Shown here one piece after another: positions 1 to 33,288 of a stretch of 33,288 nucleotides of DNA. A program made the translations under genes and the position numbers. The notes beneath the pieces were generated by a model. The model was given only the letters and a program-made list of their open reading frames with translations, was not told the origin of the DNA and made no database searches. This DNA comes from a virus: positions 1 through 33,288 of the IMG/VR virus record IMGVR_UViG_3300035703_002023; one strand, written 5' to 3'. Within the stretch, counting starts at the first letter, position 1. Each line of letters opens with the position of its first letter.

Positions 1-592
1 TGTTATCGCCGCAGATAGCGCGTGCTAAAACAAAGTTGTACGGATGGATGTCGTATTCTTCTAGGATTGCCTTAGTGTTTAGGATTTGCTCTTTAACTGG
101 ACGATAAAGAATTGTTTTATCATCGCACAATTGAATAAAATCTTTATCGTTAGAAACAATTACTTTTTGATAATTATAAAATTTTAAATCCTTACACACA
201 AAACCAATAAGATCATCTGCTTCAACACCATCTACCATTAGCTGAACAAGGGGTAAATTATTTAAGTATTCTACGAGTCTTGTCTCTTGCCAAATACGGT
301 TCTTTAATTCGTCTTCTGCGTTAGCTTTTATGTTGCTGTTTAGTGTCAGCGGATTGCGACCCTGTTTATAATCTTTAAAAATGCGTTTGCGTTTTTTGCT
401 ACCACCCTCGCCATCCCAACAAATAAAAACGCGATCAGGGGCGGTAATGCGAACCATCTTTTGCAAGATCTTTAAAAAGCCACGAACCCCGCCAACAGGG
501 ATTTGTTGGGGGGTTAGGCTTGGATCTGCGCTGTAGGCGCGAACAAAAGCGTTAAGCGCATCAATCACTAGAATTCTTTTTTTTGTTTCCAT
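1..592 (-). CDS. rnh: 5'-3' exonuclease / flap endonuclease (T4 RNase H type), N-terminal part
   Basis: The first 197 codons are present and the gene runs off the left edge. The start is the ATG at 592. The protein carries the acidic residues of the FEN/PIN-like 5' nuclease family: D11 in a VIDALNAF strand, D60 in FICWDGEGG, E124/D126/D127 in GVEADDLIG, and D149/D151 in SNDKDFIQL. A basic stretch, RIFKDYKQGR (residues 70-79), resembles the helical arch. The visible end, RAICGDN, looks like the start of the helix-hairpin-helix segment. In T4 this enzyme removes RNA primers and flaps during lagging-strand synthesis. A 74-base gap separates it from the deaminase gene. It could equally be called a T5-type flap nuclease; the missing C-terminus prevents a finer choice. 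Confidence 0.88.
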   Translation of the reverse strand, partial: METKKRILVIDALNAFVRAYSADPSLTPQQIPVGGVRGFLKILQKMVRITAPDRVFICWDGEGGSKKRKRIFKDYKQGRNPLTLNSNIKANAEDELKNRIWQETRLVEYLNNLPLVQLMVDGVEADDLIGFVCKDLKFYNYQKVIVSNDKDFIQLCDDKTILYRPVKEQILNTKAILEEYDIHPYNFVLARAICGDN

Positions 593-666
593 ATTTGTCT
601 ATTAGATCCATTGAAAATTGTAGTCCATAATAGCACAAAACAGAAAACAATAGAAGACCTATTTTT

Positions 667-1104
667 TTAGAGCTTATAAGTTCCCACAGTTTCGCCATCA
701 ACACTATAAAACACCTGAGAAATGCCGCGCTCCTTCATAACCGCATGGCACATACGGCACGGCTTGCTCATGCGATCTTCCTTCTTGCCCTTGCTAGCAC
801 GGGCAACATACATCACTGCGCCTTTAGTCTGTGAACGAGGGACGTTAAGGATCGCCTTAATCTCTGCATGATAAGTAGAAACACCCTTCTCCTCTGGACG
901 ATACTTTGCGCCAATAGAAGAATACTTCTCACTATTAATACCGAAATTAACGATAGCGCCGCCCCGAACGAGCACAGCACCATGACGAAAGTTACCATAA
1001 GTAGAGCACTCGGCCATTTTTTTGGCTAACGAAAGATACCTTCGATTCTTCTTGGAGATCTCACTCTTAGAAATCAGCTGCTCCTGCGGGCCATCGTTAT
1101 CCAT
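667..1104 (-). CDS. dCMP deaminase-like zinc enzyme
   Basis: This is a 145-residue member of the cytidine/deoxycytidylate deaminase superfamily. The zinc site is visible as H79-A-E81 (zinc ligand and catalytic Glu) and P115-C-R-M-C119 (two Cys ligands). In T4-like phages such an enzyme turns dCMP into dUMP for thymidylate synthesis. I chose the ATG at 1104 because GGAGG lies five bases upstream. An ATG at 1137 in the same frame would add 11 residues but places the ribosome site inside the gene. The protein is shorter than T4 dCMP deaminase, and the exact substrate (dCMP, cytidine, or a modified base) cannot be told from motifs. No thymidylate synthase lies in the window. Confidence 0.82.
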   Translation of the reverse strand: MDNDGPQEQLISKSEISKKNRRYLSLAKKMAECSTYGNFRHGAVLVRGGAIVNFGINSEKYSSIGAKYRPEEKGVSTYHAEIKAILNVPRSQTKGAVMYVARASKGKKEDRMSKPCRMCHAVMKERGISQVFYSVDGETVGTYKL

Positions 1105-1158
1105 GCTTTCCTCCAGTTGATAAAAGCATAGTATCACAATGCATTAACTAGCGCAACA

Positions 1159-2325
1159 CTATTCGCATTTGGATTCTAATAATATCATAGATAAATTATT
1201 TAATATTAAACTAGAGCTTTTATCTAAATTAAAACCAGCGCCACCGCTTAAAGCGGCCATAACATTCCAGCGGTGATCAATAACAAATAAGTAAATAGGA
1301 ATATTTAAATCTCTATAATCTTCCGCAAGTTGATTTGGTTCAGTTCGATTCATGTAAAAGTAACGTTGCGGCTCTTCGTCACTAAATATTAAAACTCTTT
1401 TTTCCGATCCTTCTGGGATGTTTAGCAGCAGCGCATCGTTAGGATCTATAATCATTTTTAGCGCATCTAATATGGGCTCTTCTGCAACAGATATATTTAT
1501 TTGCATTTGCCCTAACCTATTGACGAAATTACTAGGATCGCTTATTGGTATCGCTACTCTTGGGTTTGCAAATCGTAAATCTAAAGGGTGCGGGATGGCA
1601 ATAAGAATAAACTTTTGATTTGAATTGCGGTTATTGGTGTTCCAATATACAAAAGCGTCTTTTATCGCATATATGTATTCGGCCATACTGCCAGATAAAT
1701 CTAGGATTACTATATTGTAAACTTCTCTGCCATTAAAACCATTGTCTACAGCGCCATCGCAATCGTTGTCTTTATTGTCGCATAATTCTTTTTGAGGCAA
1801 TATCTGCTTAACGCAAGAACCATATTGACCGTCTATGCATGTTTTTATTCCGGGTCTGCATTCGCCATATAACAAGCTTTGCTGCGAGCCATCGTAACAT
1901 ATCTGTACAGGCACTTTTTCTGGATTATCTGTTATCCCATCGCAGTCATCATCTAATCCATTACACAATTCATCTGTTGGTTTTCTAGCGTTACATTCAC
2001 CCCAAATACCATTTTCGCATATTTGTTCGCCAGCTTCACAAGCAGATGAGCAATTTTTTTTTATGTTATCTGTTTTCCCATCGCAATCGTTGTCTTGATT
2101 GTCACATATTTCTTCAGACGGCGTTACATAATTTACACATACTGGATCTTCCCCGGTTTCTGGATTACAAAAATAAACTCCCGGTTTGCAAACACCAACA
2201 TTCACTGTGTTTGGGTCACCGGGATAACAGGGAAGTCCACAATATTTATAGTCTGTTGTTCTAGATCCAGAGCAATCGCAATTAGTTAATAATGCAATAA
2301 ACAGTAGTCTGAATATTTTTATCAT
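1159..2325 (-). CDS. Putative lipoprotein with three MopE-type Cys/DNDCDG modules and a von Willebrand A domain
   Basis: This 388-residue protein starts with a short hydrophobic signal (about residues 1-15) ending in LLTNC, a plausible but non-standard lipobox with Cys16. Three repeats follow, each with the pattern Gly-x-Cys-x-x-Gly, then Cys, then an acidic loop: DNQDNDCDG (75-83), NGLDDDCDG (122-130) and DNKDNDCDG (183-191). These match the putative metal-binding/MopE copper-binding repeat. From about residue 200 a VWA-like domain begins with YNIVILDLSGSMAE, where D209-x-S211-x-S213 forms a MIDAS metal site. Such combinations are typical of surface proteins of Myxococcota and relatives; I do not know one in a T4-like phage. 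It has its own 91-base leader and is not overlapped by neighbours. A role in lysogenic-type surface modification, superinfection exclusion or adsorption is only a guess. Confidence 0.75.
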   Translation of the reverse strand: MIKIFRLLFIALLTNCDCSGSRTTDYKYCGLPCYPGDPNTVNVGVCKPGVYFCNPETGEDPVCVNYVTPSEEICDNQDNDCDGKTDNIKKNCSSACEAGEQICENGIWGECNARKPTDELCNGLDDDCDGITDNPEKVPVQICYDGSQQSLLYGECRPGIKTCIDGQYGSCVKQILPQKELCDNKDNDCDGAVDNGFNGREVYNIVILDLSGSMAEYIYAIKDAFVYWNTNNRNSNQKFILIAIPHPLDLRFANPRVAIPISDPSNFVNRLGQMQINISVAEEPILDALKMIIDPNDALLLNIPEGSEKRVLIFSDEEPQRYFYMNRTEPNQLAEDYRDLNIPIYLFVIDHRWNVMAALSGGAGFNLDKSSSLILNNLSMILLESKCE

Positions 2326-2416
2326 ATTTTATTTTCTCATGTTGTTATTATTTCTCCTTTCTCCATCTATTACTAATTAGTAGTTTGTAATGAAAAAACG
2401 CTTACCGTTCCGAATA

Positions 2417-3346
2417 TCAATTTAAGATATTAAAATCATTACGCATTTGTATCAAAGCAATGTTTTTTAACTTTGCTTCAACATCTACATCAATTATATT
2501 GTCGCGCATAGCTTGTAATTGATGTTCTGGGATATACCGAATCATTTCGGAGTGCGCTCGCTTTTGATTGTATGCCGCGTTTTCCATGCCGATTTCAGTA
2601 TTTGAAATATGTTGGAGGGGTTTAATTTTACCCCAAGTAACGAGAGTCTGATGAAAAGCATCAGCAAAATCAAGATCGTCCATACCAAAAGTATAGTGAT
2701 GACTATCGAGAACAATAGGAATCCCAGTGCGTTCGCTAATAGCAAGAAGCTGCTTGACATTGTAGCATTTCTCGTCGTTCTCAAGTGTCAGTCGTGATTT
2801 TACATTCTCTGGTAAATAGTTGTAAGTTTCAATAAGCTTCTCGGCACGATTTCCTTTGCCGCCGTGAATGTTGATAGCATAAAACGGAGTGCGATCAAAA
2901 CCCATAGCATCAAAAAGATAGGCATGGTACTCAAGCTCGCGGATGCTGTTTTCGATTACCGATTGCTTGTCACTTGATATGACACAGAACTGGCCGGGAT
3001 GGCATGTGACACGGATGCCGTGTTCGCGGAACCCTCTGCCAGCAGCCGCGAGGTCTTGCTGAATAAGTGCATCGCCTCTTGCAATGTCTCCACAGAATTC
3101 AAAAAGCGGGAATATTGTGCTTGAAATTCTGAAAGATTTGATGTTCTCTCTAACGAGAAAAGGAATTGTTCGCAGGATTTCTTTGACATTGTGACGATAA
3201 GTTTCAAGAATTCGTTCTGTAGAGTATTTTCCATTTTTGTAAGCTCCAAGCTGTAACAGCTTTTCATCAATAACATTCTCGTAAACAACGCTACCATCGC
3301 GCTTAACACGCGGTTCTAAAAATTGACACATCAACCCAAGGGCCAT
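2417..3346 (-). CDS. uvsE: UV-damage endonuclease (UvdE/UvsE family)
   Basis: This 309-residue TIM-barrel repair nuclease nicks DNA 5' to UV photoproducts and some other lesions. Family blocks are clear: LGLMCQFLEPR at the N-terminus, RISSTIFP (73-80), HPGQF (116-120), INIHGGKG (158-165), LENDE (188-192), VLDSHH (212-217) and HISNTE. Candidate metal ligands are H116, H161, E189, D214 and H217. The ATG at 3346 follows AAGGA at proper spacing and lies 14 bases after the previous stop. An upstream ATG at 3376 would overlap that gene. It is the last gene of the nine-gene small-protein operon plus repair enzyme (5583 to 2417). T4 instead uses the unrelated DenV glycosylase, so this is a functional replacement. 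Confidence 0.93.
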   Translation of the reverse strand: MALGLMCQFLEPRVKRDGSVVYENVIDEKLLQLGAYKNGKYSTERILETYRHNVKEILRTIPFLVRENIKSFRISSTIFPLFEFCGDIARGDALIQQDLAAAGRGFREHGIRVTCHPGQFCVISSDKQSVIENSIRELEYHAYLFDAMGFDRTPFYAINIHGGKGNRAEKLIETYNYLPENVKSRLTLENDEKCYNVKQLLAISERTGIPIVLDSHHYTFGMDDLDFADAFHQTLVTWGKIKPLQHISNTEIGMENAAYNQKRAHSEMIRYIPEHQLQAMRDNIIDVDVEAKLKNIALIQMRNDFNILN

Positions 3347-3360
3347 TTTTAATCCTTTTG

Positions 3361-3624
3361 TTAGATATAACTCCAAGTAGCGTTTGGATGACCTGCTAAA
3401 AACTTACGAATTTTTTCTTGGTGTTCAAGGATTTCTTCTTTATCTGCTTTTGATAAAGTTTTTCTACCATCTTTGCGCCAGACCTTTAGCCACTCAATAT
3501 AAAGTTCAAAGATTTTATCTTTGGTTTTGCCTTCAAGGATACGCATAGTGTCGTTAGTTGGAGTTTGATAAAGCCTGCACTCGCATGCAGAAACATCGTC
3601 ATTGAGAGTTAGATTCAGACTCAT
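3361..3624 (-). CDS. Hypothetical protein, 87 aa
   Basis: I do not recognise this protein. It is mainly charged and helical in its second half (residues 30-75), with two Cys close together near the N-terminus (SACECRLY). Its start overlaps the stop of the preceding gene as ATGA, which indicates translational coupling, and it ends 14 bases before the UV endonuclease start. Its reality rests on this packing and the absence of a competing frame. Confidence 0.6.
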   Translation of the reverse strand: MSLNLTLNDDVSACECRLYQTPTNDTMRILEGKTKDKIFELYIEWLKVWRKDGRKTLSKADKEEILEHQEKIRKFLAGHPNATWSYI

Positions 3625-3824
3625 TGGATCACCTCACCTTCTTGAAAGATTACCACTTCTATGATTCCCTTACAAGCTTTCTTTGGAGGATCGTGAACTA
3701 TTTTTTTATAGATTACTGGGCCTTTGTTGAGTAATCTCTGCATTCGCTTTTCGGCGTATTTTAAATCGCAACGATCACGCCCTTCTTGGGTGTTGTGCGA
3801 ATGACCTTTTTGACATGGATGCAT
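3621..3824 (-). CDS. Small Cys/His-containing hypothetical protein, 67 aa
   Basis: The N-terminus, MHPCQKGHSHNTQEGRDRC, has Cys4, His7, His9 and Cys19, which could hold one zinc ion; the rest is basic, with a second Cys in KKACKG. I do not recognise the family. It sits two bases after the previous stop and overlaps the next start by four bases, so it belongs to the same transcript. The ribosome-binding site is a weak A-rich stretch. Confidence 0.55.
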   Translation of the reverse strand: MHPCQKGHSHNTQEGRDRCDLKYAEKRMQRLLNKGPVIYKKIVHDPPKKACKGIIEVVIFQEGEVIQ

Positions 3825-3826
3825 AA

Positions 3827-4096
3827 TTATTTTTTCTTTTTAGGTTCAGATGAGCCTATCTCTGGTCTTTCATAACCAATGTCTCTGTCTCTTATTCCCG
3901 TTTCAAATTGCATCCAAGAATCCATGACCTTACGGCACGTTTGACAAGTATACATTAACCAAATACTTTTTGATTGATAGCCAAGAGGTCGCAAATCTTG
4001 CTCCCATTTTGGCTGATGTGGTTTTCCTACTTTGCCTTTACACCATTTCCGAGTATTTTTCTTCGCTTTGTGTTTCGGGCTTTCATGATCAGTCAT
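3827..4096 (-). CDS. Small zinc-ribbon-like protein, 89 aa
   Basis: The ATG at 4096 has AAAGGA upstream and begins two bases after the preceding stop; an in-frame start at 4177 would overlap that gene by 79 bases. The protein is very basic. It contains KNTRKWCKGKVGKPHQPKWE in its first third and TCQTCRKVMDSW further on, giving a Cys-x8-His/Cys-x2-Cys set consistent with one zinc finger. The RKWCKGKVG-x-x-H block resembles small zinc-finger proteins that I recall from many other phages, function unknown. The C-terminus is PKKKK, suggesting nucleic-acid contact. Confidence 0.62.
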   Translation of the reverse strand: MTDHESPKHKAKKNTRKWCKGKVGKPHQPKWEQDLRPLGYQSKSIWLMYTCQTCRKVMDSWMQFETGIRDRDIGYERPEIGSSEPKKKK

Positions 4097-4098
4097 TC

Positions 4099-4299
4099 TT
4101 AATCCTTTGCCGGATTCTTGAGCCAGCCCTTCATAACATGAAAGTACCCCGATTCGCAAGCACAAGTTATTGAACAAAATGCTTTGCCACCATAATCATC
4201 TGTAACTTCGACTTCTCGATGTGGCCGCATTTCATCGGGATTATCCCAATTAATTCGGCGTTGGTCACAGGTTGGATTACCGCATTTTATTTTTTTCAT
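4099..4299 (-). CDS. Small CxxxxC/CxxxC zinc-finger-like protein, 66 aa
   Basis: The sequence MKKIKCGNPTCDQ has Cys6 and Cys11, and GKAFCSITCACESGYFH has three more Cys and a His, giving a probable treble-clef or ribbon-like zinc site. The start has GAGGGCAA just upstream. The gene overlaps the end of the preceding 57-residue gene by 23 bases in another frame. Function unknown; it is one of several adjacent Cys-rich mini-proteins. Confidence 0.58.
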   Translation of the reverse strand: MKKIKCGNPTCDQRRINWDNPDEMRPHREVEVTDDYGGKAFCSITCACESGYFHVMKGWLKNPAKD

Positions 4300-4450
4300 T
4301 TGCCCTCATCATGCATTCTTGTGAACAATAATTACCATCTTCACCGCACATAATAACTGTACCGGGAATTACAAGAGTGCAACGGTTAAAAGCTCCACAA
4401 TTGCATGCGTGCCAATCTTTATGCCAAGTACAATCTTCTTTGTGTTCCAT
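4277..4450 (-). CDS. Tiny Cys-rich protein, 57 aa
   Basis: I found this gene by reading the 150-base gap between its neighbours. The ATG at 4450 shares one base with the stop of the preceding gene (TAATG) and the frame stays open to TAA at 4277. The product has seven Cys and three His in 57 residues: Cys7, His10, His14, Cys16, Cys18, Cys24, Cys35, Cys42 and Cys46, with a CxxxC pair in NYCSQECMM. This is enough for one or two zinc ions. It overlaps the next gene by 23 bases. The Cys/His spacing and the tight coupling are the only evidence; the family is unknown. Confidence 0.55.
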   Translation of the reverse strand: MEHKEDCTWHKDWHACNCGAFNRCTLVIPGTVIMCGEDGNYCSQECMMRANEKNKMR

Positions 4451-4668
4451 TAGATAGTTCCTAAATCTTCTAACAATAGTTTATCTGACGGTTCATAAGT
4501 TATTGAAGCGTTAAAAAGATAACTTGGGTAAAGATCACTATAAATAAAATTAGTTCCGCAAGTCTCATTGATCTCTTCCTTGAACTTACCAAAAGAAATT
4601 TCTCCCGTCAAGTATCTTTGGAGGGGACCATCAATAAAATCTTTAATAAGTTTTTCTTTGTCAGTCAT
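4450..4668 (-). CDS. Hypothetical protein, 72 aa
   Basis: This is a small acidic protein with a helical N-terminal half (KEKLIKDFIDGPLQRYLTG), not recognised. Its ATG overlaps the end of the Api92-like gene by eight bases, with GGAAG as ribosome site, and its TAA overlaps the next ATG by one base. Coupled translation with both neighbours is likely. Confidence 0.55.
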   Translation of the reverse strand: MTDKEKLIKDFIDGPLQRYLTGEISFGKFKEEINETCGTNFIYSDLYPSYLFNASITYEPSDKLLLEDLGTI

Positions 4669-5173
4669 TGTTTTCTTCCTGCTCTTTTACAAATTCTTCC
4701 CATTCTTCTTCTCCTTCAAATCGTTTGTAACGCTCCTCAAATTCTGGATCGCCATACTCATACTTATTATAATCAACTACTCCATTAAAAGCTTCGTGTT
4801 CCCCACAGTGTAGCCAACCTTCGTCTTCAAACTCCATTGTAAATTCTAAATGTGGATACTTTTCAGCTACTAGCTTAAACCATCCATATGGTTCGTCCCA
4901 AGCAGTATAAAATCTATAATGTAGGTAATGGCGAACAAAAGTTTCATCATCTTCGTCTGGAACGCTATAAAAATCATGCTCGCTATCGCAAGCATTCCAT
5001 TTTGTTCCCCACTGGCCTACATGCCAGCTACTTTTATTTTCACCTTCTGGTACGGGCGGTGTGGCTTTAAAAAAATCAAGCGCCCGATCTTCGCCTTTAT
5101 TTTCTTCATAAAAAGCTTGCAGCTCTTCTTGTTTCCCATAGAGTCGTAGGTTACAATATGTGTGATTAGCCAT
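4661..5173 (-). CDS. Api92-like ferredoxin-fold protein (DUF1281 type), 170 aa
   Basis: The protein begins MANHTYCNLRLYGK and carries HVGQWGTKWNACD, a run of aromatic and acidic residues including YTAWDEPYGWF, and LEFTMEFEDEGW. This is the pattern I know from Api92/YubB-like proteins of phages and plasmids, small ferredoxin-like folds of unknown function. The ATG at 5173 follows GAGGAG at seven bases; a further upstream ATG at 5188 would include that site. The C-terminus is strongly acidic. It overlaps both adjacent genes by eight bases. Confidence 0.68.
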   Translation of the reverse strand: MANHTYCNLRLYGKQEELQAFYEENKGEDRALDFFKATPPVPEGENKSSWHVGQWGTKWNACDSEHDFYSVPDEDDETFVRHYLHYRFYTAWDEPYGWFKLVAEKYPHLEFTMEFEDEGWLHCGEHEAFNGVVDYNKYEYGDPEFEERYKRFEGEEEWEEFVKEQEENND

Positions 5174-5366
5174 TGACAATCTCCTCAACGATAGAAGTAT
5201 CTTTGCATTTATCCCAGTTGCCTGATCGCTTTAGATAATCTTTACCGCCATCTACAGCGATGTTACCGCATTTGCAGAATTTAAAGTCGTGACGATGTAC
5301 GGATTCAATTTCTTCCATGCACACAAGGCACTTAACACTGTTGCGAATAATCTTTTCACGCTTCAT
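5166..5366 (-). CDS. Small zinc-finger-like phage protein, 66 aa
   Basis: The core reads VKCLVCMEEIESVHRHDFKF then CKCGNIAVDGGKDYL. Two CxxC/CxC pairs around a HRHDF block suggest one zinc ion. The CxC-G-x-x-A-V-D-G-G-x-x-Y-L block is familiar to me from many short phage proteins (I believe the DUF7695 group), function unknown. I chose the ATG at 5366 because GGAGG lies six bases before it. It overlaps the upstream gene by 11 bases and the downstream one by eight. Confidence 0.65.
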   Translation of the reverse strand: MKREKIIRNSVKCLVCMEEIESVHRHDFKFCKCGNIAVDGGKDYLKRSGNWDKCKDTSIVEEIVNG

Positions 5367-5583
5367 CGGCAGCCTCCAGATCATACTTTACACTATCTAG
5401 CGCGGCTTGTCTAGCCTCTTCTATTGAGTCAGATTCGCCTTTCTCCTCAACTTTGACATGCCACCAGTATTTACCGCTATCTAGCGGTCCACCAATGATA
5501 ATTTTAATTGGTCCGTTGTCACCAATCATTTTAATTTTTTTAGCGTATTCAAGATTAATCGTAGACCATTCAAGTTTAGCCAT
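5356..5583 (-). CDS. Hypothetical protein, 75 aa
   Basis: This is the first gene of the small-gene operon, starting seven bases after the HNH gene stop with AGGA upstream. The sequence looks like a small alpha/beta fold: GPIKIIIGGP, then KYWWHVKVEEKG, then an acidic helix with EEARQAALDSVKYDLEAADEA. I do not recognise a family. Confidence 0.55.
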   Translation of the reverse strand: MAKLEWSTINLEYAKKIKMIGDNGPIKIIIGGPLDSGKYWWHVKVEEKGESDSIEEARQAALDSVKYDLEAADEA

Positions 5584-5590
5584 AGATGTC

Positions 5591-6028
5591 CTATTCTAAC
5601 GAAATAATTTTATTGAGTTCTAAACGTTTAATATAAAAATTATTTTGTTTTGGGGTAACCCATCTTAAGTTATCTATATGATTATTAAAGGGGTTTGCGT
5701 CGATATGATCTACTATTAGCAGTTCTTTAATTAGATTTTTTATTTCTTCTGGTGTTCTTTGCCAAATTTCTAAACTTACTGGGGGGTATAGATCAATCGG
5801 CTTGAATGCTGTCGCAACAAGCCTATGCACTTTCATATATTTATTTTTTTTGTTTATTCGCAAATGAACAGATTCGCAATTGCCTCTTTGCAAATAAATT
5901 TCTTTATTTTTCTTTAAAGGCTTATCTTTTTTTCTTACGTTACCAAAATTAGAAACAAAATAATCTTCATAAACAATATTATCAATAATTATTTGTTTCC
6001 AAATTTCTTCTTGTGCCGCTTGTTCCAT
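5591..6028 (-). CDS. HNH endonuclease with NUMOD4-like N-terminus
   Basis: The 145-residue protein opens with a NUMOD4-like segment (about 8-32: EIWKQIIIDNIVYEDYFVSN then FGNVRK). The HNH core follows: KVHRLVATAF (66-75), VDHIDANPFNNHIDNLRWVT (106-125) and N129/N130, with H108 and N120 in the expected active-site places. About 30 residues separate the first His block from the second. Such free-standing enzymes are selfish homing nucleases common in T4-like phages. It lies between the terminator of the structural gene at 6090-7271 and the small-gene operon. I see no good Shine-Dalgarno before its ATG: only the GGGG of the terminator stem and a U-rich tract precede it. Confidence 0.85.
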   Translation of the reverse strand: MEQAAQEEIWKQIIIDNIVYEDYFVSNFGNVRKKDKPLKKNKEIYLQRGNCESVHLRINKKNKYMKVHRLVATAFKPIDLYPPVSLEIWQRTPEEIKNLIKELLIVDHIDANPFNNHIDNLRWVTPKQNNFYIKRLELNKIISLE

Positions 6029-6039
6029 ATAATAAAAAG

Positions 6040-6069
6040 CCCCACTGCCTAGATATTAGCACAGTGGGG
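6040..6069 (-). terminator. Factor-independent terminator after the 393-aa structural gene
   Basis: An eight-base-pair perfect stem (CCCCACTG / CAGTGGGG) with a 14-base loop is followed on the minus strand by CTTTTTATT. It lies 20 bases after the stop of the structural gene and 12 bases before the HNH start. Confidence 0.85.
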
Positions 6070-6089
6070 TAAAACTGTAAAGCTAGTTT

Positions 6090-7271
6090 TTAGTGATCTT
6101 CTACCCAAGTAAAGCAAGCTGTAGCGTCTGTATCCAGAGTCGATAGAGCACTAATAGTAAGAGTGTCAGTTGGTTGTATAAATAAGTTTAAAGTTTCGGC
6201 GTCGATTGTGAACGAAGACGATTTACCTAGTGAGAAAATAGTTACAAGACTTCCACCAGTGACAGTAGTACCTGCTGTATCAAATTGCATTACTGAATTA
6301 TTTGTATGAACGTTTGTATATGAAGGAGTTCCACCAAGTGTAGCATTTTTTGTTATTTCAAATACTGTTGGTTTGTTTCCTTCGCAAGCTATTGAAATAA
6401 AAAGCACTTTTGATGGGATCTTATTATTAAAACCTTCATATGTTGTTAGACTTTTTAAAGTTAACACGCTTGTTTTAGTATTTGCTGCCACTGTTTTTGT
6501 GTGCGATTTAGCAAAACGTGGACCGCTATATACTAATTGCCCTTCGACATAACCAAGCATGGACGCTGTTTTAATTTGAGGAGATGACCCTGTGCCATAA
6601 TTTGTGACTTTTGCCCACATTGGATTACTGCCAAAGCGAGTAGATGGAATAGTGTTTTGATTACCGTAATCAATTCGGTGAAATTCTGTCAATAAACTGC
6701 TGTTTTGGTTTTCAATATTAAAGTGTATAGCGCCATATCCAAGCCATTGATATTGGATTTCGTAAACGTTGCCTTTTGTTGGATCTAAAATCATTCGCGA
6801 TTCGCCTTGCCCATCGAGCGTATCGGTGCTAAATTGATTTTGCAAAGTCCAATAATCAATTCCATTATTACGACGCATGACCCCGAATTGACTTCCGCTC
6901 ATTCCAACGAAATAGCCATTTTCATCATCGCCAATACCATAAATTTGTGTTGACGTTGTTGCGCCTGTCATAAACATAGCAGAAAAACGTACAGCGTTTC
7001 CCTGCCCAGTTCTTAATTTAATAAATTTTCTGCTTCTTAACTGAGCGTAACTACCGCTTGAAGCAGAACATTGCATCACAAGATTACCGGAAACCGTTGT
7101 TAACGTACCAGATAAACTTGATGTCATAAAAATTTCGCTATTAATATTATAATTAAAATCAGTCTGCACGATTGGCGTAATTTCTGCAATCATTGTTTCG
7201 CCATATGCAGTTTTTAAATCGCTTGTAGTAACATCTAAATTATCAAAATCGCTTCTCGCAAACCCCGCCAT
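6090..7271 (-). CDS. Beta-rich virion structural protein, possible fibre or minor capsid component
   Basis: This 393-residue protein has no catalytic motifs. It is rich in Ser, Thr, Gly and aromatic residues, with blocks such as LRTGQGNAVRFSAMF, QIYGIGDDENGYFVGM, MILDPTKGNVYEIQYQWLGY, GAIHFNIEN and EFHRIDYGN. I recall these from a widespread phage structural family that folds as a lectin-like or jelly-roll unit; the exact position in the virion is unknown. The ATG at 7271 follows GGAGG at nine bases; an upstream frame extension to 7313 would include that site. It is a single-gene unit between two terminators, with a CTAATTAT box 25 bases upstream. It sits among replication genes, far from the other structural genes. 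Confidence 0.7.
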   Translation of the reverse strand: MAGFARSDFDNLDVTTSDLKTAYGETMIAEITPIVQTDFNYNINSEIFMTSSLSGTLTTVSGNLVMQCSASSGSYAQLRSRKFIKLRTGQGNAVRFSAMFMTGATTSTQIYGIGDDENGYFVGMSGSQFGVMRRNNGIDYWTLQNQFSTDTLDGQGESRMILDPTKGNVYEIQYQWLGYGAIHFNIENQNSSLLTEFHRIDYGNQNTIPSTRFGSNPMWAKVTNYGTGSSPQIKTASMLGYVEGQLVYSGPRFAKSHTKTVAANTKTSVLTLKSLTTYEGFNNKIPSKVLFISIACEGNKPTVFEITKNATLGGTPSYTNVHTNNSVMQFDTAGTTVTGGSLVTIFSLGKSSSFTIDAETLNLFIQPTDTLTISALSTLDTDATACFTWVEDH

Positions 7272-7296
7272 AGAATATTCCCTCCGCTCTATTCTA

Positions 7297-7304
7297 ATAA
7301 TTAG
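7297..7304 (-). promoter_or_regulatory. Candidate late promoter box (CTAATTAT)
   Basis: The box differs by one base from the CTACTTAT box seen before other structural genes and ends 25 bases before the ATG at 7271, just after the uvsX terminator. Motif comparison by eye only. Confidence 0.35.
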
Positions 7305-7320
7305 TTTACGCAAAGTAAAA

Positions 7321-7342
7321 CGCCAGAGCTAGTGCTCTGGCG
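7321..7342 (-). terminator. Factor-independent terminator after uvsX
   Basis: The stem CGCCAGAGC / GCTCTGGCG (nine pairs, four-base loop) is followed on the minus strand by TTTTACTTT. It lies 31 bases after the recombinase stop. Confidence 0.85.
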
Positions 7343-7373
7343 TCTGCTTACAAAGGATTACTTTATTTGGAAC

Positions 7374-8315
7374 TCATGCATCAAACACTTCGCCCGTTTC
7401 TGTACTAATAACTTGTGCTTCTCCCCACATATCACGGTGGGTGTCTTTGTATTCCTTAATTGCGCTTGGCTCGTTTGGCAGGAAGGCATCAGAAGTAATA
7501 ACAAATTCGCCAGCCATAGCAAGGTCGGTGATGTGATTTTTTTCAACACTGAGCTTTGATACAAGAGCAAAATCAAAATCCTTTCCATCTTTCTTGGCAG
7601 ACAGTTTACCTTTGCCACTCATTTTCCATACGGCACTGGCGCTATACCAGATGGCGTCACCGCCATAAGGCACTAGCTTGCTATGCCCACCAATAAATGT
7701 TGGGGGTTGCGTGTAGGCTTGGTTAAGGATCATAAGCCCTACAAATTTAGGGAAACTATAATTACGTGTTTGGTTAATCTTGCGTTGAACAATTCGCATG
7801 TTTTCACGAATTGCCTTAGCAGCACGCATCATGCTTGCTTTCTTTTCTGTGGTGCCGTCCTCTGCTGTTTTAATTTCATCTTTGGAAGGTAATGAGCCTA
7901 CTGAATCCCAAAGAATAATTGTATCTAGTGGTAATTCGCCCATAGAGACATCGCTGACGATTTTATCAACAAAGGTGAACACTTCTTCAAGCGTGTTGCA
8001 TTCTTCGTTTATAATGCATCCTTCGACGTTTACGCCCATCTTCTCAGCACGGCTCCAATCTACCTTACCTTCAGTCATAATAAATACTGGTAGGATATCT
8101 TGCTTTTGTGCTTGTGCGGCTGCGTGGAATAGTAGCGAAGTTTTACCTGTGTCGCTCTTACCATAGATCTGAGTAATGTGACCTAGTGGAATCCCCGGCA
8201 TGCCAATAACTTCTTGAATGCATTCATCAAGCACGATGTATTTATCTGCTTTCTTTTCTACTTGGTTAATTTCTACTGTTTTTTTGTAAGATGCAAGATC
8301 AAATTTCTTAGCCAT
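7374..8315 (-). CDS. uvsX: UvsX/RecA-like recombinase
   Basis: This 313-residue ATPase forms filaments on single-stranded DNA and pairs strands for recombination-dependent replication and repair. Walker A is visible at 51-60 (YGKSDTGKTS) and Walker B at 131-137 (DTIILWD), followed by SVGSLPSKDE. Further RecA-like blocks are MMRAAKAIRENMRIVQRKIN and FVGLMILNQAY, with PYGGDAIWYSASAVWKM near the C-terminal part of the core. The length is close to RecA (about 350) and a little shorter than T4 UvsX (about 390). The start has GGAGG about nine bases upstream. It follows the single-stranded DNA-binding protein gene after a terminator, so it may be read both by readthrough and from its own promoter. 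Confidence 0.92.
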   Translation of the reverse strand: MAKKFDLASYKKTVEINQVEKKADKYIVLDECIQEVIGMPGIPLGHITQIYGKSDTGKTSLLFHAAAQAQKQDILPVFIMTEGKVDWSRAEKMGVNVEGCIINEECNTLEEVFTFVDKIVSDVSMGELPLDTIILWDSVGSLPSKDEIKTAEDGTTEKKASMMRAAKAIRENMRIVQRKINQTRNYSFPKFVGLMILNQAYTQPPTFIGGHSKLVPYGGDAIWYSASAVWKMSGKGKLSAKKDGKDFDFALVSKLSVEKNHITDLAMAGEFVITSDAFLPNEPSAIKEYKDTHRDMWGEAQVISTETGEVFDA

Positions 8316-8336
8316 TATATTTATCCTCCAAAGAAA

Positions 8337-8368
8337 GTGGGCAGAGAGTATTATACCCCTCTGCCCAC
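8337..8368 (-). terminator. Terminator after the ssDNA-binding protein gene, with TATAAT in its loop
   Basis: A ten-pair stem (GTGGGCAGAG / CTCTGCCCAC) is followed by TTTCTTT on the minus strand, directly before the uvsX ribosome site. The 12-base loop contains TATAAT on the minus strand. Confidence 0.75.
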
Positions 8369-8391
8369 CAACTTTATAGTGTTTTAAGTTG

Positions 8392-9147
8392 TTAGGACAT
8401 TAGGTCAGCGAAAGCCTTATCTACGGCGCTCGTTGATTTGCTGCCCTTCCCGTACTTTGTGGTTTCCTTGCTGTCGGCTTCAGCATCAGCATCGGAGCCA
8501 CTAGCAAGGTACTCATCTAGAATGGCGGCAACCTCATCGCTGGTCTTGCGTTCAAAGGCTTCATCGAAGTTTGGTACGCTGTCTAGAAGCTCTTTGCAGT
8601 CCTCTGCGGAACCTTGGCAGAGCTTGCTGGTCTTACGGGCTGGTGTTAGCTTCGTAGTTGGGAAGCTGGCACCCGGAACCTTATTAGACACTAGCGATAG
8701 ATCAGTGCCGGTTTCTGGGTCGGTAATGTCACCGTAGTCCTCATTAAGGGTTAGAGTGAGTAGATCTTGGTAAACATTCTTCCCAAAGCCCCATAAACGA
8801 ACGCCATCCTTCTCTTCACCGCGAACAACTACTGGTGCAAAGAAGCGCTGGCGGGCTAGGAACTTCTTAGCCATCTTGTTGCTCTCTTCGGTGCCTTCCT
8901 TGTAGAGCTTACTAGCAAAAGCGCAGATAGCGCAGTCTTCACCGTGGTTCTTCTTTGGACAGAGAATACCGCCCTTGCCGATCTCATAGTGAAAGTAGAA
9001 TTCCTTGAATGGATCACCGTCACTGGTTGGTACGACGCGGATGCTATAGGTAGTACCCTCGTCAGGACGCCAGAAGTTGGTCTTACCCCCGCCCTTGTTT
9101 TGTAGTGCAGCTAGCTTGGCCTTCATTTTCTTGATGTCGATACCCAT
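8392..9147 (-). CDS. 32: gp32-like single-stranded DNA-binding protein
   Basis: This 251-residue protein has the T4 gp32 layout. A basic N-terminal segment for cooperativity (MGIDIKKMKAKLAALQNKGG) comes first. The OB-fold core follows, starting FWRPDEGTTYSIRVVPT, with a zinc-binding set C63-x4-H68-x3-C72-x2-C75 (ILCPKKNHGEDCAICAF). The acidic, low-complexity C-terminal tail ends KAFADLMS. The protein covers single-stranded DNA and organises UvsX and replication proteins. It is shorter than T4 gp32 (301). The start follows AAAGGAG. A strong terminator closes the gene, so its transcript can be abundant and separate from uvsX. Confidence 0.88.
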   Translation of the reverse strand: MGIDIKKMKAKLAALQNKGGGKTNFWRPDEGTTYSIRVVPTSDGDPFKEFYFHYEIGKGGILCPKKNHGEDCAICAFASKLYKEGTEESNKMAKKFLARQRFFAPVVVRGEEKDGVRLWGFGKNVYQDLLTLTLNEDYGDITDPETGTDLSLVSNKVPGASFPTTKLTPARKTSKLCQGSAEDCKELLDSVPNFDEAFERKTSDEVAAILDEYLASGSDADAEADSKETTKYGKGSKSTSAVDKAFADLMS

Positions 9148-9192
9148 GTGTATTGCTCCTTTGCAAGTCGGTAAATCTCCCGCTTGCTGTTG

Positions 9193-9429
9193 TTAGGGAA
9201 GAGTATAGTCGAACTCTTCCAGTTTGTCAACCATCATGTTGTGGTTGAAAATGCGAAAATCTTCTTGATCAATATCCCAAACAAGCTCATTGCCTTCTGT
9301 AAGAAGGTGCTTCTTACCAGAAGTAAACTTGCCTTCAAAAAACTTTGAAGGCAGATCACTAATTTTGACAAAGCGCATTCTTCTACGCTCGCCGTTCTTC
9401 TTAATAAATGTTCCGCTGTAAGCCTTCAT
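9193..9429 (-). CDS. Small SH3-like beta-barrel protein (WYL_2/DUF2693 type), 78 aa
   Basis: The sequence MKAYSGTFIKKNGERRRMRF, then DLP, then ELVWDIDQEDFRIFNHN and VDKLEEFDY, matches a short family of T4-like and cyanophage proteins annotated as SH3 beta-barrel folds. Their role is unknown. I chose the ATG at 9429 because of GAGGA just upstream; an in-frame start at 9477 would overlap the preceding gene. It lies 31 bases after the tubulin-like gene and 45 before the ssDNA-binding protein start. Confidence 0.72.
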   Translation of the reverse strand: MKAYSGTFIKKNGERRRMRFVKISDLPSKFFEGKFTSGKKHLLTEGNELVWDIDQEDFRIFNHNMMVDKLEEFDYTLP

Positions 9430-9460
9430 GCTGTCCTCTATTTTGATTACATTAGCATCT

Positions 9461-10288
9461 CTAACCCACGCTGTCAACAGTCTGTATAAAGTTTGTTTGG
9501 GCTATAAAATAAGAAAAAATATCAGCGTGTTTTGTTGAATGAATTTGATAAGATGAATGCTCTTCTGCTGCTTTTTCTTTAATTAGCTTAAAGAGCTTGC
9601 CGTCAGTTTTTAACACCGCTTCAGGAATTGCATGATAATAGCATTTATACGCAATGTTTTGAAGATTAAAAAAAAGAGTTTCGTTGTTATTTTTCAAATC
9701 ATAAATTCCTAAAGTACAAATACGATATATGTCTTTAGGCGGCTCTTTGTTTTCCACTACTGATTCTGTATTATTGAATACATTAAAGTAGTGTATAGCG
9801 TTTACAATTAATTCATTTAATTTATTGTTATATTCTAGTATTGGGACATCGCCTGTCAAACTTTCTATGACTACATTATCAACAATAAATAATTTAGCAA
9901 ACAAACCAGACCTAGTATATTCTTGTAGCACGTTAAAAACTAGCCTATCTTGCAAAAAACCAGTCTTTGTTAGGCTTTTGGCGTATGGCTTAATATACAA
10001 AATATTAATATTACAATGCGACAGTTGCTTTAAAATTTGTAGCGTAGCGCCGCTGATTTTTCCGCCGCCGCCTACAATAAAAAGAATATCCCCCTCTATG
10101 GCTTTGAAAAAATCAGTCATGTCTGGCACTGCTTGCTCATACTCTTCTGGAGTATTTTTGTAATTTAACGGAAACGAGTTTTCGCCTTTTATGCCAACAT
10201 CAATTTTAAAAACATCATATTGAGGAAATTTTGAAAATTGATCAGCAATTTTGCAACCAGCAGAACCAAGACCAATAACTGTGTCCAT
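9461..10288 (-). CDS. Putative tubulin/FtsZ-like GTPase-fold protein, 275 aa
   Basis: The N-terminus MDTVIGLGSAGCKIADQF matches the first nucleotide-binding loop of FtsZ/tubulins (VIGVGGGGGNAV in FtsZ). Residues 66-81 (GDILFIVGGGGKISGA) fall where the GGGTGTG signature loop lies, and LFIVDNVVIESL (133-144) followed by NNKLNEL (154-160) match the FtsZ strand and N-x-x-D/N-x-L region. The protein lacks a clear synergy-loop acid that I can place, and the second half is divergent, so GTP hydrolysis is uncertain. Phage tubulins (PhuZ, TubZ) form filaments that position replicating DNA or a nucleus-like compartment. Its start is one base after the polymerase stop, so the two are co-translated. It may instead be a related Rossmann protein. 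Confidence 0.6.
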   Translation of the reverse strand: MDTVIGLGSAGCKIADQFSKFPQYDVFKIDVGIKGENSFPLNYKNTPEEYEQAVPDMTDFFKAIEGDILFIVGGGGKISGATLQILKQLSHCNINILYIKPYAKSLTKTGFLQDRLVFNVLQEYTRSGLFAKLFIVDNVVIESLTGDVPILEYNNKLNELIVNAIHYFNVFNNTESVVENKEPPKDIYRICTLGIYDLKNNNETLFFNLQNIAYKCYYHAIPEAVLKTDGKLFKLIKEKAAEEHSSYQIHSTKHADIFSYFIAQTNFIQTVDSVG

Positions 10289-10289
10289 T

Positions 10290-11495
10290 TTATACCTTTA
10301 TCTTAACTTTTTTCATATTACCGTAATCGCTACCAATTTTTACATTAGCTGGAAAATTACCCCATTGAGTGTCGCTAAAAGTCTTTATGATCCTTGGTAG
10401 CAAATGTTTATCTTCTTCTGCTAAATCTATCACAAAACAATCATGCACTAGGAAACCAATAAAGCTTTTTTTACCTTGTAATAAATTATCTACTTTTAGA
10501 ACCTGCCTGTGCATTAAGTCTATTAGTGTGCTTTGATTCAAATAAGAAATTGCGTGATGTTCATCTGCCAAAATATGCCTTTGAAAAGGGGTGTGTACTA
10601 CTCCATCAACCCAATACATATTTTTAAGAGCGGCTTTGTTATAATGAGCATCAAGTTCTGCGTCATATTTGACCGCTAATTTAGCATGGGAATTATAAAG
10701 CCAAGAAGTTGCAGTTTGTTTTGCATCAGTTCTGTTCAACTCGCCTCGAAAGATATTTTTTGCACTCCATTCGTGAAGATCGCCTTCGATTTGTTCTTTG
10801 TTAAGAAGAGCCATTGCTGTGCGTAATTCGGCAGCATTCATATCTAGTTCAACAAACCAATCATTAGTCGGTTGTATAACGCTACGCAGATTTTTATTTA
10901 TATTTAGGATTGGGAAGCTATCTTCACTTACTGTTAAACGACCAGTAACACTGCCAAACATATTGTAGTCTATTTTTGTTTGGCCTCTGTTAATCTTTTC
11001 CCATAACTTTTTACCTTGAATATCCCAAAGCTTTTCGCTAAGCCAGCTACGATTAAGTTGTAGTTCCCTTGTGCGAATATCCCCAACAAGTTCACTGAAT
11101 TCTTTATAGAAATCATATTGGGATGGTTTTTGATGTGTTGTAAAAACGTGCTCAGTGATTTTGTTTTTTGCATCGTAATATTCTTTTAGGTAACGCTCGG
11201 GTACTAGATCAAAAAGACAGTTTTCATTTAATGAAACTTTTGCTTCTATAAAGCTATTAATAAACGCTTTTAGCTTAGCGTTAACGCGATTCCATTCATC
11301 GCGTAGTTCAAGCGGACAGCACTCATCTAGTGTTTTGCCTGCTGCATAAAGTTGGGCATACTGAATATCTTTGCCACGCAAAATAGAAGTATAGCTCCAT
11401 GTTTTGTGCAATTCTTCAATTAAAGAATTATAGATAACTTCGCCGTCTTTATAGAATCCAACACATTCGCCTTTTACATCTAGTACCTGAAACAT
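10290..11495 (-). CDS. Minimal family A DNA polymerase (palm/fingers only)
   Basis: This 401-residue protein shows the family A motifs in order. First comes GSVTGRLT (181-188), followed by PILNINKNLR. Motif A is WFVELDMNAAELR (213-225) with catalytic D218 and E223. Motif B is R255-x3-K259-x7-Y267 (NRTDAKQTATSWLYNS), and YLNQSTLIDLMHR (318-330) corresponds to the QGTAAD helix. Motif C is FLVHDCFVIDL (348-358) with H351 and D352; the usual Glu after it is Cys353. No 3'-5' proofreading or 5' nuclease domain is present; the first 170 residues are unrecognised. It is far smaller than Pol I (928) or T7 polymerase (704). It follows structural genes in the tail operon and is followed after one base by the tubulin-like gene. 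Whether it is the replicase, an accessory polymerase, or part of a split enzyme is open. Confidence 0.82.
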   Translation of the reverse strand: MFQVLDVKGECVGFYKDGEVIYNSLIEELHKTWSYTSILRGKDIQYAQLYAAGKTLDECCPLELRDEWNRVNAKLKAFINSFIEAKVSLNENCLFDLVPERYLKEYYDAKNKITEHVFTTHQKPSQYDFYKEFSELVGDIRTRELQLNRSWLSEKLWDIQGKKLWEKINRGQTKIDYNMFGSVTGRLTVSEDSFPILNINKNLRSVIQPTNDWFVELDMNAAELRTAMALLNKEQIEGDLHEWSAKNIFRGELNRTDAKQTATSWLYNSHAKLAVKYDAELDAHYNKAALKNMYWVDGVVHTPFQRHILADEHHAISYLNQSTLIDLMHRQVLKVDNLLQGKKSFIGFLVHDCFVIDLAEEDKHLLPRIIKTFSDTQWGNFPANVKIGSDYGNMKKVKIKV

Positions 11496-11503
11496 GCATA
11501 CCT

Positions 11504-12760
11504 CTAAAAATTTATTCCTTCGGCTGCGGAAGGGCGACTCTGCGAAGACACTATCTTAATGGCTTCATCTGGGCTTGTCAAGATAGTTTTTTGTTGCTTG
11601 CCTCTGCTTGATAATTCTTGCATTTTTCTATCGACATAGTCAAGCATCACATCTTGACCGGAGTAAGCGTTTAATTTTATAGACTCATTATAAATGATTT
11701 CAAAATTGTTTTGTGTCATAGAAATTGCAAATTCATAAACTTTAATGAATAGATATAATCTAATAAGCCAGTTTATATTATAATTCTTGTCAAAACTTTC
11801 AACGTCTATTTGGTTATAGCTATTTATTTCTGCAAACAAAGAGGAACAGCCAGCCATTTGGCTTTGTTCAGTTGAAAAGTTTTCCTTATTCGCATAAGTA
11901 TTCCAAAAGCTGACTATGTCATTTTTTAGTATTTCTAAGTCTGAATAGTAGGCCACATGATAACATGTGCTCAGAACCTCGTCAACGTTTTCCAAATTAT
12001 ATCTACGATAATAATCTTTCATAACTGGCGATTCTAAATCAGCTATAAGCCTCCAAGGAATATTTTTATCAATTAAAAAACCAAAACGTTTTGCATTTTC
12101 AAGAAAAACATCAAAGTTAGGATCGCTAATAAATTTATCGGCTTTAATTTTTGTATCTGTATAAGATGTATAATCAGCAATATCAATCGTGAGCCCGCTT
12201 ATTGTTGGGCTGCAAAGACGACTTTTTATAAAGGAGCTACGCATGATTGGCGAATACGGAGCGATCAAGCGTACAAAAGATATAAAAACTTTAACAAAAT
12301 CGTCAAAACCTTTGATAGAGGATATTCTTGTCGGTGTTAAATAGGTTGAAAAGAATATGTTAAATAAATTGTTTAAATAATCAACATAAATAACGTCTAA
12401 ATCTTTACCAGTGCTAACAATGTTTAAATTTACATACGTAGAGGCGTTTGTATCAAATTTATTATTTAATAAAAAACTTTTATGATATCTTTTTAAATCC
12501 TGAAAAGCATCAACAACAAAGAATAAGTTTTTATGGATTGTGTTATTGTCGTTTGTATTAAACTGTAGAGCGGATTGCTTTGGATAAATTGCTCTATTTT
12601 GTTTGTCTATTATGCCATAAAACTTGTTTTCCTTCCAGCTATCGAATTGATATGGATAATATTCTTTTTGCAATACATAATCTTCAAAAAATTTATTAAT
12701 ATTATAATCATCAATAACTTTATTTATCTTTACGCTTTCTATAATTTTTTGATTGCTCAT
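11504..12760 (-). CDS. T4-like virion structural protein, 418 aa
   Basis: I recognise only general similarity to structural proteins of T4-like marine phages, notably the block NIPWRLIADLESPVM. The protein is Asn/Tyr/Phe-rich and alpha-helical in appearance, with no signal peptide or catalytic motif. Its ATG shares a base with the stop of the 941-residue gene (TAATG), and the polymerase starts eight bases after it. Position in the tail/baseplate operon argues for a baseplate or neck part. Confidence 0.62.
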   Translation of the reverse strand: MSNQKIIESVKINKVIDDYNINKFFEDYVLQKEYYPYQFDSWKENKFYGIIDKQNRAIYPKQSALQFNTNDNNTIHKNLFFVVDAFQDLKRYHKSFLLNNKFDTNASTYVNLNIVSTGKDLDVIYVDYLNNLFNIFFSTYLTPTRISSIKGFDDFVKVFISFVRLIAPYSPIMRSSFIKSRLCSPTISGLTIDIADYTSYTDTKIKADKFISDPNFDVFLENAKRFGFLIDKNIPWRLIADLESPVMKDYYRRYNLENVDEVLSTCYHVAYYSDLEILKNDIVSFWNTYANKENFSTEQSQMAGCSSLFAEINSYNQIDVESFDKNYNINWLIRLYLFIKVYEFAISMTQNNFEIIYNESIKLNAYSGQDVMLDYVDRKMQELSSRGKQQKTILTSPDEAIKIVSSQSRPSAAEGINF

Positions 12761-15585
12761 TATTCTTCACCTTGCGCCGCTGGCTCCCCATCTATAGGTT
12801 GTGGGTCTGTGCATAGATTTGTTAAATCTTGAGCCGTAAATGGTTTATTGCCGTTCATGTGCGGGACTAAACCATCCCCGTAGGTTATTAATTGGCCTAC
12901 AAGATCACATTTGCTTTTTTCATTTGGGAATGAAGGAGCGTTATTGTTGTCAAGCAACTGAAAATTATATTCAAAAGAAGAATTTTTTATTAAATAAAGT
13001 CCACTATATCCAAACGTATCAACAGTGTCTAAAGAGCCATTCCGTTTATCTGGTGGCGCTACAAACATAAAAGAAGAAACGTCTAGAAAAAAGAAAATGT
13101 ATGGCTTATAAGAACCATTTATGACATATGGTAAACGTAAAAGAGCGCTATTATCTATCGTTTGACCTGTCATTAAGTTAGGATTATCTTTCCTAGAAAA
13201 ATGTAAATTTTTATTTATTAATATGCTTCCGTATGCATCTATCGCTTTTGTACGCAAACATGGCATTTGATATTTAGAAGTTATAAATTCTTGAAATAAT
13301 TGACTAGTATTAGGTTGGCCAGTTCTATTGCGAAACCGCCAATCATCATATTCTGCATAAAAATTATAATATTTTATTTCCTCATCGGCCATTATTGTAT
13401 AAATTTTTTTTAATTTGCGATTTTGCTGCTTTGCCGGTTCCAAATTTTTACTAAGTATAAGTTTTTTCTTTAAATCGTTATATTTGGTATCATCAATAAT
13501 ATCGTCTTCAACAACGTCTAAAAAGTCTTTAACTTTTTTTTCATCTACAAGATGTACACTTGTTACCACGTTTGTGGGGATAAGATCTTTTATGACACCG
13601 CTTACAACACCATCTTGTAAAACTGTTTCTTTTAGAAATGTATCAACTAACTCGCGTAAAAATACTTCGCTGTTATAATTGTAGCCTTCTCGTTGAACAA
13701 TTTTTGTATTCAAAAACTGTAAAAGCTTATAATAATCTATAGGTACATAATAATAGTTTAAAAATATAGAATTAAAATTTGAATCTTGTGGTATTGTTTT
13801 GCCGCCGATTACTATATTTATGTCTTCCGCTCCCGGTAAAGAATTTATTAAACTTATAAGCTGACCGAAAAAAACAAACTGGATAGTAACATCTTGTCCC
13901 GTCTCTTTTATAGTTCTGCCTTTTTCTATGTAATCGCCCACTGATTTAGAGACAGCTGCTCCGTCTTGCGTAAGAGCCTCAAGAAGTCTTTTATTACCTA
14001 AAACAACATCTAGGTATTGATCATTTTTGGCTTTTAGCTTATCTATTTTAGTTGGAAAGGTCGATCTCAATAACACTACACCTTTATTTATAACTTGACC
14101 GCCGTCATTTGCAGCCTGAAAAGCAGAAATAGCCGCATTTGCTCCAACCGTCGCAAGAACGGATGTACCGCCAGAAGCAAACCCTAAAGTAGAAGCTAAA
14201 ACACCTAATCCTACGCTTGTTTCAAAATTACCAGAAAATGTTTTTAAAAAAGAATCAAAAAATTGTGACTGTTCATATTGAACGATATGGCTTGAGTCAA
14301 CGCTAAATTGATAGATATCAAGTTTATTTACAATAGTTCTGAAAAGATTTATTGAAAACTCACCAGATAATTTTTTTATTTTTTCTCGTATGCTTATTAT
14401 CGCTTCATTTACCTGCTCAGTAAATTTGGAATTAGAACTGTTTGGGTTTATCTCATTTGTAAAAAGTCTATTTGGATTTGCAATAAGTTTTTTTACATCT
14501 TTGCCTTCTTTTTTACATTTTATGGCTAATTCAAGATTTTGTATTGTTTTATTATATTGCGATATAGCAGAGGAAAAAATACTAAAAATATCGTCTTTTT
14601 TTGTTTTTTTTATTGTAGAAGCAAATTCAAATTGTGCGCCTACTCTGCTCTCTGTATTCAATAATAAAGAAAATAAATTATTGCTAACAGTTGGCGTATT
14701 AGGATCTTTATTTTGATTAGTCTCCGGGTCTGCTTCATAAGCAATAAAATCTATGATTAATTCGCTATCAAAAGGCTTTAGTGTTGATTCACCGCTTTTA
14801 AAAATATTTATAGAGTGCTTATGAAAAGTAAGATGATAGTTTTTATGTATTTGTTTAATATTATCTAACGCGCTAACTGTTTGTTTAAAATAATCATTAG
14901 CGCCGGGGGACATATCTAACACTTGATTTAATATTAAACCGTTGCCTGTTTTACTTTCTAAAATTTTATTAGAAATATTTTTCGGAACTCTTTTATCATA
15001 ATAGGGATATAATAAGTTTAAAACTGAAATATTTTCTGCTGGAGCTTCTGGACTAGTAATGTTAGTGCCAACTATAACATTTTCTTTTAAATCTTCAAAA
15101 AAATTAAATGCTATATGAAAAGTGACTTGAAAATTTGATTTAGCCGTAAAAGCGTCTTTTGATTTATTAACTATTGTAATTTTGTGAAAAACAAATTTAC
15201 CCCCAAACCCATCTGGATTACTATTTGCGGCTTGGTTTAGCTGATCAATGTTGAAAGAGTATCTAGTATTATTTTTAGTAAATATAATATTGTGATTTAT
15301 TGTATAAGAGCCGTTTATAAAATAATTATCACGTTTTGGGTCGGAAAATAACTCTATAGCCGATTCTGATGTCGGGGCCATATTAGCAGATAACAATTCA
15401 TGTTGCCTTGCTATTATTGTAGCTGCTTCTTTTTTATTTAATGCAGGGCTTCTTTTGTTTGCTAATAATTTAATTTTTGGTTCTTGAGCCGGTTTTATTG
15501 TATTGTCGTTTTTAACTTTATCATAAATTTTATCAGCATTTATAAATAAATATTTTTGTAAAATGTTATCATCAAGTTTAGCCAT
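12760..15585 (-). CDS. Large virion/baseplate protein, 941 aa
   Basis: This very large protein of unknown family lies between the gp53-like wedge gene and another structural gene. It begins helical (ILQKYLFINADKIYDK) and contains beta-rich stretches. It has one hydrophobic Gly/Ala-rich segment near its middle (GLGVLASTLGFASGGTSVLA). The C-terminal third is aromatic and Asn-rich, with LVGQLITYGDGLVPH. The hydrophobic segment could insert in a membrane during injection or be a buried hub. It starts one base after the upstream stop. A baseplate hub/spike-associated role is inferred from position only; no lysozyme or peptidase motif was seen. Confidence 0.65.
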   Translation of the reverse strand: MAKLDDNILQKYLFINADKIYDKVKNDNTIKPAQEPKIKLLANKRSPALNKKEAATIIARQHELLSANMAPTSESAIELFSDPKRDNYFINGSYTINHNIIFTKNNTRYSFNIDQLNQAANSNPDGFGGKFVFHKITIVNKSKDAFTAKSNFQVTFHIAFNFFEDLKENVIVGTNITSPEAPAENISVLNLLYPYYDKRVPKNISNKILESKTGNGLILNQVLDMSPGANDYFKQTVSALDNIKQIHKNYHLTFHKHSINIFKSGESTLKPFDSELIIDFIAYEADPETNQNKDPNTPTVSNNLFSLLLNTESRVGAQFEFASTIKKTKKDDIFSIFSSAISQYNKTIQNLELAIKCKKEGKDVKKLIANPNRLFTNEINPNSSNSKFTEQVNEAIISIREKIKKLSGEFSINLFRTIVNKLDIYQFSVDSSHIVQYEQSQFFDSFLKTFSGNFETSVGLGVLASTLGFASGGTSVLATVGANAAISAFQAANDGGQVINKGVVLLRSTFPTKIDKLKAKNDQYLDVVLGNKRLLEALTQDGAAVSKSVGDYIEKGRTIKETGQDVTIQFVFFGQLISLINSLPGAEDINIVIGGKTIPQDSNFNSIFLNYYYVPIDYYKLLQFLNTKIVQREGYNYNSEVFLRELVDTFLKETVLQDGVVSGVIKDLIPTNVVTSVHLVDEKKVKDFLDVVEDDIIDDTKYNDLKKKLILSKNLEPAKQQNRKLKKIYTIMADEEIKYYNFYAEYDDWRFRNRTGQPNTSQLFQEFITSKYQMPCLRTKAIDAYGSILINKNLHFSRKDNPNLMTGQTIDNSALLRLPYVINGSYKPYIFFFLDVSSFMFVAPPDKRNGSLDTVDTFGYSGLYLIKNSSFEYNFQLLDNNNAPSFPNEKSKCDLVGQLITYGDGLVPHMNGNKPFTAQDLTNLCTDPQPIDGEPAAQGEE

Positions 15586-15586
15586 G

Positions 15587-15919
15587 TTATAAAAGCCCTA
15601 ACACTTCTTGTAGTGGTAAATATATCAATAATGTATCGCCTGTGTTTATTTGTAATTCATTAGAAATGCTATTTGTAAAACATATAAGCCAGCCATATTC
15701 AGGGGAGCCATAATACTGTTGAGATATCATATAAATTTTTTCAAATGGTTGCACGGTATGAGATACTACTTCTATATTTGAATTATTTATATTTCTTAAA
15801 TTATTAAAATCAAAAGTTGAATATTGTATTAATTTTTTCAGATCTCTGCTTTGCAGGAAACTTTTATATAGCTGCGAATTATTTATAATTTTTTGAGTAT
15901 TTTTATATCTATTATCCAT
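15587..15919 (-). CDS. 53: gp53-like baseplate wedge protein with LysM-like domain
   Basis: This 110-residue protein has a helical N-terminal half. Its C-terminal LysM-like half reads VQPFEKIYMISQQYYGSPEY, then GWLICFTNSI, then LQINTGDTLLIYLPL. The YYGSPEYGW and ending G-D-x-L-x-I-x-L-P pattern is that of T4 gp53 and other baseplate LysM proteins that bridge wedges. T4 gp53 is longer (196). Its ATG overlaps the previous stop by one base (TAATG). Confidence 0.7.
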   Translation of the reverse strand: MDNRYKNTQKIINNSQLYKSFLQSRDLKKLIQYSTFDFNNLRNINNSNIEVVSHTVQPFEKIYMISQQYYGSPEYGWLICFTNSISNELQINTGDTLLIYLPLQEVLGLL

Positions 15920-16866
15920 TAATTTTCTCTCACAATATCTAACATTTGATTTTTAATTTGAACATATTTTGTTTTTATTACATTTTTAGTGGCGGCGTCG
16001 TATTCATTCCCTGATTCGTTAAACTCTGAAGGGTTGCCTTTTTCGTTAATAATGTATTCGTTTGTACCAACTGCTGCTTTGCTAAATATTTTTTCTAATT
16101 TTGGAATAGACAAATCTGCAAATTTATCGCCAATCATGTTTTTTACTATTGTTACAAGCTTTTCTTGGTAAGCAGTATCTGTACCGAACTTATTTAGTAT
16201 ATCCGTAAAAGATTTTTTGTTTTTGTTTGCATTTGCGACAACACCATTAGTTTTATCTTGCGTCCTAATAGACTCCTCAAGCGGCAATAAGACCCTACCA
16301 GATATATCTAAGCGGTATGCAATAGGCATAAGCATATTTTTTCCTGAAACAAAAAGCTGTGTTCTATCAGGGTCTTTGCTGTTAAACGGACTATAAGGCA
16401 ATTCTAGAAAGCCCATATCTTTATTTATAGTATATGCAAAATTTGTAATATAAATATCTAGTTCATCTTTTTGTTTGCTTAGTCTTGGAAGTCCAGAAAA
16501 TTTTATACTTACTAAGCCAAATATATTTCCCGCAATTGGCAAGTATTGATTATTAACAAATCTATAATTTGGCTTTACAACATTTAAAAGCTTATGCAAT
16601 TTATCGTAATTTTCTATTGCTTCTTGCCTGTCCTCTGAAAAGACGTTAAACGAAAGATCAACAGAGTATTGTGTCTTTAAAAATTGTGTATTGTTTGTAA
16701 AATTTAATGGTGCATATTGTATGTTAGTATCTAGCGTTTTTATTTGAGTTTTGCTCTCTTCCAAAAAAGCTTTAAAATCATAATCAATCGGCTCAAGTTT
16801 ACCTTGGCTATTAACGGCTTGTTTGTCTATTATGTGTAGGCGTATATTCGGATCTATAAATCGCAT
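15919..16866 (-). CDS. Tail/baseplate structural protein, 315 aa
   Basis: Its size is close to T4 gp54 (320) and it lies directly after the tape measure, as the tube-initiator genes 48 and 54 do in T4. The segment GLVSIKFSGLPRLSKQKDEL followed by DIYITNFAYTINKDMGFLEL resembles the beta-strand pairs of tail-tube-like proteins. This is position plus weak pattern, so the gp48/gp54 identity is only possible. The C-terminal 100 residues are helical and charged. It is translated 13 bases after the tape-measure stop with GGGAA as ribosome site. Confidence 0.6.
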   Translation of the reverse strand: MRFIDPNIRLHIIDKQAVNSQGKLEPIDYDFKAFLEESKTQIKTLDTNIQYAPLNFTNNTQFLKTQYSVDLSFNVFSEDRQEAIENYDKLHKLLNVVKPNYRFVNNQYLPIAGNIFGLVSIKFSGLPRLSKQKDELDIYITNFAYTINKDMGFLELPYSPFNSKDPDRTQLFVSGKNMLMPIAYRLDISGRVLLPLEESIRTQDKTNGVVANANKNKKSFTDILNKFGTDTAYQEKLVTIVKNMIGDKFADLSIPKLEKIFSKAAVGTNEYIINEKGNPSEFNESGNEYDAATKNVIKTKYVQIKNQMLDIVREN

Positions 16867-16879
16867 ATTTTATTTCCCG

Positions 16880-19657
16880 CTAAACGGCTTTTGTCATTTC
16901 ATAATCTTTTAAAACAACTGCCAATTCTGATACTTTGTTGCCTTCTAACTGTAAATATGCTTTTACATTTACATTTACAGGAGAAGTTACTTGCTTTTCT
17001 GTATTGGAAGATATTTGAGCGCCGCCAGCCGTTGCAGGAGGCTGCGCATTTGGCGAAGCTCCAGCGCCCTTAGCGGCCATTTCTTTGCTTGCCACATTAG
17101 TGGCTAGCGCAGCATTAGCAGCATCCATCTTGGCAGCGGAAGCTTCTGCGATTGGACCACCTTTTACACCAAAACCAAAAGCTCCCGGTACTATATTATT
17201 TAATGAATAAAAGCCGTCACCTTCGTTCAGCTTGTATTCTCTACCGTTAACGACAAAAATGTCATTCGCTATTGATGGTTCTAAATTCCTTGGAGTTATT
17301 GCAGAACCGAAAAGACGCTTTTCAGCTTCCATTTCTTCTATTTTTAATCTAGATGTCTCTCTCTCTAAATGTATTTTTCTTTCTTCCTCAAATGAAGAAG
17401 ATAAAGCGCGTAATCCAGATCCGATTGCCATAGTACCTAAAAATAAGCCAGAATATCCAAGCGCTGATTTCATTCCGGGGCTTAGCATGCCGCCCCCAGC
17501 ACCACCACCAGCGGCAACATTGCTTTGTTTAGCGGCAGTATTTGCTTGTATTGCTTGTGTTGACTGATTATAGGCAGCAGTTTCTCTTGCCTGTGCAGCA
17601 GCAGCTCTAGACGCAGCAGTTTCGCTAGCAACTGCCGAGCCATTTATAGCTGCAACTTTTGCCATAATGCGGCTTGTAACCATATCAATCGCTTTGCCCA
17701 CTAGAGCCACTGCTACACCGATCATACCAAAAGTTGCTATTAGCGGCCCGCCGGGAAAGCTCATTAGCTTTGTCATAAAACCTATGATAGGGTTAAGAAC
17801 AGTAAATACGCCCGTCAAACCAACTTTCATATTGTCAATCAACGTATTTAATTTTTCTTGGAATGCAACGTTTTGTTCTTTGCGTTTAGCAAGTTCTTCT
17901 TCTGATTCTACGGCTTTATCCATCAGCGATTGGGCTTCTGAAATATTAGCATTAAAGAAAGCTTGTGCCTTGTTTATATCGCCTCCAAAGTATTCAGCTA
18001 GCAAACGCTTATAACCAATATTTAGCTTATCAAATTCCAGACCAGCTTCACCAGCAGCACGCTTAATCATCATAATTTGTTCAGCTGGGTCTGCTTTCAT
18101 CATATCAAGAATGTTTACTGATGTTCCACCTAAAATGGCATTTAACTTTGAAACAGATTCAGCGGCGCTATCAAAGTCTTTAAATTTATCACTAATAGAT
18201 AATAAGTCTTGTGACGCAACAATGCCTTTTGTAGCAGCGGATACTGCTTCTAGTTCTTTAAATATTCTTGTTGCTTCCCTGCCGTAGCCACTTATCCGGC
18301 TCATGGCGGTTTCAAATTGCGAAGTATATTCACCAACGCTTTTACCAAGCGCTATAGCATCTTTAGCAAGAGCATTAATCATATCACGACTGCCTTCGGC
18401 AGTTTTTCCTATCGCGCCCATAAACTTAGCAACGAGCTTACCGTACGTGTCTGCATTAATTCCTAAAGTATTCATAGATGCAGCATTTTCTGCCAGCATT
18501 TTACGTTGGCTATCTAGCATATTATTAAAGCCGCCAATTGACTTTGAAAGCCCTTGATATGCTTGCCCAAACTTTTCTAAAGTAACGCCATATTGCGATA
18601 GCGCCACGAACGAAACGCCACCCATATTCATAGCAACGCCTTCAAACTCTTTACGAAAACCGCCCGTGCTTTGGCCTACTTTTGCTAGCGCACTATCAAA
18701 CTCTAAAGTAGACTTAATAAGTTTATCGTTAATTAAATTAAAAACTCTATTAATAGACTTTTCAGGATCTAACAGTGATTCTTTTAAACCAGCTCCTAGA
18801 GTTGTAATTAAATCGCCTATTCCTTTTTTAGTGCCGTCCACGCTTGTTTGCATAGCAAGAAACGCAGAACCAAATATATTGCTGCGCTCTGCTCCGCTTG
18901 TTAGCTTGCTTAAAATATTATCAAGACCAGCGCCAGTTTTCTGTGTTGCTTGCAGCCTTTGGTTTTCATAATTTAAAAGTGGTAAATTTAGCGCCGCTTC
19001 TCTTTCTTTCTGTTCGTTTTTACGAATATTATTTCTTAATTCCTCTTCCTGAATTTGTAGTCTTGCTAATGCGATTACGTTATTATCTCCCTCAATTTTT
19101 TTAACTTCTTCCTGAATATCTAATATATCTCGAAGAGCTTTGGCGCGTTCCTCTTCTGATCTGGTTGTGTCTTCTGACGTTTTTCTTAATTCTTCAATTT
19201 TGTCAACTTGTTCTTGAATGCTTTTTACTATTGTTTCATTACCAATAGAGCTTTCAAGTTTTTTAATTTGTGTAGTGGTTTCGGCTAGTTGTTTATTATA
19301 TGCCGCTCTTTCAGTAGCACTTTGTCTTAATTGCGATTCAGCTTTATTAATAGCCAAACCCATAAGAGATATTTTTTCTTCTAAACCAGAGGTTACAGCA
19401 GTTAGATCACCAAAGCTTTTTCTAACTTCTGCTGTTGCATCTATGCTTTCATAAAATAGTTTAGTAGCTTCTTGAAGACCAACGCTTTTATCTGTTATTA
19501 GCTTATAGAATAATTCAGAACTATCCTTAAGAGATTTAATTTTTTCTTCTGCTGTGGCGGCGGCTTCAGCAAAGTTATCTAGATTAGTTGCCCCAAGCGC
19601 AGCGGCTTTAGAAGTTGTTTCAATACTTCCTTCGCTTTTTGGATCATTTACGCCCAT
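16880..19657 (-). CDS. 29: Tail tape measure protein (gp29-like)
   Basis: This 925-residue protein has a long charged coiled-coil N-terminal third (about 100-230, rich in Glu/Lys/Gln). A middle of Gly/Ala-rich amphipathic helices follows, with a hydrophobic stretch PGGPLIATFGMIGVAVALVG and a further one near GYSGLFLGTMAIGSG. The C-terminal region is Ala/Gln-rich and ends with NVNVKAYLQLEGNKVSELAV. This composition and its place between gp26/gp51 and the baseplate genes fit the ruler that sets tail length and is ejected into the host. T4 gp29 has 590 residues, so a longer tail is expected. It starts 75 bases after the previous gene, behind a terminator and a TATTTAT box. Confidence 0.8.
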   Translation of the reverse strand: MGVNDPKSEGSIETTSKAAALGATNLDNFAEAAATAEEKIKSLKDSSELFYKLITDKSVGLQEATKLFYESIDATAEVRKSFGDLTAVTSGLEEKISLMGLAINKAESQLRQSATERAAYNKQLAETTTQIKKLESSIGNETIVKSIQEQVDKIEELRKTSEDTTRSEEERAKALRDILDIQEEVKKIEGDNNVIALARLQIQEEELRNNIRKNEQKEREAALNLPLLNYENQRLQATQKTGAGLDNILSKLTSGAERSNIFGSAFLAMQTSVDGTKKGIGDLITTLGAGLKESLLDPEKSINRVFNLINDKLIKSTLEFDSALAKVGQSTGGFRKEFEGVAMNMGGVSFVALSQYGVTLEKFGQAYQGLSKSIGGFNNMLDSQRKMLAENAASMNTLGINADTYGKLVAKFMGAIGKTAEGSRDMINALAKDAIALGKSVGEYTSQFETAMSRISGYGREATRIFKELEAVSAATKGIVASQDLLSISDKFKDFDSAAESVSKLNAILGGTSVNILDMMKADPAEQIMMIKRAAGEAGLEFDKLNIGYKRLLAEYFGGDINKAQAFFNANISEAQSLMDKAVESEEELAKRKEQNVAFQEKLNTLIDNMKVGLTGVFTVLNPIIGFMTKLMSFPGGPLIATFGMIGVAVALVGKAIDMVTSRIMAKVAAINGSAVASETAASRAAAAQARETAAYNQSTQAIQANTAAKQSNVAAGGGAGGGMLSPGMKSALGYSGLFLGTMAIGSGLRALSSSFEEERKIHLERETSRLKIEEMEAEKRLFGSAITPRNLEPSIANDIFVVNGREYKLNEGDGFYSLNNIVPGAFGFGVKGGPIAEASAAKMDAANAALATNVASKEMAAKGAGASPNAQPPATAGGAQISSNTEKQVTSPVNVNVKAYLQLEGNKVSELAVVLKDYEMTKAV

Positions 19658-19682
19658 CTAATAAGTACCTCAAATATACAAT

Positions 19683-19690
19683 ATAAATAT
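19683..19690 (-). promoter_or_regulatory. Candidate late promoter box (ATATTTAT)
   Basis: A weak match to the CTACTTAT box, placed just after the terminator at 19706-19728 and ending 26 bases before the tape-measure ATG. Confidence 0.3.
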
Positions 19691-19705
19691 GCTGTAAATA
19701 AAAAA

Positions 19706-19728
19706 GTGGGCGTATTATTACCGCCCAC
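19706..19728 (-). terminator. Terminator after the gp51-like frame
   Basis: The stem GTGGGCG / CGCCCAC (seven pairs) is followed on the minus strand by TTTTTTATTT. It begins five bases after the gp51-like stop and closes the sheath/tube/gp26 transcript. Confidence 0.85.
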
Positions 19729-19732
19729 CGTT

Positions 19733-19963
19733 TTAGCCTTTGCTTTTGCTACGTTCTGCTTGCTGTTTTATTTCATTTCCTAGCCGCTCTATATACCAAG
19801 AACGTAAGCCTATTGGTAAATTATAAAGCTCTATAAACGACCATCCGCCATAATATTGCAATAAAAACAGCTGCTCATATAAGCTTTTTTGATAACTATC
19901 ATTTAGGCCAAAAAAATTCCTGCGTAAATGGAACCTCCAGTTCTTGTTCGCTGGAACAGGCAA
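19733..19963 (-). CDS. 51: gp51-like baseplate hub assembly frame without an ATG (possibly a frameshift extension of gp26)
   Basis: The conserved-looking part is FFGLNDSYQKSLYEQLFLLQ then YYGGWSFIELYNLPIGLRSW, a short helical protein of the kind found after gene 26 in T4-like phages (hub assembly catalyst gp51; T4's is longer, 249). The frame contains no ATG at all; the only start in range is a TTG at 19963 with a weak ribosome site, giving 76 residues. The first 65 bases overlap gene 26 in another frame. The recognisable homology begins exactly at a run of seven T shared with the end of gene 26, where a +1 slip would fuse the two. I give the TTG-based span, but the true product may be the C-terminal extension of gp26. 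Confidence 0.6.
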   Translation of the reverse strand: MPVPANKNWRFHLRRNFFGLNDSYQKSLYEQLFLLQYYGGWSFIELYNLPIGLRSWYIERLGNEIKQQAERSKSKG

Positions 19964-20777
19964 CGCAAGTAAACTTCTTTTCGATTGCTACGTTAGGAAT
20001 AAGCTTTGCGTATGTAGTACGTAGATGTTTAGCATCAAACGCTGGCATCATGCCGATAGCATCACGCAATACAGCTTTATCAGTAACTTCATTAATGCCG
20101 TCAACAATAAAATATAATTGCTCTGAAAGAGCTAATTCCCCATCTTGTGGGTTTTGTTTTTTCTTGCCCTCTAGGAAAGCTAGTAGACGTTTCTCGTCTT
20201 CGCCGTTTAGCAGCTTGCAGGTAACATCCCATCCACATTTTGGTAGTTTGATAACGATATTGCCGCTTGGTAGACGGGTATGCTTCAACTTTTCATTCAC
20301 CGCAACGCTCTGGTCAATCTTACTAGTGTCGCGTACGCTGATCTCTTGTAGATCAATGCCTAGTTGGTTCTTTGAACCGCATTCTAAGCAGCCAACAATT
20401 ACATCATACGATGGTCCATATGCTGCAATACGGGCAGCTACCATCATAGCGTTTTTGTCGCCAACTAGGAGCGAAGACACTGGAATGTTTTTATCAACCA
20501 GTAGCGATTCTAGAAGCCTATCAATAACAATACCTTTTTTGATAAAGGATTTATTTGTTAAGATATCCTCTTCTTTGGCGGTCATCTGCTTTATTTCTAC
20601 GGTTTCTTTGCCATGTAGCGGATGCGCTTCTGAATAGAATAGCCCACGGGATGGTAGTTCCACCATTTCGGTTGGTGTTACAAAGTTTAGTGCCGAACTT
20701 GCTGCTGTTTGTGCTGTACTTTCACCTGCTGCTTGCTGTCTTAAGTTTGCAAAATGACTTTCAATGTTTGGTTTCAT
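19899..20777 (-). CDS. 26: gp26-like baseplate hub protein
   Basis: This 292-residue protein belongs to the T4 baseplate gp26 family, which takes part in hub assembly. Recognisable blocks are TPTEMVELPSRGLFYSEAHP near residues 34-53, VEIKQMTAKEEDILTN (60-75), and DRLLESLLVDKNIPV. A four-Cys site is formed by C130-L-E-C133 and C271-V-A-C274, probably binding zinc. It is longer than T4 gp26 (208). It starts 11 bases after the tube paralogue with AAAGG upstream, and ends FFWPK inside the gp51-like frame. Confidence 0.8.
   Translation of the reverse strand: MKPNIESHFANLRQQAAGESTAQTAASSALNFVTPTEMVELPSRGLFYSEAHPLHGKETVEIKQMTAKEEDILTNKSFIKKGIVIDRLLESLLVDKNIPVSSLLVGDKNAMMVAARIAAYGPSYDVIVGCLECGSKNQLGIDLQEISVRDTSKIDQSVAVNEKLKHTRLPSGNIVIKLPKCGWDVTCKLLNGEDEKRLLAFLEGKKKQNPQDGELALSEQLYFIVDGINEVTDKAVLRDAIGMMPAFDAKHLRTTYAKLIPNVAIEKKFTCVACSSEQELEVPFTQEFFWPK
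19910..19916 (-). promoter_or_regulatory. Candidate +1 frameshift or slippage site joining gp26 and gp51
   Basis: On the minus strand a run of seven T is read GAA TTT TTT TGG by gene 26. Sliding forward one base keeps perfect Phe codon pairing and continues GGC CTA AAT in the gp51-like frame. Loss of one T during transcription would have the same effect. A fusion would have about 347 residues. Confidence 0.4.
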
Positions 20778-20788
20778 ATATTACCTTT

Positions 20789-22012
20789 CTATGTATCTTC
20801 TTTAATAATTTGCGCTGCGCGCTCTGGGGAAATCGGTAGTCTAAGTCTTGGTTGTTTTATTTCGCTTTGTGAATCTTGAATTTGTGAGTTATTTTGTATA
20901 TTTCTTTCTGATGTTATATCTCTAATGGCAGCACCTTCTGGTGTTGCTGTACTTACCACACCTGATAACGTTTTGATAGCGTTATTAGACAATTGATTTA
21001 TTTTATCGTATTCTTTTTGCGATTCCTGCGCTTGTAATGCTATAATTTGTGCTTCTGAAGGGGCAGAAATGTATGGAGGAATCGATTCAAAAACTGCATC
21101 AGGCAAACGAGAATCGCCATATTCTTCAGCGGAACGCCATCCCAATTCTCTTACTTGCCCTTTTGTGTCTATTTCTGGTATTTTTGTTGCTCCTTCTTTC
21201 CTTATAACTTTTTCTATATTTTTTACTGGGACTAATTTTGCCCAATCGTAATGTATTGTTACAGTAATAGATAGAACATTTTCGCTAGAATAATCCAATT
21301 TATCAAATTTTACATCAGATATTAATGGAGCATATAATTTCCATGTTTCGGTTGCATTTCCTTTTGCATCTATTTCTGTTATATCTAAAGTGTACCAAAT
21401 ATCAGTATTAATTGGAATTTTTTCATTTTGCGTAAAATTAAAATCTCTTTGTTCTCCAATGAAAGACCGTATCATGTCTTTTTTAAAATTATATTTTCTA
21501 AAACGCAACAACTTGTCGTCTTTGTCATACTCTTCTGGGTCAAAATATCCACTTTCTTGCAAGAATTTATAAAAAAATAATTGCGTGCTTTGTTTTACTC
21601 TTTCGTATTCTTCGACTATAATATCTGGTCTAATAATTGTTCGACCGCTTCTTTGTTGTATTGTTGTTCTTGATGGACCTGTTGAACTTAAGTCTTTATA
21701 TGTTTGAACTGTTGGCTTAAACAAAAAATTAGTGCTACCATTTTCTGCAATAACATCATAAAATGTTATAGTAATGGGTTTCCAAGTTAATCGTTTTGGA
21801 AAATTAAAATTGTGCGAATACAAATATTTGGCTTGTTGTACGCCTATTTCGTAAGAAGGCTTGTCTACATTTTTTGCAAAATAATATGGAATTATATTTT
21901 GGCCGGGAATTGCTTCCGCTTGCCAAATTTTGCTATCGTGAAAACCAAAAGAAATAACCCATCTGTGACTCTGTTTAGGGGTCAATGCAGATGGGTCATT
22001 CCAAAAAGCCAT
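20789..22012 (-). CDS. Enlarged tail-tube paralogue, 407 aa
   Basis: The protein shares its plan with the neighbouring 174-residue tube protein. Both open MAFW(N/S)DP, both have F-P-(K/G)-(R/K)-(L/V)-T-W-(K/E)-P-(I/V)-T-I, both have a FLQESGY/YLQEAGW helix, and both end the core with Y-D-W-A-(K/E)-(L/I)-V. This one carries insertions of about 50-100 residues between these blocks and a C-terminal extension of about 140 residues rich in Gln, Ser and Ile. Tube-fold paralogues serve as tube initiator or terminator proteins in contractile tails; which role applies here is inference. It starts behind a CTACTTAT box with AGAGGA as ribosome site. Confidence 0.72.
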   Translation of the reverse strand: MAFWNDPSALTPKQSHRWVISFGFHDSKIWQAEAIPGQNIIPYYFAKNVDKPSYEIGVQQAKYLYSHNFNFPKRLTWKPITITFYDVIAENGSTNFLFKPTVQTYKDLSSTGPSRTTIQQRSGRTIIRPDIIVEEYERVKQSTQLFFYKFLQESGYFDPEEYDKDDKLLRFRKYNFKKDMIRSFIGEQRDFNFTQNEKIPINTDIWYTLDITEIDAKGNATETWKLYAPLISDVKFDKLDYSSENVLSITVTIHYDWAKLVPVKNIEKVIRKEGATKIPEIDTKGQVRELGWRSAEEYGDSRLPDAVFESIPPYISAPSEAQIIALQAQESQKEYDKINQLSNNAIKTLSGVVSTATPEGAAIRDITSERNIQNNSQIQDSQSEIKQPRLRLPISPERAAQIIKEDT

Positions 22013-22043
22013 TTAGATATCCTCTTATAGTTTATATTATAAT

Positions 22044-22051
22044 ATAAGTAG
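22044..22051 (-). promoter_or_regulatory. Candidate late promoter box (CTACTTAT)
   Basis: An exact copy of the shared box, followed by ATTATAA on the minus strand, in the 55-base gap before the tube paralogue and 32 bases from its ATG. Confidence 0.45.
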
Positions 22052-22067
22052 GATCTAAATTAAAATC

Positions 22068-22592
22068 TTATAGTACTATTTCAGCCCAATCGTAACGGAA
22101 GGTGTATGTTGCAGTTAGGATACCTTCAGCTGCGTAATCAAGTTCATTTAATGCAACTTTTGTTACGAAAGCGTTGTTAAGTGTCCAACGGTCTTCAACT
22201 TCGCCTGTTGAGCGTAGAACTTCGATAAGAACTCTACCAGAAGAACCAACAGCGCCAGCTTTGCCAATTGTAGCAAAGTTTGCTGTAGCTGGTACACCAC
22301 CGACAGCAGCTGGATTTACCCAGCCAGCTTCTTGTAGATATCTATAAGAATCTTTTGACACGTTAGCTGAAACAGCATCAACGAATCTGATTGTTACAGG
22401 TTCCCAAGTTACTTTGCCGGGAAAGTGGAATTGCTTATCTAAAAAGTCTACTTTGGTACCGTCGCCAATTGTGTATTGTGGACGGCCAGCAGCTTGCGCA
22501 AGGAATGTAGAGTTTAGGCCAAGACGGCTAAAACTTACCTTAAATTTAAACTGACGCTTTGGGTCTAGGTTAGGATCGCTCCAGAATGCCAT
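22068..22592 (-). CDS. 19: Tail tube protein (gp19)
   Basis: This 174-residue protein is the size of T4 gp19 (163). It starts AFWSDPNLDPKRQFKFKVSF, has FPGKVTWEPVTIRFVD, YRYLQEAGWVNPA, DRWTLNNAFVTKVALNELDY and ends TATYTFRYDWAEIVL, which is the T4-like tube pattern. Hexamers of it stack inside the sheath and form the channel for DNA. It lies 26 bases after the sheath gene with AGGAGA upstream, as in T4. Confidence 0.9.
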   Translation of the reverse strand: MAFWSDPNLDPKRQFKFKVSFSRLGLNSTFLAQAAGRPQYTIGDGTKVDFLDKQFHFPGKVTWEPVTIRFVDAVSANVSKDSYRYLQEAGWVNPAAVGGVPATANFATIGKAGAVGSSGRVLIEVLRSTGEVEDRWTLNNAFVTKVALNELDYAAEGILTATYTFRYDWAEIVL

Positions 22593-22618
22593 TGATTTAT
22601 TCTCCTAATAACTTTTAA

Positions 22619-25072
22619 TTATTCAGTAAATGCTGCGCCAGAGTTTGTTACTACGAAATCGATAGCAATATATTCAATTGCTCTGGTTGGTTTAACGAAG
22701 ATCTTGCAGTACATAATATTACGGTCAACAAGGTCAGCGGTTGTTGTGGTGCTATCTAGTACAACTTTTGCATCGTCAAGGCCGTATGCATTTTTGATAG
22801 CAAGTAGGAATGGGTCTACAACACCCTTGAAGTTGTTCCAAGTTGCTTCGATATTTGGCTCGAATAGAACGCGTGTAGCAGCGCGTGAAACTTGTTTCTT
22901 GATATAATTTAGTAATCTGCGGACGTTTACGCGGTCAAGAGCGCTTGGTGTTACTTGTAGTGTTTTTTGACCGAAGATTAGTACGCCTTCATTTGGGAAG
23001 GTAGCAATTGGGTTGATGTTAGCTGCGTACAGATCATCGCGGTCGCTAGCATTTAATTGTAGCGCTGTACGGCTTACGCCGATACCTGCGTTAGCTTCTG
23101 TTAGACCACCACGGTTAAACCCAGCTGGTGCAAACCATAGTGCGCTACGACCTTCTGTGCCACCGAATGCGCCTAGAGCTGCGATAGAAGATGGCATAAA
23201 GATACCTTCGCTGGCTACGAATACATATGGGAAGTATGCAGCACCGTAGCTGTCGTCGATTGCACGCGCAGTTAGGTTTGTGATAACGTCTGTTGTGCTT
23301 GTTGGACGAGCTTCTGTACCAACATTTGTTTCCCAAGAATATTCATAATCGCCGTTAAGATCGATAATTGCCATAGCGTCACCGCGAGCGCGGCAAGTGC
23401 TGATCATATAGCTAGTTAGTGTTTCATCTTTTAAGTTTGGCACGCATAGGATATTCATGTCTACAACTTCTGGGTTTGACACGATATCGATAGCTTGCTT
23501 AACTGAACGATAAGCAGCGCTTGTTGTTTCGTCTTCGCCATCTAGTAGACGAGCATTTACTAGTGGTTCTGCTTCTGTAATATCAACGCCATCAAAGCCA
23601 CCGTGCATTGGCATATTGAAGCCAAGAACTGTACCGGCTGTTAGTAAATCTGTTGCGTTATAGAATGAAGAGCCTTCATATTCAACAGCGGTTGCGCTGC
23701 CAGAGATGTAACGTGTGCTGAATAGAGCTTCAGCCTCTGGTGTTACAGCTGGTTTTTGGCTTAAGATGTCTACTAGGTCTGCGTTGTTTGTTGCGTCTGC
23801 AACTAAACCAAAACGAGTTGATTTGGCTGCTGATAAACGAACGCTGCTTGTTAATAGGGCAAAATCAGCGTGTGAAGTTGTTAAGCCGCCAACGTTGGCT
23901 AAATCTGGTACGCCTTTGATACGGAAGCCGTGTGGTAGCGCTGTTGCAGGAATATCTTCAGCGGCGTTTACTTCTACGCGAACGTATGCGGAACGGTTTG
24001 GATAAGAGCCATATTCAACGTAGTGGCTGTTGGTTGCATCCCAAGCACGATATGAATCACCAATACGCTTGGCGATATAATCATCAGAGTTTACATCTAA
24101 GCTAACGCCTGTAAATCTTTCAAGAACGGTATCTGTGCCGGTTTCGTAGAGCTTACGAACAACAACATCGAATGTACCATATTTTGTTACGTTTGTGTTT
24201 CTTGAAGCGCGTACATTTTCAATTGAAATTTTAATTTCTTTTGATAAGCTTGCACCGCTGTTTAAACCAACAAACTTAAATAGGTCAATTGGATCGCTGC
24301 CGCTTGCATGATCGCCTGTTACCCAGCCGCTCTCTGCATTTAATGAAGCACTAGCGTGTGAGTTCCAGCCAGTTAATGCTTTAACATAAATGCTAGAAAC
24401 GCTTGCTGGTAATGAATTTTCAAAAGATTCACCTAGGAAATAGCCTTTATCACTAAACTTTGTTGGGTTTGTGTTTAATACATTTCGTAGGAACGAGCCA
24501 GAAGTTGGGACTAATGAAAATGGTACCTGTGTTCTACCGGTTGAAGCGCTTACAAATAGGTTACCAGCGTTAGAAGCATATGAACCAGAACCGTCGCTTG
24601 TAAAGCCACCAACGCTGTTGGAGACTTCTAGAGCAAAGCCGCTGTCCATATAAACAACACCAGCTAGTTTAGCAGTCGATGACGAAACAGCATAAACACC
24701 ATAAGCTGTTGTTACTGACCAGCCGGGATCGCCAGTTTGGCCTGTGCCTTTTTCTACACCAGCAAGACGAACAACTGTTACTGGGCTTGAGTTACGAAGA
24801 AATGCTTTCGCTGCATAAGTTGCAAAAGTTGGGGCTGTTGGAACACCAGTACGCCATACGTCAGTAGCACCTACGGTACCGTTTGAAGCCGCACCGAATA
24901 CTCTTTCTAATTCACTAACATTATTTACAACTACAGGTTGCATTGCAGGACCACGCGCTGTACGACCAATAACTACTGGTCCAATAGCTGGTGGAGTTGG
25001 TTGAATAACCGACTCGTCTATTTCGTTGATTTGTACGCCGGGGGATACAAAACGGAATTGTTCAATAGCCAT
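22619..25072 (-). CDS. 18: Tail sheath protein (gp18)
   Basis: This 817-residue contractile sheath subunit begins FRFVSPGVQINEIDES and has GPVVIGRTARGPAMQPVVVN (typical sheath N-terminus). Its C-terminal domain contains VNVRRLLNYIKKQVSRAATR, VLFEPN, TWNNFKGVVDPFL and FVKPTRAIEYIAIDFVVTN, the handshake-forming end. T4 gp18 has 659 residues; the extra length is in the middle beta-rich domains, which face outwards and vary between phages. The order sheath then tube matches T4. A CTACTTAT box lies 45 bases upstream and AGGAGA is the ribosome site. Confidence 0.95.
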   Translation of the reverse strand: MAIEQFRFVSPGVQINEIDESVIQPTPPAIGPVVIGRTARGPAMQPVVVNNVSELERVFGAASNGTVGATDVWRTGVPTAPTFATYAAKAFLRNSSPVTVVRLAGVEKGTGQTGDPGWSVTTAYGVYAVSSSTAKLAGVVYMDSGFALEVSNSVGGFTSDGSGSYASNAGNLFVSASTGRTQVPFSLVPTSGSFLRNVLNTNPTKFSDKGYFLGESFENSLPASVSSIYVKALTGWNSHASASLNAESGWVTGDHASGSDPIDLFKFVGLNSGASLSKEIKISIENVRASRNTNVTKYGTFDVVVRKLYETGTDTVLERFTGVSLDVNSDDYIAKRIGDSYRAWDATNSHYVEYGSYPNRSAYVRVEVNAAEDIPATALPHGFRIKGVPDLANVGGLTTSHADFALLTSSVRLSAAKSTRFGLVADATNNADLVDILSQKPAVTPEAEALFSTRYISGSATAVEYEGSSFYNATDLLTAGTVLGFNMPMHGGFDGVDITEAEPLVNARLLDGEDETTSAAYRSVKQAIDIVSNPEVVDMNILCVPNLKDETLTSYMISTCRARGDAMAIIDLNGDYEYSWETNVGTEARPTSTTDVITNLTARAIDDSYGAAYFPYVFVASEGIFMPSSIAALGAFGGTEGRSALWFAPAGFNRGGLTEANAGIGVSRTALQLNASDRDDLYAANINPIATFPNEGVLIFGQKTLQVTPSALDRVNVRRLLNYIKKQVSRAATRVLFEPNIEATWNNFKGVVDPFLLAIKNAYGLDDAKVVLDSTTTTADLVDRNIMYCKIFVKPTRAIEYIAIDFVVTNSGAAFTE

Positions 25073-25116
25073 TAAAATTATCTCCTAATACTAGAATGCT
25101 ATGTGTAAAACTTATA

Positions 25117-25124
25117 ATAAGTAG
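25117..25124 (-). promoter_or_regulatory. Candidate late promoter box (CTACTTAT) before the sheath gene
   Basis: An exact copy of the box, followed by TATAAGT on the minus strand, in the 75-base gap upstream of the sheath gene, 45 bases from its ATG. Confidence 0.45.
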
Positions 25125-25147
25125 ATGGAAAAAATATGAAAATCCAT

Positions 25148-25645
25148 TTATTTAGCGTCAAATATACCATCGCGTGCTTTAATGCATTTTGCAGCTATTT
25201 CCATTTTGATTTTTGAATCACCAAACAGGCGTTTTGGCTCTAATAACGTGACAATTTCAAAATATGAATTATCATAAAATAAAAAATCACCTTCGCGCAC
25301 AAAGAGATCTTGATCGTCAGTTAACCTGCGCTTGTGGAAATGCACAATTATACTTGGGCGGCGATCAACCCCAAAATTCGTTGTAGTGGTTTTGTAGCCT
25401 TCCCATTCTACAAGCGCATTTATATGTACAGGTGGTAGAAATGTTTTTTTAATTGCCTCTCCGTATAGAGGATGGAAATTAGTATGCTCAACGCTAATAG
25501 GATAATAAACTACAGCTTGCCCAATAACCCGCTCAATCAACTCATCGTTGATTTGTTTTACAAGATCTTTTTCTTTAGCTCCCGTGAATAATGGCGGCGG
25601 TGGAGCTTCTGGCTGTGTCCATTTATTTGCTTTCTTTTTAGCCAT
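25148..25645 (-). CDS. 14: Neck protein (gp14-like)
   Basis: This 165-residue protein has a Pro-rich start (PEAPPPPLFTG), then QINDELIERVIGQAVVYYPI, HPLYGEAIKKTFLPPVHINA, and a beta-rich end with FVREGDFLFYDNSYFEIVTL. The YGE-x5-F-x-PP-V block is what I associate with the T4 gp14 neck family, which closes the head before tail joining. It is shorter than T4 gp14 (256). It begins five bases after the previous gene, whose stop lies inside its ribosome site. Confidence 0.65.
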   Translation of the reverse strand: MAKKKANKWTQPEAPPPPLFTGAKEKDLVKQINDELIERVIGQAVVYYPISVEHTNFHPLYGEAIKKTFLPPVHINALVEWEGYKTTTTNFGVDRRPSIIVHFHKRRLTDDQDLFVREGDFLFYDNSYFEIVTLLEPKRLFGDSKIKMEIAAKCIKARDGIFDAK

Positions 25646-25650
25646 TTATT

Positions 25651-26928
25651 CTATCCTACATAAATTAAGTTTGGAGCAAAGTTTTGTACTTTAGAAGTAT
25701 TCTCCGCAATCGAAGCGTCCTTCTCAAGTAGTTTATCGTAGGTTGTTTCATCAAGAATCTTGATTAGTTCATCGCGTAATTCTTTTTGTTCTGCTTTGGC
25801 TTCTGTTAACAGCGCAGGGCCGTTAAGAGTAACTGTTTCGCCGGGAATAGGAATAGTGGCAAATTTGCTGCGGATTAAGCCTAACATTTCTTTGCATAGC
25901 GACAAACAGAAGCGGCGTATCCATTGTTTACCAATGCTATTAATTTTATCGTATGGGATATTCTGGAATGGTAGACTGTTCATGTTATTTATACCATTCG
26001 TGTTAGCGTCCGTAATGTTATCGCTTTGCTCGCTCCAAGGACCAGTTGGTACTTGGAATTCAAACCAAAAGTTTAGCGGGCTATTAGAACTTGGTACTGG
26101 ATGGATACGCACCTTGTTATCACGTAATTGATAGCTGTAATCACTTACTCGCGTTTTGATGGCATCTTCGTAAGCCATAGCTTGTAGCTTATTTTGCCAT
26201 GTTGGAATAATTTCAAACGTGCTATCGTCTGCATATTGACCATATGTGCTTAAGTTGCCAACAACGTTTAAGCCGCCGAAATAACCATAAAAGTTCCAGC
26301 TAGCAGCAGTAGTTTTATAAAAAACACGCTTAATTAGTACACGCTTATTTGCTACGGTTCCGCTGTGGATCGGGCTGGACATTAATATAGCCTGTAGATC
26401 ATAATCTTGATTTCCTGCTGTAACAGTAAATGACGCAGAATAAACAGGTTCTGTGCCATTAAGCGATACCATGCTAGAATAGCCTTGTCCGACGCGTTGC
26501 GCATATCCTAATGAAAATTTAGGATACTTTAATTCCATATGTTCGCTAGTGTCGTATTCAGACCCTGTGATTTGGCCCTTTTGATCAAAAGATCCTGTTT
26601 TTGCACCTAATGCGCGGCTTAATGAATTCTTTGTTTGATGAAGATTTAATAAATATGAATATTCTAGACAGGCTTCTTCATAGGCTGCATAAACTTGGGT
26701 ATCGACAAGTTCTATGTCTAGTACATCGCCACCAAGGCGTTTATAAACAAATGCAACTTGTTCTGCTGCGCCTTGTTGGAATAAACTAATTTGATCGTTA
26801 GACCAATAATTATCGTTTACATATACGCCAAAAGGTAGCGACGAAGTAGTAACCGCAACAGCGCTTCCTGTTGGTGATAATATACTTTTACTGCTGTTCG
26901 ATAATGGTGTTAAAACAGGATATGCCAT
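25651..26928 (-). CDS. 13: Neck/head-closure structural protein (gp13-like), 425 aa
   Basis: Blocks near the N-terminus (YVNDNYWSNDQISLFQQGAA, then VYAAYEEACLEYSYLLNLHQ) and C-terminus (RFCLSLCKEMLGLIRSKFAT, then IPIPGETVTLNGPALLTEAK and a helix ending LDETTYDKLLEKDAS) match structural proteins found immediately before gp14 in T4-like phages. The position, size range (T4 gp13 is 309) and partner gene support a gp13-like neck role, but I cannot confirm homology. Its Gly-rich middle is beta-rich. It starts after a 5-base gap from the 87-residue leader gene. Confidence 0.6.
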   Translation of the reverse strand: MAYPVLTPLSNSSKSILSPTGSAVAVTTSSLPFGVYVNDNYWSNDQISLFQQGAAEQVAFVYKRLGGDVLDIELVDTQVYAAYEEACLEYSYLLNLHQTKNSLSRALGAKTGSFDQKGQITGSEYDTSEHMELKYPKFSLGYAQRVGQGYSSMVSLNGTEPVYSASFTVTAGNQDYDLQAILMSSPIHSGTVANKRVLIKRVFYKTTAASWNFYGYFGGLNVVGNLSTYGQYADDSTFEIIPTWQNKLQAMAYEDAIKTRVSDYSYQLRDNKVRIHPVPSSNSPLNFWFEFQVPTGPWSEQSDNITDANTNGINNMNSLPFQNIPYDKINSIGKQWIRRFCLSLCKEMLGLIRSKFATIPIPGETVTLNGPALLTEAKAEQKELRDELIKILDETTYDKLLEKDASIAENTSKVQNFAPNLIYVG

Positions 26929-26933
26929 TTATA

Positions 26934-27197
26934 TTAACCGCCCATGCTACCTATTTGCTTATTAATTTCGTCTATTTCTTTTTGTAATTCCTTAATTTCT
27001 CTTGTTTTTGTTGATAATTGAGACTGTTTTAGAACAATTTGCGATTGGAGAGTTTCTTTTTGCTTCTTTACTTCTTCAGCAGATGGTTTTTCAAAAGGCG
27101 ATGAAAGCTGTTCTGGTGCAGCAGCGTTGTCAAATTCCTCTAATTTATTTAATTCTTCTTTTATTAATTGTTTTAAATAGCTTTTAGTGATTTTCAT
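26934..27197 (-). CDS. Small coiled-coil protein with MKITKSYLKQ leader, 87 aa
   Basis: The first 16 residues (MKITKSYLKQLIKEEL) are nearly identical to those of the 73-residue gene at 27286. A Pro/Ala linker follows, then a heptad-like coiled coil (about 45-83) rich in Gln, Lys, Glu and Ile, ending GSMGG. This leader type is known to me from scattered small phage proteins, function unknown. Placed between the capsid gene and neck genes behind its own CTACTTAT box, it may be a capsid-internal or assembly protein. Confidence 0.65.
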   Translation of the reverse strand: MKITKSYLKQLIKEELNKLEEFDNAAAPEQLSSPFEKPSAEEVKKQKETLQSQIVLKQSQLSTKTREIKELQKEIDEINKQIGSMGG

Positions 27198-27216
27198 ATC
27201 ATAACCTCTTATAAAA

Positions 27217-27224
27217 ATAAGTAG
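27217..27224 (-). promoter_or_regulatory. Candidate late promoter box (CTACTTAT)
   Basis: An exact copy of the box 20 bases upstream of the 87-residue leader gene, just after the terminator at 27243-27265. Confidence 0.45.
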
Positions 27225-27242
27225 TTTTCAGCTAATAAAAAA

Positions 27243-27265
27243 CCCCGCCTCTTTTGGAGGCGGGG
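27243..27265 (-). terminator. Terminator after the 73-residue leader gene
   Basis: A nine-pair G+C-rich stem (CCCCGCCTC / GAGGCGGGG, five-base loop) is followed on the minus strand by TTTTTTATTA. Confidence 0.92.
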
Positions 27266-27285
27266 CAGCTTTTGCAGCTTTTGAT

Positions 27286-27507
27286 TTATTTAATTTTTCT
27301 CATATGTTTTAATTGTTGTAATAAATTAGCATCACTTATATCATGCCCTCTGGCATCAACAGCACGAACGATGCCTCCATCGCCGGTTATTAGTGTTACG
27401 TACACTGGGTCGCCACCTTCGCCTCTAAGCTGAACTACCTCATTCTCTGTTAGCTTTTGTAACTCTTCTTTAATTACTTGTTTTAGATAACTTTTAGTAA
27501 TTTTCAT
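27286..27507 (-). CDS. Small protein with MKITKSYLKQ leader, 73 aa
   Basis: It shares residues 1-16 with the neighbouring 87-residue protein (one difference, Leu to Val at 11), but the rest differs: a small beta-rich region, VVQLRGEGGDPVYVTLITGD then GGIVRAVDARGHDISD, and a basic helix at the end. The DNA of the shared part differs mostly at third codon positions, so selection acts on the peptide. It forms its own unit, with a CTACTTAT box 20 bases upstream and a strong terminator downstream. Function unknown; an internal head protein is possible. Confidence 0.65.
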   Translation of the reverse strand: MKITKSYLKQVIKEELQKLTENEVVQLRGEGGDPVYVTLITGDGGIVRAVDARGHDISDANLLQQLKHMRKIK

Positions 27508-27526
27508 ATTTATCTCCTTTATAGAT

Positions 27527-27534
27527 ATAAGTAG
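27527..27534 (-). promoter_or_regulatory. Candidate late promoter box (CTACTTAT)
   Basis: An exact copy, followed by ATCTATA on the minus strand, between the capsid terminator and the 73-residue leader gene, 20 bases from its ATG. Confidence 0.45.
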
Positions 27535-27562
27535 TATATAAATTTTGTATTATACTAAAAAG

Positions 27563-27586
27563 AAACCCCGCCTTTCAGCGGGGTTT
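27563..27586 (-). terminator. Terminator after the major capsid gene
   Basis: The stem AAACCCCGC / GCGGGGTTT (nine pairs, six-base loop) is followed on the minus strand by a T-rich CTTTTTAG. It lies 24 bases after the capsid stop. Confidence 0.92.
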
Positions 27587-27610
27587 CCTCTTACATTAGA
27601 TCTTTAGGCT

Positions 27611-29431
27611 TTAGCCGAGTAGATCTTGTACGATGCAGAGGCCGTACATGTCTGGGCGAACCATCGCCTTACCATAACGGGTCATAACGGCCTTGCGTGG
27701 TGTGAAGGTGTCAGGATCGAAGATGGTTGGTGTGGTTTGTAGTGGAACGTATGGAGCGTAAACATAGCCGCTTTCGAGGAATGAAGCGCCCTTACGACCA
27801 ACGAGGATTACGTTACGTGGGAAGTATGGGTCAACGATTACGTCGAATTTAGCGTTTAGTGCGCCAACTTTAACTGCACCTGTTGAGCCTTTTTCGCTGT
27901 CGTGTGTAACGGTAGCGCGGAAACCAGCGGTGAATTCAAGGATGTTCGCAACTTCTGGTGAAACAACGACGAAGTTAGCGCCACCGCGTAGTGTCTTACG
28001 GTGGATGTTAGCTGAAACGTCATTGATTGTTTCGATGAGGGTTTCATACCACATTGAAACGTTACCAGTGAAGTCAGGAGGAGCAGCGTAGTTGCCAGCG
28101 CCTAGATCAACACCAGTGTTGCGGTTTACGAACTTGCCGGGACGACGTGACCAGTACTTAACACCGCCTGTTGCGCCCTTGACTAGATCGTTTAGAATTT
28201 CTTGATCAATTTCAAGACCGATTTGTTCTGAAAGAATTGAGGTTAGCTCAACTTCAGCGTCGAGGTTGTGGTAAGCGTTTAGATCTTGGCCGAGTTCTGG
28301 GGTCCAAGCTGCCTTGAGCTTGCGGGTACGAGCTGAAATATTGAAGCTGTCAACCTTAAGTTGGATTTCTTTTAGGTCGGCGCTGTTTTCTAGTGACCAA
28401 GGAGCAATACCTGCGAGTGAGCCAAGTACGCTGTTACCCATGCTGTCGGTTACGCCAGTGAGCTTGTCCTTGATTGGAACTTCAACAACTAGTGAAGCTA
28501 CTGAACCAGTGGCAAAATCATCGCCAGCTGCGAATGAGACTGATGATGTGTGGAGGAATACCATTTCAACGTACTTGGTACCAAGAGTGTCGGCAGCAGC
28601 GTAAACGCCAGCGCCTTCGACAACTTTGGTTAGGCGACGAACTGGTACAGCAAGTAGACCAGCTGCTGAAGCTAGCGAAGCAACTGATGAACCACTGCCA
28701 GCTGTAGCTGAGCCTGAAGCGATTGAGATTGAGGTTAGATCTTGTTCAGCAATTAATGCACCAGCGGTGGTTAGTGCTGAAACTGGGAAACGAACAACAA
28801 CTGCCTTCTTGCTGGTTTCTGCAAGAAGATCTGGGTCTTCGCGAAGAAGAACTTTTTCTACGTCAGTTGGTGACGCAAGGTTAGCTGAAGCAGTGATTGC
28901 AACTACGCTTGTACCTGCAACTGTTTCGGCATAACGGGCAGTACCGTAACCGCTGGTTAGAGCGAAGAAGCCTTTTTCAGCGTAATCGTTACCGTCTACG
29001 CGAACGCCTTTACGAATTTCTTCACCAACGCGATCACCGAAGAGTGATTCGTTTTGTGAGATAACTTTATCGTTAGCAAGACCGAGATCATTACCGTGGC
29101 GGAAGTCCATGAAGAATACTAGACCGCTTGGTAGTGACATTGGTTGTACTGAAACTAGATCGTTGGCGATAAGGCCAGCGAATACGCGGCGAACGATTGG
29201 GAATGCCACAGCAGCAAAACCTTGTACGTCGCCACCTGACATGGTGTTAGCTTCGCGGAGTAGTTCTTTGGCTTGGTTCTCTAGTAGAACCGCCATTGAA
29301 CCACGTTGGTATTCGTCTTGGATACCTTCGAGTAGACCGCTGTTTTCCCATTTTTGAACTAGTGCTACGCTTTCCTTGCGCTTGTCTTGAAATACTGTGC
29401 CTTCTGTGAGGCGTTCTAGAATATTAGCCAT
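27611..29431 (-). CDS. 23: Major capsid protein precursor (gp23)
   Basis: This 606-residue protein is the T4 gp23-type HK97-fold capsid subunit. The region FAAVAFPIVRRVFAGLIAND then LVSVQPMSLPSGLVFFMDFR aligns with the first conserved block of mature gp23 (MGMVRR-x-I-P-x-LIA-x-D then VQPM). Just before it, ELLRE60-A61 fits the gp21 rule (Leu/Ile-x-Glu, then Ala/Gly/Ser), so the mature chain should start at Ala61, close to T4's cut after Glu65. Another matching site is LTE10-G11. The C-terminal half has FVVVSPEVANILEF, KFDVIVDPYFPRNVILVGRK and PDMYGLCIVQDLLG. T4 gp23 has 521 residues, so surface insertions are likely. Codon use looks more G+C-rich than in neighbours, as expected for a highly expressed gene. 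Confidence 0.95.
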   Translation of the reverse strand: MANILERLTEGTVFQDKRKESVALVQKWENSGLLEGIQDEYQRGSMAVLLENQAKELLREANTMSGGDVQGFAAVAFPIVRRVFAGLIANDLVSVQPMSLPSGLVFFMDFRHGNDLGLANDKVISQNESLFGDRVGEEIRKGVRVDGNDYAEKGFFALTSGYGTARYAETVAGTSVVAITASANLASPTDVEKVLLREDPDLLAETSKKAVVVRFPVSALTTAGALIAEQDLTSISIASGSATAGSGSSVASLASAAGLLAVPVRRLTKVVEGAGVYAAADTLGTKYVEMVFLHTSSVSFAAGDDFATGSVASLVVEVPIKDKLTGVTDSMGNSVLGSLAGIAPWSLENSADLKEIQLKVDSFNISARTRKLKAAWTPELGQDLNAYHNLDAEVELTSILSEQIGLEIDQEILNDLVKGATGGVKYWSRRPGKFVNRNTGVDLGAGNYAAPPDFTGNVSMWYETLIETINDVSANIHRKTLRGGANFVVVSPEVANILEFTAGFRATVTHDSEKGSTGAVKVGALNAKFDVIVDPYFPRNVILVGRKGASFLESGYVYAPYVPLQTTPTIFDPDTFTPRKAVMTRYGKAMVRPDMYGLCIVQDLLG

Positions 29432-29458
29432 AATTTATTTTCCTCTCTATTGAGATTG

Positions 29459-30643
29459 TTATTTTTTGATTCCTGCTAGAATCTTCCAGCGATCCGATGT
29501 TGAATCTACTGGGGTTGTTTTTCTTGGTAAAAATGCGCTAGATGTTTTATTCAACGCTTCAGATAATGATTGTGGGGCTGTACGTTTTTCAACAACAGTT
29601 TGCATTGTCTTTTGTAAGGTTTCATAAACAGTCTTAGCTTCTTCTACCGTGCTTGCATTAGAAATGGCTTCGGCAATTTGATCTTTCTGCCGCTCATTAA
29701 GGGAGGCATTTCTTAAAACTTTATTTGCATATAATAAACGCGCATTGATTAAGTTTACTTCATTAATCTTTGTGCTAAATGTTTCAAAGCTCTCTTTTAA
29801 TTGTTTTGTTACGGTTAGTGATTTATTTAATTTATTTTTTGTTTCAGTTAGAGCAACCTTTGTTGCTTCTTCTGAAGCTTTTGATTCTGCTAAATGTTGT
29901 TCTAGGGCTTCAATCTCGGCATCTTTAATTGCTAAATGTTCCTTTAAGTCTTCTAATTGAGTCATAAGTGCAAGAGCAATATTCATTTGCTTCTCAGTCT
30001 CAATTTGATTACCATTAATGCCACCGGGAAGAACATTTTTCATATCAATTGTAATTTCTTCTTGTAACTGTTCGTCAACTTCAAAAGACTCTTCAAGAGA
30101 CTCTTCTTCTAGTTCTTCGTCCTGTTGTTGAATATCAGTATATGCACCGCCTTTTGGTGATGGTTCTTCAGGCTTATTCTCTGTTTCCTTATAGCGTTGT
30201 GGCTTTTTTTCTTGTTCTGCTAGCGTATCAGTAGCAATTCTAGTTGGTAATTGCTCTGTTGGCGCTTGCGAAGACTCGGCTTCTACGTCTAGTTTTAGTT
30301 CTTTTTTCATTTCGTTAACTTTTTCAACGAGTGAATCAAGATCAATCTCAACTTCTTCCATGTTATTTTCGCCTAAGTAAGCTGGTGGTACTTTTTCTAC
30401 AACGCTTTTAGCGGTTTCTGACATTTCAACTTCGCCGCCTAGATCGGCACCTAAAGCCGCATCAAGACCGGCAGCACCAGCTTCTTCGCCGCCAGCGGCA
30501 GGCTCGTCTTGCTCTAAAAGCATTTCAATACTTTGTTTAATTTTTGATGAATACTTATCTAGAATCTTTGCTTCGGCATTTTTACGAGCAGTTTCTTTTA
30601 AAGTCTTTGCATCAATGATGGCTTGTTCAAGCAGTGATGACAT
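29459..30643 (-). CDS. 22: Prohead scaffold protein (gp22-like)
   Basis: This 394-residue protein is acidic and almost fully helical. A basic N-terminal helix with many Ala/Lys is followed by a very acidic low-complexity middle (Glu/Ala/Gln-rich, about 43-200), then long coiled coils (about 215-300). The C-terminal end is basic and ends DRWKILAGIKK, which may contact the capsid shell. It lies 27 bases before the capsid gene, the T4 position of gene 22. gp21-type sites occur (LEE185-S186, LAE253-S254), as expected for a core protein degraded during maturation. T4 gp22 has 269 residues. Confidence 0.85.
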   Translation of the reverse strand: MSSLLEQAIIDAKTLKETARKNAEAKILDKYSSKIKQSIEMLLEQDEPAAGGEEAGAAGLDAALGADLGGEVEMSETAKSVVEKVPPAYLGENNMEEVEIDLDSLVEKVNEMKKELKLDVEAESSQAPTEQLPTRIATDTLAEQEKKPQRYKETENKPEEPSPKGGAYTDIQQQDEELEEESLEESFEVDEQLQEEITIDMKNVLPGGINGNQIETEKQMNIALALMTQLEDLKEHLAIKDAEIEALEQHLAESKASEEATKVALTETKNKLNKSLTVTKQLKESFETFSTKINEVNLINARLLYANKVLRNASLNERQKDQIAEAISNASTVEEAKTVYETLQKTMQTVVEKRTAPQSLSEALNKTSSAFLPRKTTPVDSTSDRWKILAGIKK

Positions 30644-30674
30644 TCGGATACCTCAATTTTCTATCAACTTTGAT

Positions 30675-30682
30675 ATAAATAG
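30675..30682 (-). promoter_or_regulatory. Candidate late promoter box (CTATTTAT)
   Basis: One mismatch to the CTACTTAT box, followed by ATCAAAG on the minus strand, 32 bases before the scaffold ATG. The scaffold and capsid genes would be transcribed from here. Confidence 0.4.
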
Positions 30683-30714
30683 TGCTATGCATTCCAAAAA
30701 ACTATAAAAACATA

Positions 30715-31695
30715 CTAAACGGCAGTCATTGTAAACGGACGATAGTCGTTTACATCTCTAATCATCCATGTGTAACCGAACTGGCTAGATGATACGGCCT
30801 GTAACGTAATAAAATTGTGTTGATCTGTTTCGTATTCATGACCAACCAATGAGCGGTAATCTCTAACAGCGTTTGATACTAAATACGTACTAAAACTTGA
30901 AATGCCAGTTAATTTTCCTGTGCTTATATAATCAGTATAATTTCCGCTTGAATATGGATAAAATGTTATTTTGTGAACCGAATATTTCCCACTAGTTGTA
31001 AACAAACCACCTAAAGACGCGCTATATCCGATTGTATCGCTTGATGCAGTGCCAACATATGACGCATTTATAAAAGTAAATGTTTTTCCTAAATGAGTAT
31101 TTACGGGCGGAAGATTTATAGACATACTAATGTCAGAAACCGCATATTCAGCGCTCTTTAGATTTTCATATTGATTATTTGCATTAAAATAAGTGATATT
31201 ATTATAATGGGGATCAAATGAAAAATATATTGTTTTTTCTTGTGCTTCGGGAGAGTAACTTGAAGAATTTAATAAAAACTTATAACCATCAAGAGACGCA
31301 GTGTTAAAGTTTAATGTAACCGTGGAGCTACTTCGTTGGGTTATAATTTCACCGGCAGATACTATATCCGTAATATAGTTCTGCTCTTCCTCACCGCCCG
31401 TAGAAGATAAAATATCAACACCGTTATAATAAATTGTTCCAGAGCCAGTAATCACTAAACTGGCATCATCTAATAATAAATCTTGCGAAGCGGTTATTGT
31501 CGCATTGATGGTTAATACATCAATTGAGCTGCTGCCGATTGTTACATTGTTTCTAAAATTAGCATTAGCATTTACCGTTAAATTATCAACAAGCGCATTG
31601 TTGTTTTCCAGCTCTGTTCCAATGGTAAAATTGTCTATCCCAGTAGACGCCATTCCAACAGAGCCAGATATATCAACGTTGCTTAATATTCTCAT
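30715..31695 (-). CDS. Beta-rich fibre-like structural protein, 326 aa
   Basis: The N-terminal 85 residues show repeated short strands with Asn/Thr/Ile (NVDISGSVG, NNALVDNLTVNANANFRNNV, TIGSSSIDVLTINATI), the look of a triple-stranded beta-helix or fibre shaft. The rest is Ser/Tyr-rich and beta-like, possibly a tip domain. No known motif was found. It starts at the ATG one base after the preceding stop; a TTG at 31710 is less likely. Located between head genes, it could be a head fibre or collar whisker; that is inference from place and composition. Confidence 0.6.
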   Translation of the reverse strand: MRILSNVDISGSVGMASTGIDNFTIGTELENNNALVDNLTVNANANFRNNVTIGSSSIDVLTINATITASQDLLLDDASLVITGSGTIYYNGVDILSSTGGEEEQNYITDIVSAGEIITQRSSSTVTLNFNTASLDGYKFLLNSSSYSPEAQEKTIYFSFDPHYNNITYFNANNQYENLKSAEYAVSDISMSINLPPVNTHLGKTFTFINASYVGTASSDTIGYSASLGGLFTTSGKYSVHKITFYPYSSGNYTDYISTGKLTGISSFSTYLVSNAVRDYRSLVGHEYETDQHNFITLQAVSSSQFGYTWMIRDVNDYRPFTMTAV

Positions 31696-31696
31696 A

Positions 31697-32101
31697 CTAG
31701 CCAATACCAATTGAACCGCTATACGCTGTTGTTAAGTTAAAGTTAGGTACGATGCCGGTTAAACCAGCAATAACAGAAGCGCTTACCGATGTACCGTTAT
31801 TGCTTAACAAAAATATTGAAGAAACTTTTAAATCACCAGCAAACGACTCACCTTTATCAAGTAGGAAATAATTAGAACCAGTTTGCACACCATTGGCACT
31901 AAAACCAACTCTTAAACTAGCGCTCGTTGTATTTACATTCTTTACAACAAAAAATTTTGTTACACTTGGAAAAGTAATTTCAACTGGCGCGCTTGAAGTT
32001 GCTGGTGCTACGATTGACGAGCTAGCAAACGGAATACCGCTTACTTGATAGTTACCAACATTGTGTAGCCCAGCTTTTAAAATAACACTTTGGTCTGCCA
32101 T
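31697..32101 (-). CDS. Beta-rich putative head decoration or minor virion protein, 134 aa
   Basis: The sequence starts MADQSVILKAGLHNVGNYQV and continues with Ser/Thr/Val-rich strands and no long helix. VTKFFVVKNVNTTSASLRVG looks like a jelly-roll or Ig-like strand pair. I recall similar short proteins in T4-like marine phages labelled virion structural. A good AGAGGAA ribosome site precedes the start. A head-decoration role is a position-based guess. Confidence 0.58.
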   Translation of the reverse strand: MADQSVILKAGLHNVGNYQVSGIPFASSSIVAPATSSAPVEITFPSVTKFFVVKNVNTTSASLRVGFSANGVQTGSNYFLLDKGESFAGDLKVSSIFLLSNNGTSVSASVIAGLTGIVPNFNLTTAYSGSIGIG

Positions 32102-32113
32102 TTATATTTCCTC

Positions 32114-32386
32114 TTATTTACGCTTTTTATCGTCTTGTGATAGCGTTTCTTTTTGTTTAGCTTCGCGTAAGGCTTTTTCTTTCGCAATACGACGTTCCCG
32201 ACGCTCTTTTTGACGTGGAGTTTCAAAACGACGAACCCCAGCGCTGTTATCAAAAACATTTTTTTGTAGATCTTCTTTTTTACAGCTCTTTAAGAACTTC
32301 TTAATTAGTACTTCATTCATTTCTAGACTTGGTTTTACATCTGGTGGTAATGCTGCGCTTGCATGGGTTGGTGACTTTGCTGACAT
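32114..32386 (-). CDS. Small basic protein resembling ribosomal protein bS21
   Basis: From residue 23 it reads MNEVLIKKFLKSCKKEDLQK, which resembles the bS21 helix NE-x-F-x-x-A-L-R-R-F-K-R-S-C-E-K. It then has RRFETPRQKERRERRIAKEK, which matches the bS21 pattern R-R-x-F-x-x-P-x-x-x-R-x-R. The N-terminal 20 residues and C-terminal tail are extra. bS21 genes are known in other phages, where the protein is thought to enter host ribosomes and favour phage messages. Its place among head-assembly genes (start directly after the preceding TAA) is unexpected, and an unrelated basic core protein remains an alternative. Confidence 0.55.
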   Translation of the reverse strand: MSAKSPTHASAALPPDVKPSLEMNEVLIKKFLKSCKKEDLQKNVFDNSAGVRRFETPRQKERRERRIAKEKALREAKQKETLSQDDKKRK

Positions 32387-32791
32387 TTATTTTGCCTTTC
32401 CGCCTAATAAGGCGTTCCAAATTTTTTTATTATTACCATTCATAAGACCGCTTATATCAACACCGGAATCTTGAGGGTCAACATTAGCTAAAGGACCAGT
32501 ATTTTGCTTGTTAGACGCTTGTGCTTCTGTTAATGGTGTTGTGCCCGCAAATGGATCAAACTTATTAGCCACATAACCGCTTTTGCCTATCTCGTCTAGC
32601 ATTTTTTTTCTAGCCTCTGTTAGCGTTTTATCTGGGGGCTTATTAATAATTTTCTTTTCTTGTAGTGGCTGTTTAACAGATTCGTTTTTTGCTTCTGCGA
32701 TAACTTTTCCTAAGCCTTCTTCCATCAAAACTTCGCGAATGCATTGCTTAATTAATGGTTTTAGCATTGCCTTCATTTCTTTAGTGTCCAT
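32387..32791 (-). CDS. Probable prohead core protein with several gp21 cleavage motifs, 134 aa
   Basis: No family is recognised. The first 27 residues are helical (MKAMLKPLIKQCIREVLMEE), somewhat like the MKITKSYLKQ leaders. Three sites fit the T4 protease rule: IAE33-A34, LTE59-A60 and LTE89-A90. It is the gene right after the protease and overlaps nothing, starting one base after the protease stop. Small internal core proteins (gp67, gp68) sit beside gene 21 in T4 and are cut by it, so an equivalent role is likely. Pro/Asn/Lys-rich linkers fill the rest. Confidence 0.6.
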   Translation of the reverse strand: MDTKEMKAMLKPLIKQCIREVLMEEGLGKVIAEAKNESVKQPLQEKKIINKPPDKTLTEARKKMLDEIGKSGYVANKFDPFAGTTPLTEAQASNKQNTGPLANVDPQDSGVDISGLMNGNNKKIWNALLGGKAK

Positions 32792-32792
32792 A

Positions 32793-33288
32793 TTAACCGC
32801 CTAATATTTTGCTTGCTAAATCATTTAGCAGCGCATTTTTGCTTTCTTTCATTAAACGCTCTTTGGCTTCTTTCATCATATAGGCATTTGGAGTACTTGG
32901 CTCGCTTACCATGTCGAAACAGATAAGCTGAAAATCATCGTCAACCATAGTAACGCCACCAACTTGATGAGTGGAACCAAGTCCACGGGAGCTAATACCA
33001 AGCTTAACGCCGCTTTCCACTAGAGATTTTAATATTTGACCGCTTGGGGTTGGTAATACTCTTAATTTACCCATAACAGCAGAACCATCCCACCAAGTTT
33101 TAACAATAAGGTGAGAAGTGTTTTTAAGATTGATTACAGAGCTTTCTGGATGGTCAAGTTCACCAAGCGCACGATTTTCTGCAATAACTTGTTGATATTT
33201 TTCAATTTCTCTACGAAGTATACGTTCGCTATATTTACGACCGTTACCGTTTTTTACATCTGCTTCTTGAATTTTGCCAGTAAGATAC
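32793..33288 (-). CDS. 21: Prohead maturation protease (gp21), C-terminal part
   Basis: The frame is open to the right edge, so the N-terminus is missing; 164 residues are visible. The herpes/T4-type serine protease blocks are clear: NGNGRKYSERIL, RALGELDHPESSVINLKNTS (catalytic His in DHP), GKLRVLPTPSGQILKSLVES, LGISSRGLGS (catalytic Ser) and DDDFQLICFDMVSEPSTPNA with a possible third catalytic residue. The protease sits in the prohead core and cuts capsid and core proteins after Leu/Ile-x-Glu. The neighbours, a core protein, scaffold and capsid, carry matching sites. An internal ATG at 33074 is not the real start because the conserved His block lies upstream of it. Confidence 0.92.
   Translation of the reverse strand, partial: YLTGKIQEADVKNGNGRKYSERILRREIEKYQQVIAENRALGELDHPESSVINLKNTSHLIVKTWWDGSAVMGKLRVLPTPSGQILKSLVESGVKLGISSRGLGSTHQVGGVTMVDDDFQLICFDMVSEPSTPNAYMMKEAKERLMKESKNALLNDLASKILGG

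Follow-up and report, generated by a model that had tools for sequence, protein, structure and literature searches.

What would a T4-like phage do with a gene that reads as a bacterial surface adhesin? The window, meaning the whole stretch of DNA analyzed here, corresponds to a single metagenomic contig of 33,288 bases recorded as a virus in IMG/VR. Its gp23, tail sheath, UvsX-like recombinase, and gp32 mark it as a fragment of a T4-like phage. On its minus strand lies an open reading frame of 388 aa, exactly where the original prediction had placed it. That prediction read the product as a lipoprotein that joins MopE repeats to a von Willebrand A (VWA) domain, and regarded it as a possible acquisition from the host. 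The gene and its parts are laid out as follows.

1159..2325, minus strand: MopE–VWA predicted lipoprotein gene, ATG start, 388 aa (open reading frame, Pfam, and viral family)
2329..2359, minus strand: leader of the MopE–VWA gene, with AAGGAG at 2359-2354 and a mini-ORF at 2340-2329 (read from the sequence)
2281..2325, minus strand: signal peptide, residues 1-15, MIKIFRLLFIALLTN (helix 2-14 in the model; present in 52/55 members)
2278..2280, minus strand: Cys16, predicted to be lipid-modified (LLTN-C, with an atypical Asn at -1 and Asp at +2)
2068..2106, minus strand: MopE repeat loop 1, residues 74-86, CDNQDNDCDGKTD (Pfam and motif pattern)
1927..1965, minus strand: MopE repeat loop 2, residues 121-133, CNGLDDDCDGITD (Pfam and motif pattern)
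1744..1782, minus strand: MopE repeat loop 3, residues 182-194, CDNKDNDCDGAVD (Pfam and motif pattern)
1162..1731, minus strand: VWA (integrin-β-like) domain, residues 199-388, with the invariant C-terminal Cys387 (alignment, profiles, model, and Foldseek)
1687..1701, minus strand: MIDAS motif DLSGS, residues 209-213 (Asp209, Ser211, and Ser213 invariant in 36 members)

In the leader, AAGGAG sits 13 nt 5′ of a three-codon mini-ORF, ATG-AGA-AAA-TAA (ATGAGAAAATAA), which is in frame with the MopE–VWA gene and stops 3 nt short of its ATG; it is possibly a start-stop leader or a re-initiation element.

The protein proved to belong to a sizable viral family. Scanning viral contigs with the single protein returned six relatives, and an alignment-based scan returned 311 related stretches. 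The best 80 of these 311, together with the earlier finds, were collapsed at 90% identity to 55 sequences, nearly all of which have a signal peptide, a predicted lipid Cys, MopE repeats, and a VWA domain. By a simple pattern count, these members carry 2–8 repeats; a DxSGS-type motif and a Cys near the C-terminus are present in almost every one. Two family genes (783 and 418 aa) stand in tandem at L171:7462-11071, and at L113:9965-11233 the family ORF runs on into a downstream DUF7695-like gene in a frameshift- or fusion-like manner. Of 50 records, 14 contained T4-like gp23; among those of at least 120 kb, the share was 10 of 14. Because many of the viral records are incomplete, absence from short contigs carries little weight. 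The contigs of L120 and L121, about 51 kb each, resemble other phages, and the family probably crosses phage types. Searches of named collections were negative: three family members used as queries had no match among 50,697 phage records, the window protein matched nothing in PHROGs or NCBIfam, with PHROGs offering no confident family, and plasmids compared with P0002 gave just MopE-related proteins of Sandaracinus. Nothing relevant to the combination of phage, VWA, and MopE was found in full-text literature, where the Myxococcota matches dealt with contractile injection systems and with the tips of Tad pili. This is a previously unlisted family present in many uncultured aquatic phages.

The three Cys-rich modules with DNDCDG-type loops that had been read from the sequence are real. 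PF11617 matched the window protein in three stretches (36.3 bits against a cut-off of 27, E = 6e-9), and all 36 aligned family members matched it at E ≤ 0.1. In composition-preserving shuffles of the protein, even one loop motif arose in just 1 of 20,000, so the pattern is not due to chance. The protein contains 22 Cys residues. Loops of the form DxDxDGxxD resemble Ca2+ sites, and Ca2+ is more likely than copper to be the metal that these would hold. The copper site of MopE from Methylococcus capsulatus, the namesake of the Pfam family (Cu-binding_MopE), is built from His132, His203, and a kynurenine derived from Trp130 (PMC3423442), and these ligands have no counterpart in the window protein. 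Residues 16-200 contain no His and a single Trp, and copper binding was rejected as a candidate on this basis; the suggestion that copper might mediate ligand binding is accordingly unlikely. Cys-rich DxDCDG repeats are common to the phage protein and to PF11617 proteins of Myxococcota, whereas in the phage protein they stand before a VWA domain, on a predicted lipoprotein.

The VWA domain gave no Pfam match in the window protein alone but was recognized at the level of the family, with PF00092 matched by 33 of the 36 aligned members and the integrin-β VWA model by five. A VWA-only profile also matched integrin α and β chains at the sequence level. AlphaFold2, given the 36 relatives, produced a model with pLDDT 88 and pTM 0.57, in which the domains are reliable individually and their mutual placement is not. 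Integrin-β headpieces were the top Foldseek matches in the PDB (E = 8e-9, ~13% identity), and the best match in a viral structure library was an unnamed viral protein (E = 1e-19). The DLSGS motif was found at residues 209-213, as had been proposed, and the residues invariant among the 36 members are D209, S211, S213, E283, D287, D316, E317, and C387. A family-level profile, a Rossmann-type fold, and intact MIDAS residues together identify a VWA domain, and the MIDAS is predicted to form a metal-dependent ligand site. Fold, DxSxS MIDAS, and the downstream invariant Glu and Asp are all as in the integrin-β I-like domain (PF00092, PF00362), and the E-x3-D-A spacing presumably recalls integrin β as well. 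Unlike integrins, the phage protein is a predicted lipoprotein at ~13% identity in which no hybrid or PSI domain is seen, and no partner of the α-chain kind is known for it.

The N-terminal hydrophobic helix of the window protein ends at LLTN-C16. The Asn at -1 is atypical, relatives having mostly S, A, or G there; however, 52 of the 55 non-redundant members (themselves drawn from the best 80 of 311 stretches plus earlier finds) have a lipobox-like Cys, and since this Cys is family-wide we infer that the window protein is lipid-anchored. The lipoprotein signal originally proposed is thus likely at the level of the family, and the window lipobox is an irregular example of it. By the E. coli rule, Asp at +2 leads to inner-membrane retention. 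Across the 55 members, residues +2 to +4 after the lipobox Cys gave 50 acidic and no basic. An acidic patch at +2 to +4 drives surface export of Bacteroidota lipoproteins (PMC5080379), a rule that may not be that of these phages' hosts. The N-terminus also bears on the idea that the protein decorates the virion and aids host binding. Its VWA adhesion fold would suit such a role, but nearly all members have a signal peptide and a predicted lipid Cys and there is no consistent structural-gene neighborhood, and we regard a virion adhesin as very unlikely. Homologues were also not found mainly as tail fibers in unrelated phages.

We then turned to the place of the gene within T4-like genomes, for which the following further features of the window are needed.

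667..1137, minus strand: downstream neighbor, deoxycytidylate deaminase (PF00383)
2417..3376, minus strand: upstream neighbor, UvdE-type UV endonuclease (PF03851)
5166-5384, minus strand: DUF7695-like zinc-ribbon gene, apart from the MopE–VWA gene in the window
27611..29431, minus strand: T4-like major capsid protein gp23 (PF07068, E = 3e-74)

The gene had been called unexpected in a T4-like genome, a description that does not hold, as it recurs in T4-like contigs; a check of related phages turned up homologues in T4-like relatives, among them G012, which shares 62% gp23 identity with the window. The order gp32–UvsX–UvdE–dCMP deaminase–exonuclease is the same in both. In G012, the MopE–VWA homologue lies ~8.8 kb further along, immediately before a DUF7695-like gene, whereas in the window the gene stands between UvdE and the deaminase, with the DUF7695-like gene elsewhere. 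These different sites indicate that the gene moves within the lineage. The DUF7695-like gene adjoins the MopE–VWA gene in G012 and its relatives. In the window, the flanking genes belong to nucleotide metabolism and repair, and no envelope gene is adjacent. Because the window is one metagenomic contig, a chimeric assembly of bacterial and phage sequence was weighed; this has a negligible chance of being correct, given that the flanking genes are collinear with those of G012, that dozens of independent viral contigs contain homologues, and that the gene GC matches the window. That GC, 36.8% against 37.9% for the window, also argues against a fresh import from a GC-rich host.

Where the architecture came from, and whether it points to a host, was examined in samples of one genome per species. 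MopE repeats were found in 145 of 195 Myxococcota genomes. For two other phyla the counts were 19 of 198 (the phylum to which a Desulfobacterales MAG belongs) and 21 of 287 (that of a Patescibacteria MAG). In the best 80 cellular loci of the genome scan, MopE repeats were never joined to this VWA. A full-length homologue of 409 aa was present in one Myxococcota MAG (G194:C516, E = 3.7e-79 to the viral profile), which shares the signal and Cys, three MopE repeats, VWA, and C-terminal Cys of the phage protein. It differs in being a cellular gene beside a purL-like gene and is about 31-37% identical to viral members, the nearest viral clade being L118/L138/L120 at 34–37%. Its 17-kb contig also carries acyl-CoA synthetase-like and DnaK-like genes, and such neighbors, identified by reading, argue for a chromosomal rather than a phage contig. 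In another Myxococcota genome, G187, numerous MopE repeats precede a partial match to VWA. The full architecture is therefore present in at least 1 of the 195 Myxococcota genomes, a minimum, since scoring covered only the top candidates in each genome. The tree gives the G194 homologue no firm position inside or outside the viral family, and both directions of transfer are compatible with it.

The claim that the architecture is typical of Myxococcota is thus borne out for the repeats, and the full combination was found in one of the sampled genomes. Derivation from a host is plausible for the architecture as such; capture from the present host gains no support from the GC, from the nearest homologues at about 34% identity, or from the tree. 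With native GC, such divergence, wide viral spread, and a tree without direction, the gene is a poor pointer to the host group it was thought to reveal. The isolate phages with related capsids infect Flavobacterium, Microcystis, and Rhodothermus, all at <50% identity, and no tRNA genes were found in the window. Judged from composition, identity, and distribution, the gene has a native composition, is old, and occurs in a range of different phages, and the family as a whole appears old, mobile, and common to several kinds of uncultured phages. The protein could also be a phage-borne version of a host-type surface adhesin, through which the infected cell would change its aggregation, gliding, predation, or attachment. 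In favor of this are the characteristic association of MopE repeats with Myxococcota and the full-length homologue in one MAG, but that architecture occurs in just 1 of 195 sampled genomes (a lower bound), viral and cellular sequences are far diverged, and the window phage has no assigned host; such an auxiliary behavior gene seems unlikely.

Gene contexts across the family, compared with mechanically called ORFs, have the cell envelope as their common denominator. In the largest clade, a partner gene of 151–163 aa precedes the MopE–VWA gene in 23 loci. The MopE–VWA gene was directly downstream in all 14 loci fetched by means of the partner, which represent one clade, and in L169 the two genes overlap by 4 nt. 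The partner protein has one N-terminal TM helix and a β-rich domain, for which a fold search gave no confident match (best E = 0.04); at L169:9366-9836 (156 aa) and in its relatives L302-L315, this TM-anchored, β-rich protein is likewise without a confident database match. A trypsin-like lipoprotein protease (PF13365) lies close to the family gene in 24 loci, namely L137:8143-9033 and 23 others, in varying orientations. Two conserved unannotated genes of about 260-280 and 270-300 aa, without a Pfam match (L100:7878-9555; L006:11533-13054), occur in the vicinity of the family gene in eight loci, frequently accompanied by thyX and a DNA polymerase III alpha-like gene. A phage GroEL-like gene is nearby in L164 and five further loci and could aid host placement.

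Some of these contexts involve lysis genes. In L006, an SLT endolysin is followed by an Rz-like spanin (phrog_9841, E = 2e-4) and then by the MopE–VWA lipoprotein, so the family gene occupies the usual slot of an o-spanin (lambda Rz1-like), as it does in near copies of L006. A late-acting protein that replaces or assists the outer-membrane spanin, and that helps to break up the envelope by tethering peptidoglycan or an inner-membrane partner to the outer membrane, would fit this slot and the TM-anchored coupled partner of the main clade. Endolysin-like genes of four types lay within 2 kb in 8 of the 15 loci showing one, but by permutation 5.3 were expected (P = 0.11), and we claim no lysis role for this reason. 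Moreover, the SLT gene is distant in most large contigs, no lysis gene adjoins in the window or G012, and the partner domain is β-rich rather than a coiled coil. The protein is also far above spanin size, being multidomain with 388 aa and up to about 763-783 aa in other members, and the slot is not general. A lysis accessory is, in our estimate, quite improbable.

The envelope contexts, and the combination of a MIDAS head with a stalk predicted to be lipid-anchored, lead us to favor an adhesin acting at the surface or envelope. The signal peptide and Cys16 would anchor the protein in the envelope of the infected cell. A stalk would be formed by the disulfide-rich MopE repeats, about 180 residues whose DxDxDGxxD loops are probably stabilized by Ca2+, and a head by the C-terminal integrin-β-type VWA, with its MIDAS as a metal-dependent ligand site. 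Expression during infection would then display the protein on or near the outer membrane, where the head would bind an envelope or surface ligand, and the likeliest effect would be a surface blocked or altered for competing phages, through superinfection exclusion or receptor masking. As a whole, this reading, a secreted, cation-dependent, adhesin-like envelope lipoprotein for exclusion or surface alteration, is the best explanation at a probability of roughly 0.4. The non-envelope neighbors in the window, the Asn at -1 of the lipobox, and the Asp at +2 count against it. We know of no relative of the protein that has been studied. Llp of phage T5 provides a precedent for a phage lipoprotein that excludes superinfection, by another route (PMC9586334). 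It too is a phage-encoded envelope lipoprotein (PMC9586334), and the resemblance is of possible role only: Llp is small, periplasmic, and without adhesion domains, whereas the MopE–VWA protein is multidomain and adhesin-like.

An integrin-like MIDAS lipoprotein, without a confident PHROG or NCBIfam family or an isolate counterpart in the collections searched, would represent an undescribed phage action on the exterior of the infected cell, and its distribution indicates that a Myxococcota-type surface architecture circulates in viruses. A broader and rather speculative possibility is that a surface receptor of integrin-like type is encoded by many marine and freshwater phages, forms an obligate envelope pair with the TM partner in one clade, and remodels the infected-cell surface as an exclusion or surface-capture class distinct from known exclusion lipoproteins. 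If exclusion is indeed its function, the family would constitute a multidomain, cation-dependent exclusion system.

Follow-up and report, generated by a model that had tools for sequence, protein, structure and literature searches.

The phage sequence analysed here encodes a small protein, which we call TUB, that judged by its predicted fold almost certainly belongs to the tubulin/FtsZ superfamily, and that is retained in the replication gene cluster of a large clade of uncultured, mostly marine T4-like phages. In the model it is a highly divergent and minimal member of this superfamily, with two domains in about 275 aa. Phage tubulins are known from the nucleus-forming jumbo phages and from a few plasmid-like phages. 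Their existence, as well as the automatic FtsZ labels carried by a few proteins of uncultured phages, was already on record; what is new is the universality of TUB in a large T4-like clade, its fixed place at the side of polA, and an altered active site accompanied by an invariant motif. No earlier report of the family was found in the literature searched (openly licensed papers only), and the paper on Far-T4 phages (PMC4360716) makes no mention of FtsZ or tubulin.

The window, that is the whole stretch of DNA analysed, is an entire IMG/VR record of 33,288 bases. The open reading frame of TUB lies on the minus strand at positions 9461..10288, begins with ATG and codes for 275 aa; it is real and was found exactly where the initial annotation had placed it. 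The same annotation had attributed the DNA to a T4-like phage, and the gp23, sheath and tube genes agree with this. Indeed, the T4-type major capsid protein gp23 (27611..29431, minus strand; PF07068, E 3.1e-74) identifies the phage type, and the window also contains the tail sheath, tail tube and baseplate protein genes of a T4-like myophage. The sheath protein (22619-25072, minus strand) has 817 aa against the 496 positions of its PHROG profile, which implies a large insertion. Two other minus-strand genes may be mentioned here: a 388-aa protein (1159-2325) carries three Cu-binding MopE-type repeats (PF11617, E 6.4e-9), which is unusual in a phage, and a 145-aa ORF (5591-6028) resembles by eye an HNH/NUMOD4 homing endonuclease (VDHIDANPFNNHIDNLRWVT).

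The fold of TUB was settled by structure prediction; sequence tools alone do not settle its likeness to tubulin. An AlphaFold2 model, built without templates from an alignment of 42 sequences, reached a pLDDT of 94.4 and a pTM of 0.92. Its strands and helices follow the order of tubulin, with a nucleotide domain, a long core helix (residues 150-172) and a smaller beta-rich domain. A Foldseek search of the PDB ranked TubZ first (4ei7, E 1.4e-12, TMq 0.69), and the best 50 matches were all TubZ, FtsZ, CetZ or tubulin and spanned both domains; the alignments had a TMq of about 0.66-0.73 over about 310 columns. Together, the predicted two-domain tubulin fold with its core helix H7 and these 50 matches uphold the tubulin/FtsZ assignment made in the initial annotation. 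Among viral models, the best match, which is also the strongest fold match overall (E 4.3e-13, TMq 0.78), was A0A6J5RW92 in BFVD, a 452-aa protein of an uncultured Caudovirales phage that is labelled "FtsZ Cell division GTPase" and shares 16% identity with TUB; it shows that relatives have already entered the databases with an FtsZ label assigned automatically. PhuZ proteins were matched as well, and an earlier, poor model of TUB (pLDDT 60) had also ranked FtsZ first. The model has neither helix H8 nor a C-terminal tail; the final strand stops at residue 265 of the 275, and most members of the family end within a few residues of that strand.

Sequence searches by themselves were only suggestive of tubulin/FtsZ. 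With the protein of the window, sequence searches of Pfam, PHROGs and the PDB gave no meaningful match, and HMMER profile searches of the PDB with 7 and with 42 TUB sequences returned only noise. Among 42 relatives, the Pfam Tubulin profile (PF00091) matched four (best E 0.0086) and the NCBIfam ftsZ profile (TIGR00065) three (best E 0.0009), none of them above the curated cut-off, and neither profile matched the protein of the window at all; the generic Rossmann NAD-binding profile TrkA_N matched seven (best E 0.0069). The motifs GLGSAG (residues 6-11), GGGGKISG (73-80), FIVDNVVIESL (134-144) and NNKLNEL (154-160) do lie where the initial annotation had read them, and taken alone they would be weak evidence for tubulin/FtsZ. 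They are not due to chance, since they are conserved in 100 relatives that are less than 90% identical (G6, G8 and G11 100%, G76 98%, N138 99%, N158 99%) and are placed in register with FtsZ by hhalign. In this comparison the TUB family profile aligned with FtsZ over residues 3-166 (158 columns, P 2.9e-4), the TUB motifs falling on T1, T4, T6 and H7, and reversed decoys gave P values of at least 0.22; the alignment with PhuZ covered 98 columns (P 0.003). The hhalign probability of the match to FtsZ, 40%, is modest. A protein of another kind was also considered, namely a Rossmann protein binding NAD or another dinucleotide, which would account for GxGxxG, for the acidic residue D30 that closes strand 2, for TrkA_N matches as frequent as Tubulin matches and for the hhalign match to TrkA_N (P 1.5e-3). 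However, that match extends over 31 columns against 158 for FtsZ, and the 50 best PDB matches come exclusively from the tubulin superfamily, second domain included, which leaves this alternative very little probability.

TUB lies within a cluster of replication genes that are all on the minus strand. Directly upstream is the gene of a 401-aa A-family DNA polymerase (10290..11495; PF00476, E 1.3e-7), whose stop comes one base before the TUB start, and upstream of this polA gene is that of a conserved 418-aa protein of unassigned function (11504..12760; no PHROG match). On the other side, a small ORF of 94 aa (9193..9477; weak match to phrog_2267, E 0.013) overlaps the end of TUB by 17 bases and is followed by a gp32-like single-strand DNA-binding protein (SSB; 8392..9147; phrog_1192, E 6.8e-25) and a UvsX-like recombinase (7374..8315; phrog_97, E 1.7e-31). 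The prevailing order in 145 loci, on one strand, is 418-aa protein, polA, TUB, an ORF of about 90 aa, SSB and UvsX: polA is upstream of TUB on the same strand in 135 of them, SSB downstream on the same strand in 139, the UvsX cluster downstream in 118, and the cluster of the 418-aa protein is present in 108; the small ORF next to TUB (position +1) belongs to cluster 17 in 23 loci and to cluster 11 in 41. In 86 of 134 loci the polA reading frame either runs into the TUB start or stops directly at it (median -1 base), which suggests coupled translation. Further downstream, relatives carry genes for dCMP deaminase, exonuclease, DnaB helicase and ribonucleotide reductase. A strong terminator-like hairpin with 13 pairs, 8 of them G-C, lies between the SSB and UvsX genes of the window (8336-8369, minus strand). 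Centromere repeats of the TubZ type or a TubR-like arrangement were looked for and rejected, no repeat array being present at 8900-11600 and the neighbours being polA and SSB. The idea of TUB as a replacement for the sliding clamp proved uninformative: in a search whose T4 control was positive, the clamp family was undetected in 10 TUB contigs and also in immuto and RM378.

Relatives of TUB are encoded on at least 592 IMG/VR contigs. The capsid gene gp23 was present on all 10 large TUB contigs tested (102-184 kb), and the largest carrier contig, at 184 kb, is below jumbo size. A second sample was gathered by searching with the polymerase gene and not with TUB, which avoids choosing only sequences that resemble the TUB query. 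In the mostly marine clade selected in this way, TUB was found in 47 of 49 members, the two exceptions ending shortly past polA, and in all 41 members having at least 2 kb of sequence downstream; in the immuto-type clade of the same sample it was found in none of 21. Moreover, TUB and polA distances in the polA-selected set are correlated (r 0.84), as is expected for co-inherited genes. TUB belongs to the fixed core genes of a large far-T4-like phage clade and is tightly coupled to the polA gene. We read this clade as mostly marine, judging from the sample set and from how the clade relates to the Far-T4 phages (PMC4360716). A TUB copy on a bacterial chromosome (WOR-3 MAG CP070664.1, positions 7514-12873 of locus L090) was treated as a binning or scaffolding artefact, because this 5.4 kb phage piece, with the 418-aa protein, polA, TUB, SSB and a truncated UvsX in a supposedly closed MAG, adjoins runs of 100 N, has ordinary bacterial genes on either side, and no gp23 was found.

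No recognisable relative of TUB was found in the collection of cultured phages searched by tblastn, in which a match to a Vibrio phage (E 0.6) was at chance level. When UvsX is compared, Flavobacterium phage immuto (Immutovirus) comes out as the nearest cultured phage, and gp23 also ranks it with the nearest; it has the order polA...SSB-UvsX of the TUB phages. Its polA-SSB interval (1346-2318 of locus L088) holds two unrelated small ORFs of 151 and 171 aa in place of TUB, and a profile search did not find TUB anywhere in the immuto genome. That immuto gp002 and gp003 might be a split tubulin was rejected, as they show no profile similarity.

The nucleotide site of TUB is in part that of FtsZ and in part altered. 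The T1 loop GLGSAG (10256..10273, minus strand), with its three invariant glycines, aligns with T1 of FtsZ. N138 in the T6 loop (9875..9877, minus strand) falls on IPN165 of FtsZ in the hhalign register, and N158, which ends the segment YNNKLN at the start of core helix H7 (residues 153-158; 9815..9832, minus strand), falls on the first residue of the FtsZ H7 Asn/Asp pair. Both are predicted guanine contacts, at the positions through which FtsZ and tubulin recognise guanine; position 153 is Y or F in 99% of the 100 relatives. The T4 loop GGGGKISG (10049..10072, minus strand; aligned with FtsZ GGGTGTGA) is non-canonical. At the GGGTGTG site of FtsZ, TUB members have mostly G-[SAG]-G-x-[IV]-S-[GA], and the canonical signature [SAG]GGTG[SAT]G occurs in 0 of 144 members and in 0 of 43 of the polA-selected set, so that the alteration of this loop pointed out in the initial annotation recurs in all of these members. 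In the T7 segment (residues 173-189; 9722..9772, minus strand) there is no conserved catalytic acid, and helix H8 is missing. Acidic residues reach at most 67% at any position of the stretch from about 172 to 189 (67% at 186, 42% at 179), and residues 176-184 include no D or E in 18 of 100 members; the T7 acid is retained in the FtsZ (NxDFAD) and PhuZ (LDxxD) sequences. Since the T4 signature, a conserved T7 acid and H8 are all absent, classical GTP hydrolysis is unlikely, and TUB does not count as a standard tubulin GTPase. The loss of GTPase activity that had been raised as a possibility in the initial annotation gains support from the T4 loop change and the non-conserved T7 acid.

These differences also set TUB apart from the known systems. 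With bacterial and archaeal FtsZ it shares the fold (TMq about 0.7) and the register of T1, T3, T4, T6 and H7, but identity is 10-15% and TUB lacks GGGTGTG, NxDFAD and H8. TubZ of Bacillus plasmids (4ei7, 2xka), although the best PDB match by its tubulin fold, has about 400 aa against 275, and TUB has no partition-type neighbours, repeats, tail or T4/T7 signatures. PhuZ of the nucleus-forming jumbo phages (phiKZ gp39, 201phi2-1 gp59) is likewise a phage-encoded tubulin fold with a relaxed T4 loop, and a link to phage DNA is likely common to both. However, tblastn gives no significant similarity between PhuZ and TUB, TUB lacks the conserved T7 acid and the C-terminal tail, and its carriers are T4-like with contigs of at most 184 kb. 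Moreover, PhuZ is dispensable (PMC13282480), whereas TUB is fixed beside polA. TUB is not a recognisable orthologue of PhuZ or TubZ.

Given that TubZ is the closest solved fold, that PhuZ was matched among viral models and that the PhuZ T4 loop is also relaxed (GGxSGS), TUB might form a dynamic cytomotive filament of the PhuZ/TubZ type, which would hydrolyse GTP at an altered site and position phage DNA or capsids. We regard this as quite unlikely, as PhuZ retains an LDxxD-type T7 motif where TUB has no conserved acid, TUB has no C-terminal tail, and neither a TubR-like arrangement nor a repeat array stands beside it. Several kinds of phage inhibit FtsZ, and an FtsZ-like fold with altered catalytic loops could also suit an antagonist, a GTPase-dead mimic capping or poisoning host FtsZ and blocking division. 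This seems more doubtful still: identity to FtsZ is just 10-15%, the longitudinal surfaces are altered, and TUB is fixed in a replication operon, unlike host-takeover genes, which are usually variable in place and presence.

The most unusual feature of TUB is a family-specific motif, Q-x-[YF]-x-R-S, which reads QEYTRS in the window (residues 122-127; 9908..9925, minus strand) and lies at the C-terminal end of helix H5. In the alignment of the 100 relatives it is essentially invariant (Q122 and S127 100%, R126 98%, Y124 97%). From topology, the motif would sit at the end of the GTPase domain opposite the nucleotide, facing the next protofilament subunit. Judged by topology, the most invariant residues of TUB form two groups: G6, G8, G11, D30, G74, G76, N138 and N158 would lie at the nucleotide end of the GTPase domain, and Y24, Q122, Y124, R126, S127, H166 and N169 at its other end. 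Invariance at both ends is what a head-to-tail interface would require. In the polA-selected set, which adds 43 new and more diverse members, Q122, R126, S127, G6, G8 and G74 are present in 43 of 43, and N138 and N158 in 36 of 43 each. Some lineages have lost the guanine residues (N138, N158) or T4 glycines and kept Q...RS, for example L250, L253, L258, L261, L265, L270 and L288; some of these are perhaps locally misaligned, but the trend is nonetheless clear. These seven are possible pseudo-tubulins. The trend points to a conserved job of TUB that would not need an intact GTP pocket in every lineage, and since pocket residues are lost in several lineages while Q...RS stays, GTP-gated assembly cannot be universal.

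The mechanism that we favor, tentatively and with less than even confidence in it as a whole, is a replication-associated scaffold with GTP binding in most members and head-to-tail assembly. TUB would be made together with the DNA polymerase, and most members would bind GTP or GDP at the usual tubulin site. The lower face of each subunit would dock onto the nucleotide face of its neighbour, giving short filaments or oligomers that may anchor or place the replication machinery or the DNA of the phage. Turnover would not proceed by classical T7-acid hydrolysis; assembly might be quasi-static, as for PhuZ D190A, which without the catalytic T7 acid still forms GTP-dependent, static filaments (PMC4244570), or might be controlled by a partner. 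We infer GTP binding, head-to-tail assembly and the role in replication; the predicted fold, the 99% conservation of N138 and N158, the fixed order polA-TUB-SSB-UvsX and the co-inheritance with polA support the mechanism. Against it stand the T7 loop and H8, which are central to the longitudinal contact of FtsZ and tubulin and are shortened and unconserved here, the apparent loss of GTP-pocket residues in several lineages, the lack in the model of a C-terminal tail of the PhuZ/TubZ type, and the modest profile support obtained from sequence (hhalign probability 40%).

A close rival of this scaffold, possible though on the unlikely side, is a replisome adaptor that does not polymerise: TUB would be a monomeric or dimeric accessory of the polymerase or SSB, GTP binding a relic or a switch, and QxYxRS the surface that docks a partner. 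The strict place between polA and SSB, with polA and TUB frames overlapping or abutting, the co-inheritance with polA, the missing T7 acid and H8, and the decay of the pocket in some lineages where Q122, R126 and S127 stay at 43 of 43 would all fit such an adaptor. On the other hand, the asparagines N138 and N158 stay at 99% in the bulk of the family, and most tubulin-fold proteins so far characterised polymerise; a gp45-type clamp is undetected in immuto and RM378 too, and its absence is therefore no specific pointer to TUB as a substitute. The scaffold and the adaptor are each more likely than FtsZ poisoning or a fully dynamic filament of the PhuZ kind. A broader reading, rather doubtful as it stands, is that the tubulin fold has become a standing part of the phage replisome, co-translated with the polymerase and kept in every clade member examined, in which the GTPase machinery would be eroding, entirely so in some lineages, and a new invariant QxYxRS surface would have taken over the function.

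To conclude, TUB is found in hundreds of mostly marine T4-like contigs, in which standard annotation misses it, and it adds to the spectrum of cytoskeletal-type proteins known from viruses. The active sites of the family grade naturally from near-intact to eroded, a series in which one can ask what a tubulin fold is able to do without hydrolysis. Our results suggest a role of tubulin-type proteins in virus replication that reaches far past the giant phages in which they are known, and TUB makes it directly testable whether ordinary T4-like phages organise their replication by means of a tubulin.
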